Positions 1 to 64,000 of a stretch of 64,000 nt of DNA are shown here, piece after piece (within the stretch, counting starts at the first letter, position 1; each line of letters opens with the position of its first letter). A model generated the notes under the pieces. The model saw only the letters and a program-made list of their open reading frames with translations. It made no database searches and was not told where the DNA came from. Where the stretch lies: positions 1 to 64,000 of the forward strand of contig JABHZW010000050.1 in assembly GCA_018656005.1 (NCBI GenBank), written 5' to 3'. The position numbers were made by a program, and so were the translations under genes. Origin of the DNA: Candidatus Pseudelusimicrobium marinum (GTDB lineage: Bacteria; Elusimicrobiota; Elusimicrobia; Elusimicrobiales; Elusimicrobiaceae).

Positions 1-828
1 TGTTATAAATGGTGGTTTTGGATGTTGACGAACTTCTTTTCTATCTATTTTTTCAATAATTTTATCTTTATCTTTTAAATTATGAATTACATCTTCCAAA
101 CTTTCACGAGTTTTAAACACACTGTTTTTAACTTTATAATCTTCTGTAAAAAGTTTGTAAGTTGTTGTGTTTTCTACAGGTTCGCCTTTGAATCGGACTA
201 GTTTTGCAAAAAATTCTTTAGGGTCGTCGTCTTTTTTTAGTTTTGCGTTTAAGGAGAAATATGTTTCTTCTACAAAGTCTAAAATTTCCTGATGCCTTTC
301 TGCAAGCATTCTAACAGCGACACTTTGTACCCTACCAGCAGACAAACCACTAGTTATCTTTTTCCACAAAAGAGGGGAAAGTTTATAACCTACGAGTCTA
401 TCTAAAATTCTTCTTGCTTGTTGAGCATCGACGAGATATTTGTTTATATCTCTTTCATGCTCGAAAGATTTTTGAATTGCAGACTTTGTAATTTCGTGGA
501 AAAAGATTCTTTTGACTTTATCTTTACCCATTTTCAAAATTTCAGAAATATGCCAAGCAATAGCTTCTCCTTCTCGGTCAGGGTCCATTGCGAGATATAC
601 TTTTGTACAATTTGCTGCAGATTTTTTAAGTTCTGCTATAGTTTTTTTACTTCGTGGCATTACCACATACTTTGGTTTAAAATCTTTTTTATCGTCTATA
701 CCAAGTTCTTTTGCAGGCAAATCTCTGACATGCCCGAAGGAACTTTTTACTGCATAATCTTTACCCAGTATTTTTCCTATTGTTTTTTGTTTTGCGGGGG
801 ACTCAACCACCACTAAATACTTACTCAT
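1..828 (-). CDS. topA: DNA topoisomerase I, N-terminal part (cut by window edge)
   Basis: Type IA topoisomerase that relaxes negative supercoils. The visible 276 codons start with MSKYLVVVESPAK, the Toprim glutamate motif. The metal-binding Toprim motif AMDPDREGEAIAW follows near residues 78-90, and LSAGRVQSVAVRMLAE near residue 200. The catalytic tyrosine region and zinc fingers lie beyond position 1 and cannot be seen. The ATG at 826-828 is preceded by a good ribosome binding site (AGGAGAT on the minus strand). The gene is last in a minus-strand run after dprA, separated by a palindromic element at 848-956. Identification is secure; completeness is unknown. Confidence 0.95.
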   Translation of the reverse strand, partial: MSKYLVVVESPAKQKTIGKILGKDYAVKSSFGHVRDLPAKELGIDDKKDFKPKYVVMPRSKKTIAELKKSAANCTKVYLAMDPDREGEAIAWHISEILKMGKDKVKRIFFHEITKSAIQKSFEHERDINKYLVDAQQARRILDRLVGYKLSPLLWKKITSGLSAGRVQSVAVRMLAERHQEILDFVEETYFSLNAKLKKDDDPKEFFAKLVRFKGEPVENTTTYKLFTEDYKVKNSVFKTRESLEDVIHNLKDKDKIIEKIDRKEVRQHPKPPFIT

Positions 829-847
829 ATTATCTCCTATATTGTGT

Positions 848-956
848 ATTTTGAGAAGATTTTTGGTTTTCTTTGCGACGACTAGTAGGTGCAACGCACA
901 CGAGCGAAGCGAGTGTTCCTACTTTAGGAGCAAAAAAACCAAAAAGCACTCAAAAT
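848..956. repeat. Palindromic intergenic element, copy E1
   Basis: A long imperfect inverted repeat fills the gap between dprA and topA. The outer arms (848-872 and 932-956) pair through ATTTTGAG/CTCAAAAT and TTTTTGGTTTT/AAAACCAAAAA. The inner arms (TTTGCGACGACTAGTAGG at 872-889; CCTACTTTAGGAGCAAA at 918-934) match the inner arms of copy E2 in inverted order, and less exactly those of E4. The apex contains the mini-hairpin core GCGAAGC. The right arm ends on the dprA stop codon. Function is unknown; a transcription terminator or RNA-stability element, or a small mobile repeat, are possible. Confidence 0.75.
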
Positions 957-2101
957 TAGTAACTAAAAAATTTATTCTTGCTATATAATCCATCCTTGGA
1001 TGCTAATATCCCCTTAACTTCCAAGTTAAACAATAATGTCGATGCTTCTGATACATTTATGTTTAGCTTGTTTACGATATCGTCCAAACTAAGTTCGCTA
1101 CTTGCAATAAGCTCTAGCGTTTGTTTTTCTATGTCTGATAGGTTCGCTATATTTATACTTTTCTCTTCTTTACTTTTACTATCTTCTACCACGATGTTTT
1201 TCTGAAATTCCATTGGTATCGCATCAATAATATCCTGTCCGCTGAAAAGTGGTGTAGCGCCATCTCTTATCAACATATTTGTACCACCACTTTGAAGACT
1301 GTCTATCGGACCAGGTACTGCAAACACATCTTTGCCTTGTTCCAATGCCAGTTTTGCAGTTATTAATGCTCCACTTTTTTCCTCGCCTTCAATTACCGCT
1401 GTAAACATTGAAAGACCTGCTATTATGCGGTTTCTTCGAGGGAAATGGAACGGAAGTGGTGGTTTATCAAACGGGAGTTCTGATATTATTGCACCACCAT
1501 TATCCAAAATTTCTGTTGCTAATTTTCTGTTTTCTGCTGGATAGCATCGTCCGATGCCTGTGCCAACAACCGAATAGGTTGGCTTGTTTAATGCGACGGC
1601 AGCTTTTTGTGCAGTGCTATCTATACCACGAGCCAAACCACTTACAACTACTATACCTGCACAGCTTAGATCCGCGGAAATTTTATCCGCACATCGTTTA
1701 CCGTAAGGTGTAATTTTTCTCGTACCTACTACGGCAACTTTTATTGCTTGCGGATTAAAATTTCCGCGGATATATAAAACGAGTGGGGGTTCTTTTAGGG
1801 TTTTTAGTGATTCTGGATAATCTTCGTCTTCTAGTAGGAGGATTTTGCCATTTACCTTTTCTGTTTTTGCAATTTCTTCATCTGGGTTTAAAGTTTTTGC
1901 TTCTTTTAGCAAATTTTTTGCACTATCAAGAGAGATTATTTTACTTTCAGCTAACGCCATAGGTGTTTGCTTTAGAATATTTTCTGCTGAGCCGAACACT
2001 TCGATTAGTTTATAGAACCAATCCGCTCGCAGGTAAGTGAACGCATTTAATTGTATTCTAGCCAATCTTTCTTGTTGTGATAATTCCATTTTTGTCGTCA
2101 T
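956..2101 (-). CDS. dprA: DNA processing protein DprA (Smf)
   Basis: Binds incoming single-stranded DNA and loads RecA during natural transformation. The 381-residue protein has an N-terminal helical region (about 1-85), a Rossmann-like core (about 105-310) with VVGTRKITPYG, VSGLARGIDSTAQ, GRCYPAENRKLA and FPRRNRIIAGLS, and a C-terminal winged-helix-like segment. AAGGAAT precedes the start. It lies directly downstream of comM on the same strand, and with prepilin genes elsewhere in the window this makes DNA uptake plausible, though no comEA, comEC or pilus ATPase is visible here. Confidence 0.95.
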   Translation of the reverse strand: MTTKMELSQQERLARIQLNAFTYLRADWFYKLIEVFGSAENILKQTPMALAESKIISLDSAKNLLKEAKTLNPDEEIAKTEKVNGKILLLEDEDYPESLKTLKEPPLVLYIRGNFNPQAIKVAVVGTRKITPYGKRCADKISADLSCAGIVVVSGLARGIDSTAQKAAVALNKPTYSVVGTGIGRCYPAENRKLATEILDNGGAIISELPFDKPPLPFHFPRRNRIIAGLSMFTAVIEGEEKSGALITAKLALEQGKDVFAVPGPIDSLQSGGTNMLIRDGATPLFSGQDIIDAIPMEFQKNIVVEDSKSKEEKSINIANLSDIEKQTLELIASSELSLDDIVNKLNINVSEASTLLFNLEVKGILASKDGLYSKNKFFSY

Positions 2102-2157
2102 TTTATTCCTTAAATTTTAAATTTGTAGTTTAACTATAATCCCCTAATAGTGCACAA

Positions 2158-2190
2158 GCCGAAGGCAAAGAGGGGGTAAGCCCTGCTTAC
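2158..2190. repeat. Double triloop mini-hairpin overlapping the comM stop codon
   Basis: Two consecutive hairpins with three-base loops: GCC-GAA-GGC at 2158-2166 and GTAAGC-CCT-GCTTAC at 2176-2190, joined by an AAAGAGGGG run. The TAA stop codon of comM (2187-2189, minus strand) lies inside the second stem. The same arrangement, CGAAGGCAAA followed by a purine run and a triloop hairpin of different stem sequence, occurs at 26808-26838. There is no clear T-run, so a canonical terminator is unlikely. Confidence 0.65.
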
Positions 2191-3743
2191 TCTGCTACAC
2201 CTTTTCTATCCATTGTGCGGTATTGGAATACCTCTATTATATGCGAACTCTTTATATCTGGTTCGCCTTCCAAATCCGCTATTGTTCTTGCGGTCTTTAA
2301 AATCTTATCCAAACTTCGTGCCGATAACCCCAACTTTCTCATCGCATTTTCTAATACAGAGCCAGCATCGTCTGGTAATTTACAAAATTGTTTCATCTCT
2401 TTATTTGTCATAAAGGCATTGGCGGTTGTTTTGGAATTTTTGAACCGTTCAACCTGAATATCCCTTGCTTTTACTACCCGCTCTTTAATATTTGTTGAAC
2501 TTTCACCTTCGGACAATTTTTTCCAATCCCCATACTTTACTGGGTTCAAATTTATAGCCAAATCTATCCTATCCAAAAGCGGACCAGAAATTTTGCCCTT
2601 ATATCTGTTAATTTGTGCGGGTGTGCATCTGCACATTCTTTCTGCTTGCCCGTTATGTCCGCAGGGGCAGGGGTTCATTGCGGCTATAAGTGTAAATTTT
2701 GATGGGAAGTTCACACTTTCCTTAGCCCGTGAAATTGTTACATTAAAACTTTCCATCGGTTGTCTTAAAACTTCCAAGCTTGCTCTTGAAAATTCTGCAA
2801 ACTCGTCCAAAAATAAAACACCGTTATGCGCAAGTGTAACCTCGCCCGGTCGTGGATTACTACCACCACCTACTAATGCGATATCTGAAATCGTGTGATG
2901 CGGATCTCTAAAAGGTCTCTCATCCATAAATTTTGTTTTGCCAAGCAAATTGCATACCGAATATACTCTTGTAATTTCTAAAGCTTCATCGTGCGTTAGA
3001 GGGGGGAGTATAGTATTAAAGCGTTTTGCAAGCATACTTTTACCAGTACCCGGAGGACCTGATAATAATATGTTGTGGCTACCGGCGGCTGCAATTTCCA
3101 ACGCTCTTTTTGCAAGGCTTTGACCTTTAACTTCACTAAAATCTAAGCCGTGAACTTCCAATTTTTCTTCTTCGTTGGAAATTGCAGCTGTAGTATTTAA
3201 AAGTTTATCTGCTGTAAGATTACCTTCCAAAAAATATACCAAGTCTTTCAAACTAATTGGGCAGAATGGTTGGGTTTTTGAAATTATTGCTTCGTTTAAA
3301 TTATCGTAAGATAAAAATACCGAATTTATCTGTTTACCTTTACCCTCTTTGATAGCCATCAACATTGGCAATATACCAGAAGCTGGTTTTATGTGTCCGT
3401 CCAAACCAAGTTCTGCCACGAAAACAGAAGTACTAATTTTTTCCTTAGCATTTTCAGATAGCTGATTTGTTGCACTCAAAATCCCAATTGCAATTGCAAG
3501 GTCATAATGCGAACCGCTTTTTTTTATTTTTGCAGGACTTAAATTTACAGTAATTTTTTTAAGCGGAAAGCTGAATCCAGAATTTCTTATTGCACTTGCA
3601 ACTCTGTCTTTACTTTCTTTAACTTCTGTATCTGGCAAACCCACAATGGAAAATGTGGGAAGTCCTGCAGAAACATCTGTTTCTACAGAAACTAAAAATC
3701 CATCTATCCCTTTTATCGCCGTACAATGTATCTTTGAAATCAT
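2187..3743 (-). CDS. comM: YifB/ComM family Mg-chelatase-like AAA+ ATPase
   Basis: ComM is a hexameric helicase that promotes branch migration when transforming DNA is integrated. The 518-residue protein has the family layout: an N-terminal Lon-protease-like domain (1-180; GLPTFSIVGLPDTEVKESKDR), an AAA+ core with Walker A GPPGTGKSMLAKR near 230 and Walker B VLFLDEFAEF near 310, and the cysteine-rich NPCPCGH insert. Length matches the family. TTAGGATT lies upstream of the ATG. It forms a likely operon with the lipoprotein gene 16 nt upstream and with dprA downstream. Its stop codon is inside a small hairpin. Confidence 0.93.
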   Translation of the reverse strand: MISKIHCTAIKGIDGFLVSVETDVSAGLPTFSIVGLPDTEVKESKDRVASAIRNSGFSFPLKKITVNLSPAKIKKSGSHYDLAIAIGILSATNQLSENAKEKISTSVFVAELGLDGHIKPASGILPMLMAIKEGKGKQINSVFLSYDNLNEAIISKTQPFCPISLKDLVYFLEGNLTADKLLNTTAAISNEEEKLEVHGLDFSEVKGQSLAKRALEIAAAGSHNILLSGPPGTGKSMLAKRFNTILPPLTHDEALEITRVYSVCNLLGKTKFMDERPFRDPHHTISDIALVGGGSNPRPGEVTLAHNGVLFLDEFAEFSRASLEVLRQPMESFNVTISRAKESVNFPSKFTLIAAMNPCPCGHNGQAERMCRCTPAQINRYKGKISGPLLDRIDLAINLNPVKYGDWKKLSEGESSTNIKERVVKARDIQVERFKNSKTTANAFMTNKEMKQFCKLPDDAGSVLENAMRKLGLSARSLDKILKTARTIADLEGEPDIKSSHIIEVFQYRTMDRKGVAE

Positions 3744-3759
3744 AAGTTAATCCTAATGT

Positions 3760-4863
3760 TTAGTTAAAGTATAAAAATATTCTGCCTTTTGCAAAGCCAG
3801 CAACATCAAATGTTGTAGAATCTTTTCTTAATATTCTTGCTGCAAGTTCTTGTGTGGAATCTGTTTTTATATGTGCCTTAAAATCTGCTGAAGAGCTTGA
3901 ATATCTTTCTAAAGAAAAATCTTCAATTTCTTCTATAGACATCAATGCTACTTGAAGTTTTTTAAGTCTATCCACTTTTTTAATATTTTCTACAGTTATT
4001 GTTATTTCTTTATAGTTGTGTAAATTTTTCTCCAAAATATTAGCAATTTGCATAGATGCTTTTTTACAAGCATTACTTATCGCCTTTTCAGATGCTATAT
4101 TTGCCACACCATCTAACCCACTTGCTTGTGCAGTTTCTTGTTTTATTAGCTTATAATTCTTGGTGGAGTATGCTTTCAAATTAGCATTCGCTTTATAAGT
4201 GTTAAAGTTAGATATTGTAGAAATATTTTCTAATTTATAACTTTCCGCTTCGGAAATTATCACAAATTTTGCACCGTTTCTTTTTGCTACTTCAAAAATT
4301 TCGTTGGTATCTGTTTTATTTTCTATCTTGATATTTGAACCTAGGAAAGAAAATTGATAATCCTTTAAACTTCTGTATATAGAATTTTTACAGATATCCG
4401 ATTTTTGTGGAACACTATCCACAATTTCTGAAGAACTTACAAGTATTGGGAATTTTTTAGTATCTTCTCTTTTCATAGTTTCAAATCTGTCGGAAATTTC
4501 TCTTACAGCGACTAAAACTTTTGCTTTTGTGTAATAAAGTTCGCCTCTTTGTTCTTTTGCAATGACATGTGAACTATGTACAAAGTTTTTATACTTTGCT
4601 AAAATTTCTGTTTCTAAAAATGGTTGCAAACGGTCTTGCTCCATTGGGGATATAAAAATTTCAGCTACTTCTTTTACTGCTAATTTTTCGGCTTCTTCTA
4701 ATCCTCGTTCTCTTGTACCTCTTAAGTTATAGGGGTCGAGTTCTACAAAAGATTCTACTTTAACATACTCGCCTTCGCCCTTAGAGCTAAGCCCTAAAGA
4801 ATAACAGCCAGCAAGCATTAAAGATATAACCATCAAGGTTATTATTTTTGTTGTTATTTTCAT
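3760..4863 (-). CDS. Lipoprotein with FlgT/LPP20-like N-terminal region
   Basis: The 367-residue protein has a lipoprotein signal (MKITTKIITLMVISLMLAGC) with lipobox LAGC, so the mature protein starts at the cysteine. I chose the ATG at 4863, which has AAGGAAAC six bases upstream, over an ATG six codons earlier. The segment from about 30 to 125 (helix rich in REAR-like residues, then TKAKVLVAVREI) resembles the LPP20/FlgT fold, and residues 150-270 resemble the TolB-N/LpoB-type fold of outer-membrane lipoproteins. These are weak, motif-level resemblances. It is 22 nt downstream of the DnaA-like gene, so the two are probably co-transcribed. Function is unknown. Confidence 0.7.
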   Translation of the reverse strand: MKITTKIITLMVISLMLAGCYSLGLSSKGEGEYVKVESFVELDPYNLRGTRERGLEEAEKLAVKEVAEIFISPMEQDRLQPFLETEILAKYKNFVHSSHVIAKEQRGELYYTKAKVLVAVREISDRFETMKREDTKKFPILVSSSEIVDSVPQKSDICKNSIYRSLKDYQFSFLGSNIKIENKTDTNEIFEVAKRNGAKFVIISEAESYKLENISTISNFNTYKANANLKAYSTKNYKLIKQETAQASGLDGVANIASEKAISNACKKASMQIANILEKNLHNYKEITITVENIKKVDRLKKLQVALMSIEEIEDFSLERYSSSSADFKAHIKTDSTQELAARILRKDSTTFDVAGFAKGRIFLYFN

Positions 4864-4885
4864 ATTGTTTCCTTTTGCCAATTTT

Positions 4886-7702
4886 CTACTTAAGCATTTC
4901 TGTTAATACTTTTGTGTAGGAGCTTGGTGCTTTTAAGTTTTCGTAATTTATTATTCCACATCTAATTAACATAACTTCAAGCATGTGTGTTAAGATGTCA
5001 TAAAAGTTTCCTTTTACAGTACCTTTACAAATATCTTCAGGTGGTCCTAATATTACAGCACCCTTAAGGTTTTTGTCGTCACAAACATTTGCTATTTTGA
5101 ATGCAGATGATATGAAATTGTCCGTTTTATAGGCAGATTTTAAGCCAACCTCAAAACCGCCTGGTATTTTAAGTTCTTTGGCTCGTTTATCTAAAGCATA
5201 GATCATCCATTTCATTTGCTCGGATTTCCCATATGGGTAGAAAAATCCTATCTTACCCCATTCTCCATTTCCGGTTTTGGTGATAGATTTTGCATTTGTT
5301 ATGGTTTCTTTTACTATTGCACTTTCTTCATCTTCGCCTTCTTTTGCTAAGATAAGTTCCAAGAATTTTTTTGCATCTAAGTCTTCGTCTTTTTTGCCTA
5401 TTAGGTTATAAAGTGTTTTTACACGGTTTATAATTCTAGATGCTTTGCTTAGGGAAGAATCGAAATAATTTTTAATATCGTTTTCATCTCCAAAAACTAC
5501 TTTTGCGCTTTCAAGTTGTTTTTTTATTATGTTTTTAAAGTTGCTTTCTGATGGATATTTTAACTGAGATGTCCACCCATTATTAAAATTAAATTTGATA
5601 AGCCCTTCTAGTTTATGTAGATTTGCCGGTGGATATTTAGATGTTAAAACAATCTGTTTCTTTTCTTTTACAAAATGGTTAAGCCATTTTGATATTAAAT
5701 CTTTATTTTGTTTATTGACAGCCATTAGATGCACATCGTCTATAAGAAGTGCTTGCATAGATTGTAGGAATGTTTCAAGCTCTTCTATTCTATTTTCGGT
5801 TACATATCTTTGTATACCTCTTGAAAATCGCACACCGTTTGTTATAAGTATTTTATCTAAACCTATGGTTTTAGAAATTTCGTAAGCAATAGCATTAATA
5901 AAATGTGTTTTGCCCGTTCCATTAGAGCCATATAGAAATAATGGATTGTACATTTTACCTAAACTATCAATCACTGTCATAGTTGTAGCATGGGCAAAAC
6001 GATTTGTACCAATTACCATATTGTCAAAAGTTAGAGTTGGTATTAACGGCATTTCTATAGGACAATTATGATCTTCATCTTTAGCATCTTCCGGCAACTC
6101 TATAGATTGATACTCTTTATCCATATCTGCAGGTGATGCGGGTTTCTTTTTAAAAGACATAGTTTGCTTAGTATTTTCACTAGGCAAATCTTTGTTTAAA
6201 ATATCGTAATCTTCTTGTGTTTCTGTTTTTTTATCTTTTTCTGGTTCTTCTTCTCCAGTTGTAGTTGTTGGCATTGGCGGTTTAATTGGAGGAGGTGGAA
6301 TTTTTTTTTCTTTTATTTTTTCTTCCTCATCTAAAATTTCTTCTTTTTTGTTATCAGTATCTTCTTCTAACTTTTTAGTTACCTCGGGTGGTGCTTTTGG
6401 TGCAGGTGGCATTGTGGGTGGTTCTTCTGTTAGAGTAACTTCTGCTAATTCTTCTTCCTTTTTTTCTAGCTTATTTTCTGTTTTGGTGTTTTCCAAAGTT
6501 GGTTTTGGTGGCGAAGTTAGTGATTTTCCTTGTTCGTTTGTATTGGTACTAGTAATTTCATCTGCCAACGAATCTACCTCGCTTGATGTTCTGGTTGCTT
6601 CAGTTTGATCTAAAATTTCTTTAAACATTCTATCTTTAATGTGAGTTTCTTGTTTAGTCTGTTCTTGTTTTGATGGGTTATTGCTTAACGAAGTGTTTTC
6701 AAGTTCTTCTGCAAGCATACTATCTTCCATCACCCCAAAACCGCTTAGCTCGCCCTTTTTGTTAATAGCAGGGGTAGTAATAGGTTTTTCCTCTTCTTCT
6801 TTTTTTTGCTCGTCTTTTTCTTCTTCTGGTTCTTGTTCTTGTTTTTCGGGTTCTTCTTCTGATTTTAAATTTTTATCTAAATTTAATCGTTTTCTTGGTT
6901 TTATATTTATATCGCCTTGTAAAATATCGTCCAATATATCGTCTGAGGTTGGTTCTGGTTCTTTTTCTTCGGGTTTTTCTTCAGAAGGTGTTGGTTCTAC
7001 AACTTCTTCTTCAAAATGCGGATTAGTTTGCTCTTTAGATTTAGATTTTATGCGATTTGTTATTTCAGATATACTTTCAACTGGTTTGGCGGGAGCTTCG
7101 TCTGTCTTTTCTTCTTTTTTAACTTCTTCTTTTTTATCTCCATCTATATCTAGGTATGGTATTTGGATATCAGTATTTAATAGAATTTCGTCATTCTTTT
7201 TCGGTTCTTCTTTTTCTTCTGGTTTTATTTCTGCAACACTTTGTGTTTCGCTAATTTTTAGTGCTTCTTCTTTGGCTATGTCTTTTTCTAAATTTGCAAG
7301 ATCATTGTTTTCTGTTGATGCAGTTTCTTCTTTTCCATTTTCTTTATCTTGTATTTTTTGTCTTAACTCTCTCAATTCTTTTAGTTCTTCATCTGTATTT
7401 TCGGTGGACATATCAGTACTTGTTTTTTTAAAACTATTTTCTATAGACATAAGATCGTCCAAATTTTTACTATCTTTAGTAATTTCCCTTATTCGGTTTC
7501 TTATGGTGTCTAATTCGTTTTCTTCTACGGTTAATTCAAACTGGTGTGTATAAGGTTTTTGGTTAGACGCTTCTGGCTGATTGCACTTGCCAGTTAACGC
7601 CTGTGAAATTGCATCAACATCTTTGTCATTGCCATTTATTAATAGCAAAAATTTTTTGTTGCCTTCAAAATCTTCAGTTTTTATTTCCCAGTTATTTATC
7701 AT
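4886..7702 (-). CDS. DnaA/Hda-like AAA+ ATPase with long acidic disordered region
   Basis: The 938-residue protein has four parts. Residues 1-85 form a small folded domain (MINNWEIKTEDFEGNKKF). Residues 90-535 are low-complexity, rich in E, K and P. Residues 555-775 are a DnaA domain III-like ATPase: LTFDNMVIGTNRFAHA, Walker A LYGSNGTGKTHF near 590, Walker B ALLIDDVHLM near 660, and a sensor region SKASRIINRVKTL. A unique C-terminal domain of about 160 residues follows (KIGFFYPYGKSEQMKWMIYA). I see no DnaA domain IV DNA-binding helix-turn-helix, so it is probably not the replication initiator. The gene lies between deoC (6 nt) and a lipoprotein gene. Role unknown; perhaps an assembly or localisation ATPase. 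Confidence 0.8.
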   Translation of the reverse strand: MINNWEIKTEDFEGNKKFLLLINGNDKDVDAISQALTGKCNQPEASNQKPYTHQFELTVEENELDTIRNRIREITKDSKNLDDLMSIENSFKKTSTDMSTENTDEELKELRELRQKIQDKENGKEETASTENNDLANLEKDIAKEEALKISETQSVAEIKPEEKEEPKKNDEILLNTDIQIPYLDIDGDKKEEVKKEEKTDEAPAKPVESISEITNRIKSKSKEQTNPHFEEEVVEPTPSEEKPEEKEPEPTSDDILDDILQGDINIKPRKRLNLDKNLKSEEEPEKQEQEPEEEKDEQKKEEEEKPITTPAINKKGELSGFGVMEDSMLAEELENTSLSNNPSKQEQTKQETHIKDRMFKEILDQTEATRTSSEVDSLADEITSTNTNEQGKSLTSPPKPTLENTKTENKLEKKEEELAEVTLTEEPPTMPPAPKAPPEVTKKLEEDTDNKKEEILDEEEKIKEKKIPPPPIKPPMPTTTTGEEEPEKDKKTETQEDYDILNKDLPSENTKQTMSFKKKPASPADMDKEYQSIELPEDAKDEDHNCPIEMPLIPTLTFDNMVIGTNRFAHATTMTVIDSLGKMYNPLFLYGSNGTGKTHFINAIAYEISKTIGLDKILITNGVRFSRGIQRYVTENRIEELETFLQSMQALLIDDVHLMAVNKQNKDLISKWLNHFVKEKKQIVLTSKYPPANLHKLEGLIKFNFNNGWTSQLKYPSESNFKNIIKKQLESAKVVFGDENDIKNYFDSSLSKASRIINRVKTLYNLIGKKDEDLDAKKFLELILAKEGEDEESAIVKETITNAKSITKTGNGEWGKIGFFYPYGKSEQMKWMIYALDKRAKELKIPGGFEVGLKSAYKTDNFISSAFKIANVCDDKNLKGAVILGPPEDICKGTVKGNFYDILTHMLEVMLIRCGIINYENLKAPSSYTKVLTEMLK

Positions 7703-7708
7703 ATTATT

Positions 7709-8362
7709 TTAAGATACTATCTTAACTCCCGCACTAGTGCCTATTCTACTGGCACCGGCTTCTATCATTTTTACGGCATCTTCGTAGGTTCTTATACCTG
7801 CGGATGCTTTTACTTTCATATGACTTTTAATATTTTTCTTCATTAACTTGACATCTTCCACCGTTGCACCCTTATCTGAAAAGCCTGTTGATGTTTTTAC
7901 ATAATTTGCCCCTGCTTTTGTACATAGCTGACAAGCTTTTGCTTTTTGTTCGTCTGTTAAGTAAGAAGTTTCTATTATTACCTTCAAAATTTTATCACCA
8001 CACATATTTTTGATTTGTTCTATCTCGTTTCTGACATATTCGTACAAACCTTCTGTAAGTGCGGATATGTTGATAACCATATCAATTTCTTGAGCGCCTT
8101 CTTGTATAGCTAATTTGGTTTCTGTTAGTTTTGTTTCGCTACTATTAGCACCAAGTGGGAAACCTATAACTGTGCATACTTTAACCTCGCTATCTGCAAG
8201 TAATTGCTTGGTAAGAGGTATATAGTACGGATGCACGCATACGGATGCAAAACCATATTGTTTGGCTTCCTTGCACAAGGTTTCTATATCTTGTTTTTGT
8301 GCATTTGGTTTTAAGTTTGTGTGATCTATATATTTTGCTAGTTGTTTTTTATCTTTATCCAT
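7709..8362 (-). CDS. deoC: Deoxyribose-phosphate aldolase
   Basis: Cleaves 2-deoxyribose 5-phosphate to glyceraldehyde 3-phosphate and acetaldehyde in deoxynucleoside breakdown. The 217-residue protein has the family signatures IDHTNLKPNA, VIGFPLGANSS, EIDMVINI, LKVIIET (first active-site lysine region), GANYVKTSTGF (Schiff-base lysine) and VKASAGIRTYEDA. Length is typical. AAGGGAAA lies upstream. It sits 20 nt downstream of tpiA, whose product interconverts the glyceraldehyde 3-phosphate formed here, so the two reactions connect. Confidence 0.96.
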   Translation of the reverse strand: MDKDKKQLAKYIDHTNLKPNAQKQDIETLCKEAKQYGFASVCVHPYYIPLTKQLLADSEVKVCTVIGFPLGANSSETKLTETKLAIQEGAQEIDMVINISALTEGLYEYVRNEIEQIKNMCGDKILKVIIETSYLTDEQKAKACQLCTKAGANYVKTSTGFSDKGATVEDVKLMKKNIKSHMKVKASAGIRTYEDAVKMIEAGASRIGTSAGVKIVS

Positions 8363-8382
8363 TTTCCCTTATTCCCTATTCC

Positions 8383-9138
8383 CTATTTTTTAAAATTTAT
8401 AATTCTTAAGAAAGATTCTGCTTCTAAACTCTTACCGCCTACTAAAGCGCCGTCAATATCTGTTTGACCCATTAATTCGTCTACATTCTCTGGTTTTACA
8501 CTGCCACCGTAAAGAATTCTTGTTTTATCAGCAAATTCTTGGCTGTACATATCTGCTAAATGTTTTCTTACCTGTTCGTGTGTTTCCTGTGCTTGTTGCG
8601 GGCTTGCTGTTTTACCTGTGCCTATTGCCCAAACAGGTTCGTATGCGATTATTAGGGTTTCTAAATCTTTTTCCTCAAAACCAGCAAGCCCGCCGTCTAG
8701 CTGAGCTTTCAAAATTTCTAAGGTTTTGTTAGATTCTCTTTCCTGCAAAGTTTCGCCTATACATAAAACAGGTACTAATTGATGTGCAAGCGTAGCTTTT
8801 AATTTTTTGTTTATAACGATATCCGTATCGCCGAAGACAGATCTTCTTTCGCTATGTCCTAAAATTACATGCGATACAAATTCTTTTAATTGTGGACAAG
8901 ATACTGCAGATGTAAATGCACCTTTATCTTCAGAGTGGCAATCTTGCGACGCTATAATTATCTGCGTACCTTCCAAAATTTCTTTAGCTGTTTGTAAACT
9001 TGTAAAGCTTGGTGCTACCATAACTTCGGAATCATTAATATTTTGAAAATTTTGCTTCATTGCTGTTAAAAGTTCTTTAGTTTCTGTGGTATTGTTGTGC
9101 ATTTTCCAGTTGCCTGCGATAAAATATCTTCTTGTCAT
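8383..9138 (-). CDS. tpiA: Triosephosphate isomerase
   Basis: Interconverts dihydroxyacetone phosphate and glyceraldehyde 3-phosphate in glycolysis. The ATG at 9136-9138 gives 251 residues starting MTRRYFIAGNWKMHNN and has GGGAG upstream; an in-frame start 19 codons earlier adds sequence not found in the family. Visible motifs include GNWKMH (active-site N and K), HVILGHSERR (catalytic histidine), IAYEPVWAIGTGK (catalytic glutamate), YGGSVKPEN and GALVGGKSL. First gene of a probable tpiA-deoC-containing operon; the 98-nt AT-rich gap upstream to nth likely carries its promoter. Confidence 0.97.
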   Translation of the reverse strand: MTRRYFIAGNWKMHNNTTETKELLTAMKQNFQNINDSEVMVAPSFTSLQTAKEILEGTQIIIASQDCHSEDKGAFTSAVSCPQLKEFVSHVILGHSERRSVFGDTDIVINKKLKATLAHQLVPVLCIGETLQERESNKTLEILKAQLDGGLAGFEEKDLETLIIAYEPVWAIGTGKTASPQQAQETHEQVRKHLADMYSQEFADKTRILYGGSVKPENVDELMGQTDIDGALVGGKSLEAESFLRIINFKK

Positions 9139-9236
9139 AATTTGATTTCTCCCATTTAACTCAAATAAATTTAGCTCGCTTTTTGTAAGCGTCATATATA
9201 AATATAATATATATTATAATAAAACATTATTTATAA

Positions 9237-9869
9237 TTAAGCAAGTACATCATTTTTGAGGCAGGTTTTATCTAGTGGGCAGATGGCACATTTTGGCTTT
9301 CTAGCATTGCAGATTTTCCGTCCGTGCCATATGAGAGCATGAGATATCCATATCCATTTAGTTTTAGGAAGTAGTTTCATTAAATCTTTTTCTACTTTTT
9401 CTGGTGTTCTGTTTTTTGTAAGACCCATGCGGAAAGCAAGTCGTTTTACATGAGTATCCACCACAACACCTTCACTTTTTTTATACCAGTTGCCCAAAAC
9501 AACATTTGCAGTTTTTCTTGCGACACCGCGAAGTGTTAAAAGTTTTTCCATAGAATTTGGAACTTCGCCGCCAAAATTTTTGATTATTTTTTTGCTAGAT
9601 TCAATCAAACTTTTACTTTTATTTTTATAGAAACCTGTTGGTTTTACAATTTTCTCTACATCAAAAATTTTGGCTTCTGCCATACTTTCAACCGTTGGAT
9701 ATTTTTTAAAAAGTATAGGTGTAGTTTTATTAACTCTAACATCTGTACATTGTGCAGAAAGTATTACAGACATCAAAAGTTCGTACGCATTTTTATGTGT
9801 TAATGCGCAGTCCACTTCTGGATAATGTTTCTGTAAAATTTTAATTATTTCTTTATATTTTTTGAGCAT
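9237..9869 (-). CDS. nth: Endonuclease III (DNA glycosylase/AP lyase)
   Basis: Base-excision repair enzyme that removes oxidised pyrimidines. The 210-residue protein shows the helix-hairpin-helix with the catalytic lysine (LRGVARKTANVVLG), the catalytic aspartate in VVDTHVKRLAFR, and a C-terminal four-cysteine [4Fe-4S] loop (CNARKPKCAICPLDKTC). Length is normal. The chosen start lies 25 nt inside the 3' end of the upstream permease gene, so the two are translationally linked or the true start is slightly later. Confidence 0.96.
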   Translation of the reverse strand: MLKKYKEIIKILQKHYPEVDCALTHKNAYELLMSVILSAQCTDVRVNKTTPILFKKYPTVESMAEAKIFDVEKIVKPTGFYKNKSKSLIESSKKIIKNFGGEVPNSMEKLLTLRGVARKTANVVLGNWYKKSEGVVVDTHVKRLAFRMGLTKNRTPEKVEKDLMKLLPKTKWIWISHALIWHGRKICNARKPKCAICPLDKTCLKNDVLA

Positions 9870-10651
9870 AATGTTGATATGAAAATTATTATATTTATAG
9901 CAATTATCGACGCACTGGCAGGCAAATCTAGCACAAAAGAAACAAGCACACCAATCACTAAAGATAGCACACCAAATAGTCCTGCAAAAAATATTGTTTG
10001 CTTAATATTTTTTGCAATTTGCATTGCAGATGCCGGTGGAATTATTATCATCGCACTAACAAGCATTATGCCTGCAGTTTTTATTCCAAGCACAACAGCA
10101 CAAGCTGTCATCATAACAATTAAAGTGTTTATTGCAGAAGAATTTATGCCTAGAGTTTGTGCATGTTCTTCATCAATTGTTGTTGCAATTATTTGTTTGT
10201 AAAAAATAAAAATAAGTAAAAGTATAATTAGAGAAAGTGCTACGGAAATTATAACCTCTTGTTTTGAAACTGCCAAAATATTACCAAACAAATAATAAAA
10301 TAAATCTGTATTAAAACCCTTTGCTAAACTTGCCAAAATTAATGCAATACTAATTGCCCCAGCAGACAAAATACCAATAGCACTATCACCATAAACTTTT
10401 GCCTTTTCTGTTAGTTTTAAAATCAAAATAGAAGCCAGCATTACAACAGATAAAGTGACAAGTAGGGGGCTTTTGCCGATAAACAAACCAATAGCTATAC
10501 CAGCAAGTGCCGTATGGCTTAATCCATCGCCTATAAGAGACATTCTTTTAGACACCAAAAACACGCCCAAAACACCACAAATTACGGCAACAAAACTGCC
10601 TGCAATTAATGCATTTTGAATAAATTGATAACCAAAGAAGTCTGCTATCAT
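9845..10651 (-). CDS. znuB: Zinc/manganese ABC transporter permease (ZnuB family)
   Basis: Integral membrane subunit of an ABC-3 type metal importer. The 268-residue protein has about eight hydrophobic helices. It begins with MIADFFGYQFIQNALIAGSF and carries LSHTALAGIAIGL, typical of the family. It overlaps the ATPase gene by 4 nt (ATGA type) and the 5' end of nth by 25 nt. With the ATPase and binding protein upstream it forms a complete three-gene importer. Zinc or manganese specificity cannot be told from sequence. Confidence 0.93.
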   Translation of the reverse strand: MIADFFGYQFIQNALIAGSFVAVICGVLGVFLVSKRMSLIGDGLSHTALAGIAIGLFIGKSPLLVTLSVVMLASILILKLTEKAKVYGDSAIGILSAGAISIALILASLAKGFNTDLFYYLFGNILAVSKQEVIISVALSLIILLLIFIFYKQIIATTIDEEHAQTLGINSSAINTLIVMMTACAVVLGIKTAGIMLVSAMIIIPPASAMQIAKNIKQTIFFAGLFGVLSLVIGVLVSFVLDLPASASIIAINIIIFISTLCSKNIKK

Positions 10652-11454
10652 TTTGCACCTCTTTTTTTAAGTTTTTTTACTGGGCAACGATGGTTAAAAT
10701 TTTCTTCATGTATGTGATCTATAATATGTTGTTTAAATGCACCAAGATATTTTTCTACCGGTTTGCTTTTGCAAAATTGCAACCTATCGCCATCAAAAAT
10801 TAATTGTTTATCTAACAATAAAAAGTGTGAAGCATATTTGCCGATATCATAAATATCGTGTGTGGAAAGTAATATAGTTATATTTTTTTCGCAATTTAAT
10901 TTTCGCAAAATTTCAAAAAAACTTGTTTTGCTTTTTGTGTCTAAATTGCTTTCTGGCTCGTCTAAGATAAGTAAATCTGGTTTGTTTAATAATGCTCGTG
11001 CTAAAAGTACTCTTTGTTGTTGTCCGCCAGAAAGTTGCGAAAAAGTTTTGTTTTTTAACGAAGTTATTTTAAGTAATTTTAAAAGTTCGTCTAAATAATT
11101 TTTAGATTTTGTTTTTTTATTTTGTGTGCAACAATCTTCTTTCAAAACTCGTCCCATTAAAATAACTTCGTGTACAGAAATCGGCATCTTGCTAGAAAAT
11201 ATTTTATTGTGCTGAGACAAATAACCTACCCGATGCCAATGTTTAAATTTTGTTATGTTTTCGTCGAAAAGTTTAATTTTTTTGCCGTCGGGAAGTATGC
11301 CAAGCAAAACTTTTAAAAGTGTACTTTTACCGCCAGCATTAGGGCCTATTAAAGCTGTAAAATTACCTTTTTTTATATTAAAGGAAACATTGTCTATTGC
11401 AACTGTTTCATTATATTTATAAGACAAATTTTTTGCTTCAACTATATTTTGCAT
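10648..11454 (-). CDS. znuC: Metal ABC transporter ATP-binding protein (ZnuC family)
   Basis: ATPase subunit energising the importer encoded with the neighbouring genes. The 268-residue protein has Walker A GPNAGGKSTLLK near residue 37, the Q-loop in YLSQHNK, signature FSQLSGGQQQRVLLARAL, Walker B LLILDEPESNLD and the switch histidine in LLSTHDIYDIGKYA. The C-terminus has several histidines and cysteines (QHIIDHIHEENFNHRCPV), a possible metal-sensing tail. The gene lies 9 nt downstream of the binding-protein gene. Confidence 0.94.
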   Translation of the reverse strand: MQNIVEAKNLSYKYNETVAIDNVSFNIKKGNFTALIGPNAGGKSTLLKVLLGILPDGKKIKLFDENITKFKHWHRVGYLSQHNKIFSSKMPISVHEVILMGRVLKEDCCTQNKKTKSKNYLDELLKLLKITSLKNKTFSQLSGGQQQRVLLARALLNKPDLLILDEPESNLDTKSKTSFFEILRKLNCEKNITILLSTHDIYDIGKYASHFLLLDKQLIFDGDRLQFCKSKPVEKYLGAFKQHIIDHIHEENFNHRCPVKKLKKRGAK

Positions 11455-11463
11455 ATCGTTTTT

Positions 11464-12363
11464 CTATTTCTTTTGGCAATTTAACCCTTTAGAAATATTC
11501 TTTAAATTTACTCGCATTAAATCTTGATAGGTTTTATTTCTTTCAAAATCCATTTTAGAAATACCGTCGATAGGGTTTAATAATAAAACTTTAGTATTTG
11601 TTTCATTAGAAATCATTTTCGCAAAAGAAGGGTTCAACATTTTTTCAGTAAAAATGTATTCAATGTTTTTTGAATTGATATGATTTATAAGTTGTCCAAC
11701 TTGTTTTGCACTTGGCTGGTTTGTTGCTTCTTCGTTTTGAACAGGCACAAAATGTAAACCTAATTTATTTGACATATCGCCAAAAGCATCATGCCCAATA
11801 TGCACAATTGTTTTTCTTTTACAATTAGAAAGTTGCGAAACAAATTCTTTACCAAGTTTATTGATATCTTGTTTAAATGCTTCTAAGTTTTCTAGATATA
11901 TGGCTCTATTTTTTTCGTCGATAGATGTTAAATAAAATGTAATTTGATCTGCCATAATTTTCACATTGTAAAAGTTTAGCCAAGCATGAAGACTTTCTTT
12001 ATTTTCTGTGTTTTTTGTAGTGTTAACAAACATCAAAGGTTTCTTGCCTTTATACGAACTTTCGATATCTTTTACCCAAGGTTCAAGCTCGTAAGAAGTG
12101 TAGATGAATAAATTTGTGTCTGATAATTTTATAATGTCTGATGGTTTAAGTTCAAAGTGATGAGAATCTTGTCCCGGTGGTATAAACATATCCAAATTAA
12201 TTAAATTACCTGCAATTTGTTTTGTTATGGAATATGTTGGGTAATCTGCCGCTATGACGGAAATTTTACCGTATTTAATTGCTTGTTGTTTTTTGTTGTA
12301 CACAAAAAACATAACTAGTAAAACTAGTATTAGAATAAGTATTATTCTTAAGTGCTTTTTCAT
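11464..12363 (-). CDS. znuA: Metal ABC transporter substrate-binding protein (ZnuA family)
   Basis: Extracytoplasmic metal-binding protein of the importer. The 299-residue protein begins with a hydrophobic segment (MKKHLRIILILILVLLVMFF) and has no lipobox cysteine, so it is either a cleaved secretory protein or membrane-anchored. Candidate metal histidines are in GQDSHHFELKPSD, SLHAWLN and TIVHIGHDAFGD, with a late acidic ligand likely in the FTEKMLNPSFA region. The usual DPHxWLDP motif is reduced to SLHAWLN. The histidine-rich mid loop of zinc-specific ZnuA is absent, so manganese is possible. Confidence 0.88.
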   Translation of the reverse strand: MKKHLRIILILILVLLVMFFVYNKKQQAIKYGKISVIAADYPTYSITKQIAGNLINLDMFIPPGQDSHHFELKPSDIIKLSDTNLFIYTSYELEPWVKDIESSYKGKKPLMFVNTTKNTENKESLHAWLNFYNVKIMADQITFYLTSIDEKNRAIYLENLEAFKQDINKLGKEFVSQLSNCKRKTIVHIGHDAFGDMSNKLGLHFVPVQNEEATNQPSAKQVGQLINHINSKNIEYIFTEKMLNPSFAKMISNETNTKVLLLNPIDGISKMDFERNKTYQDLMRVNLKNISKGLNCQKK

Positions 12364-12380
12364 CTTGAGCCCCCTGATTT

Positions 12381-13808
12381 TTATTTTTTATATTTTTGTA
12401 TCTCTTCTATCAATGGAGTATTGTATTTCATAGTAGCTACCCTTATTGCATCCATACCATTGAAATCTTTTGCATTAATATCTACACCTGCTTCCATTAG
12501 TAATTTTGCCATTTCTATTATTATTTTGTTCGCTTCAGCTAATTCTATATTATTTGCCTCTGCCCCAGTTATAAATGCATCCATCTGAGCTTTAATTTCT
12601 GGAGGTAGTGATGGGTTAGTCATGCTTCCATGCTGAGCAAACAATTCTTTTATTTTATTAGGATCTTCATATCCTTTAAGATTTGCCACATTATGTAATG
12701 CTGTTTCTTTATATCTATTTTTTGCATTAACACTAGTCCCTGCGTTTATTAAAATTTTTACTATTTCTAACTTTTCTCTCAATATTCCTGTATACATCGA
12801 ATAATAATTAATAGACTGTATATCTCCACCACTAGCTTCAACAGCTTGTAATTTATCTGAAATAAAAGTCTCTATGTGGAAGTATTCTGTGGCATAATGT
12901 AATGGAGTATCTCCAATTTTATTAGTACCATTAACATTTGAACCTTGTTGTATTAGTGATTTAATTGTATTTATTTCGTTTTTTGCAACAGCAATATGTA
13001 CTGGGCTAGCTTTTAATGAATTTAATTCAAACTCATCTCTAAGATATTCTTCTCTCTTCGCTACCGTTATTCTTGATGTATCTCGTGGTGAAGGTTGACG
13101 GGCAGTAATGTTGTATCCTTTTTGTTGTAATATTGTTTGCATATCTTCGTTTCCTTTTAAAGATATGGCATTTGCTACTGTATAGCCAGCACATTTGCTG
13201 TTAAGATTTAGCCCATAATTTAACATTAATTTCAAAATTTCAGTATTATTAGATTGGTGTATATAACATGCAGGAGTATTATTGTTAGCATCCCTTAAAT
13301 TCATATCAGCACCTGCATATAATAATGCTTTTGTTATTTCCAAATTCCCTTTTGCTATAGAGCCATGTAATGCGGTAGCTCCGCCTGTTCCTTTTGCATT
13401 AATATCTACCCCTGCCTCTATTAATATTTTAGCTATATCTGGGTGATTACCATAAGTTGCATAATTTAATACTATTTGCCCTCCTTTATCTTTAGCATTA
13501 ATATCTGCACCTTGTTCTATTAAGTACTTTACTATGTCAGTATTTCCACCTACTGCTGCTGCTTGTAAAACCATAACACCTTTATGACTTAGAGCATTTA
13601 TATCTGCACCAGATTCCACTTTCTTTTTTACACAATCGAAATTTCCCATTTGAGCACATTGATATATATCCATTGTTTTGTGTGTTGATTTTTGGGGTTG
13701 TTCAGATTTTAAGTATTTGTCAAAAAAACCATTGTCATTTAACATAAAAATTACTGTTACTATTAATCCTAAAACTAAATATTTTAGGTATTTGTTTTTG
13801 TTTGTCAT
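12381..13808 (-). CDS. Membrane-anchored or secreted ankyrin-repeat protein
   Basis: The 475-residue protein has an N-terminal transmembrane segment (KYLKYLVLGLIVTVIFMLND) after a lysine-rich start, implying that the rest faces the periplasm or outside. At least nine ankyrin repeats follow. Typical units are GNTDIVKYLIEQGADINAK, HPDIAKILIEAGVDINAKG and KLEIVKILINAGTSVNAKN; a linker at about 230-270 splits the array into two blocks. Ankyrin arrays bind proteins, and in host-associated bacteria they are often host-directed, but no target can be named here. It lies between kbl and znuA with short gaps (18 and 17 nt). Confidence 0.85.
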   Translation of the reverse strand: MTNKNKYLKYLVLGLIVTVIFMLNDNGFFDKYLKSEQPQKSTHKTMDIYQCAQMGNFDCVKKKVESGADINALSHKGVMVLQAAAVGGNTDIVKYLIEQGADINAKDKGGQIVLNYATYGNHPDIAKILIEAGVDINAKGTGGATALHGSIAKGNLEITKALLYAGADMNLRDANNNTPACYIHQSNNTEILKLMLNYGLNLNSKCAGYTVANAISLKGNEDMQTILQQKGYNITARQPSPRDTSRITVAKREEYLRDEFELNSLKASPVHIAVAKNEINTIKSLIQQGSNVNGTNKIGDTPLHYATEYFHIETFISDKLQAVEASGGDIQSINYYSMYTGILREKLEIVKILINAGTSVNAKNRYKETALHNVANLKGYEDPNKIKELFAQHGSMTNPSLPPEIKAQMDAFITGAEANNIELAEANKIIIEMAKLLMEAGVDINAKDFNGMDAIRVATMKYNTPLIEEIQKYKK

Positions 13809-13826
13809 TTAATAACTCCCAATTTT

Positions 13827-15014
13827 TTATATTATTTTTAGTGCTTTACCTACTTTAGTAAATATTTCTACAGCTTGTTGTAAGTTTTCTTTTGTATGAC
13901 CACTTGTCACTATTGTTCTAAGTCTTTCTTTTCCTTTTGGTACTGTTGGAAATTTAATTGCCAATGCAAAAACACCTTCTTCAAATAATCTTTGACTAAA
14001 TTTTGTTGCTTTATCCCCGTCACCAACCATAATTGGTGTTATAGGTGTTTCGCTGTCGCCAGTATCAAAACCAGCTTTTTTTAATTCACTTTTAAAAAAT
14101 TTGGTATTGTCCCAAAGAGTTTTTAGATGTTCTGGTTCATTATATAGAACATCAAGCCCTGCAATGCAACTTGCTATCACACTTTGCGGTGCTGAGCTTG
14201 AAAATAAGAACGGACGGGAAACACTACCCAAATAATCTCTCAACTTTTGTGTGCAAGCAACATATCCGCCGACGGTCGCGAATGCTTTTGATAATGTGCC
14301 AATTTGAATATCAACTCGTCCCTTTAAATTAAAATGTGCAACGGTTCCGCGACCGTCGGCACCTAGCACACCGCTTGAATGTGCATCGTCTACCATTAAT
14401 ACTATGTCATACTTTTCGCAAAGCTCTACAATTTTTGGAAGTGGTGCAATATCTCCGTCCATACTAAAAACGCCATCTGTTACTACCATTTTACGGCGGG
14501 CGTTTTGAACCTCGTCGGATTTTAATATTTTTTCTAAATGAGCCATATCGCTATGACGATAAATTTTCTTTTTAGCTTTGGACAAACGCCCGCCGTCTAT
14601 AATAGAGGCATGGTTAAGCTCGTCTGAAATCAAGACATCTTCAGGGCTTGTCATTAAACTTTGACAAACTGTCACATTTGCAGAAAATCCGCTTTGCACA
14701 ACCAAACAAGCTTCTGTTTGTTTAAATTCTGCAAGTTGACTTTCCAATTTTTCGTGTAAACTTGTTGTGCCAATAATGGATCGCACCGCTGCCGCACCAA
14801 TACCATATTTTTCTGCAGCTTCAATTGATGCTTTTTTTATTTTTGGGTGAGTTGCTAAACATAAATAATTGTTAGATGTTAAATTTATAACTTCTTTACC
14901 GTCGATAGTCGCAACTGGTGCTTGTTCGGATTGTAATACCCTTGGGGTAATGAATCTACCTTCTTCTTTTAATGTTTTTAGTTCTGCATCTAAAAAATTC
15001 ATATTGTCTTTCAT
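13827..15014 (-). CDS. kbl: 2-amino-3-ketobutyrate CoA ligase (glycine C-acetyltransferase)
   Basis: PLP enzyme that cleaves 2-amino-3-ketobutyrate with CoA into glycine and acetyl-CoA. The 395-residue protein matches the alpha-oxoamine synthase family: NLTSNNYLCLATHPK, ISDELNHASIIDGGRLS, VDDAHSSGVLGADGRG, and the PLP lysine in IGTLSKAFATVGGY near residue 243. AGGAGA lies 7 nt before the ATG. It is 15 nt downstream of the threonine dehydrogenase gene that supplies its substrate. A related KAPA synthase (BioF) is less likely given this neighbour. Confidence 0.94.
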   Translation of the reverse strand: MKDNMNFLDAELKTLKEEGRFITPRVLQSEQAPVATIDGKEVINLTSNNYLCLATHPKIKKASIEAAEKYGIGAAAVRSIIGTTSLHEKLESQLAEFKQTEACLVVQSGFSANVTVCQSLMTSPEDVLISDELNHASIIDGGRLSKAKKKIYRHSDMAHLEKILKSDEVQNARRKMVVTDGVFSMDGDIAPLPKIVELCEKYDIVLMVDDAHSSGVLGADGRGTVAHFNLKGRVDIQIGTLSKAFATVGGYVACTQKLRDYLGSVSRPFLFSSSAPQSVIASCIAGLDVLYNEPEHLKTLWDNTKFFKSELKKAGFDTGDSETPITPIMVGDGDKATKFSQRLFEEGVFALAIKFPTVPKGKERLRTIVTSGHTKENLQQAVEIFTKVGKALKII

Positions 15015-15029
15015 CGTAAATCTCCTAAT

Positions 15030-16067
15030 TTAAGGTATCAAAATTATTTTGCCAGATGCTCTATCTGGTTCTTGCATTTTTTCAAATGCTTTTTCAAACT
15101 CGCTCATTTTATATGTATGAGTTATTACTGGGCTAGGGTCTATTTTTCCAGAATTTAAAAGTTCGTCCATTTTTTCCCAATCTTTCCAAATTCTTCTTCC
15201 TGCGATGCCGTAAACGGTCACACCTTTGAAAACTATTTGATTAGAATAATCTATGGTAATATCGTTTCCTGCCAAACCAAAAGCTGTAAATCTGCCTGCT
15301 GGTTTTACGGCTTTTAAACCCATATTTATAGCATCTGGATGACCAGACATTTCTACCACAATATCCACACCACTAGGGTCTTTGGAATGTTGTTTAATTT
15401 GTTCTAAAATATTTTTATCGTTAGGGTCTAGCACTACATCTGCACCCATATCTTCTGCCATTTTTTTACGGAAAGGGGACATTTCTACGGCGATAACCAC
15501 TGACGCACCCTCTGCCTTTGCAATTTGACAAGCAAACAAACCTTGAGGTCCGCAACCAGTTATTAAAACAGATTTATTTTTTACAGGTTCTACTAAAGTT
15601 GCGTAAACTGCATTGCCAAGTGGTTCAAAAATTGAACCGATATCTTTAAATTTATCATTGGTATGTTTCCATGCACAATTTGCAGGAATTTTTGCATATT
15701 CCGCAAAACCACCTTGAGTATCTATACCCAAAATTTTCATATTAGAACATACATGCTGTTGTCCGTTTTTACATTGATAACAATGTCCGCAATATATGTG
15801 AGATTCTGCCGAAACAAAATCGCCCACTTTTATGCCAGAATTTTTTGCACCTACTTCTACAACTTCGCCACAAAATTCGTGTCCGAAGATAAAAGGTGTT
15901 TTAATTCTATCTGTTGCCCAACCGGTGTCGTTAAATATGGGGATATCGCTTCCGCAGATGCTAGTGCGATGTATTTTCAATAAAATTTCATCTTCTTTTA
16001 TTGTTGGTTTTTGTGCATCAATATATTCTGCACCTTTTCCTTGTTTTGTTTTTATTAAAGCTTTCAT
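15030..16067 (-). CDS. tdh: L-threonine 3-dehydrogenase
   Basis: NAD- and zinc-dependent medium-chain dehydrogenase oxidising threonine to 2-amino-3-ketobutyrate. The 345-residue protein shows the catalytic zinc site (TSICGSDIPIFN and GHEFCGEVVEVG), a structural zinc loop (CGHCYQCKNGQQHVC) and the dinucleotide fold (VLITGCGPQGLFACQIAK). AAGGATA precedes the ATG. With kbl directly downstream it makes the two-step threonine-to-glycine pathway. It is divergent from an EamA transporter gene, so the promoters for both lie in 16068-16129. Confidence 0.94.
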   Translation of the reverse strand: MKALIKTKQGKGAEYIDAQKPTIKEDEILLKIHRTSICGSDIPIFNDTGWATDRIKTPFIFGHEFCGEVVEVGAKNSGIKVGDFVSAESHIYCGHCYQCKNGQQHVCSNMKILGIDTQGGFAEYAKIPANCAWKHTNDKFKDIGSIFEPLGNAVYATLVEPVKNKSVLITGCGPQGLFACQIAKAEGASVVIAVEMSPFRKKMAEDMGADVVLDPNDKNILEQIKQHSKDPSGVDIVVEMSGHPDAINMGLKAVKPAGRFTAFGLAGNDITIDYSNQIVFKGVTVYGIAGRRIWKDWEKMDELLNSGKIDPSPVITHTYKMSEFEKAFEKMQEPDRASGKIILIP

Positions 16068-16129
16068 AGTGTTATCCTTATATGTTATTATTTATTATAC
16101 AATTATATAAACTTTTAGGAGATTTAAAT

Positions 16130-17020
16130 ATGTTTAATGTATTTCTATTCATTTTACTCGCATTTTTGTGGGGAAGCAGTTTTTTAGTAGTTAAAGATGT
16201 TGTCCATCAAATAGACCCTCTATTCGGTGCTTTTTTACGAGGATTTATAGCACTTATATTTTTTAGTATTTTGTATCTTGTTCGTCGAAAAAGTGTAAGA
16301 GTTGCTAAAAAAGATTTATGGAAACCTTGGGTGCTTGGGCTTTTGCTTATGGGTTTCCCATTTGTAGTAGCTTTTTGGGGACAAAAGTATGTACCAGCAG
16401 GTTTAGGCGGTATATTTAATTCTACCGTACCTATTTGGACATTTATTATGGGTTCCATATTGTTAAAAGGGCAGGATAAATTTTCTTGGACTCGTGCAAG
16501 CGGAGTATTTTTAGGTATTTGTGGTGTGCTTTTAATTTTCACCCCAAAGTTTATGGCAGGTGCAGCTGATAATTTAGCATTACTTGGTGCGGGTGCATTG
16601 CTTATGATGGCTGTTTTTTATGCGATGGGTAATGTGATGATAAAGTATGTTTTAAATACTACCCCAACACTAACTATCGAGGGTAATATATTTCAGCAAC
16701 ATATAATGGGTTCTGCATTTTTATTTTTGTTTTTCTTGAGTTTTGGTGGCACAGTTGGTGCGGAAGTTTTAAATGCAAAAATAATAATGGCAAATGTATA
16801 TATCGCCGTATTTTGCAGTGCAATAGCATTATTGATAATGTTTAGGTTGATACATCAATGGGGTGCATTGCGATTTAGTATGGTTACATATTTAGTGCCA
16901 ATAGTTGCAATTACATTAGATTTATTATTAAATGGAGTAGTACCAAATAAGTATGAAATATTTGGGATGTTAATAATTTTTGCAAGTTTATTTTTAGTTG
17001 AAAGAAATCTGTCATCCTGA
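16130..17020 (+). CDS. EamA/DMT family transporter
   Basis: The 296-residue inner-membrane protein has about ten hydrophobic helices in two EamA repeats, including FLWGSSFLVVKDVV at the start and AFCSAIALLIMFRLI in the second half. It is a drug/metabolite-superfamily exporter with unknown substrate. The ATG at 16130 has TTAGGAG upstream; an earlier in-frame ATG lacks one. The final codons and stop (…S-S-stop) lie within a palindromic repeat starting at 17011, so the repeat defines the C-terminus. It diverges from tdh. Confidence 0.88.
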   Translation: MFNVFLFILLAFLWGSSFLVVKDVVHQIDPLFGAFLRGFIALIFFSILYLVRRKSVRVAKKDLWKPWVLGLLLMGFPFVVAFWGQKYVPAGLGGIFNSTVPIWTFIMGSILLKGQDKFSWTRASGVFLGICGVLLIFTPKFMAGAADNLALLGAGALLMMAVFYAMGNVMIKYVLNTTPTLTIEGNIFQQHIMGSAFLFLFFLSFGGTVGAEVLNAKIIMANVYIAVFCSAIALLIMFRLIHQWGALRFSMVTYLVPIVAITLDLLLNGVVPNKYEIFGMLIIFASLFLVERNLSS

Positions 17021-17084
17021 ACTTGATTCAGGATCCAGGATAAAAAATAAAAATACCTAGATTGCGGATCAAGTCCGCAATGAC
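17011..17084. repeat. Double-hairpin repeat (GTCATTGCGG family), copy 1, inverted
   Basis: Two stem-loops, 17011-17035 (GTCATCCTGAACTTGATTCA…) and 17060-17084 (…CAAGTCCGCAATGAC), are also complementary to each other, so the whole unit can fold as one long hairpin. The other copies are at 17778-17840 and 26118-26181. This copy is reversed and has a longer middle spacer. It supplies the stop codon of the upstream transporter gene. Similar palindromic repeats are scattered in many bacterial genomes. Confidence 0.85.
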
Positions 17085-17102
17085 AATGGGATATAGGATT
17101 TT

Positions 17103-17651
17103 ATGAATAAAAAAGGTTTTACATTAATAGAGTTGTTAGTGGTAGTGCTTATAATAGCAGTACTAGCTTCTATTGCTTTACCAAAATATATGTCAGTAAG
17201 AGACAAGGCACGGTTGTCTGGCTTAATGACTATAGGTAAAAATATCGCAGATGCGCTAGACAGAAGAAGTCTTATAGACGAGGGTGAAGATACTGCTGCA
17301 TTACAAAAACTAGATATAAGTTTTACAAAATATAATGGAACTGATTGTACAAGTATTACTTGTAGAATAAAAATATCAAGTAAGCAATATGTAATTGATC
17401 CTATTTTAAATTATGGCGGGCATGGTTATAATTTTGCTCAAATTTATTCTTATGATGATGAACTTTTAGGAATGCTTAGGGTTCATTCAGAAGGATATCC
17501 TGTTTCTTATACACACAGGCTTTATTGCTACCAAGTATCGGGTTCGTATCAAGATCCAATTAGATCTAGATGTGTAAAAGTAGGTAAGGCAATGGGAGCA
17601 GTAAATGCTCAGTGTGAAGATACTGGAAATGCTTTCTGTACTTTTAACTAA
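17103..17651 (+). CDS. Type IV prepilin-like protein
   Basis: The 182-residue prepilin has leader MNKKG, cleavage before FTLIELLVVV, Glu5 present, and one long hydrophobic helix. The C-terminal part holds two cysteine pairs (DCTSITC near 81-87 and CYQ…RCVKVG near 141-159). The block DALDRRSLIDEGED…LDISF is shared with the four tandem pilins at 34174-36569, so they are paralogues. AGGA lies just before the ATG. It stands alone between a palindromic repeat and a strong terminator. It could be a pilus subunit or a pseudopilin. Confidence 0.88.
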   Translation: MNKKGFTLIELLVVVLIIAVLASIALPKYMSVRDKARLSGLMTIGKNIADALDRRSLIDEGEDTAALQKLDISFTKYNGTDCTSITCRIKISSKQYVIDPILNYGGHGYNFAQIYSYDDELLGMLRVHSEGYPVSYTHRLYCYQVSGSYQDPIRSRCVKVGKAMGAVNAQCEDTGNAFCTFN

Positions 17652-17665
17652 AAATTTTAATATGA

Positions 17666-17718
17666 AAAACAGAAGAACCCCCAATCACTCAAAGAGAGAT
17701 TGGGGGTTCTTCTGTTTT
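17666..17718. terminator. Bidirectional intrinsic terminator
   Basis: Perfect 21-bp stem (17666-17686 with 17698-17718) around an 11-nt loop, with A and T runs at the outer ends. It terminates the pilin gene on the plus strand and could act on the minus strand. A weaker hairpin with AAAAA/TTTTT arms and a CCC-GAA-GGG core follows at 17732-17763. Confidence 0.9.
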
Positions 17719-17777
17719 TAAAACTAAAACTAAAAAGTACTCCCGAAGGGTACGAGTGTTTTTGTGTAAATTTTTTT

Positions 17778-17840
17778 GTCATTGCGGACTTGATCCGCAA
17801 TCTAGGTTTATTCTGGATCCTGAATCAAGTTCAGAATGAC
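17778..17840. repeat. Double-hairpin repeat (GTCATTGCGG family), copy 2
   Basis: GTCATTGCGGACTTGATCCG at the left end (17778) and its partner TCAAGTTCAGAATGAC ending at 17840, each a hairpin, together a larger palindrome. Same orientation as copy 3. It lies between the pilin terminator and the 3' end of the convergent OsmC-like gene, 6 nt from its stop codon. Confidence 0.85.
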
Positions 17841-17846
17841 AGGTTG

Positions 17847-18230
17847 TTAATCTCTTACAACTTCTACATTATGTGGAACACTCAAATGCTTGCCAACTAA
17901 ACATAACTTTGCTGCCGAAACTAATGCACCTTCATACTTTGCATCAAAATTTTCTGGTAAATGTATTTTGATTAAAATATCGTCTAACATATACTTTTCT
18001 TTATTAAAGTTTGGGTGTACACTTAATGTAATTCCGTCTGAAGAAATATCCCGTTTATCTAAAAAGCTTTTAATAAAAATGCCACTACATGTGCCAAGCG
18101 ATGCTAAAAATAATTGAAATGGATTTGGCTCACTTTCCTCGCCACCTTGATGTTTAGGTTGGTCGGTTTTAATAACAAAATCTCCTACGGTTGCATTGAT
18201 TTTTTTATTGCCTTCAAATGTAATCTTCAT
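17847..18230 (-). CDS. OsmC/Ohr-family protein
   Basis: The 127-residue protein resembles the OsmC superfamily of thiol-dependent peroxidases: NPFQLFLASLGTCSGIFIKSFL carries the first conserved cysteine and AKLCLVGKHLSV the second. The N-terminal strand region contains KTDQPKHQGGEESEPNPF. I chose the ATG at 18228-18230, which has AGGAGTG upstream; the longer in-frame reading is not family-like. It likely reduces organic hydroperoxides or handles sulphur compounds; the exact subfamily is not clear. It diverges from the TauE-like gene with 34 nt between starts. Confidence 0.85.
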   Translation of the reverse strand: MKITFEGNKKINATVGDFVIKTDQPKHQGGEESEPNPFQLFLASLGTCSGIFIKSFLDKRDISSDGITLSVHPNFNKEKYMLDDILIKIHLPENFDAKYEGALVSAAKLCLVGKHLSVPHNVEVVRD

Positions 18231-18264
18231 AGTAATATCACTCCTAATAATATAAAATCTAAAT

Positions 18265-19095
18265 ATGGAACTATTCGATATTATAATTTTAACATTTTTG
18301 AGCTTTCTCATTGGTTATATAAGTGTAATCTTTGGCATAGGTGGGGGACTTTTTAATGTGCCTATCCTCGTGTTTTTCTTTAATATCCCAATACCGCAAG
18401 CAGTTGCTGCATCATTAGTTAGTGTCGCTGCTTTATCTGCGATGAGTGTGATGAGTAAAATAAGACATGGCTTTGTTAATATTCGTGTCGCTAGTTTGCT
18501 TGAACCGTTTTCTATATTTGGTATGTTAATCGGTGTGTTTTTGGTCGCAATTGTAAAAGAAAATAATATACGGATAATTTTTACAATACTTTCCTTTATT
18601 ATGGCTACTAATATGTTGATTAAAACTTTTCACTCTAGAAAAAAGGATGTAAAAATTATCCGTACAAAAAATACTTTCTACGGAGAATATAGAGATCAAG
18701 GACTTGGCAAAACTATCAAATATAATCCAAAAAATATTATGATTTCTAGCCCGTTTAGTTTCTTAGCAGGATTGCTTTCTGCATTGGTAGGTATCGGCGG
18801 GGGGATAGTGCTTGTGCCTATAATGAATTTCCTTTGTAGAATGCCAATAAAAGCCAGTGTAGCTACCAGTAATTTTATACTTTTTGTATCTTCTGCCTGT
18901 GGTGCATTTTCTTATATGATAAAAGGTTTTATAATTTACGATATTGCAGGTGCAATGGTTTTAGGTTCTATGACTGGTGCTTATTTTGGTATGAAAATGC
19001 TTGTTAAAATTAAGCCAAAAATTATACAAGTTTTGTTTGCCGTTTTGATGTATATAATTTCTATAAAGTTTTTAACTTCTGTGGTGGGAAATTAA
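18265..19095 (+). CDS. TauE/SafE family membrane permease
   Basis: The 276-residue inner-membrane protein has about eight hydrophobic helices with the duplicated family motif: FGIGGGLFNVPILVFF near residue 23 and VGIGGGIVLVPIMNFL near residue 180. The family exports or imports sulphur-containing organic anions such as sulphite; the substrate here is unknown. A TAAAAT box (18253-18258) lies six bases before the ATG and no ribosome binding site is visible, suggesting a leaderless mRNA. The small membrane-protein gene follows 4 nt after its stop. Confidence 0.88.
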   Translation: MELFDIIILTFLSFLIGYISVIFGIGGGLFNVPILVFFFNIPIPQAVAASLVSVAALSAMSVMSKIRHGFVNIRVASLLEPFSIFGMLIGVFLVAIVKENNIRIIFTILSFIMATNMLIKTFHSRKKDVKIIRTKNTFYGEYRDQGLGKTIKYNPKNIMISSPFSFLAGLLSALVGIGGGIVLVPIMNFLCRMPIKASVATSNFILFVSSACGAFSYMIKGFIIYDIAGAMVLGSMTGAYFGMKMLVKIKPKIIQVLFAVLMYIISIKFLTSVVGN

Positions 19096-19099
19096 TTTT

Positions 19100-19369
19100 A
19101 TGACAGATAAAAATTTAAGAAAAATAATAAATATAATTTTAAGATTTGGCATAATCGCAATTTATGTTTTGCTAATTTTAGGTTTTATTTTTAATAGCAA
19201 ATTTTTGTTTTTTGGGATTTTTGTATTGTTGATATTAGCTGTTATCAAAATAATTGCTCAAGGCATTGGATTTTTCGAAGCCAAAAAACAAAAATTTGCA
19301 TTATTATCAGTTTTGAGTTTAATAATATTCGTAGCACAGGTTATTATTTTCGGGATATTTAAGTTATAA
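19100..19369 (+). CDS. Small membrane protein of unknown function
   Basis: The 89-residue protein has three hydrophobic stretches (about 12-28, 33-52, 68-86) and a lysine-rich N-terminus. I do not recognise it. It follows the TauE-like gene by 4 nt and precedes the M20 peptidase gene by 33 nt, so it is probably co-transcribed with the permease. No ribosome binding site beyond the upstream AT-rich stop region can be seen. Confidence 0.6.
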   Translation: MTDKNLRKIINIILRFGIIAIYVLLILGFIFNSKFLFFGIFVLLILAVIKIIAQGIGFFEAKKQKFALLSVLSLIIFVAQVIIFGIFKL

Positions 19370-19402
19370 TGTAGATAAGTGAAAAATAGGAGGAGGATTT
19401 TA

Positions 19403-20680
19403 ATGTTCAAAAAATTAAGTACAAAAATAGATTCCTATAAAGAAGAAGCAGTAAAAATGCAAGAAGAGCTTACTAGCAGAAAAGCAATCGCACCAGAAAG
19501 TGGTGGTGAAGGCGAATATGAAAAAGCTATGTGGATAGAAGCCGAACTTAAAAAAATGGGCTTTGACGAAATTTCTAGGGTGGATTGCCCAGATAAAAGA
19601 GCAATAAAAGGTATCCGTCCAAATATAGTAGCCAAATATTACGGTGAAGATAAAACCAAAACTCTCTGGGTAATGACACATATGGATGTCGTACCAGAAG
19701 GCGAAAAATCTCTTTGGAAAACCGATCCATTTAAAGTTCATCGAGAAGGCGACATTCTTTATGGAAGAGGTGTAGAAGATAATCAACAAGGAATGATAGC
19801 AAGTATTTTAACAGCAAAAGCTATGATGGAAGAAGGTTATCGTCCACCATTTAACTTTGCACTTTTAATAAACTCAGACGAAGAAGTAGGCAGTAAACAT
19901 GGTGTTGAATATGTATTAAAAACCAAACCAGAACTTTTTGGTAAAAATGATGCATTCTTAGTACCAGACGGCGGAAACGAAAAAGGCGAAATGGTAGAAA
20001 TTGCAGAAAAATCTATCGCATGGCTAAAAATACATACACTTGGCAAACAATGTCATGCAAGTATGCCAGCACTTGGCAATAATGCTTTCACAGCCGGTAG
20101 TGATTTAGCTTTAAGATTAAGAAATGGTTTATACGAACATTTCAATGCAAAAGACGGCTTGTTCGACCCTAATATTAGTACATTTGAACCAACTAAAAAA
20201 GATAAAAATGTAGACAATGTTAACACAATTCCCGGCGACGATGTTTTTTATTTAGATTGTCGTGTACTTCCAACATATACTTTAACAGAAATACATAAAA
20301 AAGTTTTAGAAATTTCAGCAAGTATTGAAAAAGATTACAAAGTAAAAGTTAGTGTAGAACCTGTTATGACAATGACATCTAAAAATCCAACACCAAAACA
20401 TTCGCCATTAACAAAAGCTGTAATAGAAGCATCAAAAGCGGTTTACAATAATAATCCGCAACCATGTGGTATCGGCGGTGGAACTGTGGGTGCATATTTT
20501 AGAAATGAAGGGTATCATGCGGTGATATGGTCTAAAATAAAAGATACCGCACATATGCCAAATGAAGAATGCGACTTGAATAATTTACTTGGCGATGCAA
20601 AAGCATTTATACATATCGCTATGAATTTAAAATTAAATATTGCAGATGCTTCGGTATCTTCAGTTTGGGATAATAAATAA
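19403..20680 (+). CDS. M20 family metallopeptidase (ArgE/DapE/CPG2-like)
   Basis: The 425-residue zinc hydrolase is of the M20 type. Metal-binding and catalytic motifs include VMTHMDVVPEGEKSLWKTDP near 85-104, ILYGRGVEDNQQG near 115-127 and LLINSDEEVGSKHG near 153-166. GIGGGTVGAYFRNEG is near 360 and DTAHMPNEECDL carries a late metal histidine. The ATG at 19403 is preceded by AGGAGGAG, much better than the upstream GTG. Members include dipeptidases and acyl-diaminopimelate deacylases; a di- or tripeptidase is my best guess. Confidence 0.87.
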   Translation: MFKKLSTKIDSYKEEAVKMQEELTSRKAIAPESGGEGEYEKAMWIEAELKKMGFDEISRVDCPDKRAIKGIRPNIVAKYYGEDKTKTLWVMTHMDVVPEGEKSLWKTDPFKVHREGDILYGRGVEDNQQGMIASILTAKAMMEEGYRPPFNFALLINSDEEVGSKHGVEYVLKTKPELFGKNDAFLVPDGGNEKGEMVEIAEKSIAWLKIHTLGKQCHASMPALGNNAFTAGSDLALRLRNGLYEHFNAKDGLFDPNISTFEPTKKDKNVDNVNTIPGDDVFYLDCRVLPTYTLTEIHKKVLEISASIEKDYKVKVSVEPVMTMTSKNPTPKHSPLTKAVIEASKAVYNNNPQPCGIGGGTVGAYFRNEGYHAVIWSKIKDTAHMPNEECDLNNLLGDAKAFIHIAMNLKLNIADASVSSVWDNK

Positions 20681-20697
20681 AATTTTGCGAGGTTGAT

Positions 20698-21120
20698 ATG
20701 AACAGAAAAGCGTTCATAGCTTGGGAACTTATTATAATGTTTGGGCTTATTGTGGTGCTTATGGCTTTAGCCATACCAAGGTTTCAGCAGATAATTTTTA
20801 AATCTAAGGAAGCGCAAACAAAAGTTAATCTTAACCAAATAAGAGAAGCGGTTATTGTTTATTATGGTACAAATGGTGGTAAATATCCAGAAGACAATTT
20901 GTTTTCTTTAATGCCAAAATATTTGAGTAATATCCCAGAAGCTAATATTTCTAAACATGAAAAGCCGTCTAATAAGGTTCACACAGGTAATGGAGAAACA
21001 TATATAGATGGGACTGGCGGTTGGGCTTATATCAACGACAAACAAGACCCAAATTGGGGTAAAGTTAGTGTAAATTGTACTCACAAAGATACGGAAGGTA
21101 GTTTTTGGAACAGTTATTAA
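20698..21120 (+). CDS. Divergent pseudopilin
   Basis: The 140-residue protein has a short leader (MNRKA) followed by FIAWELIIMFGLIVVLMALA, keeping Glu5 but with an unusual FIAWE start and Ala at -1. The remainder has a GspG-like outline: a helix (EAQTKVNLNQIREAVIVYYG) and a C-terminal segment (GKVSVNCTHKDTEGSFWNSY). It is probably a minor pilin or pseudopilin. GCGAGG lies upstream of the start. The prepilin peptidase gene follows after 70 nt, which supports processing by that enzyme. Confidence 0.8.
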   Translation: MNRKAFIAWELIIMFGLIVVLMALAIPRFQQIIFKSKEAQTKVNLNQIREAVIVYYGTNGGKYPEDNLFSLMPKYLSNIPEANISKHEKPSNKVHTGNGETYIDGTGGWAYINDKQDPNWGKVSVNCTHKDTEGSFWNSY

Positions 21121-21190
21121 TTTAAATAATGTACAATAAACATAGATTGGGAAGATTTGTGTTTGTGCTGAAAAAATTTCTGGAGGTTTT

Positions 21191-21988
21191 ATGGATTTAG
21201 CTACAAATATATTGCTTATTTTAGTGGGGCTTATAGTGGGAAGTTTCTTAAATGTGTGTATTTATAGAATACCAATTAAGAAAAGTCTTATAGCACCTGC
21301 ATCTTCATGTCCTACTTGCGAATATAAAATTAAATGGTATGACAATATTCCAATAATAAGTTATTTTTTATTAAAAGCACGCTGTAGAGATTGTGATACC
21401 TGGATATCTTTTAGATACCCATTGGTAGAAATTTTGGCAGCATTGTTTGCTGTTTTAGTTTTCAACAAATTAGGGATTAATCTTTGGAGTGTCACAATAC
21501 TAGCAGTAATATATATGTTTATTGTAGGTTCTTTTATAGATTTTGAACATAGAATTATACCTGATGGATTTTCAATAGCTTTACTTATAGTAGGTTTGGC
21601 GACATGCACTATTAATCCACATTTTGACGGCGGATTATATTCCTTATGGCAAAGTTTCCTAGGTGCATTTATAGGTTTCTTTGGTGTATGGTTAATTGCT
21701 TATGTCGGCGAAAAAGTATTTAAAAAAGAATGTATGGGTGGTGGCGATATCAAAATTATGGCAGGTATCGGCGCACTGCTTGGCTGGGAAGGTGTGATAA
21801 TAGCGTTAGTATTATCTAGTTTCTTCGGACTTTTATGGATTATCGGTTTAATATTAGCTAAAAAAATAGATGAAGATAATTCCATAGCATTTGGTCCATT
21901 CTTATTTTTAGGGGCGATAGTACAATTTTTCGTATTCCGTGGGTTATATGAGTTTTCCATCTTCATGCAAAATTTCATTACTTTATAA
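21191..21988 (+). CDS. pilD: Prepilin peptidase / N-methyltransferase (A24 family)
   Basis: Membrane aspartyl protease that cleaves prepilin leaders and methylates the new N-terminus. The 265-residue protein has the full layout: GSFLNVCIYRIP, the methylase zinc motif with two cysteine pairs (CPTCEYK … CRDCD), and the A24 aspartates in VGSFIDFEHRIIPDG and GGGDIKIMAGIGALLGW. About seven to eight hydrophobic helices. TCTGGAGG precedes the ATG. It is the only prepilin peptidase in the window and probably serves all the pilins listed here. Confidence 0.95.
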   Translation: MDLATNILLILVGLIVGSFLNVCIYRIPIKKSLIAPASSCPTCEYKIKWYDNIPIISYFLLKARCRDCDTWISFRYPLVEILAALFAVLVFNKLGINLWSVTILAVIYMFIVGSFIDFEHRIIPDGFSIALLIVGLATCTINPHFDGGLYSLWQSFLGAFIGFFGVWLIAYVGEKVFKKECMGGGDIKIMAGIGALLGWEGVIIALVLSSFFGLLWIIGLILAKKIDEDNSIAFGPFLFLGAIVQFFVFRGLYEFSIFMQNFITL

Positions 21989-22014
21989 GTTTACTGACGC
22001 TTTTTAATAAAAAA

Positions 22015-22045
22015 CCCCCGCAAGCATGTGCTTGCGGGGGTTTTT
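22015..22045. terminator. Bidirectional intrinsic terminator
   Basis: Perfect inverted repeat CCCCCGCAAGCATG / TGCTTGCGGGGG with A-run on the left and TTTTT on the right. It serves pilD on the plus strand and tRNA-Ser on the minus strand. The outer stem sequence (CCCCGCAAGCA) reappears in the terminator at 41534, which has an extra palindrome in its apex. Confidence 0.92.
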
Positions 22046-22054
22046 AAAATTATA

Positions 22055-22141
22055 CGGAAAGGGAGGGATTCGAACCCTCGATACGATTACTCGCATACAG
22101 TCTTTCCAGGACTGCGCCTTAAGCCGCTCGGCCACCTTTCC
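22055..22141 (-). tRNA. tRNA-Ser (GGA)
   Basis: Minus-strand cloverleaf with acceptor GGAAAGG/CCTTTCC, anticodon loop CTGGAAA (anticodon GGA), a long variable arm typical of serine tRNA, and T-loop GGTTCGAATCC. The discriminator is G and no 3' CCA is encoded (TATAA follows), so CCA must be added by nucleotidyltransferase. Confidence 0.96.
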
Positions 22142-22207
22142 AAAAACCAGTCAATATTTATATTATATCATAATGCTAAGTTGTTCCAAAAATTCTACAA
22201 TATAATT

Positions 22208-23137
22208 ATGATTTACATTAAAGTATTTTTTGCTATTGTCTTTTGGGGTATGAGCTTTGCTTTCACAAAAAAAGCTCTAGGTGAAGTTTCAATTCCAACT
22301 CTTCTTTTTGTTCGTGCAATTTTGGGTGCATTAACCGTTTTACTTTTCCTGTGTGAACTTTCTTGGATTAAAACTCTAACAAAAAAAGACTGGCTTAAAA
22401 TGATATTCCTCGCCTTTACCGGTGTTATAATTCAACAAGGTTTACAGGCATATTCGCTTTTAAATACAAGTTCTAACCATGCTGGCTGGCTTATCAGTTT
22501 GATACCAATTGCAGTGGTTTTTGTGCTGGTTGTTGTGTTTAAAGAAACTATCGCCAAAGCAAAGTGGCTTGGTTTTGTTATGGGTTTTGTCGGGGTAAGT
22601 TTGGTTTTCTTTTCAAAACAAACACTTGTAGGTGGCGAGGTTGTGCCGACGATGAAAGGTGATATAATATTTTCACTAACGGCAATTAACTGGGCATTTT
22701 ATGTAATTTATTTGGCAAGATGGTTTAGAGAAATTAATCACTTGCGAGTGATATTTATTTTTATGACTCTATCTGCAATAATGGTTATACCCTTTTTAAT
22801 TATGGGCGATACTTATAAAGAGTTTTATACAATAAGTTCGGAAAATTGGTTTTCGCTTATATATCTTGGAGTTTTTTGTAGTGGTTTTTCATTTATTTTT
22901 TATAATCAAGCTGTTTCTGCAATTGGTGCTGCAAGAGCCAGTTCTTTTATGTATTTACAGCCGTTTGTCGCAATTTTTACAGGATACTTTTTACTTGGCG
23001 AAGAAATTGCAGTAATGTCAGCAGTAGGTGGTTTGATAATTTTAATCGGGCTTTATTATATTAATGGCGGACGAAAAGGTCTTAGGTTTTTTGCAAGAAT
23101 ACATGAGAAGATGTTAAACTGGTATCCTCGTTATTAA
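22208..23137 (+). CDS. EamA/DMT family transporter
   Basis: The 309-residue membrane protein has about ten hydrophobic helices, starting MIYIKVFFAIVFWGMSFAFT, with EamA signatures such as LLNTSSNHAGWLISLIPIAV and YNQAVSAIGAARASSFMYLQPF. The open frame continues upstream through the antisense of tRNA-Ser, so the ATG at 22208 is the sensible start; a TATAAT box overlaps it and there is no clear ribosome binding site. The substrate is unknown. Convergent with a small membrane-protein gene, whose last base directly abuts its stop. Confidence 0.87.
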   Translation: MIYIKVFFAIVFWGMSFAFTKKALGEVSIPTLLFVRAILGALTVLLFLCELSWIKTLTKKDWLKMIFLAFTGVIIQQGLQAYSLLNTSSNHAGWLISLIPIAVVFVLVVVFKETIAKAKWLGFVMGFVGVSLVFFSKQTLVGGEVVPTMKGDIIFSLTAINWAFYVIYLARWFREINHLRVIFIFMTLSAIMVIPFLIMGDTYKEFYTISSENWFSLIYLGVFCSGFSFIFYNQAVSAIGAARASSFMYLQPFVAIFTGYFLLGEEIAVMSAVGGLIILIGLYYINGGRKGLRFFARIHEKMLNWYPRY

Positions 23138-23413
23138 CTACTTTCTAAACATTCTAAATGGGATTGTTATTATGAAGAATAATATTCCAAATATTACAGA
23201 AACTATCACACCTAAAATTAAAAATAAAATACCCAAGAAACTAAGTATCGGATTTGCAGATTTAAACTGATAAGTTTTAAAATTACCAAAATTATTGAAT
23301 AAATTTGGCTGATCTTCTTTAGTAGCATCAGGTGTTTTGGTGTCTATCGGATTGCCGTGTTCGTCTAAAATTTCTGGTTCTATGACTTTTTCGTCTTTCT
23401 TTATTTCGTTCAT
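23138..23413 (-). CDS. Small acidic protein with C-terminal membrane anchor
   Basis: The 91-residue protein starting MNEIKKDEKVIEPEILDEHG has a charged N-terminal half and a strongly hydrophobic C-terminal half (about 54-85: ILSFLGILFLILGVIVSVIF…), then a short basic tail. The ATG at 23411-23413 was chosen because the longer frame would run into the valS promoter region. It diverges from valS with 37 nt between starts. I do not recognise the family. Confidence 0.6.
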   Translation of the reverse strand: MNEIKKDEKVIEPEILDEHGNPIDTKTPDATKEDQPNLFNNFGNFKTYQFKSANPILSFLGILFLILGVIVSVIFGILFFIITIPFRMFRK

Positions 23414-23450
23414 ATATGTATATTCTAGCAAAAATGGTAAAATATCTGAT

Positions 23451-26108
23451 ATGAAAAAGAATTTACCAAAAGCATACGAACATAAAAAAGTAGAGGAAAA
23501 ACTTTCACAGAAGTGGCAGTCTGCAAAACTGTTTAAGCAGGATTTATCGTCTAAAGCTAAACCATTCACAATTTTAATACCACCACCAAATATAACTGGT
23601 GCGCTTCATATCGGACATGCACTAACTAATACTATCCAAGATGTTTTAATCAGATACAACAAAATGCAAGGTAAAAATTCTTATTGGGTAGCTGGTACAG
23701 ACCACGGTGGAATTGCGACCCAAAATGTTATAGAAAAAAAACTTTTTGCAGAACAAAAGAAAACCAGAGCGGATTTTTCCCGCGATAAATTTTTAGATAT
23801 TTTATGGGATTGGTATCAAGAATGTGGCGACACTATTTTGTATCAGTTTGAAAAAATGGGCTGGAGCTTAGACCTTGATAATGTTCGTTTCACAATGGAC
23901 GATACCCGTGCAAAAGCGGTTTATACAGCATTTGAAAAGCTTTGGAAAGATAAGAAAATTTATCGCGGGAAACGGATGATAAATTGGTGTTGCCGTTGTC
24001 ATACTGCTTTGTCTGATATCGAGGTAGAATACGAAGCACAAAATGGTAAATTATGGCATATTCATTATCCACTTGAAAATGGTAAACAAGGCATTGTAAT
24101 TGCAACTACCCGTCCTGAAACTATGCTAGCTGATACTGGTGTTGCGGTGCATCCAAAAGACGAAAGATATCAACATTTAATTGGTGAAAATTTAAAACTT
24201 CCATTAACAAATCGCATAATACCTGTGGTTGCAGATAAAGAAGTAGATAAAGAGTTTGGAACTGGTGCAGTTAAAATTACACCAGCGCACGATCTATTGG
24301 ATTATGAGATCGGTCAACGGCATAAACTTCCAATAATAACAGTAATTTCTGAACATGGGAAAATGATAGATTGTCCTGAAAAATATATTGGTATGTCCGT
24401 TCAAAAAGCACGGGCAGAAGTTGCCAAAGATTTAGAAGAAAAAGGTTTCTTGACCAAAACCGATAAATATAAAAACAATGTTTCCACTTGTTATCGTTGT
24501 CATAATCATATAGAGCCATATTTGAGCGAACAATGGTTTGTAGATATGAAAGATATGGCAAAAAAAGCTACCAAAGCAATTAATGATGGCAAAGTTACAT
24601 ATACGCCTGAAACGTGGAAAAATCAAACTTTAAATTGGTTAGAAAATATACAAGATTGGTGTATCTCCCGACAAATAATTTGGGGACACCGAATACCAGT
24701 TTGGTATTGTAAAGATTGTGGTGAGAAAGGTCTTATGAAAATGGATAAAGGTAAAAAGTTTGCTTTAAGTTTGCCAGCCAAGTGTGGTAAATGTGGTAGC
24801 AAAAACTTATATCAAGACGAAGATGTTTTAGATACATGGTTTTCGTCAGCTTTATGGCCATTATCCACACTTGGCTGGCCACAGCGAAGCAAAGAACTTT
24901 CAACATTTTACCCATCAGCTGTTATGCAAACAGGGTACGAAATTATTTATTTATGGGTAGCACGGATGATAATGTTTGGACTTTATTTCGGCGGAGAAGT
25001 TCCGTTTAAGCAAGTTTCGTTAAATGGTATTGTTCGGGATAAAACGGGCAAGAAAATGTCCAAAAGTTTGGGTAATGTTGTTGATCCACTTGGCTTAATA
25101 GACAAGTACGGTGCGGATGCTGTAAGGTTTAGTTTACTTATGCAAGCAAGCCCGGGTAAGGACATTCCTTATGGTGAAGGTAGTATTGTAGGAGCTAGAA
25201 ATTTTACCAACAAAATTTACAATGCTGCAAGATTTTTAATGATGCATCTTGAAGGTGTAGAAGGCAAACTAGAAATGCCTAAAAAGTTTAAAGAACTTTC
25301 TGATAATTGGATAATTAATGAATTTAATAAAATTACAGATACAGGTTTTTTAGAAAAGTTTGAATTTGGTAAACAAGCAGAAAGTTTTTACCATTTCTTT
25401 TGGAGTAATTATTGCGATTGGTATATAGAACTTGCAAAACCAAGGCTCGCACAGGGTGGGGAAAGTAAAAAAGAAGTTTTAGCAATATTGGTACACATTT
25501 TTTACGATTATTTAAAACTTTTACACCCACTTATGCCATTTATTACAGAAGAGTTAGCAGAGTATTTTGCAAAATATACATCCGATAATCCAGACTTTTT
25601 GATACATAAAACAATACTAGCATCTCAAAAAATAACAATAGATGCTAATACTGTTAAAAACTTTAAACTTATACAAGAAATTATTACTAAAATAAGAACA
25701 ATTCGCTCTCAATTTAGCATTGCACCAAAAGTAAAGTTAGATGCAGTAATAACAAATGAAAATAAATTTATATCTAGCAATAAACACTATATAGAAGATT
25801 TAGCAGGTATAGAAAATGTAGTATTTGGTGGCGATAAGCCAACACAAAGTGCGATGACTGTTATAAAAGATATAAAAATATTTATCCCACTAGAAGGTGT
25901 TATAGATATTAGTAAAGAAAACGAAAGATTAAAAAAAGAACAAGATAAAAAAGTAAAAGATTTCGAAACTTATAATGCTCGTCTTTCAAATAAAGGCTTT
26001 ACAGATAAAGCACCTAAAGAAAAGGTAGAAGAATTTAAGAAAATAGTTTCTACTCTTAAAGAAGAAATTTTAGAAATTAAAGATGCCCTTAAATCTTTAG
26101 AGAAATAA
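23451..26108 (+). CDS. valS: Valyl-tRNA synthetase
   Basis: Class I aminoacyl-tRNA synthetase charging tRNA-Val. The 885-residue protein has the HIGH motif in PPPNITGALHIGHAL near residue 47, an editing domain (ATTRPETMLADTGVAVHP), a zinc-like four-cysteine insertion (CKDCG … CGKCGS), the KMSKS motif in KTGKKMSKSLGN and a C-terminal coiled coil. The start MKKNLPKAYEHKKVEEKL fits the family; a TAAAAT box ends seven bases upstream with no ribosome binding site, suggesting a leaderless mRNA. Confidence 0.97.
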   Translation: MKKNLPKAYEHKKVEEKLSQKWQSAKLFKQDLSSKAKPFTILIPPPNITGALHIGHALTNTIQDVLIRYNKMQGKNSYWVAGTDHGGIATQNVIEKKLFAEQKKTRADFSRDKFLDILWDWYQECGDTILYQFEKMGWSLDLDNVRFTMDDTRAKAVYTAFEKLWKDKKIYRGKRMINWCCRCHTALSDIEVEYEAQNGKLWHIHYPLENGKQGIVIATTRPETMLADTGVAVHPKDERYQHLIGENLKLPLTNRIIPVVADKEVDKEFGTGAVKITPAHDLLDYEIGQRHKLPIITVISEHGKMIDCPEKYIGMSVQKARAEVAKDLEEKGFLTKTDKYKNNVSTCYRCHNHIEPYLSEQWFVDMKDMAKKATKAINDGKVTYTPETWKNQTLNWLENIQDWCISRQIIWGHRIPVWYCKDCGEKGLMKMDKGKKFALSLPAKCGKCGSKNLYQDEDVLDTWFSSALWPLSTLGWPQRSKELSTFYPSAVMQTGYEIIYLWVARMIMFGLYFGGEVPFKQVSLNGIVRDKTGKKMSKSLGNVVDPLGLIDKYGADAVRFSLLMQASPGKDIPYGEGSIVGARNFTNKIYNAARFLMMHLEGVEGKLEMPKKFKELSDNWIINEFNKITDTGFLEKFEFGKQAESFYHFFWSNYCDWYIELAKPRLAQGGESKKEVLAILVHIFYDYLKLLHPLMPFITEELAEYFAKYTSDNPDFLIHKTILASQKITIDANTVKNFKLIQEIITKIRTIRSQFSIAPKVKLDAVITNENKFISSNKHYIEDLAGIENVVFGGDKPTQSAMTVIKDIKIFIPLEGVIDISKENERLKKEQDKKVKDFETYNARLSNKGFTDKAPKEKVEEFKKIVSTLKEEILEIKDALKSLEK

Positions 26109-26117
26109 AAACAAATT

Positions 26118-26181
26118 GTCATTGCGGACTTGATCCGCAATCCAGATTTTATCCTAGATTCTGAATCAAGTTCAGAATGAC
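26118..26181. repeat. Double-hairpin repeat (GTCATTGCGG family), copy 3
   Basis: GTCATTGCGGACTTGATCCG at 26118 and its partner TCAAGTTCAGAATGAC ending at 26181, separated by a short variable centre. It is nearly identical to copy 2 (17778) and to the reverse complement of copy 1 (17011). It lies between valS and rdgB and could act as a processing or termination structure. Confidence 0.85.
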
Positions 26182-26194
26182 ATAAATAAATAAT

Positions 26195-26791
26195 ATGAAA
26201 AAAATTAAAGAAATTGTTTTAGCAACTGGTAATCAACATAAAGTTGCAGAAATTATGAAAATTATGGCAGATTTGAAATCTGTCAAATTTATATCCTTAA
26301 AAGAATTCCCAAAAATTATTATACCAGAAGAAACAGGTCAAACTCTGCGTGAAAATGCATTGATAAAAGCAATGCATGTCGCTCGCGAAACTAAACAATG
26401 GACACTTGCAGACGACACCGGTTTAGAAGTTGACGCACTTAATGGCAAACCCGGAGTATATTCCGCCAGATATGCAGGTGAAACCGCAACCTACGAGGAT
26501 AATAATAAAAAATTGCTCAAAGAGTTGAGCGAAATTTCGCAAAAAAAAAGAACTGCTAAATTTAAAACAATCTCTTGTTTATGTTCACCCGACGGCTTAG
26601 CTTTTTTTGAAGAGGGCATATTGGAAGGCGAAATTTCGCTATCACCAAAAGGCGACAATGGTTTTGGTTACGATCCTATTTTCATAGTTAAAGACAGCAA
26701 TAAAACTTTAGCAGAACTTACCGATACAGAAAAAAATGCCCTATCCCATCGGGCTAGAGCATTCCAAAATATCAAAAAATATATCAATTAA
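26195..26791 (+). CDS. rdgB: RdgB/HAM1 family non-canonical purine NTP pyrophosphatase
   Basis: Removes ITP and XTP from the nucleotide pool. The 198-residue protein shows LATGNQHKVAEIMKIM at the start, ENALIKAMHVARET, ADDTGLEVDALNGKPGVYSA, NGFGYDPIF and the C-terminal LSHRARAFQNI, all family hallmarks. Length is typical. It begins 14 nt after a palindromic repeat that separates it from valS; no clear ribosome binding site is seen. Confidence 0.96.
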   Translation: MKKIKEIVLATGNQHKVAEIMKIMADLKSVKFISLKEFPKIIIPEETGQTLRENALIKAMHVARETKQWTLADDTGLEVDALNGKPGVYSARYAGETATYEDNNKKLLKELSEISQKKRTAKFKTISCLCSPDGLAFFEEGILEGEISLSPKGDNGFGYDPIFIVKDSNKTLAELTDTEKNALSHRARAFQNIKKYIN

Positions 26792-26807
26792 TCCAAACCT
26801 CGCGAAT

Positions 26808-26838
26808 GTCGAAGGCAAAAAAGGAGTGGGCTTCCCAC
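26808..26838. repeat. Double triloop mini-hairpin, second copy
   Basis: GTC-GAA-GGC (26808-26816) followed by an A/G run and GTGGG-CTT-CCCAC (26826-26838). The layout is the same as at 2158-2190, but the second stem has a different sequence that still pairs perfectly. It lies between the convergent rdgB and pseudouridine synthase genes. There is no T-run. Confidence 0.6.
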
Positions 26839-26853
26839 CAACAAATATATCAA

Positions 26854-27780
26854 TTAAATTGTCTGTAAATTACTTCCTACTAAAGCTTTCCAAGTATCGG
26901 AAAAGTCTTTCGGTGGAACAACTTCGTAGCTAACTCTTTTACGGGTTATTGGATGCACAAAAGATATCTTTCGTGAATGTAGCATCAACCGTTTTGCAGT
27001 TGCACCTTTATATAACCAATCCCCGAGAACTGGATAACCTAACCATGCCATATGCACTCTTAATTGGTTTGTGCGACCAGTCTTCGGATATAATTCCGCA
27101 AATGCAAAACCTTTCTTTTGTTGAACAATTTTATATTCGGTAATTGCTTCTCTTCCTACTGGCGATGCTTTAATTTTACCACCCGCAACTCTGCCAATTG
27201 GTACATTTATAATGCCTTGTTTATCTTTTGGTGTGCCACATAAAATTGCATTATAAGTTTTATCCATTTTTCGATTTGCAAAAAGTTCTTTCAACTTATC
27301 TTGCATCTTTTTTGTTTTAGTAAATAACATCACACCACTGGTATCTTTGTCCAATCTATGAACCATACCAACTCTTTCCAAACCTTCTTCCATATCTTTG
27401 GGTTTGTCCGCCAAGAGTATCGATACCAAAGTCTCTTCTGCTGCGAACGCAGCCTCTGGTGTGGTTTCCCATGTTGGACTTAAAGGATGAACTAATAAAC
27501 CAGATGGTTTTCTTATCACGAGTAAATGTTTATCCTCGTGTATGAGTAGTTTTTTAAGTGTAGTTTCTGACGATTTGTTTTCTGGGAAAGTAATTTCTAT
27601 TTCATCATCCAGCTTAAGTATATAAGAAGGTTTTACCACTTCGCCATTAACAGTGATACATTTTTGTTTTATAAGATCTTTTAAAAAACCACGACTAAAT
27701 TCTGGCATTTCGCCAGCGACAAAGGCATCAAGTCTTTCTTCTTCCTCTGTTCTTGTGTATTTGAAATTTTGTTTATCCAT
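26854..27780 (-). CDS. RluD-type pseudouridine synthase
   Basis: RNA pseudouridine synthase, RluA/RluD family. The 308-residue protein has an N-terminal S4 RNA-binding domain (RLDAFVAGEMPEFSRGFLKDLI … ITVNGEVVKPSYIL) and the catalytic core with HRLDKDTSGVMLFTK (catalytic aspartate), TYNAILCG, YPKTGRTNQLRVHMAWLG and MLHSRKISF. It overlaps the 3' end of lgt by 8 nt. The rRNA or tRNA target cannot be told from sequence; RluD-like modification of 23S rRNA is most likely. Confidence 0.92.
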   Translation of the reverse strand: MDKQNFKYTRTEEEERLDAFVAGEMPEFSRGFLKDLIKQKCITVNGEVVKPSYILKLDDEIEITFPENKSSETTLKKLLIHEDKHLLVIRKPSGLLVHPLSPTWETTPEAAFAAEETLVSILLADKPKDMEEGLERVGMVHRLDKDTSGVMLFTKTKKMQDKLKELFANRKMDKTYNAILCGTPKDKQGIINVPIGRVAGGKIKASPVGREAITEYKIVQQKKGFAFAELYPKTGRTNQLRVHMAWLGYPVLGDWLYKGATAKRLMLHSRKISFVHPITRKRVSYEVVPPKDFSDTWKALVGSNLQTI

Positions 27781-28567
27781 TTTTTTTATTCCTGATTGCT
27801 AGTATATATATTAGTATAGCAGTTATAAATATAACTATACTTATAAGCTGAGAGGGGGATATTGAAAATATGAAATTTCCTCGTTCGTCGCCCCTGAAAA
27901 ATTCTATCGCAAACCTTGCAACAGAATACATCGCCATATATAAAACAAATATACTGCCTGTTTTATGTTTTTTATTATTTAAAAAGTGTAATGTTAAAAA
28001 TATTAATAAATTTGCAAATATCTCGTACAACTGGGTTGGATGTAATGGGATATTATGTAAATGATGTGGCACTAAACATTCTGGGTTGCTAAATTTTATT
28101 GCTAGTTTTGAATGCGAAATTTCCCCATAACAACAACCTGCTAAAAAACAACCTATTCTGCCAAACAAATGTCCTAATGCGATTGCTGGAGCGGTAAAAT
28201 CCGCCGTTTTTGAAATGGGGAAATTTCGCTTTCTTATAAAATATACACCACTACAAACAGCACCCACAAAACCACCAAAATATACAAAACCAGAACGGAA
28301 TGTTTTAATGGCATCTATTAATTTTTCAAAAATATTATCCCCGTAGAAACCTGACCAGTGGAATATTATATAGAAAATTTTAGCACCTATTAATGCACCT
28401 AAGATTAGGTAAAAAATATAGTCAAAAAGTTCGGTATTATTTTTAAAAGGAGATTTCGCTTGAGTTTTATATAAATAAAAACCAGCCATTAGATAGCCGA
28501 TTGCATTCATTAGGCCATATGCAGTTATTTCTATGAATCCTAAACTAATTAATGCCTCTGGGTACAT
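27773..28567 (-). CDS. lgt: Prolipoprotein diacylglyceryl transferase
   Basis: Inner-membrane enzyme that attaches diacylglycerol to the lipobox cysteine of prolipoproteins. The 264-residue protein has about seven hydrophobic helices, the Lgt signature region ALGHLFGRIGCFLAGCCYG, and the HPTQLYE motif. AGGAGACAGGAAA precedes the ATG. Its substrates in this window include the lipobox proteins at 3760, 36834 and 50890. Confidence 0.94.
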   Translation of the reverse strand: MYPEALISLGFIEITAYGLMNAIGYLMAGFYLYKTQAKSPFKNNTELFDYIFYLILGALIGAKIFYIIFHWSGFYGDNIFEKLIDAIKTFRSGFVYFGGFVGAVCSGVYFIRKRNFPISKTADFTAPAIALGHLFGRIGCFLAGCCYGEISHSKLAIKFSNPECLVPHHLHNIPLHPTQLYEIFANLLIFLTLHFLNNKKHKTGSIFVLYMAMYSVARFAIEFFRGDERGNFIFSISPSQLISIVIFITAILIYILAIRNKKNG

Positions 28568-28580
28568 TTTCCTGTCTCCT

Positions 28581-28690
28581 CTTTTTAACCCTTTTTTGTT
28601 TTTTTGCTCCTAAAGTCCCGCTACTGCTTCGCAGTATTCGCTGAACGGACTAGTCGTCGCAAAGAAAAACAAAAAATCATTTAAAAATAG
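28581..28690. repeat. Palindromic intergenic element, copy E2
   Basis: Inverted repeat of about 110 nt. The inner arms TTTGCTCCTAAAG (28611-28615) and ACTAGTCGTCGCAAA match those of E1 in opposite order; the outer arms (TTTTTTGTTTT / AAAACAAAAAA, then CTTTTTAA / TTAAAAATAG) are different from E1 but complementary to each other. The apex is CGCTACTGC-TTC-GCAGTATTCGCT, with the triloop hairpin ACTGC-TTC-GCAGT at 28623-28635. It lies between lgt and the HAD gene. Confidence 0.75.
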
Positions 28691-28702
28691 TCGCCAATTT
28701 AT

Positions 28703-29335
28703 TTATTTGTTTTTTACAATTTCTAAAATCTTTTTAAAATCTTCCAACTCGGTATATTTTACTTCTTCTATATCGCATGCTTTTGCAAGTGAACGGCAAG
28801 CAAATAGTATATCTGCTTTTTCTGCAGCCCTAAAATCTGTAATGCCATCGCCACAGAAAATGGTTGTATATCCTAAATCTTTATAATGTTGAACTCTTGA
28901 TGCTTTAAAATCGTCTAACCGATAGTCTTCTAATAATGGATAGCTCACTATTACTCCATCGTCTGAAATTTTTGCAGTAGCAGAGAAAAATGGAGTATCT
29001 TCAAAACCCATATTTTTTAAAATTGGTTTTATATAAATATCCAAACCACCGCTAACAATTTCAAAAGGTAGTTTTTCTGTTTTGCAAAAATGTTTTAGCT
29101 CTTTTAAATGTTTTCTTGGTTTTGCTATTTTTAAAACAAATCGTTCAAATTCTTTTGGAGTGGTTTTAACTTGAGCGAAATGTGAAATCATCCAATTTTT
29201 TGCTTCGTCATCTGTATCGTAAGATGTTTGAATTTGATCTTTGCTTGTTATTTCATGATGTAAACAAATTTCGTGAGCGATATCTTTTGTTGTTAATGTG
29301 CCGTCAAAATCTGTAACTATTGCATATTTTTTCAT
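28703..29335 (-). CDS. HAD-superfamily phosphatase (phosphoserine phosphatase/MtnX-like)
   Basis: The 210-residue protein has HAD motif I VTDFDGTLTTKD (nucleophile D), motif II IVSGGLD, a lysine in the DDFKASRV region and motif III IFCGDGITDFRAAEKAD. It resembles PSP/MtnX-like small-molecule phosphatases; the substrate is not clear. It overlaps the upstream hydrolase gene by 4 nt, so it belongs to the eno-ftsB-hydrolase operon. Confidence 0.87.
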   Translation of the reverse strand: MKKYAIVTDFDGTLTTKDIAHEICLHHEITSKDQIQTSYDTDDEAKNWMISHFAQVKTTPKEFERFVLKIAKPRKHLKELKHFCKTEKLPFEIVSGGLDIYIKPILKNMGFEDTPFFSATAKISDDGVIVSYPLLEDYRLDDFKASRVQHYKDLGYTTIFCGDGITDFRAAEKADILFACRSLAKACDIEEVKYTELEDFKKILEIVKNK

Positions 29336-29928
29336 TGTGTTATTGCCATTTTTAGGAAATGATTGGTTTTAAGTTCTTCTTCAATAGTACTTTCATATCC
29401 ATTATATTCGTGTCCTGTAAAAATTTTTGTTTTAGGGGGGAGTTGCGACAATCTTTTTAAACTTTTTTGCATTTTCTTAGGGTCTGAACCCGGCAAATCT
29501 GTTCGTCCGCAAACTGTTTTAAATAAAGTGTCGCCTGTAAAAAGATTGTCGCCAATCTTTATACAAACAGAACCTTCACTATGCCCTGGTGTGTGTAAAA
29601 TTTCTATATTTAATTTACCAATTTTAAATTTTTTATCGCCTTTATAAGTTTCTAATAAATTTGCAGATATTTCAGATACTTTTGCATCGCCTTCTTCAAT
29701 ATATGCTGGTATTTTAAACTTTTTTATTATCGCATCGGCTCTTTTCACATGATCAAAATGACCATGTGTAAAAAACACCGCTTTTGGTATTAAGTTTTCT
29801 GTTTTTAGATAGGTTTCTATATCTTTAATACTCCACGCAGGGTCTATTAAAATAGCATTATTATCCTCGTCAGATATTATATAACAGCAATTTGCCATTA
29901 ATCCTAAAACAAGAGTCTTTATTTTCAT
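29332..29928 (-). CDS. Metallo-beta-lactamase-fold hydrolase (glyoxalase II-like)
   Basis: The 198-residue protein has the metal motif FFTHGHFDHVKRAD near residue 55, HTPGHSEGSVCI, GDTLFKTVCGRTDLPG and FTGHEYNG. This is the pattern of the short glyoxalase II-like subgroup that hydrolyses thioesters. It overlaps the FtsB-like gene by 4 nt (ATGA) and the HAD gene by 4 nt. The physiological substrate is unknown. Confidence 0.9.
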   Translation of the reverse strand: MKIKTLVLGLMANCCYIISDEDNNAILIDPAWSIKDIETYLKTENLIPKAVFFTHGHFDHVKRADAIIKKFKIPAYIEEGDAKVSEISANLLETYKGDKKFKIGKLNIEILHTPGHSEGSVCIKIGDNLFTGDTLFKTVCGRTDLPGSDPKKMQKSLKRLSQLPPKTKIFTGHEYNGYESTIEEELKTNHFLKMAITQ

Positions 29929-30239
29929 TTTTGTGCCTTAAATCGAAATTCTATTTCGTCTTTTTTCGTTAGGTTGTATTTAGTTCTTGCTAAATATTCT
30001 AGATAAGCTTTGTCGTTTGCTTGAAGTTTTTCTAACTGATTATTAAGTTGTATAAATTCTTTATCTAGTTTAACATCTTCTTTTTTAAGTTTGCCAATTT
30101 CCAAACTATTAAAAATTATACTTCGTACATTGCCGTTAAATACAAGATAGATAACAGCAAGTGCGATAATAATTTTTATTATCTGACTAAACTTAATGTT
30201 CGGTTTATATTTATTTTTTGAATATCTTATCTTTGGCAT
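29925..30239 (-). CDS. FtsB/DivIC-like septum formation initiator
   Basis: The roughly 104-residue bitopic membrane protein has a basic N-terminus, a transmembrane helix (IIKIIIALAVIYLVF), then a coiled coil (KLKKEDVKLDKEFIQLNNQLEKLQ) and ARTKYNLTKKDEI, matching the DivIC/FtsB pattern. I chose the ATG at 30237-30239; a TTG six codons upstream is possible. It overlaps the 3' end of eno by about 29 nt; eno followed by ftsB is a common bacterial arrangement. Confidence 0.85.
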   Translation of the reverse strand: MPKIRYSKNKYKPNIKFSQIIKIIIALAVIYLVFNGNVRSIIFNSLEIGKLKKEDVKLDKEFIQLNNQLEKLQANDKAYLEYLARTKYNLTKKDEIEFRFKAQK

Positions 30240-31485
30240 AAATTGCTTTCTTGCCAAGTTCTTCTTCTATTTGAAGCAACCTGTTATATTTTGATAGCCT
30301 TTCACTTCTACATGGTGCACCTGTTTTTATTGCACCTGCATTTGTTGCTACTGCTAAATCTGCAATAAAGCTATCGCCTGTTTCGCCAGAACGGTGAGAT
30401 ATTATTGTCGTAAAACCAGCTTTATGTGCTTGCTCTATAACATCCACAGTTTCGGATACAGAACCTATTTGATTTAGTTTAATTAATATGGAATTTGCAC
30501 TTTTTTCTTCAATTCCTCTTTCTAAACGATTTGGATTTGTTACAAACAAGTCGTCGCCAACTATGGTGATTTTTTTACCTAATTTTTTAGTCATATGATT
30601 CCAACCAGACCAATCGTCCTCGTGTAATGGATCTTCAATAGAAACTATTGGGAACTTTTTGCACCAGCTACCATAAATACTTGTTAATTTTTCTGCTGTG
30701 ATTTTTTTGCCTTCAAAACTATATTTACCAGCTTTGTAAAATTCGCTTGCTGCACAATCTAAAGCAATAGCGGTTTTGCCCCTATAACCAGCTTTTGATA
30801 CCGCAACTAAAATTGTTTTCAACACATCTTCATGTTTTGTGATTTTAGGGGCAAAACCGCCTTCATCACCAACAGAAATTGTATATTTTTTACTTGCTAA
30901 TAATTTTTTTAAGTTATGATAAATTTCGCTAGCGCAACTCATCGCATTTGTAAACGATGTAGCTTTTGTAGGTATTATCATAAATTCTTGAACATCTATA
31001 CCAGCATCTGAATGTTGCCCACCGTTTATAATGTTTAATAAAGGTGCTGGTAAAATAAATTGTTTACTTTTGATACTGTAAACATCTCTTAAATGTTTGT
31101 ATAAAGGTTTTTTATTGCTTACTGCACCTGCTCTTAATACAGCCATTGAAACTGTCAAAATTGCATTTGCACCAAGTTTACCTTTGTTTTCTGTGCCGTC
31201 TAGTGCTATCATTGTTTCGTCTATTAAACGAATGTCATCTGCATCTAAGCCAACAACTTTTTTAGCAATTGTTGATACATTTTTTACAGCTTTTTTTACC
31301 CCTTTACCAAGATATCTTTTTCCGCCGTCTCTAAGTTCTACTGCTTCGTGCGAACCTGTTGATGCACCACTTGGTACTGCTGCTCTTCCGAAAGAACCGT
31401 CTGCTAAAACGACATCTGCTTCTACTGTTGGGAAGCCACGGGAATCTAAAATTTCTCTTGCTACTATTTTTTTAATCTTGCTCAC
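30211..31485 (-). CDS. eno: Enolase
   Basis: Glycolytic enzyme converting 2-phosphoglycerate to phosphoenolpyruvate. The 424-residue protein has REILDSRGFPTVEADV, PSGASTGSHEA, the metal ligands in ALDCAASEF, SIEDPLHEDD and IVGDDLFVTN, the catalytic lysine in ILIKLNQIGSV, and SHRSGETGDSFIADL. It starts with GTG (31483-31485) preceded by TTAGGAG. First gene of an operon with ftsB, a hydrolase and a HAD phosphatase. Confidence 0.97.
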   Translation of the reverse strand: MSKIKKIVAREILDSRGFPTVEADVVLADGSFGRAAVPSGASTGSHEAVELRDGGKRYLGKGVKKAVKNVSTIAKKVVGLDADDIRLIDETMIALDGTENKGKLGANAILTVSMAVLRAGAVSNKKPLYKHLRDVYSIKSKQFILPAPLLNIINGGQHSDAGIDVQEFMIIPTKATSFTNAMSCASEIYHNLKKLLASKKYTISVGDEGGFAPKITKHEDVLKTILVAVSKAGYRGKTAIALDCAASEFYKAGKYSFEGKKITAEKLTSIYGSWCKKFPIVSIEDPLHEDDWSGWNHMTKKLGKKITIVGDDLFVTNPNRLERGIEEKSANSILIKLNQIGSVSETVDVIEQAHKAGFTTIISHRSGETGDSFIADLAVATNAGAIKTGAPCRSERLSKYNRLLQIEEELGKKAIYAKDKIFKK

Positions 31486-31512
31486 TTTTCTTGCTCCTAA
31501 ACTAATTTATTT

Positions 31513-33009
31513 TTATTTTCTTTTTAAAATTTGACTTATTATTTTTTTGGTTTCTTTTATAAGTAAATCTGGTAGTTTTTTATCTTTACTTTCTGCGTAG
31601 ATTCTTATAATATTATCCGTCCCTGAAGGTCTTACTGCAAGCCAGCTACCTTTTTTAAGTATGAATTTAAAACCGTCTGTTTGATCTATTCTCCACACAG
31701 AAACATTGCTTATAGAAAGTGGTGGATTAATGTCTAATTTTTCCATTAAAGTTTCTATTTCTAGTTCTGTTAAAGGTAAACTTACTTTTTTGCTGTAATG
31801 CATAGGATATTTTTTGTAGAAATCTTTTCTAATTTTGTCAAAACTTTTCTTTTCCATTGCCATCATTTCAACAATAAGCATACAAGCTAAAATACCATCT
31901 CTATCTGGTATGTTTGTTGAAACTGCAAGTCCAGCAGTTTCTTCTGCACCCATAAGATATTTGCCAGTTAACATTAAGTTGTTGATATGTTTAAAGCCTA
32001 CTGGAGTTTCTCTTACTTGCATTCGATGAGCATTAGCAACTTCGTCTATTAAATGCGAAGTTATTACACTTCTACATACTCTACCTGTAAGTTTTTTATT
32101 TTTTATGAGATGTTCCAAAACTAAAGCTAATATTTCGTTTGGTGAAACCCATTGCCCCTTTTCGTCTATAATACCGAATCTATCTGCATCGGAATTACAT
32201 GCAATACCAATATTAAGTTTATTTTTCACAACTAGTTTGCTAAGTTCTTTTAATGCATCTGGTCCTGCGTTGGGGGTTTTGTGTCCGAAAAAAATATCTC
32301 TGTTTTCGTGGATAGAATGTATAGATTGTGGTTTTAAACCCGATTTTTCTAGAAATCTTCTTAAATAACCAGCAGACGCACCAAAAAGTGGGTCTACCCC
32401 TACTTTTAATTTGGAGTTTTTTATAGCTTTAACATTTATAACTTTTGCTAAATGTTTAAGATATTCGTCCCTAAAATTAAGTTCATTAATTGCGGAATTT
32501 TCGTAATCATAATCTAAAGAGCTAGCAGAAAGTAATGCAGATGTTGCTCTTGGTATTCTGTTTTCAATATCGCTCATAATTTCTTTATTTGCTATTCCGC
32601 CGTAAAAAGAAACCCATTTAAGTCCGTTAAAATCGTATTCAAATTCGCTAGCAGTAATTACTATCGCACCGACGGCACATTCGTCTAAAACAGCCCATTG
32701 CGCTGCTGGTGTAGGCATAGGAAATTTTGCCATTTTTACAATTATACCATTAGCGGTTAGTTCATTGGCTGCCACTCTTGCAAACTGACGAGACATACCT
32801 CGTGTATCATGTCCTACAATTACTAAAGGTCTTTTAAAATTAACCTTTTTTTCTTTGCAATGTTTTACATATCCAGCACCTTTGAAACCATAATAGTTGT
32901 CGTTAAAGATGTGGGAAACAATGCCGTAAGTAGTCCTCTGCACATTTTGTGCAGTGAAGCCTTCTGCTATTTTGGCTCTAAAGCCTGTTGTTGTAAATTT
33001 TATATCCAT
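31513..33009 (-). CDS. Alpha-D-phosphohexomutase (phosphomannomutase/phosphoglucomutase type)
   Basis: The roughly 498-residue four-domain sugar phosphate mutase begins MDIKFTTTGFRAKIAEG, chosen over an upstream in-frame ATG. The phosphoserine loop reads VITASEFEYDFNGLKW: the serine is kept but the usual HNP after it is EFE. The metal loop is NSDADRFGI, the sugar-specificity loop GAEETAGLA, and the phosphate-binding loop RPSGTDNIIRIYAES. Because of the changed active-site loop I cannot say whether it acts on glucose, mannose or glucosamine phosphate. The 15-bp inverted repeat at 33021-33060 lies just upstream. Confidence 0.87.
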   Translation of the reverse strand: MDIKFTTTGFRAKIAEGFTAQNVQRTTYGIVSHIFNDNYYGFKGAGYVKHCKEKKVNFKRPLVIVGHDTRGMSRQFARVAANELTANGIIVKMAKFPMPTPAAQWAVLDECAVGAIVITASEFEYDFNGLKWVSFYGGIANKEIMSDIENRIPRATSALLSASSLDYDYENSAINELNFRDEYLKHLAKVINVKAIKNSKLKVGVDPLFGASAGYLRRFLEKSGLKPQSIHSIHENRDIFFGHKTPNAGPDALKELSKLVVKNKLNIGIACNSDADRFGIIDEKGQWVSPNEILALVLEHLIKNKKLTGRVCRSVITSHLIDEVANAHRMQVRETPVGFKHINNLMLTGKYLMGAEETAGLAVSTNIPDRDGILACMLIVEMMAMEKKSFDKIRKDFYKKYPMHYSKKVSLPLTELEIETLMEKLDINPPLSISNVSVWRIDQTDGFKFILKKGSWLAVRPSGTDNIIRIYAESKDKKLPDLLIKETKKIISQILKRK

Positions 33010-33020
33010 AGTTGATTGAA

Positions 33021-33060
33021 ATATACAAAAATTTGAGATAAAAAACAAATTTTTGTATAT
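33021..33060. promoter_or_regulatory. Perfect 15-bp inverted repeat in divergent promoter region
   Basis: Arms 33021-33035 (ATATACAAAAATTTG) and 33046-33060 pair exactly around a 10-nt spacer. It lies between the divergent phosphohexomutase (start 33009) and rlmN (start 33128) genes, 11 nt before the former. It could be an operator for either gene or a leader hairpin in the phosphohexomutase mRNA. Confidence 0.6.
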
Positions 33061-33127
33061 CATTTTAAAATAGTACAATATACTATACCTATTGATTTTA
33101 ACATTTTTAGAAGAGAAGATAAACATT

Positions 33128-34150
33128 ATGGATTTTGAAAAACTTAAAAAATTTATTAAAAATAACGATATTCCTTCTTATCGTATCAACCAAATAAGAG
33201 ATGCTATCTATAAGCAAGGCATCACTAATTGGGACGATATTAAGCAATTACCTGCTAATTTAAGGAAGGAACTAGCTGTTAAACAACCGATATTATCGGT
33301 TTTTATGTCTAAAATACAACAATCCAAGCGGGATAAGATAATAAAAGCTCTTCTAACCCTTAAAGACGGCTATAAAATAGAAACCGTATTAATTAAACCT
33401 TATGATAGTTGGAGCGTTTGTGTATCGACACAAGTTGGATGTCAAATAGGTTGTACTTTTTGTCAGACCGGACATATGGGTTTCAAAAGAGATTTGACTG
33501 CTGAAGAAATTTCAGATCAAGTTTTATTTTGGCAGGGTTATTTGAGAAGTAAAAAAATCGATGAACGGATATCGTCAGTTGTATATATGGGAATGGGCGA
33601 ACCGCTTTTGAATTATGATGAAGTTGTAAAATCTATTAAAACTTTATCTGATACTGATTTTCTAAATATCGGACAAAGACATATATCAATTTCGACATCT
33701 GGTATCGCCGATAAAATTAAGAAGTTAGCGACCGATTTACCTCAAGTTAAATTGGCATTGTCATTACATTATACTGATGACAAGTTGCGATCGAAAATAA
33801 TGCCTATAAACAGAAAATTTAATTTACAATCATTACAATTGGCATTAGAGGATTATATCGCTAGAACAAATCGACAAGTTTTTATAGAATATATTTTGAT
33901 ACAAGGTGTTAATGATTCGACAAAAGATTTCAGAAAGTTGGTAAAATGGATTGAGGGTATCAGAGGAAATTATTTATTACATGTTAATGTTATACCGGCG
34001 AATCAGACAAAGAAGTTGAATAATAAAATTACTAATGCTGAAGTTGACGATTTTGTAAAATCATTAAAGAAGGCGAACATTAGTGCGTCCGCTCGCAAAA
34101 GTTTAGGAGCCGACATAAACGCGGCATGTGGTCAACTTGCAACAAAATGA
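33128..34150 (+). CDS. rlmN: Dual-specificity RNA methyltransferase RlmN
   Basis: Radical-SAM enzyme methylating C2 of an adenosine in 23S rRNA and some tRNAs. The 340-residue protein has the CxxxCxxC cluster motif in VGCQIGCTFCQTGHMG near 110-125, GMGEPLLNYDEV, SISTSGIADKI, and the C-terminal catalytic cysteine in ADINAACGQLA. The start MDFEKLKKFIKNND has GAAGAGAAG upstream. It reads toward the pilin cluster, 23 nt before the first pilin. Confidence 0.96.
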   Translation: MDFEKLKKFIKNNDIPSYRINQIRDAIYKQGITNWDDIKQLPANLRKELAVKQPILSVFMSKIQQSKRDKIIKALLTLKDGYKIETVLIKPYDSWSVCVSTQVGCQIGCTFCQTGHMGFKRDLTAEEISDQVLFWQGYLRSKKIDERISSVVYMGMGEPLLNYDEVVKSIKTLSDTDFLNIGQRHISISTSGIADKIKKLATDLPQVKLALSLHYTDDKLRSKIMPINRKFNLQSLQLALEDYIARTNRQVFIEYILIQGVNDSTKDFRKLVKWIEGIRGNYLLHVNVIPANQTKKLNNKITNAEVDDFVKSLKKANISASARKSLGADINAACGQLATK

Positions 34151-34173
34151 TAAAAATGATGTATAATAAAAGT

Positions 34174-34710
34174 ATGAGAAATAAAAAAGCATTTACATTG
34201 ATAGAATTATTGGTAGTAGTATTGATAATAGCAATACTTGCAGCGATAGCTTTACCGAAATATCAAGTTACGAGGGATAGAGCTCATCTTTCAGGATTGA
34301 TGACGATAGGAAAAAATGTTGCTGACGCAATGGATAGAAGAAGTCTTTTTGATGATGTTTATGATGGTAATGCTTTGGAAAAACTGGATATAAGTTTTAA
34401 GGATAATACAGGAAGTGATTGCACGAGTGGTACTTGTAGAATAAAGGTATCAGGTAAAGACTATTCGCTTGTTCCTTATTTGAATTTAACTGGTCTAGGT
34501 AAAAATCTTGTTGAGTTTATTTCTTATACGAATACAGCTTTTGCAAGATTTACTGTTTATTCAAATGGATATAATTCTTCATATCTATACAAACTGGAGT
34601 GCACATATTCGTGGGGTAATGTGGAGGTAACAATAGATTCTGATAGATGCTTAAAGTTAGGTGCAAGTATGGGTGCAACTTGTACTACAAGTATTTGTAC
34701 TTGGAGTTAA
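34174..34710 (+). CDS. Type IV prepilin, tandem array copy 1
   Basis: 178 residues. Leader MRNKKA, then FTLIELLVVVLIIAILAAIA with Glu5, then the shared block HLSGLMTIGKNVADAMDRR and cysteine pairs (DCTSGTC; C…C near the end, ending TSICTWS). TATAAT at 34162-34167 lies exactly six bases before the ATG and there is no ribosome binding site, so the mRNA is probably leaderless. It is followed by its own terminator, so it is transcribed separately from copies 2-4. The most diverged of the first three copies. Confidence 0.88.
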   Translation: MRNKKAFTLIELLVVVLIIAILAAIALPKYQVTRDRAHLSGLMTIGKNVADAMDRRSLFDDVYDGNALEKLDISFKDNTGSDCTSGTCRIKVSGKDYSLVPYLNLTGLGKNLVEFISYTNTAFARFTVYSNGYNSSYLYKLECTYSWGNVEVTIDSDRCLKLGASMGATCTTSICTWS

Positions 34711-34722
34711 AATTTCGAAACT

Positions 34723-34762
34723 AATTGTAAAAAAATCTGCTTAAAAAAGCAGGTTTTTTACA
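34723..34762 (+). terminator. Intrinsic terminator after pilin copy 1
   Basis: AATTGTAAAAAAATCTGCTT pairs with AAGCAGGTTTTTTACAATT around AAAA, with a T-run in the right arm. The left part (CTAATTGTAAAAAAAT) also occurs after pilin copies 2 and 3, where it runs directly into the next ATG instead of completing the hairpin. Confidence 0.8.
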
Positions 34763-34837
34763 ATTATTCTGCTTTCTCTTTGTGTGAAAATTAGAGCGAT
34801 AACTGTGTTTCTTAATAAAATGATGTATAATAAAAAT

Positions 34838-35386
34838 ATGAGAAATAAAAAAGCATTTACATTGATTGAATTGTTGGTGGTAGTATTGATAATCGCAATA
34901 CTTGCAGCGATAGCATTACCAAAATATATGGTAGCTAGAGATAGGGCTCATCTTGCAGGTTTAATGACAATTGGAAAAAATGTTAATGATGCATTAGATA
35001 GACGAAGTTTGTTTGATGATGCCGCAGATGGTGGTGCTTTAGAAAAAATAGATTTAAGTTTTAAGGATAATACAGGAAGTGAATGTACTGGTGGAAGTTG
35101 TAGAATAACAGTATCAGGTAAGGATTATTTATTGTTTCCTTATCTAAATGATGGTAGTACTGTGGGGCAAAATCAAACTTCATTTTTTTCTTTTACTAAT
35201 TTATCTTTTGGGTGGTTTATTGTATATGCCGAAGGACATAGTAATTCTGCTTTGTATAAGATTTATTGTTATCAATTAAGTGGTTCGTATGCAGATCCAG
35301 ATGCAGATAGATGTGAAAGAATGGCTGCAAGTATGGGAGCAACTTGTAGTGGCTCTAGTGGTACACGAAGTTGTACTTGGTCTTAA
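34838..35386 (+). CDS. Type IV prepilin, tandem array copy 2
   Basis: 182 residues, MRNKKA^FTLIELLVVV. TATAAT at 34826-34831 lies exactly six bases before the ATG, with no ribosome binding site, so a leaderless start is likely. The first two thirds are almost identical in DNA to copy 3 (34908-35185 versus 35485-35762), while the C-terminal third, with cysteines in YCYQLSGSYADPDADRCERM, differs. This indicates recent duplication or gene conversion with diversification of the surface-exposed end. Confidence 0.88.
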   Translation: MRNKKAFTLIELLVVVLIIAILAAIALPKYMVARDRAHLAGLMTIGKNVNDALDRRSLFDDAADGGALEKIDLSFKDNTGSECTGGSCRITVSGKDYLLFPYLNDGSTVGQNQTSFFSFTNLSFGWFIVYAEGHSNSALYKIYCYQLSGSYADPDADRCERMAASMGATCSGSSGTRSCTWS

Positions 35387-35414
35387 AAATTTTCAAAACT
35401 AATTGTAAAAAAAT

Positions 35415-35963
35415 ATGAGAAATAAAAAAGCATTTACATTGATAGAACTTTTGGTGGTAGTATTGATAATCGCAATACTCGCATCGATAGCATTACCAAA
35501 ATATATGGTAGCTAGAGATAGGGCTCATCTTGCAGGTTTAATGACAATTGGAAAAAATGTTAATGATGCATTAGATAGACGAAGTTTGTTTGATGATGCC
35601 GCAGATAGTGGTGCTTTAGAAAAAATAGATTTAAGTTTTAAGGATAATACAGGAAGTGAATGTACTGGTGGAAGTTGTAGAATAACAGTATCAGGTAAGG
35701 ATTATTTAATCTTTCCTTATCTAAATGATGGTGGTACTGTTGGGCAAAATCAAACTACATTTTTTTCTCATACTAATACAGCTTTTGGATGGTTTATTGT
35801 ATATGCCGAAGGAAATAGTAATACCAATTTATATAGACTTTATTGTTATCAAATGAGTGGATCATATGTAGATCCAGACGAAGATAGATGTGTGAGGTTA
35901 GGACAGAGTATGGGTGCAACTTGTTCTGGTTCTTCTGGAGCACAAAGTTGTGTTTGGACTTAA
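35415..35963 (+). CDS. Type IV prepilin, tandem array copy 3
   Basis: 182 residues, nearly identical to copy 2 until about residue 115. It starts 28 nt after copy 2, and the intergenic sequence is a truncated form of the terminator seen after copy 1. No ribosome binding site or clear -10 box lies upstream, so translation presumably depends on the copy 2 transcript. Cysteine pairs ECTGGSC, CYQ…RCVRLG and the ending SCVWT are kept. Confidence 0.87.
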   Translation: MRNKKAFTLIELLVVVLIIAILASIALPKYMVARDRAHLAGLMTIGKNVNDALDRRSLFDDAADSGALEKIDLSFKDNTGSECTGGSCRITVSGKDYLIFPYLNDGGTVGQNQTTFFSHTNTAFGWFIVYAEGNSNTNLYRLYCYQMSGSYVDPDEDRCVRLGQSMGATCSGSSGAQSCVWT

Positions 35964-35990
35964 AATTTTCAAAACTAATTGTAAAAAAAT

Positions 35991-36569
35991 ATGAGAAATA
36001 AAAAAGCATTTACATTGATAGAACTTTTGGTGGTAGTACTTATTATCGCAGTACTTGCTGCCATTGCTTTACCCAAATATATGGTAGCAAGAGATAGAAC
36101 ACATCTTGCAGGATTAGTGACAATAGCTAACAATGTTAATAATGCATTAGATAGAAGAAGTTTATTCGACGAGAGTATGAATATTACAGCTTTGGATAGA
36201 TTAGATATAAATCTTATAGATGCAGCAGGAACTGGTTGTGATACTAGTAATCTTGATGGTGATGGTCTTCCTGGTACTTGTAGAATAAAAACATCGGGCA
36301 AAGAATATGGCATTTATCCCCTTTTAAATAGTGGTAGTGTCGGTGTTAATTATACTACATTTCTTTCTCGTACAAACAACTCTTTTGGAATGCTTATTGT
36401 TTATACTAAAAATTCTAAAGAAACGCTCAATTCTGGATATAATATTAGACTTGACTGTGACTATGTAAGTATCAATCCATCTGTAAATGAAAGTAGATGT
36501 GTAAGACTAGCAAACAGTTTGGGTGATGTTTGTATTGTAGGAGATGCCGATTGTAGATTTGATTACTAA
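35991..36569 (+). CDS. Type IV prepilin, tandem array copy 4
   Basis: 192 residues with the same leader and hydrophobic helix, but more diverged beyond residue 60; it carries an insertion (NLDGDGLPGTC) before the first cysteine pair and a different C-terminal region (CDYVSINPSVNESRCVRLAN). The 27-nt spacer before it equals the one before copy 3. Last gene of the copy 2-3-4 operon. Probably a minor pilin variant. Confidence 0.85.
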   Translation: MRNKKAFTLIELLVVVLIIAVLAAIALPKYMVARDRTHLAGLVTIANNVNNALDRRSLFDESMNITALDRLDINLIDAAGTGCDTSNLDGDGLPGTCRIKTSGKEYGIYPLLNSGSVGVNYTTFLSRTNNSFGMLIVYTKNSKETLNSGYNIRLDCDYVSINPSVNESRCVRLANSLGDVCIVGDADCRFDY

Positions 36570-36629
36570 ATTTTATTCTTTATCAAAAGTAAAAAAGTAT
36601 GCCTCGGCATATATCAAGAGGAAATTATT

Positions 36630-36815
36630 ATGAAACGAAAAGATTTTATTAGACATTTATCAAAAAATGGTTGCTTCTTGGAAAGAGAAGCGATAAAATA
36701 TTCTATATTCAAGAACCCAGTTAATAATATAGAAGTTTCTGTAACTAGACACAGAGAAATTGCAGATTTTTCTGCAAAAAAAATCTGCAAAGAATTGCAA
36801 ATTAAAACCCCTTAA
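36630..36815 (+). CDS. HicA-like orphan protein lacking the catalytic histidine
   Basis: 61 residues. The pattern MKRKDFIRHLSKNGCFLERE … SIFKNP … VTRHREIADFSAKKICKELQI matches the HicA mRNA-interferase fold (double-stranded RNA-binding-like). HicA toxins carry a catalytic histidine just before the SIY/F-KNP segment; here the position reads AIKYSIFKNP, tyrosine in place of histidine. No HicB antitoxin gene follows; the next gene is a lipoprotein. AGAGGAAA precedes the ATG. It may be an inactive relic or an RNA-binding protein with another role. Confidence 0.75.
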   Translation: MKRKDFIRHLSKNGCFLEREAIKYSIFKNPVNNIEVSVTRHREIADFSAKKICKELQIKTP

Positions 36816-36833
36816 TCAAAAGGAGCAGGAAAA

Positions 36834-37268
36834 ATGAAAAAACTTTTAACATTAATATTAACCATATTTATTTTAGCGGGTTGTATGTCTAACGGCTACA
36901 AAAATGGCGATATAGATTGGATTGCTATGGGACCAGAATTTCAAAAAACTCGTGCAGAAAATGTCGAAGTTGTTACCGAAAGACAACATATAACAAAACC
37001 ATGGACTCATATTGGTTTGATTCGAATAAAAAATGTCTCGCCAGATTATGCTTCAAGAGATAAAGCTATAGTAAAAGCAAGAAGGTACGCAGCTGATAAA
37101 GGTGCCTCGGCAATATTGATAAGAGAAGTTTTTGTTAGTGGAGATGAAGGCGGACAGAATAGTTTTGTGCTTTCTGCCTATGCTATAAAATATAAGGACG
37201 ATTTGCAGGAAGAAGATAAGGCTCGGTATGAAGAGAAAGAAGGCACAAATGTCCAAATTAACAAATAA
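36834..37268 (+). CDS. Small lipoprotein of unknown function
   Basis: 144 residues with a lipoprotein signal, lipobox LAGC (MKKLLTLILTIFILAGCMSN). The mature part contains a conserved-looking segment (WTHIGLIRIKNV … ARRYAADKGASAILIREV), compatible with a small alpha-beta fold as in YbjQ/DUF4156-like lipoproteins, but this is weak. AAGGAG precedes the ATG. Its 3' end overlaps the 5' end of queC by about 20-40 nt depending on which queC start is used. Confidence 0.75.
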   Translation: MKKLLTLILTIFILAGCMSNGYKNGDIDWIAMGPEFQKTRAENVEVVTERQHITKPWTHIGLIRIKNVSPDYASRDKAIVKARRYAADKGASAILIREVFVSGDEGGQNSFVLSAYAIKYKDDLQEEDKARYEEKEGTNVQINK

Positions 37269-37893
37269 GAAAGCGGTTGTTTTATTCTCTGGCGGATTAG
37301 ATTCTACCGTTTGTCTATATTGGGCTATTAATAAAGGATATAACTGCGAAATTTTATCGTTTGATTACGGTCAAAAACATAAACGAGAAATATTATCTGT
37401 AAAAAAAATAGCCAAAAAATTAAATCTAAAACCAAATATAATAAAATTAAATTTACCATGGCTAAAAGTTAGTAGCTTGGTGGATAAATGTAAGAAGTTG
37501 CCGATTTCGGCACGTGCCGAAATCGGCAAAAAGCTCAGCATACCAAGTACCTATGTACCAGCAAGAAATTTAATGTTTGCATCAATAGCTGTTAGTTTTG
37601 CAGAAAGTATTGGAGCCGAAGCAATAGTGTTAGGACCAAATGTATTAGACTATTCTGGTTATCCAGATTGTCGTCCTAAATTTTACGAACAACTTTCAAA
37701 AGCTGTGGCACAAGGTTGCGAGCGAAAAGTAAAAATTCTTACACCAATAATCAAGTTAAGCAAAAGCGAAATTGTAAAGCTTGGTAAAAAGTTAAAAGCA
37801 CCAGTGGAAGATACATGGTCTTGCTATGCAGGTGGCATAAAACCTTGCGGGAAGTGTGATAGCTGTAAACTTCGAGAGAAAGGTTTTGAATAG
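37249..37893 (+). CDS. queC: 7-cyano-7-deazaguanine synthase
   Basis: ATP-dependent enzyme making preQ0, a queuosine precursor. The protein of about 214 residues has the PP-loop LFSGGLDSTVCLYWA, ILSFDYGQKHKRE, IPSTYVPARNLMF, GPNVLDYSGYPDCRPKF and the C-terminal zinc cysteines (SCYAGGIKPCGKCDSC). An ATG at 37228 is an alternative start. Residues encoded at 37498-37529 (PISARAEIGK) come from a 32-bp perfect palindrome lying in a region that varies between family members. No other queuosine genes are in the window. Confidence 0.94.
   Translation: MSKLTNKKAVVLFSGGLDSTVCLYWAINKGYNCEILSFDYGQKHKREILSVKKIAKKLNLKPNIIKLNLPWLKVSSLVDKCKKLPISARAEIGKKLSIPSTYVPARNLMFASIAVSFAESIGAEAIVLGPNVLDYSGYPDCRPKFYEQLSKAVAQGCERKVKILTPIIKLSKSEIVKLGKKLKAPVEDTWSCYAGGIKPCGKCDSCKLREKGFE
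37498..37529. repeat. 32-bp perfect palindrome inside queC
   Basis: TTGCCGATTTCGGCAC followed directly by its exact reverse complement GTGCCGAAATCGGCAA. It is in frame with queC and encodes about ten residues just before the conserved IPSTYVPARN motif. It is more GC-rich than its surroundings, as expected for an inserted palindromic unit. Confidence 0.9.
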
Positions 37894-37949
37894 TTTGGTG
37901 TTTACTAATATTGTATAATAAGAAAAAGAGAAATCAGGAGGATTGTATT

Positions 37950-38327
37950 ATGAAAAAAATAGCATTATTAATGGCTGTTTTATTTGTTTTTACAAATATT
38001 GGCTTCGCTGCTCAAGGTGATGTAGATAAAAAAGCTAAAGGCGAACAACATCAAAAACATCAGAAACAAAAAGCTGAAAAACATCAAAAGCAGAAAGAAC
38101 ACAAAGCTGAAAAACATCAGAAACAAAAAGAACAAAAAGTTAAACAACAGGAACATAAAAAACAAAAAGCTGAAAAAAAGAGACAACGAAAAGAAAAAAA
38201 GGCTGAAAAAAGAAAACATCGAAAAGAAAAAAAAGCTAAAAAACAAGAACAACGAAAAACAAAAAAAGCCAAGAAACAGGAACAACGAAAAACAAAAAAA
38301 GCGAAAAAGAATAAAAAGAAAAAATAG
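37950..38327 (+). CDS. Secreted lysine-rich low-complexity protein
   Basis: 125 residues. A signal peptide (MKKIALLMAVLFVFTNIGFA, probable cleavage after A-A) is followed by about 100 residues made almost only of K, E, Q, H, R and A in degenerate repeats (KAEKHQKQKE, QEQRKTKKAKK). The charge becomes strongly positive toward the C-terminus. A strong AGGAGG precedes the ATG and a terminator follows. It resembles histone-H1-like tails but carries an export signal, so it would act in the envelope or outside. Function unknown. Confidence 0.75.
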   Translation: MKKIALLMAVLFVFTNIGFAAQGDVDKKAKGEQHQKHQKQKAEKHQKQKEHKAEKHQKQKEQKVKQQEHKKQKAEKKRQRKEKKAEKRKHRKEKKAKKQEQRKTKKAKKQEQRKTKKAKKNKKKK

Positions 38328-38371
38328 AAGTTTCTAAAAATTGTTTCTATGAATGATATAATTTAACAAAC

Positions 38372-38398
38372 AAAGAGCCCCAAAAAGGGGCTCTTTTA
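38372..38398 (+). terminator. Intrinsic terminator
   Basis: AAAGAGCCCC-AAAAA-GGGGCTCTTT with a short T-run. It ends the queC/lysine-rich-protein transcript just before the rpsF promoter. Confidence 0.9.
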
Positions 38399-38407
38399 GT
38401 CTAAATA

Positions 38408-38436
38408 TTGATAAACCCTTAATTATATAGTAAAAT
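38408..38436 (+). promoter_or_regulatory. Sigma-70-type promoter of the rpsF operon, leaderless
   Basis: -35 TTGATA (38408-38413), 17-bp spacer, -10 TAAAAT (38431-38436). The rpsF ATG is at 38444, seven bases after the -10 box, so transcription should start at or next to the start codon. No ribosome binding site is present. Confidence 0.8.
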
Positions 38437-38443
38437 AACTAAT

Positions 38444-38764
38444 ATGGATAACATGCACAGAAATTACGAAGTAGTAATAGTACTAAAACCTCAGCTATCT
38501 GACAAAGATATTGCTGATTTTATGGAAAATACCAAAACTGCCATCACAAATGGCAACGGGGAAGTTGTATCTGAGGAAAAACTCGGAAGAAAACGACTTG
38601 CTCACGAAATAAAAAAAGAAAGAGAAGGCTTTTTCTTATTATTTAAATTTAAATCCGGCGTGGAATTGTTAGAAAGTTTCAAAAAAAACCTAACATTAAA
38701 CGAATCTGTTCTAAGACATATGGTTCTTACCTCAGAAGAAGTTAAAAATAAAAGCGCTAAATAA
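38444..38764 (+). CDS. rpsF: Ribosomal protein S6
   Basis: Small-subunit protein binding 16S rRNA together with S18. The 106-residue protein shows YEVVIVLKPQLSD at the start, EEKLGRKRLAHEIKKEREGFF in the middle and LTLNESVLRHMVL near the end, all typical. First gene of rpsF-ssb-rpsR-rplI. The promoter position implies a leaderless mRNA. An internal ATG three codons later is an alternative start. Confidence 0.95.
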   Translation: MDNMHRNYEVVIVLKPQLSDKDIADFMENTKTAITNGNGEVVSEEKLGRKRLAHEIKKEREGFFLLFKFKSGVELLESFKKNLTLNESVLRHMVLTSEEVKNKSAK

Positions 38765-38769
38765 AAATT

Positions 38770-39261
38770 ATGACAACACAATTAAGATTGCCAGAACAAA
38801 ATCAAGTATTACTATCAGGTAGATTAACAAGAGATCCTGATGTTAGATTCACACAGAAAGGTCAAACTGTATGTCAGTTTGATATTGCAGTAAATAGAAG
38901 GTTTCTAGATCAAGCAAGTGGTGAATGGAAAGACGATGTTACTTATGTAACAATAGTAGTATGGGGACAACCGGCAGAAAGATGTAAAGACAGAGTAAGA
39001 AAAGGAACACCAGTGTATGTGGAAGGCAGACTTTCGCTAAACCAATACACAGCTAAAGATGGACAAGTAAAAAGAAACTTACAAGTAGTATCTAGAAGAG
39101 TACAAATACTTCAATATTCTACAGACGGCGAAACAGTAGCACCATTACCACAGCAAAATGTACAAGGTGTGCAAAACACACAGGGTGGTGGCGGTGAACA
39201 AATACCAACAGTAGATGTAGATGCAGTTTCAGATAATTCTGAAGACGATGTTCCCTTTTAA
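38770..39261 (+). CDS. ssb: Single-stranded DNA-binding protein
   Basis: 163 residues. An OB-fold of about 110 residues (NQVLLSGRLTRDPDVRFTQKG, VTYVTIVVWGQPAERC, GTPVYVEGRLSLNQYTAKDGQ) is followed by a flexible tail and the acidic C-terminal tip SDNSEDDVPF, which recruits partner proteins. It lies 5 nt after rpsF, as in many bacteria. No clear ribosome binding site; coupling to rpsF is likely. Confidence 0.96.
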   Translation: MTTQLRLPEQNQVLLSGRLTRDPDVRFTQKGQTVCQFDIAVNRRFLDQASGEWKDDVTYVTIVVWGQPAERCKDRVRKGTPVYVEGRLSLNQYTAKDGQVKRNLQVVSRRVQILQYSTDGETVAPLPQQNVQGVQNTQGGGGEQIPTVDVDAVSDNSEDDVPF

Positions 39262-39285
39262 ACACTAGTCAATAAATTTAAAAGA

Positions 39286-39317
39286 AGCATCTTCAACTAA
39301 TAAAAGTTGAAGATGCT
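39286..39317 (+). promoter_or_regulatory. Hairpin between ssb and rpsR
   Basis: Perfect 13-bp stem AGCATCTTCAACT / AGTTGAAGATGCT (39286-39298 with 39305-39317), 6-nt loop, no T-run. It precedes rpsR by 19 nt and may be an mRNA processing site, a weak attenuator or a binding site for autoregulation by S18 or the S6-S18 pair. Confidence 0.55.
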
Positions 39318-39336
39318 ATAAAAATAAGAGGAAAAT

Positions 39337-39663
39337 ATGGCAGAAGAAAGAAAAACAACAGACAAACCAGCTGGAAGCGGTGAAAGAAAATTTTCAAGAC
39401 CTTCAGGCGGTTCATACTCAGGACCAAAAAGACCTTTTGGTAAAAGAAGATTTGAAAGTAGAAGAAAAGTATGTAAAGCATGCGTAGAAAAAATAGCAAC
39501 TATAGATTATAAAGATGTTCAATTTTTAAGAAATTTCACAATGGAAAGTGGCAAAATACTTTCCAGAAGAATAACTGGTGCATGTGCAAAACATCAAAGA
39601 CAAATAACCAGTGCAGTAAAAAGAAACAGAAATTTATCTATATTACCTTACTCTAACAAGTAA
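39337..39663 (+). CDS. rpsR: Ribosomal protein S18
   Basis: The 108-residue protein has a basic, glycine/serine-rich N-terminal extension (about 45 residues) and the S18 core: RKVCKACVEKIATIDYKDV, LRNFTMESGKILSRRITGAC, KHQRQITSAVKRNRNLSILPY. The CxxC and later cysteine suggest the zinc-binding form. AGAGGAAAAT precedes the ATG. It is co-transcribed with ssb and rplI. Confidence 0.96.
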   Translation: MAEERKTTDKPAGSGERKFSRPSGGSYSGPKRPFGKRRFESRRKVCKACVEKIATIDYKDVQFLRNFTMESGKILSRRITGACAKHQRQITSAVKRNRNLSILPYSNK

Positions 39664-39689
39664 GTTAAGCGAGCAGGAGTTTTAATAAA

Positions 39690-40328
39690 ATGAAAGTTAT
39701 TTTACGAAAAGATATTATAAATTTAGGCAATGCCGGCGAAGTCATAGAAGTAAAAGACGGCTATGCACGAAATTTTTTATTACCTAAAAAATTAGTAGAA
39801 ATCGCAACACCTAATGCGATAAAAAATTGGGGACTTGGTGCAGAACGAAGAAAAGAAAGAGCATCAAAAGAAGTTGAAGGCGCACAAAAAGTAGCTGGTA
39901 AATTAGAAGCAACAGTTTTAACATATTCAAGAAAAGTTACAGCAGAAGTAGAAGAAGAACAACATATGTTTGGTAGTGTAACTAAAATTGATGTTTTCAA
40001 AAGTTTAAAAGAGCTAGGTTACGAGTTGTCTAAAGATGCTATAAAATTAGATGCTCCTATAAAAACCTTTGGTGAAACTTCTGTAAAGGTATATTTTAAA
40101 CCGACAGTATTTTCAAATATTGTGGTGAAAATAGATGCTATAGAAGACGAAGAGACCAAAGCAAAAAGAGCAGAATTAAAAAAAGCTAAAGCAAAAGCCG
40201 AAAAAGAAGCTAAAGCGGAAGCAAAAAAAGCTGAAAAAGAAGCCAAAGAAGCCAAAGAAGCTCCTGCAGAACAAGAAAAAGCAGAGGAAGTGGCTGAAGA
40301 AGTGGAAGCTGAAGAAAACGAAAAGTAA
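39690..40328 (+). CDS. rplI: Ribosomal protein L9 with long charged C-terminal extension
   Basis: 212 residues; the canonical L9 (about 148 residues) covers MKVILRKDIINLGNAGEVIEVKDG through the second domain. The last 60 or so residues are an Ala/Lys/Glu-rich helix-forming tail (AKAEKEAKAEAKKAEKEAKE, then acidic) not present in standard L9. AGGAG lies 11 nt before the ATG. Last gene of the operon, followed by a terminator. Confidence 0.95.
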   Translation: MKVILRKDIINLGNAGEVIEVKDGYARNFLLPKKLVEIATPNAIKNWGLGAERRKERASKEVEGAQKVAGKLEATVLTYSRKVTAEVEEEQHMFGSVTKIDVFKSLKELGYELSKDAIKLDAPIKTFGETSVKVYFKPTVFSNIVVKIDAIEDEETKAKRAELKKAKAKAEKEAKAEAKKAEKEAKEAKEAPAEQEKAEEVAEEVEAEENEK

Positions 40329-40358
40329 AAACCCATAAGGTTAAGATTTAGAATTAAG

Positions 40359-40386
40359 AGAGGCCACCCCTTTTGGGGTGGCCTCT
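40359..40386 (+). terminator. Intrinsic terminator after rplI
   Basis: AGAGGCCACCCC-TTTT-GGGGTGGCCTCT, 12-bp perfect stem, followed by a pyrimidine-rich stretch (TCTCTC) rather than a pure T-run. Confidence 0.85.
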
Positions 40387-40433
40387 TCTCTCGCCACGCC
40401 AGTGGGAGTGGGGAATATATTTTAAGAATCTCG

Positions 40434-40446
40434 GTGCGACTCGCAC
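40434..40446. repeat. Triloop mini-hairpin
   Basis: GTGCG-ACT-CGCAC within the 231-nt gap after rplI. It is of the same type as the hairpins at 2176, 26826, 41627, 53983 and 54118: a GT-starting stem of five or six pairs and a three-base loop. Confidence 0.5.
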
Positions 40447-40456
40447 TTATTTTTAT

Positions 40457-40526
40457 CTAGTACTAAAATACTATATACCACCTAGTACTAAAGTACCTTG
40501 TGCGAAAATGGGGTAACAGTTAAAAT
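40457..40526 (+). promoter_or_regulatory. Promoter with AGTACT operator-like repeats, cassette A
   Basis: Two CTAGTACTAAA sites (40457-40467 and 40482-40492) precede a promoter with -35 TTGTGC (40498-40503), a 17-bp spacer and -10 TAAAAT (40521-40526). The stretch 40482-40509 is identical, as reverse complement, to 53867-53894, and the spacer end AACAGTTAAAATATAG is also shared, so the two promoters are duplicates. The inverted repeat GTACTAAAGTAC is a good candidate operator. Confidence 0.8.
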
Positions 40527-40559
40527 ATAGGTGTAGAGCTTTAAATTAGGAGAAAAATT

Positions 40560-41516
40560 GTGAAAAAATTAACAATAATATTAAGTGTGGCATTACTATT
40601 AACAAGTGTTAGTGGCTATGCAACACCAACTATAAATAAAATGGTGGAAACAAAAGTAGACCAAGCAGAAGTAATGCTTGCACTACCTCCAATTCCAGTA
40701 AAAGTGCCAGGAGCGTTAATTAAGTTGGTAATAGAAGTATTTGCAGAGGTATGTAAAAAAACTGGTAAAGCACCATCCGAAATATCATACGAAAAGATGA
40801 TAAGAGAGATATTAGACTTGGATAAAAAATTAATAGATGATTTAATAATAGTTTTAAAAAACATTCCTACTAATAAAAGAGGTGCACCTTTAGATTTTCA
40901 GGAAATGTTAGGCTATGCAATAATAGAAGAATTAAAAGCTTTGGGTAAGGAAATACCAGTTAATTTTAATACCAAAGAAGTTGGTGGGAGAATAGTTACA
41001 GTATATAGTATTTTTGGTGACAATATAGTGCATAATAAGAAGGATTTAGAAAATTTATATTATATAGTAAGAGGTGCTGAAGAATTAGAGATGGCTATCA
41101 AATTATATTCACCAGAGTTAAACTGTTCTACTTTAGACCAAGTAACAGCCGAAATTAAAAAGTTAGTAAATGAAATATCTACATTTCAGCAAGAAGACAA
41201 TGGATATAAGTTTGACTTTTTAACATATAAAGAAATAAAATTAAAAAACAATAATATGTTTGTTTCTAAAAATCCTCGCATACTAGAAGAGTTAGAATTT
41301 GAATTGAGAGAAATACAAAAAGAGCTATGGCAAATACTACATAAACTAGATGAACTTCGTCATCCTACAGGGTCTCGTAGTGCCGAAGAATTGAAAAAGG
41401 ATACAGAACAAATCAATAAAATGTATATGGAAATTGAGCAACAAAATAAAAAAATGATTAAAATAAAAAAAGAACTGAACGAAATGAACGATATAGATCT
41501 AGGAATGAAAAATTAA
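40560..41516 (+). CDS. Secreted alpha-helical protein of unknown function
   Basis: 318 residues with a signal peptide (MKKLTIILSVALLLTSVSGYA). The mature part is largely helical and charged, with a coiled-coil-like C-terminal third (LEFELREIQKELWQILHKLD … EQQNKKMIKIKKELNEM). One cysteine, no transmembrane segment beyond the signal. GTG start with AGGAG seven bases upstream. I do not recognise it. It shares its promoter cassette with the secreted-protein gene at 52895-53803, which suggests joint regulation, but the two proteins show no obvious similarity. Confidence 0.75.
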   Translation: MKKLTIILSVALLLTSVSGYATPTINKMVETKVDQAEVMLALPPIPVKVPGALIKLVIEVFAEVCKKTGKAPSEISYEKMIREILDLDKKLIDDLIIVLKNIPTNKRGAPLDFQEMLGYAIIEELKALGKEIPVNFNTKEVGGRIVTVYSIFGDNIVHNKKDLENLYYIVRGAEELEMAIKLYSPELNCSTLDQVTAEIKKLVNEISTFQQEDNGYKFDFLTYKEIKLKNNNMFVSKNPRILEELEFELREIQKELWQILHKLDELRHPTGSRSAEELKKDTEQINKMYMEIEQQNKKMIKIKKELNEMNDIDLGMKN

Positions 41517-41533
41517 GAAATATTTACTGAATA

Positions 41534-41583
41534 AAGCCCCGCAAGCAGAGTCCGTACGACTCGCACCTTGCGGGGCTTTTTTT
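41534..41583 (+). terminator. Intrinsic terminator with nested palindrome in the apex
   Basis: Outer stem AAAGCCCCGCAAG / CTTGCGGGGCTTT followed by a T-run; inside sits GAGTC-CGTAC-GACTC. The outer stem matches the simple terminator at 22015, which lacks the inner palindrome. Confidence 0.88.
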
Positions 41584-41620
41584 ATAGCCTTACGGTTTTT
41601 TATAAGTAGGAATAAAACAA

Positions 41621-41700
41621 GCGGGGGTGCCCCCGGCACTGTTATGTAGAGAGCTTAAAAAAAGGGGGGTGCTACTAGTACTCAAATATATTATAATATA
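41621..41700. promoter_or_regulatory. Region upstream of dnaB: two triloop hairpins and a TATAAT box
   Basis: GTGCC-CCC-GGCAC at 41627-41639 and GTGCT-ACT-AGTAC (one G-T pair) at 41669-41681, each preceded by a G-run. The second contains CTAGTACT, the same hexamer as in promoter cassettes A and B. TATAAT lies at 41692-41697. The dnaB promoter is probably here; no convincing -35 box was found. Confidence 0.5.
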
Positions 41701-41747
41701 TGAACCCCTATTTTTAGGCATCAGCAGAAAGATACTAGGAAATTATT

Positions 41748-43181
41748 ATGGCATACGATAAGAATTATAAAAACAAATTTAAAAAACCCGATATAAATAT
41801 CGATAACAAGCTACCACCTCAAGCGACAGACGCAGAGATGGCAGTGCTTGGTGCTATGATGATGGAAGAAGATGCTTCTCAAAGAGCGATGGATATCCTA
41901 AAGCCAGAAAGTTTTTACAATAATAATCATAAACTAATATTTGATGCAATCAAAAATCTTATAGACAAAAATAAAGCGGTAGACCTTGTAACTGTATCTG
42001 AAGAGCTTAAAAAAACAGAAGCTCTAGCAAAAGTAGGTGGCGAAGGTTATTTAACAGAACTTTTGGACAAAGTTTCCAGCTCTGCTCATGTGGAACACTA
42101 TGCACAAATAGTTTACAGCAAATCTATAGTAAGGGAACTTATAAAAATAAGTACCTCCACAATACAAGAATGTTTTAGAGAAGAAGACGAAGCAGAAAAT
42201 TTAATAGATTTAGCACAAGAAAAAATATTTGGACTATCCAAAAAACAAGATTTAAGAGGTTTTTATCACGCAAAAGATTTATCTAACGAGGTTATGGAAC
42301 TTATAGAAAAAGCTCACCTAGATAAAAATCCAGTTAAAGGTATCCCATCTGGTTTTACAGAGTTTGATTATAAAACTGGTGGTTTTAGAAAATCCGATTT
42401 AATAATTTTAGCAGCTCGTCCATCGCAAGGTAAAACTGCAATGGCATTGAATATAATTCATCATGCATGTGTCGAAAAGAAAAACCCTATAGCAATTTTT
42501 AGTTTAGAAATGGGTAGACACTCAATTTTTGAAAGAATGTTATGTGGTGCTGCAATGGCAGATTTGCATCAGGTCAGAAATGGTATGTTCCAAAGAAGTA
42601 AATGGAAAGATCTAACAAAAGAACTCGCAAAACTAGCTAAATCACCACTTTATATAGACGATACCCCCGGTTTGACAATAACAGATATCAGAATGCGATC
42701 TAGACGGCTTGCTAATGAACTTAAAAAGCAGGAAAAAGAACTCGGACTTATTGTTATAGACTATTTACAACTTATCAGAAGTAGTGGTAGGGTAGAAAGT
42801 AGACAGCAAGAAGTGTCTGAAATTTCAAGAATGTTAAAAGAACTTGCAAGAACTTTAAATATACCTGTACTTGCATTATCTCAGCTTAACAGACGAAGTG
42901 AAGATAAGTCCCGTGAAGGTAATAGACCTCAACTTTCCGATTTAAGAGATTCTGGCTCGCTTGAACAAGATGCCGATGTTGTAGCATTAATTCACAGAGA
43001 AGGTTATTATAATAGGGACGATGAATCTGTACAGAAAAAAGCTAAACTTATAATTGCAAAACAAAGAAACGGACCAGTGGGCGATGTGGATTTGAGTTTT
43101 TTGAGTCAATATACTTTGTTTACCAATCCTCTACCAGAAGAAGTTGAAGAACAGGTAGAAAGTGAAGTTGGCGTTTTCTAA
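41748..43181 (+). CDS. dnaB: Replicative DNA helicase DnaB
   Basis: Hexameric 5'-3' helicase of the replication fork. The 477-residue protein has the N-terminal helical domain (PPQATDAEMAVLGAMMMEED), Walker A in ILAARPSQGKTAMALN near 220, SLEMGRHSIFERML, Walker B LIVIDYLQLIRSSGR, ALSQLNRRSEDKSREGNRPQ and DLRDSGSLEQDADVV. No intein is present. AGGAAA precedes the ATG. Confidence 0.97.
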   Translation: MAYDKNYKNKFKKPDINIDNKLPPQATDAEMAVLGAMMMEEDASQRAMDILKPESFYNNNHKLIFDAIKNLIDKNKAVDLVTVSEELKKTEALAKVGGEGYLTELLDKVSSSAHVEHYAQIVYSKSIVRELIKISTSTIQECFREEDEAENLIDLAQEKIFGLSKKQDLRGFYHAKDLSNEVMELIEKAHLDKNPVKGIPSGFTEFDYKTGGFRKSDLIILAARPSQGKTAMALNIIHHACVEKKNPIAIFSLEMGRHSIFERMLCGAAMADLHQVRNGMFQRSKWKDLTKELAKLAKSPLYIDDTPGLTITDIRMRSRRLANELKKQEKELGLIVIDYLQLIRSSGRVESRQQEVSEISRMLKELARTLNIPVLALSQLNRRSEDKSREGNRPQLSDLRDSGSLEQDADVVALIHREGYYNRDDESVQKKAKLIIAKQRNGPVGDVDLSFLSQYTLFTNPLPEEVEEQVESEVGVF

Positions 43182-43206
43182 AATAATAGATCAATGGTTT
43201 TATTAA

Positions 43207-44328
43207 ATGGTTATAAAAACTGATAATAAAAATAAACTTATACTTAGGCCGTGTTGGGCTGAAGTAGACTTGTCTAAAATCTCTAAAAATCTCCAAAAAA
43301 TCGCAAAAGAAATCGCACCATCAAAAACTATGTTTGTTGTAAAATGCAATGGGTATGGTCATGGTGCTTACGAGGTTTCTTACGAGGCTCAAAAAAGTGG
43401 TGCGTGCGATTTTTTGGGAGTAGCAAGCATAGAAGAAGGATTATATCTTAGGGAAAAAGGTATAAACTTACCAATACTTGTCTTGGGTAGTATCTATCCT
43501 TTTGAAGCATTTGAATATGCTATAAAAAACAATTTATCAATAACAATTGCTAGTTTAGGTAGTGCACAAGAAGTTGTTAAAATTTCTGATAAACTTGGCA
43601 AATCTGCAAAATGTCATATAAAAATAGATACTGGTATGGGCAGAATAGGTACAAGAGCGGGGGGGATTTTACAAATCGCTAAAACCTTAAAGCAAGGTAA
43701 ACATATAAATTTAGAAGGCATCTATAGCCACTTTTCTTGCGCACACAGTGACGAAAAATATACCAAACACCAGACAACAATTTTTGATATCGTAGTAGAC
43801 GAATGTAAAAAAGAAGGTATAGATTTTAAAATAAAACATCTTGCGAATTCTTATGGAATGTTAAATTTTCCTGCATCTCGTTTAGATATGGTTCGCACAG
43901 GTTTGGCAGTTTATGGTGTAATGAAAAACTACGAAGATGCTTTACAATGGAAAAGTAAAATAGTCTTTTTAAAAAATATGCCAAAAGGTTCTTTTATAGG
44001 ATATGATAATACTTACAAATGCGATAGCGAGAAAAAAATAGCAACTATTCCCGTTGGTTATGGCGATGGATATTTCAGACGATTATCCAATCAAGCAGAA
44101 GTTTTAATTAATGGGCAAAGATGTAAAATAGTTGGTAATATATCTATGGATATGATGACGATAGATGTTTCGCATTTAAAAGAAGTCAATATTGGCGACG
44201 AAGTTGTGTTAATTGGTAAAAGTAAAAACAATAAAATACCAGTAAGTGAACTTGCTAACATCTTAAATACAAATAGTTATAGTATAATATGTAATATAGG
44301 AATTAGGGTACCAAGAGTTTACAAATAA
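43207..44328 (+). CDS. alr: Alanine racemase
   Basis: PLP enzyme making D-alanine for peptidoglycan. The 373-residue protein has the PLP lysine in FVVKCNGYGHGAYEV (the family consensus is VKANAYGHG; here C and G are substituted), HIKIDTGMGRIGTR, and the second catalytic residue tyrosine in FIGYDNTYKC; ISMDMMTIDV near the end is typical. It follows dnaB by 25 nt, a common arrangement. Confidence 0.95.
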   Translation: MVIKTDNKNKLILRPCWAEVDLSKISKNLQKIAKEIAPSKTMFVVKCNGYGHGAYEVSYEAQKSGACDFLGVASIEEGLYLREKGINLPILVLGSIYPFEAFEYAIKNNLSITIASLGSAQEVVKISDKLGKSAKCHIKIDTGMGRIGTRAGGILQIAKTLKQGKHINLEGIYSHFSCAHSDEKYTKHQTTIFDIVVDECKKEGIDFKIKHLANSYGMLNFPASRLDMVRTGLAVYGVMKNYEDALQWKSKIVFLKNMPKGSFIGYDNTYKCDSEKKIATIPVGYGDGYFRRLSNQAEVLINGQRCKIVGNISMDMMTIDVSHLKEVNIGDEVVLIGKSKNNKIPVSELANILNTNSYSIICNIGIRVPRVYK

Positions 44329-44347
44329 TATTTAGGGACGGGCATAT

Positions 44348-45124
44348 ATGTTTGCATATATCGGACGAAATGTAGAATTTGCTTTAGAACAAGCGGGCAG
44401 AGTATCAGAGATGATACGGTCTGCTTTTTTTTGGTTAATAAAATCTAAATTAGAATCGCAACAAACATTTCTTCAAGGTGTAAGAATAGGTGTAGCATCT
44501 TTAGGTGTAACAGTATTAACAAGTTTATTTACAGGTATGGTATTAGCACTTCAAAGTGGTACTACTGCTCAAAGTTTATTTAACGAACCCGTATATGTTG
44601 GTGTTATAGTTGGGTTTTCTTTAGTTCGTGAACTTGGTCCTGTTTTAACAGCATTTGTTGTTACAGGTAGAGCAGGTGCAGCCATAACAGCAGAAATTGG
44701 AACTATGAAAGTTACAGAACAAGTAGACGCACTTTATACCTTGGGTACAGACCCTATAAAATATCTCGTTATTCCCCGATATATCGCTTGTATGGTGATG
44801 CTTCCATTACTAACAGTATTTGCTAACTTTTTTGGTATATTTGGTGGCTATTTAGTTAGTGTTAAAGGGCTTGGAGTATCTTCTTATACATATATTTCAG
44901 ATGTACGAACATTTTTAAATGTGGAAGATTTTATGCACGGTTTTTTAAAATCTTTTCTGTTTGCATTTGTTATAGCAACCGTTTGTTGTTATAACGGACT
45001 TCACACAAAAGGTGGAGCTGAAGGTGTTGGTAAAGCGACAACAGCATCTGTTGTTACAAGTATGATTTTAATTTTAGTGGTAGATTATTTTGCATCTTCT
45101 ATCTTAGTATCTTTGGGAATTTAA
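44348..45124 (+). CDS. mlaE: MlaE family ABC transporter permease
   Basis: Inner-membrane permease of the Mla phospholipid transport system that maintains outer-membrane asymmetry. The 258-residue protein has an N-terminal amphipathic helix and about five membrane helices, with FSLVRELGPVLTAFVVTGRAGAAI and GTMKVTEQVDALYTLGTDP, which are family signatures. AGGGACGG precedes the ATG. Directly followed by mlaF (3 nt) and then mlaD. Confidence 0.94.
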   Translation: MFAYIGRNVEFALEQAGRVSEMIRSAFFWLIKSKLESQQTFLQGVRIGVASLGVTVLTSLFTGMVLALQSGTTAQSLFNEPVYVGVIVGFSLVRELGPVLTAFVVTGRAGAAITAEIGTMKVTEQVDALYTLGTDPIKYLVIPRYIACMVMLPLLTVFANFFGIFGGYLVSVKGLGVSSYTYISDVRTFLNVEDFMHGFLKSFLFAFVIATVCCYNGLHTKGGAEGVGKATTASVVTSMILILVVDYFASSILVSLGI

Positions 45125-45127
45125 AGT

Positions 45128-45913
45128 ATGATAAATGTTAAAAATTTAAAGAAAAGTTTTGAAAAAAATAGAGTACTAAAAGGCGTTAGCATTAGTGTGG
45201 ACGAAGGGAAAGTATTATCTATAATAGGTAGTTCTGGTACTGGTAAAAGTACTTTTATAAAATGTATTATTGGTTTGTTAAAGCCAGATAGTGGCGAAAT
45301 TATCGTCGATGACAAAGATATTACCCAAATTTCAGACGATTATGAATTAATGGAACTTAGAAAAAATTTTGGTTATTTATTTCAAGAAGGTGCTTTATTT
45401 GACAGTATGTCAGTGGGTGAAAATGTAGCTTTTGGTTTAAAATATTTAACAAAAGTTCCAAAATCTGAATACAAAAAAATAGTTGCAGAAAAATTAGCAT
45501 TAGTAGGTTTGGTGGGTATAGAAAATATGCGTCCATCGGAACTTTCTGGTGGTATGAAAAAACGAGTATCGCTTGCAAGAGTTTTAGCACCAAGTCCAAA
45601 ATATATTTTGTACGATGAACCAACCTCTGGGTTAGATCCTATAAGAGCCGATAGTATAGGATATTTAATTTTAGATTTAAAGAAAAAGCTAAATGTAACA
45701 TCAATAGTTATTACTCACGATATGAGTTTGGCTTATAAGGTGTCAGATAAGATTGCCATGCTTTGTGGCGGAAACTTGGTTTTACATGGTACCCCTAAGG
45801 AATTTAAAACCACAAAGAATGCAATGGTTCGTCAATTTGTAGATGGTAAAAGAGAAGGACCAATAAAACTAGTTCCAACTGGTATAAAAACAGAAGGAGA
45901 TGATAATATTTAG
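45128..45913 (+). CDS. mlaF: MlaF family ABC transporter ATPase
   Basis: ATPase subunit of the Mla transporter. The 261-residue protein has Walker A GSSGTGKSTFIKCI near 37, Q-loop LFQEGALFDSMSVGENVAF, signature LSGGMKKRVSLARVL, Walker B YILYDEPTSGLDP and SIVITHDMSLA. The GGMKKR signature and ALFDSMSV motif are typical of MlaF. Confidence 0.95.
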   Translation: MINVKNLKKSFEKNRVLKGVSISVDEGKVLSIIGSSGTGKSTFIKCIIGLLKPDSGEIIVDDKDITQISDDYELMELRKNFGYLFQEGALFDSMSVGENVAFGLKYLTKVPKSEYKKIVAEKLALVGLVGIENMRPSELSGGMKKRVSLARVLAPSPKYILYDEPTSGLDPIRADSIGYLILDLKKKLNVTSIVITHDMSLAYKVSDKIAMLCGGNLVLHGTPKEFKTTKNAMVRQFVDGKREGPIKLVPTGIKTEGDDNI

Positions 45914-45995
45914 TTTTGTAAGGCGGTAAAAAAGCATTAGCAAAACTCGTGTTATATAGGAAGGTTAAGCACGGAAAATATTATATAATAAAATT

Positions 45996-47237
45996 ATGAG
46001 TTCAGAAAGCAAAGTAGGTTTATTTACAATAATAGGGTTAATACTTTTGGGTATGTCCCTGTACTTACTTGGTAATTTTTCTATTACCAACGAATATCAG
46101 ATAAATGTAGAATTTTCTGATGTTTCTGGCTTGCCGGATAAATCTATCGTAAGATTATCTGGTGTAGAAGTTGGTAAAGTAAGAGATATAAAAATACTAA
46201 ACGGCAAAGTAATAGCCGTGCTTGGCATAATGGACAAAGTTGTAGTTTATAGAGATGCTGAATTTTCTATAGGTTCAAGCAGTGTAATAGGAAGTAAATA
46301 TTTAAGAATAAATCAAGGTACAAAAGAAGCAGGTATTATAGAAAATAAAGAATTTGTACGGGGTAAAGATGTATTAACTCTCGAGGATATGTTGCTTGAA
46401 ACACTTGGCAACTTTGGCGATGACGGCACAACAGGCGAACAAATAAACGCAACCTTAGAAAGTATGAGAGAACTTTCGGCAAGTCTAAACCAAATGATAC
46501 TGAATATGGAACCTAGTATGACAGGTACTATGGAAAATTTAAACGCTCTTTTAGAAGATCTTAATTCTCAAGAAGGTGCATTAGGTGCATTGATGAACGA
46601 TCCGCAAGCAAAAGAAGATGTACAAGCTACAATTAAAAATGTAAGAGAAATTTCTGAAGAAGCAAAAACATTAATGGGTCGAGTTAAAAAGTATAAAGCT
46701 ACATGGTTATTTGCCAGCAGAAACGATTTGAAAACTGGCGGTAGCTATGGTGATTTCGGTTTAAAAATAAGTCCAAGATACGGTAAATATTATCGTTTTG
46801 GTTTAGCAAACTTAGGTAATAAAGACGACGATCCAGAAAAGGGTACAGAATATGTCGAAAAAAATAAAGTAGATGTTCGTTTTGGTTTCTATAACGAATG
46901 GTACGACTTTTCGTTCGGTGTAGTACGGGGTTCTGGTGGTGCAAATATTACCTTTAATCCACTTTATACAGACAAAGTTCTTAAACGCTTAAGTGTTTAT
47001 GGTGAAATTTACGATATGAGCAGAAACAGAGTAATATCTGGCAGAAGATTTAATAAAGCTAATGTTGCTTATGGTGCTGACTTGAACCTATTTAAAGTAT
47101 TATATGTGGGTGTCCGTATGGACGATGTTCTCGAGCTAAACAGACCACAAATTACATTAGGTGTACAATTTGACGACGAAGATGTAACTGCGCTTATTGG
47201 TTTAATTGCATTAGCAGCAGCGGGTTCAAAAGGTTAA
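45996..47237 (+). CDS. mlaD: MlaD family (MCE domain) protein with beta-rich C-terminal region
   Basis: Substrate-binding MCE-domain protein. 413 residues: an N-terminal transmembrane anchor (KVGLFTIIGLILLGMSLYLLG), an MCE domain (YQINVEFSDVSGLPDKSIVR … GSKYLRINQG), a helical linker, and a C-terminal region from about 230 rich in beta-type repeats (YYRFGLANLGNKDD, YADLNLFKVLYVGVRM), unlike short MlaD. This could be an outer-membrane-facing extension. TATAAT at 45984-45989 is six bases before the ATG, so a leaderless internal promoter is likely despite its place after mlaEF. Confidence 0.9.
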   Translation: MSSESKVGLFTIIGLILLGMSLYLLGNFSITNEYQINVEFSDVSGLPDKSIVRLSGVEVGKVRDIKILNGKVIAVLGIMDKVVVYRDAEFSIGSSSVIGSKYLRINQGTKEAGIIENKEFVRGKDVLTLEDMLLETLGNFGDDGTTGEQINATLESMRELSASLNQMILNMEPSMTGTMENLNALLEDLNSQEGALGALMNDPQAKEDVQATIKNVREISEEAKTLMGRVKKYKATWLFASRNDLKTGGSYGDFGLKISPRYGKYYRFGLANLGNKDDDPEKGTEYVEKNKVDVRFGFYNEWYDFSFGVVRGSGGANITFNPLYTDKVLKRLSVYGEIYDMSRNRVISGRRFNKANVAYGADLNLFKVLYVGVRMDDVLELNRPQITLGVQFDDEDVTALIGLIALAAAGSKG

Positions 47238-47245
47238 CATACAAA

Positions 47246-48610
47246 ATGAAATTTAGAACTATATACAAGTGTTCCGAGTGTGGATATCAGAGTGTTAAGT
47301 GGATGGGACAATGCCCAGAATGTTCCGCTTGGAACAGTATGCAAGAAGATGTCATAAAAGAAGAAAGTAAAACTGGTAATAAAAAAACGGTAAGAAGTTT
47401 TACCGAACTTTCTGGAAAGGTATCTACCTTAAAAACAGCAAACGCTGAAAAAACCGAAAAAATAAAAACAAATATTGAAGAGTTCGACAGACTTTTGTCT
47501 GGCGGTTTAATTGCTGGGCAAATAACTTTACTTGCCGGTGCACCGGGTATTGGTAAAAGCACTTTAATGATGCAGGTTGCAGGACAAATTAGTAAAAAAG
47601 ATAAAACTTTATATGTTTCAGGCGAGGAAAGTATTTCGCAAATTTCAACCCGTGCAAAAAGATTACAAGTAGATAGTAAAAATATTTTAATATTACCAGA
47701 AATTAATTTAGAAAAAGTTGTAGAACAAATAAAAAATATAAAACCAAAGTTTGTTGTTTTAGATTCTATACAAACAATTTATCACCCAGAATTTAATTCC
47801 AGTGCTGGCAGTATTTTGCAAATAAAAGAAAGTGCTTCAGAAATTATTCGTCTTTGTAAAAGCGAAAATATAATTTTATTTATCCTCGGACACATAACAA
47901 AAGAAGGTGCATTAGCAGGACCAAAAATTTTAGAACATATGGTAGATACCGTTTTATATTTTGATACAGAAAAAGATAGTATTTTAAAAGTACTTCGTGC
48001 ATATAAAAATCGTTTTGGTGCAACCGATGAGGTTGGCTTATTCAAAATGGAAGAAAAAGGTTTAGAAAGTGTAAAAGATGCTGGGCTTTATAGTTTACAG
48101 ACATCAAGAAAAAAGCCAATTGTTGGCAGAGCATTTAGTTTATTTTTAGAAGGTACAAGACCACTTGTAGCAGAAGTTCAGGCATTGGTATCGCAAACGG
48201 TGTATCCGTTTCCAAAAAGGGTTGTTTCGGGGTTAGATTTAAATAGATGCCAAATACTTTTAGCTTCTATGGAGAAAAATTTAGGTATAAGTTTCGCAGA
48301 TAAAGATGTTTTTATTAGTATCGCAGGCGGTATAAAAAGTAAAGATACCGCTTTAGATTTGGCTATTTGTGCATCAGTAGTAAGTTCTTATCGGGAGAGG
48401 GAAATATCGCATAAAGATATTTTCGTAGCAGAGGTAGGAATTTTAGGACAAATGGCTGGTATCAAAATGATGGCAGAAAGAATTAAAGAAGCAAAAAGAA
48501 TGGGTTTTGAGAGAATATTCTGTCCTGGTAATATAACATCTTCCAATATTAGTGGTATTTCGGTAGAAAAACTAGAGAGTTTGTACCAATTGTCCTCTAA
48601 AATCAAATAA
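47246..48610 (+). CDS. radA: DNA repair protein RadA
   Basis: RecA-like ATPase that drives branch migration in recombination and transformation. The 454-residue protein has the N-terminal four-cysteine zinc finger (YKCSECGYQSVKWMGQCPEC), Walker A LAGAPGIGKSTLMM near 95, the KNRFG motif (RAYKNRFGATDEVGLF) and a C-terminal Lon-like domain (SGLDLNRCQILLASME). It starts 8 nt after mlaD with no strong ribosome binding site. Confidence 0.95.
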   Translation: MKFRTIYKCSECGYQSVKWMGQCPECSAWNSMQEDVIKEESKTGNKKTVRSFTELSGKVSTLKTANAEKTEKIKTNIEEFDRLLSGGLIAGQITLLAGAPGIGKSTLMMQVAGQISKKDKTLYVSGEESISQISTRAKRLQVDSKNILILPEINLEKVVEQIKNIKPKFVVLDSIQTIYHPEFNSSAGSILQIKESASEIIRLCKSENIILFILGHITKEGALAGPKILEHMVDTVLYFDTEKDSILKVLRAYKNRFGATDEVGLFKMEEKGLESVKDAGLYSLQTSRKKPIVGRAFSLFLEGTRPLVAEVQALVSQTVYPFPKRVVSGLDLNRCQILLASMEKNLGISFADKDVFISIAGGIKSKDTALDLAICASVVSSYREREISHKDIFVAEVGILGQMAGIKMMAERIKEAKRMGFERIFCPGNITSSNISGISVEKLESLYQLSSKIK

Positions 48611-48724
48611 ACTAGCCAACAAATTTAAATTGTACTTTATAAGTTAGCTAAATAACTGCTAAAATATGTAGTATGGTTTTTGATATCATTTAGATTAATT
48701 AATATATATAGGGAGGGCAGAAAT

Positions 48725-49714
48725 ATGCCAGTTTGGATATTTAGAATTTCAGCTTTAGTGGGTTTCCCATTATTAACATTTCAGTTTTTAGTACACGATG
48801 TAAGAGGTATCGTGGTAGGTTTTATTTGTGCGCTAATTTTAATAGCTGCGGAACATTCTATAAGAAGTGTAAGGTTTTTTACAATAATGTTAGGGTTTTT
48901 CGGGGTATTATTTGGTTATTTACTTTTTATGCTTTTAGATTATACTATGATACAAATAGGAAATTCTACAGTAGCTAGTATTTGGACAGATTTTAGAGAC
49001 GAAGCACTTTCTATGTTAGTTATCATAGGTGGTTTTATTGCAATAGTAAAAAGTAAAGATTTAATGGGAATATCCACAAAAGGTAGCCATTTGAAAATTT
49101 TAGATAGTAGTGTCTTAATGGACGGCAGAATAGTAGATGTTTGCCGAAGCGAATTTTTAGACGGTATTTTTATAGTGCCAAGCTTTATTTTAGAGGAATT
49201 AGAAAATTTAGGTAAATCTGAAGATCCGCTTGAAAAAGCCAGAGGGAAAAGAGGTTTAGATATTTTATCCCAATTACAAAAAAGTAAATATTTACCTTTA
49301 AGAATAGTAAGAAAAAATCCTAAACCAAAAGATATAACAGGAAAAGTTGTAAAACTTGCAAAAAGTTTAGATGCTCAAATATTAACGATGAATTTTGATG
49401 TTAATAAAGCCGCAGCGGTAGATAGTGTCAGTGTTTTAAATATTAATGACTTAACTTTCGCATTAAAACCAGTTGTTTTACCAGGTGAATCTGTACAGTT
49501 ATTCATAATGAAAGACGGTAAAGAAAAAGAGCAAGGCATAGGTTATTTAGACGACGGCACAATGGTAGTTGTAGAAGATGGTAAAAGATTTATAGGCAAA
49601 AAAGCAGAGATAGATATTTATTCCATACTTCAAACACCAGCTGGAAGAATGATATTTGCAAAAATTAAAAGAGATAGAAAAAAACCGCAACAAAATAAAC
49701 AATATAAGAAATAG
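48725..49714 (+). CDS. PIN-TRAM domain membrane protein
   Basis: 329 residues. Three or four N-terminal transmembrane segments (MPVWIFRISALVGFPLLTF …) are followed by a PIN nuclease-like domain (KILDSSVLMDGRIVDVCRSE … AQILTMNFDVNKAA) and a TRAM RNA-binding domain (LPGESVQLFIMKDGKEKEQG). The acidic PIN residues are kept. GGGAGGGC precedes the ATG. This architecture commonly sits before ispD, as here. It probably acts on RNA at the membrane. Confidence 0.92.
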   Translation: MPVWIFRISALVGFPLLTFQFLVHDVRGIVVGFICALILIAAEHSIRSVRFFTIMLGFFGVLFGYLLFMLLDYTMIQIGNSTVASIWTDFRDEALSMLVIIGGFIAIVKSKDLMGISTKGSHLKILDSSVLMDGRIVDVCRSEFLDGIFIVPSFILEELENLGKSEDPLEKARGKRGLDILSQLQKSKYLPLRIVRKNPKPKDITGKVVKLAKSLDAQILTMNFDVNKAAAVDSVSVLNINDLTFALKPVVLPGESVQLFIMKDGKEKEQGIGYLDDGTMVVVEDGKRFIGKKAEIDIYSILQTPAGRMIFAKIKRDRKKPQQNKQYKK

Positions 49715-49723
49715 GTTAGATTT

Positions 49724-50878
49724 ATGGTAGATAGGAAATTTACATCAGTTTTAATACTTGCCGGTGGTACTGGCACAAGAATGGGTAAGCCTAAACAAAT
49801 GCTAAAAATAGCAGGCGAGCCGATTCTTTTCAAGACTATAAAAGCTTTTTTAAATATTAAAGAAGTAGATGAAATTCTGCTCGCCTGCAATAAAAACATA
49901 GCCAAAAAAGTTAAAGCAAAGTTCAAAAACATAAAAATTTGTGAAGACGGAGCAACAAGGTTAAAGTCTTTACAAAACGGTATGAAGATTGTGTCTAGCA
50001 AATGCAAACTAATAGCCATACACGATAGTGCAAGACCTTTAATAGAAAAAAAAGATGTATTAGCTGTTTTAAAAACAGCTTCTAAATACAAGGCAGCCGT
50101 TTTGGGTGTGCCTGTTAAAAATACAGTTAAAGAAACACAAAAAGGTGTAGTGAAAAAAACTCTTAACAGAGCATTTCTTCACGAAATTTATACACCACAA
50201 TGTTATGAAATAAAAACATTACAAAAAGCATTAAATAAATTTAAAAACGACAAAAAATCAACAGACGATTCTAGTTTAGTTGAAAAATTAGGAACAAAAA
50301 TAAAAATTGTAAAGGGTAGTTATAAAAATATAAAAATAACCACCTCGGAAGATTTATTATTAGCGGAAGCATTGTTATCTAAAGGAGCGAGCAAAGTGTC
50401 TAAAACAAGAGTGGGCTTAGGTTTTGATTTACATAGAATGGAAAAAGGCAGAAAATTTATCGTCGGTGGGCATGAAATAAAGCATACTAAAGGATTATTA
50501 GGTCATTCGGACGGAGATGTCGTCCTTCATGCAGTGTGCGATGCTGTACTAGGTGCAATTTGTGCTGGCGAAATTGGCCTTTATTATCCGCCAACAGATA
50601 TTACTATTATGGGAATATCAAGTGTGGTAATAGCAGAAAAGGTTATGGAAGTTTTAAAAAGTAAACGGGCAAGAATAGTTCATATGGATATTACTTTAAT
50701 AGCAGAAGAACCAAAAATTAGTCCACATTATACAGCGGTTCGCAAAAGTTTATCAGAAATTTTTAAACTTAATATAAACGAAGTAAGTTTTAAAGCAAAA
50801 AGTTACGAACATGTGGGTGCAATAGGCAATGCAAAAGCATGTAGCGCACATGCCGTTGTAACAGTGGAAGTTAAATAG
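49724..50878 (+). CDS. ispDF: Bifunctional IspD/IspF enzyme of the MEP pathway
   Basis: 384-residue fusion. Residues 1-225: 2-C-methyl-D-erythritol 4-phosphate cytidylyltransferase (LILAGGTGTRMGKPKQML, AIHDSARPL, VPVKNTVKET, FLHEIYTPQCYE, TDDSSLVE). Residues 228-384: MECDP synthase (VGLGFDLHRMEKGRKFIVGG, LGHSDGDVVLHAVCDAVLGA, IGLYYPPTD, GAIGNAKACSAHAVVT). It makes isoprenoid precursors. It lies 9 nt after the PIN-TRAM gene. The middle enzyme of the pathway (ispE) is not here. Confidence 0.95.
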   Translation: MVDRKFTSVLILAGGTGTRMGKPKQMLKIAGEPILFKTIKAFLNIKEVDEILLACNKNIAKKVKAKFKNIKICEDGATRLKSLQNGMKIVSSKCKLIAIHDSARPLIEKKDVLAVLKTASKYKAAVLGVPVKNTVKETQKGVVKKTLNRAFLHEIYTPQCYEIKTLQKALNKFKNDKKSTDDSSLVEKLGTKIKIVKGSYKNIKITTSEDLLLAEALLSKGASKVSKTRVGLGFDLHRMEKGRKFIVGGHEIKHTKGLLGHSDGDVVLHAVCDAVLGAICAGEIGLYYPPTDITIMGISSVVIAEKVMEVLKSKRARIVHMDITLIAEEPKISPHYTAVRKSLSEIFKLNINEVSFKAKSYEHVGAIGNAKACSAHAVVTVEVK

Positions 50879-50889
50879 GGAAGGAAAAA

Positions 50890-51456
50890 ATGAAAAGATA
50901 TTTAATACTTTTATTAGTAATTTTATTAGCTGGTTGTGTAAGCACTGGCAAAAAAGATAAATACGAAAGAGTAGATTATTCCGATTATGAAACTTATGAG
51001 GAATATCAAAGTCCAAAAATTTACGATAGCGAAGAAGAACTTGCAGAGCCGTCTGTATTGGAAAAAGAAGATTATGAAATAGAGATAGATATAGAAAGTT
51101 CTGATGTTATTGGAGATACTGGTGTTTACGGGGATTTAGCCGTAGAAATATCTTCTAAAAAATATAATATAGGGTTGGAAGCAACTTCTAAAGATTTGGG
51201 CGAGTTTCAACAAGTGTTAGATAAAAGTTATCTTAGTGTTTTTGAAAAACATCCTAAAAAAGGTTTCACATATATGTTATCGCCAGCGGGTGCTGTAAAT
51301 CCATTGTCTGACATTAGTATAAAATGTATGCTTAGTGAGCGATTTTCAGATAATTATGGCAAAGAAGTGTGCGATAAGTTTTTTGGAAATATAACAGAAA
51401 ATTATTCTCAGTTTTTAGAATCAAAACAACAAAAAGAAAATGAAATTATACAATAG
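50890..51456 (+). CDS. Acidic lipoprotein of unknown function
   Basis: 188 residues with a lipoprotein signal, lipobox LAGC (MKRYLILLLVILLAGCVSTG). The next 70 residues are rich in Y, E and D (YSDYETYEEYQSPKIYDSEE); the last 100 residues look folded (GVYGDLAVEISSKKYNIG … SERFSDNYGKEVCDKFFG). AGGGAAGG precedes the ATG. Its 3' end overlaps cysS by 17 nt. Not recognised. Confidence 0.75.
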   Translation: MKRYLILLLVILLAGCVSTGKKDKYERVDYSDYETYEEYQSPKIYDSEEELAEPSVLEKEDYEIEIDIESSDVIGDTGVYGDLAVEISSKKYNIGLEATSKDLGEFQQVLDKSYLSVFEKHPKKGFTYMLSPAGAVNPLSDISIKCMLSERFSDNYGKEVCDKFFGNITENYSQFLESKQQKENEIIQ

Positions 51457-52828
51457 TTTAACAAAACAAAAAGAAGAATTTAAACCGATAAAAAAAGGCG
51501 AAGTTGGTTTGTATACCTGCGGACCTACGGTCTATAATTTCGCACATATTGGTAATTTAAGAACCTATATTTTCGAGGATATCCTAAAAAGAACCCTTAT
51601 TTTAGCTGGCTACAAAGTAAATCATATAATGAATGTTACAGATGTTGGGCATTTGGTATCAGATGCAGATACTGGTGAAGATAAAATGGAACTTGGCGCA
51701 AAACGAGAAGGTAAAAGTGCATGGGATATTGCAAAACAATACGAAAAAAAGTTTTTTGAAGATTTTAAAGCACTAAATTGTTTGATGCCAAACAAAACAC
51801 CAAAAGCAACAGATCATATTGAAGATATGATTTCGCTTATTAAAATTTTAGAAAAAAAAGGTTTCGTTTATAAAACTTCCGATGGTTTGTATTTTGATAC
51901 TTCTAAATATAAAAATTATCATGCATTAATGGGTAAGAAAAATTTTGAAGGTTTAAAAGAAGGTGCAAGAGTTGAAGTCAATAAAGAAAAAAAACAATCT
52001 ATGGATTTTGCTTTATGGAAATTTTCCGCCAATGGGGAGAAGAGGCAAATGGAATGGGAATCCCCGTGGGGAGTAGGTTTCCCAGGTTGGCATTTAGAAT
52101 GTAGTGCAATGGCAGAAAAGTATCTTGGTAAAACAATAGACATTCATTGTGGCGGTATAGATCATGTTTCCGTACATCACACAAACGAAATGGCACAAAG
52201 CGAATGTGCTAATAATACACCGCTTGCGAATTTTTGGATACACGGCGAATTTTTGGTAATACCTAGTGGCAAAATGTCCAAAAGTTCTGGCACTTTTTTA
52301 ACTTTGGACGAACTTATAAAAAAAGGTTATACCCCATTTGATTATCGCTACCTATGTTTAACCGCACATTACAGAACACAATTAGAATTTACTTTTGATA
52401 GTCTTGATTTCGCTCGCACAAGTTTAAAAAGTTTGAAACAAAAAATTGCTGGCTTAGACGAGGGGGGAGAATCTAAAGGCGATATTTCTAAATATAAAAA
52501 AGCTTTTGAAGATGCTTGTTTTAACGATTTAAATACATCAAAAGCATTAAGTTTGGTGTGGGATATTTTAAAAGATAAGGAAATTTCTTCCTATAACAAA
52601 TTAGAATTTATAAAATTTGCAGATACCGTGTTTGGTTTAAATTTACTTACAAAAGATGTAAAAAAAGAGGAAGAAATTTCCTCTGAAATAAAAGAGTTGT
52701 TAGAAAAAAGAGCACAAGCAAGAAAAGATAAAGATTTCAAAACTTCCGACATTCTTCGAGATGAGTTAAAACAAAAAGGCATCCTAGTTAAGGATACCTC
52801 ATCTGGTCAAACTTGGGAAAAAATTTAA
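51440..52828 (+). CDS. cysS: Cysteinyl-tRNA synthetase
   Basis: Class I synthetase. The 462-residue protein has the first zinc cysteine in GLYTCGPTVYNFAHIGNLRT (HIGH variant HIGN), zinc motif WHLECSAMAEKYLG and HCGGIDHVSVHHTNE, and the KMSKS loop PSGKMSKSSGTFLTL. It overlaps the lipoprotein gene upstream. A hairpin follows at 52844. With ispDF upstream, it is part of the common ispD-ispF-cysS gene order. Confidence 0.97.
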   Translation: MKLYNSLTKQKEEFKPIKKGEVGLYTCGPTVYNFAHIGNLRTYIFEDILKRTLILAGYKVNHIMNVTDVGHLVSDADTGEDKMELGAKREGKSAWDIAKQYEKKFFEDFKALNCLMPNKTPKATDHIEDMISLIKILEKKGFVYKTSDGLYFDTSKYKNYHALMGKKNFEGLKEGARVEVNKEKKQSMDFALWKFSANGEKRQMEWESPWGVGFPGWHLECSAMAEKYLGKTIDIHCGGIDHVSVHHTNEMAQSECANNTPLANFWIHGEFLVIPSGKMSKSSGTFLTLDELIKKGYTPFDYRYLCLTAHYRTQLEFTFDSLDFARTSLKSLKQKIAGLDEGGESKGDISKYKKAFEDACFNDLNTSKALSLVWDILKDKEISSYNKLEFIKFADTVFGLNLLTKDVKKEEEISSEIKELLEKRAQARKDKDFKTSDILRDELKQKGILVKDTSSGQTWEKI

Positions 52829-52843
52829 TTTTAGGGATTTGTT

Positions 52844-52878
52844 ATGAAACTCCCGTATGTAAATACAAGGAGTTTCAT
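52844..52878. terminator. Probable bidirectional terminator
   Basis: ATGAAACTCC / GGAGTTTCAT with a 15-nt loop, between the convergent cysS and secreted-protein genes. The T-run is short, so efficiency is uncertain. Confidence 0.6.
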
Positions 52879-52894
52879 TATACATTAGTATTTT

Positions 52895-53803
<909 letters not shown>

Positions 53804-53849
53804 TTTCTTCTCTCCATATATAAAATTGTATTTATAACAATACAACTAT

Positions 53850-53908
53850 ATTTTAACTGTTGGCTGATTTTCGCACAAGGTACTTTAGTACTAGTTGCTA
53901 TTAGTACT
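53850..53908 (-). promoter_or_regulatory. Promoter with AGTACT operator-like repeats, cassette B
   Basis: On the minus strand: two AGTACT sites (53903-53908 and within 53881-53893), -35 TTGTGC (53873-53878), a 17-bp spacer and -10 TAAAAT (53850-53855). The segment 53867-53894 is an exact reverse-complement match of 40482-40509 in cassette A. The expected transcript start near 53843 leaves a leader of about 40 nt with a small TTGTAT…ATACAA hairpin. Confidence 0.8.
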
Positions 53909-53916
53909 TTTGGGCT

Positions 53917-54065
53917 ATATTTTACTTCGTATTTTTCCACTGGCTTTTGTTTTCGGTCGGTTATTTACCGCTACTGCCAGGGGTGAGCTTCTCACTTCGC
54001 AGTATTCGCTAATGTAAACCGCCCTCCCTCAAGCCTCAGCCAGTAAAAAAATACTCGTAAATAAT
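53917..54065. repeat. Palindromic intergenic element, copy E3, with nested hairpin
   Basis: Outer arms GTATTTTTCCACTGGC (53929-53944) and GCCAGTAAAAAAATAC pair with few mismatches and continue outward. The apex reads CGCTACTGC … TTCGCAGTATTCGCT as in E2, but split by an extra piece containing GTGAG-CTT-CTCAC (53983-53995). This element plus cassette B and the hairpin at 54111 account for the 327-nt gap between the flanking genes. Confidence 0.75.
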
Positions 54066-54110
54066 GTTTCTTTTTTATAATAGTGTTGTGTTATGTAATC
54101 ACGAAAAAAA

Positions 54111-54132
54111 AGGGGGGAGTGCCCTTGGCACT
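54111..54132. repeat. Triloop mini-hairpin overlapping the clcA stop codon
   Basis: A G-run followed by AGTGCC-CTT-GGCACT (54118-54132). The clcA stop (TAG, 54131-54133 on the minus strand) lies in the stem, as the comM stop does at 2187. Confidence 0.6.
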
Positions 54133-55636
54133 AAAACAATTTTGGTTCGTCGTCTTTCTTTTTATTTTCTTTCTTTGTAGATTTTTTTGTAGCTTTTTTA
54201 GGTTTCACTTCTTTAACTTCTTCAACTTTATCTAAGGTTTCTTCTTTCAACTTTTCTTGTTGATCCACAGAACTTGGCAGTTTTGCATTTTTATCCCTAA
54301 AATCTGGAACTAAATGCTTTGTTAAAATAGAAAAGAGGTTTTTCCGTTTAGGTAAATCTATAACAGTATCGTCTAGTGCGTCGCTACCCAAATCTTTTTT
54401 AAAGCTAAACTTTTGTGCTGGAAAAATACTTCTTTTACCGGTAATCAAAAAACTTATCACACACGCCACAGCAGCATAAGGTGCTATTTTAGGACCAAAG
54501 AGTTCAGTCGCCATAATACTCGCAGCTAATGGAGTATTACACGCACCTGCTAGTACACTAACAACACCTATGGCAGCGAAAGTAGTAAAATCCAATCCGA
54601 AAACTTTTGCAAAAAATATGCCAGCATTTGCACCTATAAAAAATATCGGTGTAATGATACCGCCAACACCACCACCTGCAAATGTTAAAGCTGTCGCAAT
54701 AGTTTTAACAACAAAACCTAAAGCAGGGGCATCGTGACCTGAAAGCATACTATCTATTTGTCCCATTCCAAGTCCAAGATAGTTTGGTGAAAATACTAAA
54801 CCTATTAAAACAAGTAAAACACCTGCTATTAAACTTCTTACAGCCCAATTAGTTTTTATGGAAATATATCTAAACAGAACTTGTAAAAACCTAACAGTTT
54901 CTATCAAGAATAAAGATACCACTCCGAAAAATAAACCTGCTATTACAACTTTTACAAAAAATGCTTGAGTGAAAACTGGTGTGAAATTGAATGGATGATA
55001 AATATATTCCACCCCTAAATGCGAAGTCACGCCGTATGCCACTATACCAGAAATTAAGGCAGGCAACATAACATCGTAGAAAACTTTACCTACAAATAAT
55101 GCTTCTAAACCAAAGATTGCACCAGAAATTGGTACACCAAACACACCAGCAAAACCGGCGGATACACCACAAATCATAAGTTTTCGTTTATCATTATCGC
55201 TTAAATTAAAAAGTTTTGCTAAAAAAGAACCTATACCTGCTCCGACATCCGCACAAGGTGCTTCTTTACCAGCACTACCACCGGCGGCGATAGTAAAAAT
55301 TGGTAAAAAGAATGCTTTTATCGAAGATAATACACTTATCCCTTTATTATTATTTAGAGTGCTTATAACAGAGTTTGTTGAATAATCTTTATGTCTGGAA
55401 TAGGTTTTTGTGCTTATAAAAGAAGTTATTAAGAGAACGGCTGGTAACATCAAAAAGTAGTATTTGTAAGATTCCGAAAAATCGCTACTTTTATGCAATA
55501 AATTTAAAAACAAAGCATCTGCCACACCTACCAAAACGCCCATAATACTTGCATATATGAACCATTTTGTTATGTTTAGGAATATTTCTCGTTCTTCACG
55601 GATATTTTGTTTTATAAAGCCAGTTTCTCTTCTCAT
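54131..55636 (-). CDS. ClC-type chloride channel/transporter
   Basis: The roughly 501-residue membrane protein of the ClC family has about ten or more hydrophobic helices. The ion-gate region reads GGSAGKEAPCADVGAG: the gating glutamate is kept but the usual GREGP is GKEAP, and the GSGIP motif is not evident. The segment GGVGGIITPIFFIGANAG is typical of the second half. A lysine/glutamate-rich tail of about 55 residues ends the protein. I chose the ATG at 55634-55636 over a TTG six codons upstream. Probably a Cl-/H+ antiporter. Confidence 0.85.
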   Translation of the reverse strand: MRRETGFIKQNIREEREIFLNITKWFIYASIMGVLVGVADALFLNLLHKSSDFSESYKYYFLMLPAVLLITSFISTKTYSRHKDYSTNSVISTLNNNKGISVLSSIKAFFLPIFTIAAGGSAGKEAPCADVGAGIGSFLAKLFNLSDNDKRKLMICGVSAGFAGVFGVPISGAIFGLEALFVGKVFYDVMLPALISGIVAYGVTSHLGVEYIYHPFNFTPVFTQAFFVKVVIAGLFFGVVSLFLIETVRFLQVLFRYISIKTNWAVRSLIAGVLLVLIGLVFSPNYLGLGMGQIDSMLSGHDAPALGFVVKTIATALTFAGGGVGGIITPIFFIGANAGIFFAKVFGLDFTTFAAIGVVSVLAGACNTPLAASIMATELFGPKIAPYAAVACVISFLITGKRSIFPAQKFSFKKDLGSDALDDTVIDLPKRKNLFSILTKHLVPDFRDKNAKLPSSVDQQEKLKEETLDKVEEVKEVKPKKATKKSTKKENKKKDDEPKLF

Positions 55637-55710
55637 AGTAGTAATATGATACAAAATTATTAGGTAAAAATGATATCATATATTAAATATAGATATGTGT
55701 GGAGGGGCTT

Positions 55711-56316
55711 ATGCAAGAAATTGTAGTAGCAGCGATAACATTGTTTTTGGTTATGGATCCGTTTGGTAATATACCAGTTTTTATAACCGTTTTAAAGAAA
55801 GTTTCAGACGAGCGAAAAAGAGCAGTTTTAATAAGAGAGCTATTTTTTGCACTCGTAATAATGGTGATATTTTTATTTTTAGGTCAACATATTTTGAACC
55901 TATTTGAAATAAAACAATCTTCTTTAGCAATTGCGGGGGGTATAGTTTTATTTATAATATCGCTTGGCTTAATTTTTGGAAAAGGGATAGACGCTGTTTC
56001 ACCAGCTTCGGCAAATTCTAACAAAGAACCTTTACTCGTGCCATTAGCAGTACCATTAATTGCAGGTCCAGCAAGTTTAAGTGTTATTTTGCTTTTAGCA
56101 GGTAAAAGCCCAGATAAAATGGGTTCTTGGTTGATCGCACTTTTAATAGCATTTGCGGTAAATTCTATAGTATTATTACTTTCTTTCCCAATATCAAAAT
56201 TCTTGGGTAAAAGCGGTATGCAAGCTATGGAACGACTTATGGGTTTAATACTTGCACTTATGGCTGTCAATATGGTTATGAACGGTATAGAACAATTTAT
56301 TAGGAGTACACTTTAA
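55711..56316 (+). CDS. MarC family integral membrane protein
   Basis: The 201-residue protein has six hydrophobic helices; FLVMDPFGNIPVFITVLKKV at the start and PLAVPLIAGPASLSVILLL in the middle are MarC/UPF0056 signatures. Its function is unknown despite the historical link to multiple antibiotic resistance. GGAGGGG lies before the ATG at 55711. The stop overlaps the start of the next gene (TAATG), so they form an operon. Confidence 0.9.
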   Translation: MQEIVVAAITLFLVMDPFGNIPVFITVLKKVSDERKRAVLIRELFFALVIMVIFLFLGQHILNLFEIKQSSLAIAGGIVLFIISLGLIFGKGIDAVSPASANSNKEPLLVPLAVPLIAGPASLSVILLLAGKSPDKMGSWLIALLIAFAVNSIVLLLSFPISKFLGKSGMQAMERLMGLILALMAVNMVMNGIEQFIRSTL

Positions 56317-57473
56317 TGTTTAAAAAGTTTATATTTGGTTTTTTATTTTTATCTTTGTTTAGCGGTTTTGCGGTGGCACAAGAAAAATTGGAAGTAAAAT
56401 TATTTTATTCTCCATATTGTTTTCATTGTTTGAAACTTAAAACCGAATATTTACCAAAACTTAAAGAAAAATATCAAGATAAGGTAATATTCACACAACT
56501 TGATATTACAAATTACGAAAATAGTTTTTTGTTAGATAAACTTGCCAGAGCAAATGGCGAAGAAGCTTCTGTACCTGCTATGCTTGTAGAGGATACTTTT
56601 TTGATTGGCTATCCATCTACCATAAAACCAACGGCGGAACAAGTTATAGATACCGCACTTATGCAAGCTAAATTTGAAGCTTTTAAAGCAGGCACTTTAG
56701 AAGAAGAACCCGTTGCAGATGTACAAGATACTTTTGCTGCAATAACACTTTCTGCAATAGTTTTTAACGGACTTATAGATGGTATTAACCCATGTGCATT
56801 TGCTGTGATAGTATTTTTTATATCGTTTTTATCTGCCTATGGTTATAGAAAACGGGAAGTTTTTTATATAGGTTCTGCCTATTGTTTCGCAGTATTTTTA
56901 ACTTATATTTTGCTTGGTTTTGGTTTCTTTAAAGCATTGTATGCACTTAATAGTTTTGTTGTTTTGATAAAAGTTTTTTATTATTTAACAGCGGGTATAT
57001 GTTTCAGCTTTTTTGCACTTAGCATTCGCGATATTATTGTTTATAAAAAGACAGGTAATGCTGGTGAAATGTTATTACAGCTTCCGAAGAGTTTTAAACA
57101 TAGGATAAACAAAATTGTTGGCTTTTTCCTAAGAGGCAAGGACGGCGAGCATAAGAGTGCATTTGGGCTTATTTTAGCTAGTTTGGTAGTAGGTTTTTTA
57201 GTTTCTTTGATTGAAGCTATTTGTACCGGACAAGTGTATGTGCCAACAATAGTTTTAATTTTAAAACAGGAAGCTTTTAGGGTAAAAGCTTGGGCATATT
57301 TACTTTTATATAACTTGATGTTTATTATGCCACTGGTATTAATATTTATGCTTTCTTTAATGGGCTATAGTTCTGATAAGTTTAGTGGCTTTTTAAAGAA
57401 GAATTTAGTGGGTGTAAAAGTTTTACTTGCGATAGTATTTTTGGCTCTAGGTTTAATGCTTTTGTTTGGATAG
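56316..57473 (+). CDS. Thioredoxin-like/DsbD-CcdA fusion protein
   Basis: 385 residues: a signal-like N-terminus (MFKKFIFGFLFLSLFSGFAVA), a thioredoxin-like domain with redox site YSPYCFHCLKLK (about 28-110), then a CcdA/DsbD-type membrane domain with membrane cysteines in GINPCAFAVIVFF near 160 and EAICTGQVYVPT near 305. By analogy with DsbD, reducing power would pass from cytoplasmic thioredoxin through the membrane cysteines to the outer thioredoxin domain. DsbD carries its thioredoxin domain at the C-terminus, so this order is reversed. It could maintain the cysteine-rich pilins. Confidence 0.87.
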   Translation: MFKKFIFGFLFLSLFSGFAVAQEKLEVKLFYSPYCFHCLKLKTEYLPKLKEKYQDKVIFTQLDITNYENSFLLDKLARANGEEASVPAMLVEDTFLIGYPSTIKPTAEQVIDTALMQAKFEAFKAGTLEEEPVADVQDTFAAITLSAIVFNGLIDGINPCAFAVIVFFISFLSAYGYRKREVFYIGSAYCFAVFLTYILLGFGFFKALYALNSFVVLIKVFYYLTAGICFSFFALSIRDIIVYKKTGNAGEMLLQLPKSFKHRINKIVGFFLRGKDGEHKSAFGLILASLVVGFLVSLIEAICTGQVYVPTIVLILKQEAFRVKAWAYLLLYNLMFIMPLVLIFMLSLMGYSSDKFSGFLKKNLVGVKVLLAIVFLALGLMLLFG

Positions 57474-57500
57474 TTATGAATTAATTTTTAGTAAATTTTT

Positions 57501-57704
57501 ATTTCCTCTCCCTTTGGGAGAGGACGACTAGTTCGAAGAACTAGCGAGGTGAGGGCTATGTTTCGTAGCTTATAATTTATAAGAAAACAAAGAAGCATAG
57601 CCCTCACCCCAACCCTCTCCCAAAGGGAGAGGGAGTAAATCTTTTCATAAATTCGCAAAGGGAGAGGGAATAGGAAGTATTTTATATCTCTCTCAACGAG
57701 AGAG
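57501..57704. repeat. Compound palindromic repeat region (CCCTCTCCC family)
   Basis: Several hairpins in a row: CCTCTCCC-TTT-GGGAGAGG (57505-57523), CTAGTTC-GAA-GAACTAG (57528-57544), a long-range pair GGTGAGGGCTATG / CATAGCCCTCACC (57548-57560 with 57596-57608), CCCTCTCCC-AAA-GGGAGAGGG (57613-57633) and CTCTCTC-AAC-GAGAGAG (57688-57704). CCCTCTCCC-type repeats are widespread in bacterial genomes. It fills most of the 312-nt gap after the thioredoxin fusion gene; no gene is seen here. Confidence 0.85.
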
Positions 57705-57725
57705 GAGATAATAAAACATAATAAA

Positions 57726-57756
57726 AAAAGCCCCGCTCTTAGTGAGCGGGGCTTTT
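57726..57756. terminator. Bidirectional intrinsic terminator
   Basis: AAAAGCCCCGCTC / GAGCGGGGCTTTT with a 5-nt loop. It terminates the pilin gene on the minus strand. Confidence 0.92.
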
Positions 57757-57785
57757 ATGTTTAAAAATCAATTAACTATTAACTA

Positions 57786-58271
57786 CTAACAAGTTGTTGC
57801 TGTTGTGAATCCTAATGCAGAACAAACCTGGTCGCCTTTGTTAGAAGCATTACCGTAACAACAGCTTACAACACCTGTTTCCACATCCCTTGCTATTACA
57901 TAGTCATAAGTAGTATGGGCAACTGATGCTGTTCCCCATCTTGTTGCTGTTGGGTTACATGCTGTAAAACCAGTACATGTGCTTACATTATAGCGGAAGT
58001 TTGTTGTTGTTGTGTATGCATTTGAACCACCAAGTGTGCCTGGAACTTCAATATCTAATGTAGCAAGGTCGTCTGCAGCGTCATCTGTTGCTAAGTAATA
58101 TCTTTCTTCAGCACTTGCGATACTACCAAGCAGTGTTAATGCTTCAGAAGCACGGGATTTTTCCACAGTAATAAAGTACTGAGGCAATGCGATAGCTGCT
58201 AAAATTGCGATAATTAAAACCACAACCAAGAGCTCGATAAGCGTAAACGCTTTTTTATTTAACTTTTTCAT
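57786..58271 (-). CDS. Type IV prepilin, probable major pilin
   Basis: 161 residues: leader MKKLNKKA, then FTLIELLVVVLIIAILAAIA, ALPQYFITVEKSRASEAL (as in PilA/PilE major pilins), and a cysteine-rich C-terminus (VSCCYGNASNKGDQVCSALG). Strong GGAGGAG before the ATG, a near-consensus promoter and balanced codon use suggest high expression, unlike the other pilins, which lack ribosome binding sites. Distinct from the DRRSLFD-type pilins at 17103 and 34174-36569. Confidence 0.92.
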   Translation of the reverse strand: MKKLNKKAFTLIELLVVVLIIAILAAIALPQYFITVEKSRASEALTLLGSIASAEERYYLATDDAADDLATLDIEVPGTLGGSNAYTTTTNFRYNVSTCTGFTACNPTATRWGTASVAHTTYDYVIARDVETGVVSCCYGNASNKGDQVCSALGFTTATTC

Positions 58272-58322
58272 TTATAATTCTCCTCCTAAACGGAATAAAC
58301 ATTTCGTACCCGTATACGGATA

Positions 58323-58358
58323 CTAGATTAGTATATGTATTTTATGTAAGGAAGTCAA
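58323..58358 (-). promoter_or_regulatory. Strong sigma-70 promoter of the major pilin gene
   Basis: On the minus strand: -35 TTGACT (58353-58358), 17-bp spacer, -10 TATACT (58330-58335). The palindrome CCGTATACGG at 58310-58319 lies at or just after the predicted transcript start and could be an operator or a stabilising leader hairpin. The leader is about 50 nt. Confidence 0.85.
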
Positions 58359-58373
58359 GTAAATTTGATAATA

Positions 58374-58411
58374 AAAAAGCCCCACAACTTTTTGTAAGTT
58401 ATGGGGTTTTT
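58374..58411. terminator. Terminator of the tRNA-Glu transcript
   Basis: CCCCACAACTT / AAGTTATGGGG (one mismatch), 5-nt loop, T-run on both strands. It separates the tRNA genes from the pilin promoter. Confidence 0.88.
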
Positions 58412-58416
58412 AAACT

Positions 58417-58491
58417 TGGCGCTCCCTAGGAGAATCGAACTCCTCTTTTCGGCTTGAAAAGCCGACGTCCTAACCGATAGACGAAGGGAGC
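58417..58491 (-). tRNA. tRNA-Glu (TTC)
   Basis: Minus-strand cloverleaf, acceptor GCTCCCT/AGGGAGC, D-arm TTCGTCTATCGGTTAGGA, anticodon loop TTTTCAA (anticodon TTC), T-arm GGAGTTCGATTCTCC. The discriminator G is followed by an encoded CCA (58417-58419), unlike the other two tRNA genes. Confidence 0.96.
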
Positions 58492-58498
58492 TTTTTGC

Positions 58499-58630
58499 TT
58501 CTGCTTTTTGGTAAATTTTTATTTTTTTGTTTCCTTAAGTAGGGGTCCTCGCATACGCTCGGTCGTTCCTCCCTACTCTGCGTTACAAAGAAAATAAAAA
58601 TTTTCTCAAAAATCCTCGCAAAAAGCAGAA
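58499..58630. repeat. Palindromic intergenic element, copy E4, between two tRNA genes
   Basis: Outer arms TTCTGCTTTTTG (58499-58510) and CAAAAAGCAGAA (58619-58630) pair, continue through AATTTTTATTTT-type arms, and lead to inner arms ending AAGTAGGG / CCCTACT related to E1 (TTTG…TAGG and CCTA…CAAA). The apex (GTCCTCGCATACGCTCGGTC) differs from other copies. Confidence 0.7.
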
Positions 58631-58644
58631 TGTAAAAACGAAGC

Positions 58645-58668
58645 AAAAACTCAAAAGAAAGAGTTTTT
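58645..58668 (-). terminator. Short terminator after tRNA-Lys
   Basis: AAAAACTC / GAGTTTTT with an 8-nt loop; on the minus strand it ends in TTTTT. It begins right at the 3' end of tRNA-Lys. Confidence 0.65.
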
Positions 58669-58740
58669 TACGCCCGGTGCGGCTCGAACGCACGACCTCC
58701 CGCTTAAAAGGCGGATGCTCTACCACTGAGCTACGGGCGC
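58669..58740 (-). tRNA. tRNA-Lys (TTT)
   Basis: Minus-strand cloverleaf, acceptor GCGCCCG/CGGGCGT (G-T end pair), D-arm GCTCAGTGGTAGAGC, anticodon loop CTTTTAA (anticodon TTT), T-arm GTGCGTTCGAGCCGCAC. No CCA encoded. Its first two bases are part of a 25-bp perfect hairpin upstream. Confidence 0.96.
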
Positions 58741-58792
58741 GTTTTTATTTCCTATTCTGCAAAGCTATTTGCAGAATAGGAAATAAAAACGC
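58739..58792. repeat. Perfect 25-bp hairpin abutting tRNA-Lys
   Basis: Arm 58739-58763 (GCGTTTTTATTTCCTATTCT…) pairs without mismatch with 58768-58792 around the loop GCTA. It includes the first two bases of tRNA-Lys. It may be the 5' leader structure of the tRNA transcript or an inserted palindrome. Confidence 0.9.
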
Positions 58793-58810
58793 TCTCTATT
58801 GATTAGTTGT

Positions 58811-58842
58811 CTATAAAAAAGAACAAGGGCTTCAAAAAGCCC
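58811..58842 (-). terminator. Intrinsic terminator after hypF
   Basis: On the minus strand GGGCTT-TTTG-AAGCCC followed by TTGTTCTTTTTT. Confidence 0.85.
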
Positions 58843-58874
58843 AACAAATAAATTATATCAAAATTGAATGCTTA

Positions 58875-61118
58875 CTACAACTTTAATTTTCTACGATTAT
58901 TAAAAATCTGACCCAAACCAACACCAGCATCATTTGATGGAATGATTTTATTGGTATAAACTTCAAACCCTTTTTTTTCAAGCTCTTTAATCATAAGTTC
59001 TAACAAAACTTTGTTTTGAAATACCCCGCCAGATAAACATACGATTTTTATCCCAGTTTTTAAAGAAATTTTATTGGCTATTTCTACACTTGCTAAAGCC
59101 AAACCTAAATGAAATTTTTCTGATACTTCTTGCCCCTTATCTCTATTTTTTATAATTTCTTTAAAAACTGGGCTAGCATCTAAAATAAATTTTTTATTGG
59201 TATTTAAAATATCAAATTTGTAAGATTTTTTTGGTTTTTTATTATATTTTGCTTCAAGTTCCATAGCTGCTTGTGCTTGATAGGATATTTTTTTATCTGC
59301 ATCTGCTAAATAACTGACGGCATCAAACAATCTGCCGATACTTGAAGTTTTTGGGCTATTAATATTTTTCTTAACCATATTTATACAAATAGTGAGTTCT
59401 TGTTTTGTGATATCTTTAAATAAATGTCTAAACCGAATCCATTTATCCCCAAAAATTTCGTAAATCCAGGAAAGTGTTAATCGCCAAATTTCAGAAACAG
59501 CTTTATCTCCACCTGGCATTTTGATAGGTTTTAAATATCCTGCTCTTTGCCAATTATTTTTGTTAATTATTAAGAATTCTCCGCCCCAAATGCTATTATC
59601 TTCACCAAGTCCTGTGCCGTCGAAAGAAAGTCCTATTACAGGGTCTTTCAAGCTATTTTCTGCCATTACACTTAATATGTGCGACAGATGATGTTGTGTC
59701 CGTGTGGTTTTTTTGAAAAGTTGGCTTGTAAAATATTCTGGATGGGTGTCGCTGGCAAAATTTTTAGGTTTTATTTTCAAAAAATTTTGCATATTAGCTA
59801 AACTTTCTTTATAAAATTTTTGATTTTCAACAATATCCAAATCGCCAATATATTGTGATAATATTGCGAAATTATCTCTACCCAAAACAAAACTTCCTGT
59901 TTTATTTGCACCAGTTGCAAGTGTTGGTTGTTTTAATTTGAAAGGTAAATTTATTTTTTGCGGAGCAAGACCACGAGCATATCTTATCGTGTGCATATTG
60001 CCATTAAGTTCAAAGACAACAGAGTCGTCGCACCTATTTACTATCGGTCTGTCGTGCATCAAAAATCCATCTGCGATATTTTTCAAATCTTTTTTAGCGA
60101 TTTCGTTTGAAATGCAAATTGGTTCTTCACTTTTATTAGCACTAGTCATAATCAACGGATTTTTGATGCCACTAGCGAACAAAATTTTGTGAATTGGTGT
60201 GTATGCGAGCATAATTCCAAAAGTGTTGAGATTAGGTGCAATTCCCTCGATATCTTTCCTTTTTTTAAGCATAACAATTGGGCTTTGGGAACTTGTTAAA
60301 ATTTCTTTTTCTTTTTTATTTATATAGCAAAACTTTTCTGCCATTTTGATGTCAGAAACCATAAGTGCAAATGGTTTATCAGGTCGTTTTTTGCGAGTTC
60401 TTAACTTTTTTACCGAAGAAAAGTTTTGCGAGTCGCACGCAAATTGAAAACCGCCTAAACTTTTTAATGCAATTATTTTACCTTGCTTAATTAATTTTGC
60501 AGATTTTAATAAAGCTTCATTTCCTTTGTATTTTTTATTGCCAATTTCTAACCAAATTTTTGGTCCGCATACATTGCAAGCATTTGGTTGTGCATGGAAG
60601 CGTCTATCAAACGGGTCATCGTATTCCTTTTGACACAATTTGCACATTTTGAAACTTTTCATAGAAGTTTTTTGTCTGTCATAAGGCAACCCGTTTACAA
60701 TTGTGAACCGCGGTCCGCAATTTGTGCAGTTTGTGAATGGATATAAATAGCGTCTATTATTTTTCGCAAAAATTTCTTTCTCACAATCTTTACAGGTGGC
60801 TAAATCGTGTGGTATTATTGTGCTATTTTGAGTTTTTGAATTACTAAATTTTATTTGGAAATTTTTGCATGTTTTTAGCTTAATATTTTCTACTAAAACA
60901 GCATCTACTTTGCTTTGTGGGGGGTGATTTTTTTTGATATTTTCTATAAACTTATCTAAATTTGTTTTTGTGCCTTGAGCTTCTATCTCTACGCCGATAA
61001 GTGAGTTGAAAACAAAACCTGTTAAATTATGTTTTTTGGCAAGTTTATAGATGAAAGGTCTAAACCCAACACCTTGTACAATACCAGAAACAATTATTTT
61101 TTTTCGAATTTTTTTCAT
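58875..61118 (-). CDS. hypF: Carbamoyltransferase HypF
   Basis: Makes the carbamoyl group that becomes the cyanide ligands of [NiFe]-hydrogenases. The 747-residue protein has an N-terminal acylphosphatase domain (VSGIVQGVGFRPFIYKLAKK), two four-cysteine zinc fingers (CKDC…CTNCGPRF; CKLC…CNVCGP), a YrdC-like domain (IIALKSLGGFQFACD) and a Kae1-like C-terminal domain (TQHHLSHILSVMAEN, SFDGTGLGED, LSGGVFQNKVL). The ATG at 61116-61118 was chosen. It follows hypE by 8 nt. Hydrogenase genes are not in the window. Confidence 0.96.
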   Translation of the reverse strand: MKKIRKKIIVSGIVQGVGFRPFIYKLAKKHNLTGFVFNSLIGVEIEAQGTKTNLDKFIENIKKNHPPQSKVDAVLVENIKLKTCKNFQIKFSNSKTQNSTIIPHDLATCKDCEKEIFAKNNRRYLYPFTNCTNCGPRFTIVNGLPYDRQKTSMKSFKMCKLCQKEYDDPFDRRFHAQPNACNVCGPKIWLEIGNKKYKGNEALLKSAKLIKQGKIIALKSLGGFQFACDSQNFSSVKKLRTRKKRPDKPFALMVSDIKMAEKFCYINKKEKEILTSSQSPIVMLKKRKDIEGIAPNLNTFGIMLAYTPIHKILFASGIKNPLIMTSANKSEEPICISNEIAKKDLKNIADGFLMHDRPIVNRCDDSVVFELNGNMHTIRYARGLAPQKINLPFKLKQPTLATGANKTGSFVLGRDNFAILSQYIGDLDIVENQKFYKESLANMQNFLKIKPKNFASDTHPEYFTSQLFKKTTRTQHHLSHILSVMAENSLKDPVIGLSFDGTGLGEDNSIWGGEFLIINKNNWQRAGYLKPIKMPGGDKAVSEIWRLTLSWIYEIFGDKWIRFRHLFKDITKQELTICINMVKKNINSPKTSSIGRLFDAVSYLADADKKISYQAQAAMELEAKYNKKPKKSYKFDILNTNKKFILDASPVFKEIIKNRDKGQEVSEKFHLGLALASVEIANKISLKTGIKIVCLSGGVFQNKVLLELMIKELEKKGFEVYTNKIIPSNDAGVGLGQIFNNRRKLKL

Positions 61119-61126
61119 AGAATTTT

Positions 61127-62161
61127 CTAGCAAATTCTTGGTAAATTTTCGCCTTCAGAAAGTTTTAATATTCTTCTTGTTCCAATTTCTGTTTTCAAAA
61201 ATACTTTGCCTTGTTTTTTATTTAAAACTTTACCAATAATTTTGGCATTTTTGCCATATTTATGTTTTTTAATTTCTGCTAAAACTTTTTTTGCGAAATT
61301 TTGTGGCACCACACATATAAATTTACCTTCGTTTGCAATACTTAAAGCATCTAGCCCCAAAATTTCGCATGCAGATTTAACTTGCGAAGAAATTGGTAGA
61401 AGGTTTTGATCAATCTCTATTTCACACTTACTCGCTTCGGAAATTTCTACCAAGCTGGCTAATAAACCGCCTCTTGTTAAATCTCTCATACAATGGATGT
61501 GGGGGTGAAACTTTTTAAGTTTATCTGTAATTAAATTCAATGGGTTAGCATCGCTTTTTATGTCGGATTTTATACCAAGGTTATGTCTTGCATTTAAAAC
61601 TGCGACACCATGTTCGGCTAGGTTGCCGTTTACAATAATAACATCGCCAGTTTTGATATTTCTCGAGGAAACTTTAGCTTTATCATAAATCTCGCCAATG
61701 CCACTGGTATTGATAAAAATTTTATCTGCCTGACCTTTTTCAACCACTTTAGTGTCGCCAGTTACAATTTGTACGCCAGCTTCTTTGGCAGCTTGTGCCA
61801 TTGTTTTTACAATTTCTTCAAGCAGTTTAATATCCAAACCTTCTTCCAAAATGGCTGCGACAGAAATGTATTTTGGTTTTGAACCTTTCATAGCCAAATC
61901 GTTGACAGTACCACACACAGCCAATCGCCCGATGTTTGTGTTGGGGAATTTTACTGGGCTTACTACATAAGAATCTGTGGTAAATGCTAGGCGATTGGCT
62001 GAAGTTTTAAGTTCTGCACTATCGTCTAGCTCTGCTAAGATTTTATTGTTGAAATATTTTAGGAACAAATTATTAATTAAATCTCTACTATTTTGTGTTC
62101 CTGCACCATGTGTAATATCTATTTTAGGCGAGAGGCTCGCCTCCCTTGTTATTTTGTTCAT
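61127..62161 (-). CDS. hypE: Hydrogenase maturation protein HypE
   Basis: Dehydrates the carbamoyl group received from HypF into thiocyanate on its C-terminal cysteine. The 344-residue AIR-synthase-like protein has ITHGAGTQNSRDLI, LAFTTDSYVVSP, VCGTVNDLAMKGSKPKYISV, VTGDTKVVEKG, MRDLTRGGLLASLVEI, and the required C-terminal PRIC ending. Co-transcribed with hypF. Confidence 0.97.
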   Translation of the reverse strand: MNKITREASLSPKIDITHGAGTQNSRDLINNLFLKYFNNKILAELDDSAELKTSANRLAFTTDSYVVSPVKFPNTNIGRLAVCGTVNDLAMKGSKPKYISVAAILEEGLDIKLLEEIVKTMAQAAKEAGVQIVTGDTKVVEKGQADKIFINTSGIGEIYDKAKVSSRNIKTGDVIIVNGNLAEHGVAVLNARHNLGIKSDIKSDANPLNLITDKLKKFHPHIHCMRDLTRGGLLASLVEISEASKCEIEIDQNLLPISSQVKSACEILGLDALSIANEGKFICVVPQNFAKKVLAEIKKHKYGKNAKIIGKVLNKKQGKVFLKTEIGTRRILKLSEGENLPRIC

Positions 62162-62186
62162 ATGTATATTCTATAAAATATGGAGA

Positions 62187-62214
62187 AGCCCCGCGAGCAC
62201 GTGCTCGCGGGGCT
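62187..62214. repeat. 28-bp perfect palindrome in the phoH-hypE gap
   Basis: AGCCCCGCGAGCAC followed by its exact reverse complement. It has the GCCCCGC stem of the window's terminators but no T-run on either strand, so it may pause or protect RNA rather than terminate; readthrough from phoH to hypE is possible. Confidence 0.85.
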
Positions 62215-62236
62215 ATCAAAAAACTTAAACTTTAAT

Positions 62237-63544
62237 TTATAGCAACTTTGCTATCATATCGGCAAGAGGGCTTCGCTCTGTCTTCGTAAACTTAATATGC
62301 CCAAAAGTTTTTTGCCCTTTCAACCGTTCCACCACATATGTTAAACCATTGGATTCTGGGTCTAAATAAGGAGTATCAATCTGATGTGGATCGCCAGTTA
62401 CAACAACTTTGGTATTTGCACCCGCACGAGATAATACAGTTTTCATTTCATGTGCTGTTAGATTTTGTGCATCGTCAACAATAATATATTGTTTTGGAAG
62501 GCTCCTACCACGAATATGCGTCAAGCTTGCTATCTCAACTTTACCACTATCTAGAATATATTTTACTTGATCTTCTCCACTATCCCCCGGATGTTTAATG
62601 TCTGCCAAAAATTCCAAATTATCGTAAATTGCGCCCATCCAAACATCTAATTTTTCTTCTTTTGTGCCTGGTAAAAATCCGATATCTCTGCCAACAGGTA
62701 CAACCGATCTACAAACAACAAGTCGTTTATAATTTTCAGCTTCAAATGTCCGTTCCATACCAGTAGCAAGCGAAATTAATGTTTTACCAGTACCAGCAGA
62801 ACCTATAATTGTAACTAAATCTAACTTATCGTCTAGTAAAAGTTCCATCGCAAAGCGTTGTTCTTTATTTAATGGTTTTATGCCCCAAGGTGCAGGCTCT
62901 TTTTGAGTTAATGCCTTTAAAACCATCTCCCCGTTTTGTGACATTCGTCCCATCGCACTTTTATTACTATCGTCGTCTGCTTTCAAGATAACAAACTCAT
63001 TAGGAAAAAATTCGCCTTCTAAATTTATCTTTTTTTCTTTATAAAATTTATCTATTTTATAAGCGGGTGCAGTAACTTCTCTCATACCTGTATAAAGTTC
63101 GTCGTAATTAATTTTGTCTGTGGTATAGTCCTGAGAATCTAATCCCAATGCTTCTGCTTTTAATCTTAAATTGGTATCTTTACTTACTGTTATTACTTTT
63201 TGTTTTTTGTTCTTGAAATAATAATATGCAGTATTTAAAATTGCATTATCAGCTTTATTTAAACTTAAATGGGAAGGTAAAATATTTTCTGTACCCATAT
63301 CTATTTTTAAAGTTCCGCCACCTTCTAATTTAACCCCTTCGTTTAATTTCCCTTTTTCTCTTAACGAATCTAATAGACGAGAAACCATTCTCGCATTTTT
63401 GCCCCTTTCGTCTTCTGATGTTTTAAAATTATCCAATTCTTCTATAACAGTAATAGGTATAACTACATTATTATCTGCGAAAGCATTTACACAATTTGTA
63501 TCGTGTAAAAGTACATTTGTATCTAGGATAAAAGTTTTTGCCAT
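62237..63544 (-). CDS. PhoH family protein with N-terminal PIN domain
   Basis: 435 residues: a PIN nuclease-like domain (KTFILDTNVLLHDTNC … VVIPITVIEELDNFK; VSKDTNLRLKAEALG) and a PhoH ATPase (Walker A TIIGSAGTGKTLISLA near 258, IVDDAQNLTAHEMKTVLSR, VVTGDPHQIDTPYLD). This matches the YlaK/PhoH2 type, proposed RNA helicase-nucleases. The ATG at 63542-63544 has GGAGGAAC upstream. It diverges from the GH57 gene. Confidence 0.93.
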   Translation of the reverse strand: MAKTFILDTNVLLHDTNCVNAFADNNVVIPITVIEELDNFKTSEDERGKNARMVSRLLDSLREKGKLNEGVKLEGGGTLKIDMGTENILPSHLSLNKADNAILNTAYYYFKNKKQKVITVSKDTNLRLKAEALGLDSQDYTTDKINYDELYTGMREVTAPAYKIDKFYKEKKINLEGEFFPNEFVILKADDDSNKSAMGRMSQNGEMVLKALTQKEPAPWGIKPLNKEQRFAMELLLDDKLDLVTIIGSAGTGKTLISLATGMERTFEAENYKRLVVCRSVVPVGRDIGFLPGTKEEKLDVWMGAIYDNLEFLADIKHPGDSGEDQVKYILDSGKVEIASLTHIRGRSLPKQYIIVDDAQNLTAHEMKTVLSRAGANTKVVVTGDPHQIDTPYLDPESNGLTYVVERLKGQKTFGHIKFTKTERSPLADMIAKLL

Positions 63545-63574
63545 TAGATTGTTCCTCCAGATTGAAAAGAAAAT

Positions 63575-63602
63575 TTGATGCATAATTATTCTACAATATA
63601 AT
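63575..63602 (+). promoter_or_regulatory. Promoter of the GH57 gene
   Basis: -35 TTGATG (63575-63580), 16-bp spacer, -10 TATAAT (63597-63602). The ATG at 63616 is 13 bases after the -10 box, giving a leader of only about seven bases and no ribosome binding site. Confidence 0.75.
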
Positions 63603-63615
63603 ACAATATATTTGT

Positions 63616-64000
63616 ATGAAAAACGATAGTAATAAATTTATATGTATCCACGGACACTTCTATCAACCACCTCGTGAAAATGCTTGGCTGGATATTATTG
63701 AATATCAGCATTCTGCCCGTCCTTATAATAATTGGAATCAGAGAATTTCAGCCGAATGTTATGCACCTAATGCCTTCGCACGGGTGGTGAATGATAAGGG
63801 TTATATAGAAAATGTCGCTAACAATTATTCTCGTATGAGCTTTAATTTTGGACCTACTCTTTTATCTTGGCTCAAACAAAACGAACCTATAATTTATAAA
63901 TCAATTTTACAAGCAGATAAACTTAGTATGGAACATTTTTCTGGACATGGATCTGCCATAGCTCAAGTATATAACCATATGATAATGCCTCTTGCTAACG
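63616..64000 (+). CDS. Glycoside hydrolase family 57 protein, N-terminal part (cut by window edge)
   Basis: 128 visible codons beginning MKNDSNKFICIHGHFYQPPR ENAWL, then QHSARPYNNWNQRISAECYA, FARVVNDKGYIENVANNY, MSFNFGPTLLSWL and HGSAIAQVYNHMIMPLAN. HGHFYQPPRENAW with NFGPTLL is the N-terminal signature of the GH57 alpha-amylase/mannosidase-like group often carrying a DUF3536 region. The catalytic residues and C-terminus lie beyond the window. Likely acts on alpha-glucans such as glycogen. Confidence 0.88.
   Translation, partial: MKNDSNKFICIHGHFYQPPRENAWLDIIEYQHSARPYNNWNQRISAECYAPNAFARVVNDKGYIENVANNYSRMSFNFGPTLLSWLKQNEPIIYKSILQADKLSMEHFSGHGSAIAQVYNHMIMPLAN

Follow-up and report, generated by a model that had tools for sequence, protein, structure and literature searches.

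A mobile, non-coding palindromic repeat with a predicted kinked-hairpin fold is dispersed in Elusimicrobiaceae genomes

Here we describe a dispersed palindromic repeat of the Elusimicrobiaceae, a family of gut bacteria, that is mobile, non-coding, and structured. The repeat is 130-200 bp long, occupies dozens of intergenic gaps, contains no gene, and is predicted to fold into a long kinked hairpin. We directly observed its dispersed copies, its presence or absence at orthologous sites, the compensated changes in its arms, and its conserved asymmetric loops; sister species differ at some sites by the arrival or departure of a whole copy. We hold with about as much confidence as doubt that this is a non-autonomous mobile element of the family that functions as one folded strand and is recognised through its fold.

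The window is the whole stretch of 64,000 nucleotides from Candidatus Pseudelusimicrobium marinum that was analysed. Within it, the original prediction had singled out three palindromes (E1, E2, and E4) with shared inner arms and with outer arms that are private to each copy and pair within it. All three were recovered in their places, both in the sequence and with a covariance model (Table 1), and the observation made on them is confirmed as real and was understated. The inner arms had appeared in swapped order in E2 because this copy lies on the minus strand. E1 sits between an ORF at 956-2101 (minus strand) and the start of its left-hand neighbour gene, and the 3' end of E2 touches the start of an ORF at 27773-28567 (minus strand). 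E4 is flanked by tRNA-Lys (58669-58740, minus strand) and tRNA-Glu (58417-58491, minus strand), with its 3' end touching the latter; its kink-turn-like loop has diverged, and its C-stem is compensated to TTTGT/ACAAA. The probable left-arm remnant in Table 1 was called because it looks like certain other copies (e.g., C41:17434 and C30:18465) and has no model match.

Table 1. Positions in the window of the three copies, the parts of E1, and a probable remnant.
Feature	Position	Strand	Basis
E1, full model span	838..970	+	covariance model, 133.8 bits
E1 outer stem, left side TTTTGAG (partner CTCAAAA at 949-955)	849..855	+	sequence; helix 1
E1 main arm, left side TTTTTGGTTTT	860..870	+	sequence; helix 2
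E1 TTTGC stem, GAC-GA loop strand, and CTAGT (bulged strand of the kink-turn-like loop)	872..886	+	
E1 variable apical hairpin region, CGAGC..GCGAG type	887..917	+	sequence
E1 return strand CCTACTTTAGGAGCAAA with partner GA and GCAAA stem	918..934	+	
E1 main arm, right side AAAACCAAAAA	935..945	+	sequence; helix 2
E2, full model span (core 28603-28663)	28567..28698	-	118.2 bits
E4, full model span	58490..58623	-	119.9 bits
Probable left-arm remnant (CTCCCGAAGGGTACGAGTGTTTTTGTGTAAATTTTTT), then directly another repeat (TGTCATTGCGGACTTGATCCGCAATC)	17738..17777	+	read by eye

The window also holds other repeats. Repeats of ~70-80 bp at 17006-17087 and 17776-17845 (TGTCATCCTGAACTTGATTCAGGATCC, TTGCGGATCAAGTCCGCAATGACA) flank, in inverted orientation, an ORF at 17103-17651, and related copies also occur at 26115-26182. 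At 34126-36569, related ORFs of ~180-200 aa follow one another, with long direct repeats (repeat family D1); these ORFs are also related to 17094-17651. A further long palindrome at 57486-57651 (CCTCTCCCTTTGGGAGAGG ... CCTCTCCCAAAGGGAGAGG) contains ACGACTAGTTCG, which resembles the core loop strand, and a hairpin at 58741-58790 (CGTTTTTATTTCCTATTCTGCAAA-GCTA-TTTGCAGAATAGGAAATAAAAACG), with a near-perfect stem of ~24 bp, adjoins tRNA-Lys.

Copies were counted with an exact core pattern and with the covariance model, which was built from an alignment of 14 copies of the window's own genome; the consensus structure of this alignment contains 11 pairs that are compensated on both sides. The own genome (1.2 Mb) holds 15 exact core-pattern copies, against 0 for a reversed-pattern control, and 70 model matches at E<=0.001, or ~67 without reverse-strand echoes. 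Within the same family, the model found 57 copies in G006, 26 in G010, 25 in each of G012 and G020, 24 in G009, and 14 in G016, so that the inner arms, far from being confined to the window, recur ~67 times in the own genome and 14-57 times in six relatives. Low-copy relatives were G014 (2), G021 (1), and G022 (1), with most sister genomes having 0-2 copies. At its sensitivity, the model found no copies in the remaining genomes of the family, among them G001, G002, G007, and G018, though these four share a genus with carriers, and none in 16 genomes of the sister family; because the model was built on one genome, such zero counts may partly reflect divergence. Exact core matches in genome_contigs came from Elusimicrobiota only, and viral_contigs gave none, so no viral carrier was seen. 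With Rfam, the window yielded tRNAs only, and single elements matched weakly, all below the gathering score; a literature search of partial coverage returned nothing relevant on Elusimicrobium palindromes or on REP sequences with a k-turn. Copies at different loci have indels in common: 5 copies carry a GGGGCTTGCCCC-type insert in their left arm and 4 carry a CTGGGAGCCAGCCCCTGG-type insert in their right arm, which indicates copying of the element.

From the outside inwards, the consensus of the element begins with an outermost region (TTTTACGAG / GACGAAGTAAAA), followed by the stem TTTTGAG/CTCAAAA and an internal loop ATGA/GCA. Further in lie an 11-bp AT-rich arm, a bulged C, and the stem TTTGC/GCAAA, and then an asymmetric loop GACGA/GGA, a short stem AGTAGG/CCTACT, and a variable apex, of which there are two main classes among the copies. 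Kink-turns combine a C stem, a 3-nt bulge, and sheared G·A pairs (PMC9723947), an arrangement that the asymmetric loop appears to match in most copies, as judged from its sequence. Among 46 aligned own-genome copies, the 1b·1n pair is G·A, the 3-nt bulge ends in C, and 3n is G in 46/46; at the second G·A, 2b is A in 42/46 and 2n is G in 45/46. The asymmetry of the loop (GACGA vs AGGA) is retained in these 46 copies. One G·A only is present in the G009 copies and in a small number from the own genome, among them L014 (C62:13304).

Several features of the apex and flanks are recorded here in their own right. At C11:19201-19399 and C19:18952-19138 of the own genome, the apex is replaced by a different repeat that starts with TGTCATT and has the common ending GATGACTCCCTACGGGG. 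Although their arms differ, L006 (C36), L004, and L011 have the identical apex AGTCCGTTCAGCGAATACTGCGAAGCAGTAGCGGGACT, and slight variants of it turn up inside shells built of another type of arm (CGAGGCGTTTTGAACCG), as though apices and arms were modules that can be recombined. In G012/G020 copies (e.g., L017, L018, L028, and L042), a conserved TGCAGACTTCCTATT-like tail follows the 3' end and precedes the TATAAT-like box of the next gene.

We found that the arms pair within each copy beyond chance, as had been predicted. In the 46-copy alignment, 94.2% of structure cells are paired, as are 98.6% of those in the main arm helix (helix 2). The covariation score is 0.356, above all 500 shuffles (0.118 +/- 0.008), which leave shared ancestry unremoved, and it falls to <=0.117 when partners are slid by one to three columns, a control that keeps shared ancestry. 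Changes on both sides occur at 17 pairs, with 170 two-sided changes vs 50 in shuffles. Variable arm pairs match their own partner arm at 97.6% and another copy's arm at 75.3%. These covariation and own/other-arm tests replaced a first test of flank complementarity (60-nt free local alignment) that was too permissive, and the covariation in own-genome arms shows flanks more self-complementary than random. The description of the outer arms as private held in part: they vary between copies and are compensated within them, but they are not unrelated. Arms in the own genome share the consensus TTTTACGAGTATTTTGAGATGATTTTTTRTTTTC ... AAAAYAAAAAAGCACTCAAAAGACGAAGTAAAA with compensated substitutions, near-private outermost arms being present in some copies (e.g., C36:9763 and C17:17715). 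The outermost arms of G009, which are 27-28 bp long (27-31 bp across G009/G006), come close to private, with 64% mean identity between seven copies and 97% complementarity within them, and still share a loose consensus near AAGRTTGYAGAAYRTTNYTAACCYGCYG.

Mismatches in the stems carry a further signal. Over copies from G000, G020, and G012 and 17 other loci, in an alignment that scores all mismatches alike, isolated stem mismatches are G·U-type in 35 cases vs A·C-type in 16 (binomial 0.011), an excess that does not represent 35 independent events because copies share ancestry. The main arm helix of the 46-copy alignment has 16 G·U and 1 A·C, which in our reading of the rows come to ~8-9 separate G·U cases vs 1 A·C, and G·A-type mismatches, which mark loops, number 177 vs 7 of C·T-type. 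A double-strand process would yield the two types in equal numbers, since a G·U-type mismatch read on one strand is an A·C-type mismatch on the other. Together, the putative kink-turn-like loop, the preference for G·U over A·C, and the asymmetric loops favour selection acting on a single folded strand, and not only homogenisation of the arms at the DNA level. The selected strand may be RNA or single-stranded DNA, which are not separable here; in folded DNA, too, G·T is preferred to A·C.

Evidence of movement comes from G006 and G009, which are ~85% identical across matched flanks. Four polymorphic sites were resolved: L045, L030, and L038 are filled in G009 and empty in G006, and L214 is filled in G006 and empty in G009 (L038 and L214 were found by locus-flank comparison and then read base by base). 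The L030 insert, 199 bp long, separates a stop codon from the start codon that follows, and the empty sites read TAATTATG in G006 and TAACTATG in the outgroup G001; because the outgroup is also empty, this insert is a gain, and L030 is the only site at which direction was outgroup-polarised. At all four sites the private arms lie inside the insert, and the empty sites have neither arm. Reading the junctions of the four filled/empty pairs by eye, we saw no flanking direct repeat that would mark target duplication. Genes are intact at orthologous sites without the element. In G020 and G012, the element is present in both at four aligned places; at one of these four, C11:81708, the outer arms are of different subtypes. 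G012 has an ordinary terminator hairpin at C9:40695, where G020 has the element, and arm remnants only at C9:134891. Other G020-only sites show larger differences of 1.2-1.4 kb on the 5' side, which prompted a cassette model in which gene and element move together; this was dropped because at the G006/G009 sites the element was inserted by itself.

Two candidate mobilisers were considered and rejected. Y1_Tnp (PF01797) was not found in the carriers G000, G009, G010, G012, G014, G016, and G020, own genome included and some assemblies being incomplete, and was present in the carrier G006 and in some non-carriers, so that a Y1 transposase does not track the element. Among 20 genomes, RVT_1 was detected only in G012, G020, and weakly in G005, and is not associated with the element, which led us to reject a reverse transcriptase. 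Searches of the own genome for an autonomous version with half-elements gave only orphans directly beside other copies, and left- and right-half searches found no coding element between the halves.

The copies also bear marks of template switching, which between inverted repeats is known to produce interior inversion and arm homogenisation (PMC8604942). At C19:18669, the left and right outer arms appear as reverse complements of their usual forms, around an inner part in the usual orientation; this relative inversion in one copy indicates that template switching also acts. A left half-element and its flank are duplicated directly before a complete element at C42:2755 and C13:6907, and at one shared site, the left-arm changes in G012 match the right arm. 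Homogenisation alone is insufficient because the conserved asymmetric internal loops would be erased.

With respect to genes, the 3' end lies <=16 nt from a gene or tRNA boundary in 62/75 own-genome copies, compared with 25.9 +/- 2.9 (maximum 37 in 20,000 trials) when the element is placed uniformly in its own spacer; the 75 loci include a few low-scoring or composite ones, and single distances may be off, as gene calls come from a simple ORF rule and ARAGORN. Only 11/75 copies have their 5' end that close. The nearest gene on the 3' side is on the same strand in 32 cases and on the opposite strand in 44, without strong bias, and both orientations relative to both neighbouring genes occur. This 3'-end placement at gene boundaries is not explained by simple mobility.

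In the reading that we prefer, the functional form would be one folded strand, either RNA or single-stranded DNA during replication. A protein would recognise the fold, with its fixed-spacing stems and kink-turn-like G·A loops, and not the sequence of the arms, and would copy the element and insert it between genes, outer arms included, without target duplication. Arm sequence would then drift while pairing and loops are retained, and polymerase template switching at the palindrome would add arm homogenisation, interior inversion, and half-element duplications. A more specific version is offered tentatively and may well be wrong: the element would be recognised and copied as folded RNA or single strand through its kink-turn-like loops, by an enzyme other than a Y1 transposase or a usual reverse transcriptase, and its ends could vary if paired.

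The co-varying arms are better accounted for by folded-strand selection combined with template switching than by insertion into hairpins that were there before. The original prediction had proposed, as its first option, that a shared core entered each locus at the apex of a pre-existing hairpin, and the strong differences between loci in the outermost arms of G009, like the other repeats at the apex in C11:19201 and C19:18952, would fit such a history. The arms of different copies are nevertheless related by consensus, and at four sites they belong to the insert, the empty sister sites having neither; with no target duplication seen, this refutes insertion into pre-existing hairpins, to which we assign next to no probability. 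Its second option, outward growth or template switching, is supported in part, by the inverted inner part and the left-half duplications, but homogenisation alone would erase the asymmetric loops. In a related account, the copies would be inert palindromes whose arms are complementary only because template switching copies one arm onto the other. The inverted interior at C19:18669 is a known product of that process (PMC8604942), and the half-element and flank duplications at C42:2755 and C13:6907 and the matching arm changes in G012 favour it as well, but the asymmetric loop survives with its G·A in 46/46 copies, and G·U mismatches outnumber A·C mismatches, between which a double-strand process would not discriminate; we consider this decidedly unlikely. 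Selection for a long RNA stem, the remaining option, is the best supported of the three, in the form of a folded single strand (RNA or single-stranded DNA).

Two other accounts concern what the element does and what moves it. It could be a host-functional structured RNA or transcript-boundary element that ends, protects, or processes the transcripts of its neighbours, its spread being incidental. The excess of 3' ends at boundaries (62/75 vs 25.9 expected), the G020 copy whose place in G012 is taken by an ordinary terminator hairpin, and the conservation of loops and pairing in species-specific copies are what such a role would leave, and yet copies lie in both orientations to both neighbour genes, the stem is followed by no U-run (the strand is T-rich 5' and A-rich 3' in either reading), and genes are intact at orthologous sites without copies, all of which makes this account unlikely. 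Alternatively, the element could be an ordinary MITE whose terminal inverted repeats are the substrate of a transposase of the DDE or a similar type; such a MITE would show the same 130-200 bp length, long inverted arms, intergenic location, lack of coding sequence, and copy number differing among relatives. We judge this very improbable, given that target duplication was not seen at four sites, that the termini of G009 copies are the most variable and not the conserved part, and that conserved internal loops are not expected of such elements.

Among known systems, REP and REPIN sequences are dispersed intergenic palindromes that form hairpins in single-stranded DNA or RNA and are non-autonomous mobile DNA (PMC3116915, PMC3733652). 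The element resembles REP/REPINs with their RAYT (Y1, IS200/IS605-like) transposases in being dispersed, intergenic, palindromic, and non-autonomous. REPs are defined as 20-40 bp palindromes with a terminal GTAG or CGTC tag (PMC3733652), whereas the element has 130-200 bp, concentric stems, asymmetric loops, and variable ends, its CGACG sits in an internal loop, and no RAYT (Y1_Tnp) gene was found in most carrier genomes. Rickettsia palindromic elements and other CGTC-tagged REPs have no dedicated transposase, some being found in reduced genomes (PMC3733652); CGACG/CGTCG likewise occurs in the core of the element, but in an internal loop and not at a palindrome end, and the element is several times longer. 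Bacterial MITEs (NEMIS, ERIC, RUP, etc.) are non-coding, gene-adjacent sequences of 70-300 bp with inverted arms that can fold in transcripts (PMC3733652). The element falls within this length range and shares the inverted arms and lack of coding sequence, but its ends are not constant, it has a conserved kink-turn-like loop, and no target duplication was seen at resolved sites. Kink-turn RNA motifs are bound by YbxF/L7Ae-type proteins, as in OLE RNA (PMC9723947); by sequence match only, most copies would have the C stem, 3-nt bulge, tandem G·A, and second (NC) stem of such motifs, whereas G009 copies and a few own-genome copies keep a single G·A. Unlike intrinsic terminators, the element has a stem without a U-run, with T-rich sequence before it and A-rich sequence after it.

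Integron attC sites, at which recombination takes place, are recognised in the form of folded single strands and have complementary arms of variable sequence. The element may be analogous to them, having variable complementary arms and, in our reading, being recognised as a folded single strand. Conserved ends are what defines most small bacterial repeats. In this element, and most clearly in G009, it is the internal loops that are conserved and the ends that vary most, a pattern that points to recognition of shape. The filled and empty sites of G006 and G009, together with the ~67 own-genome variants, make the question of the mobiliser directly testable, and the same material makes it directly testable whether selection or template switching is the keeper of arm pairing.
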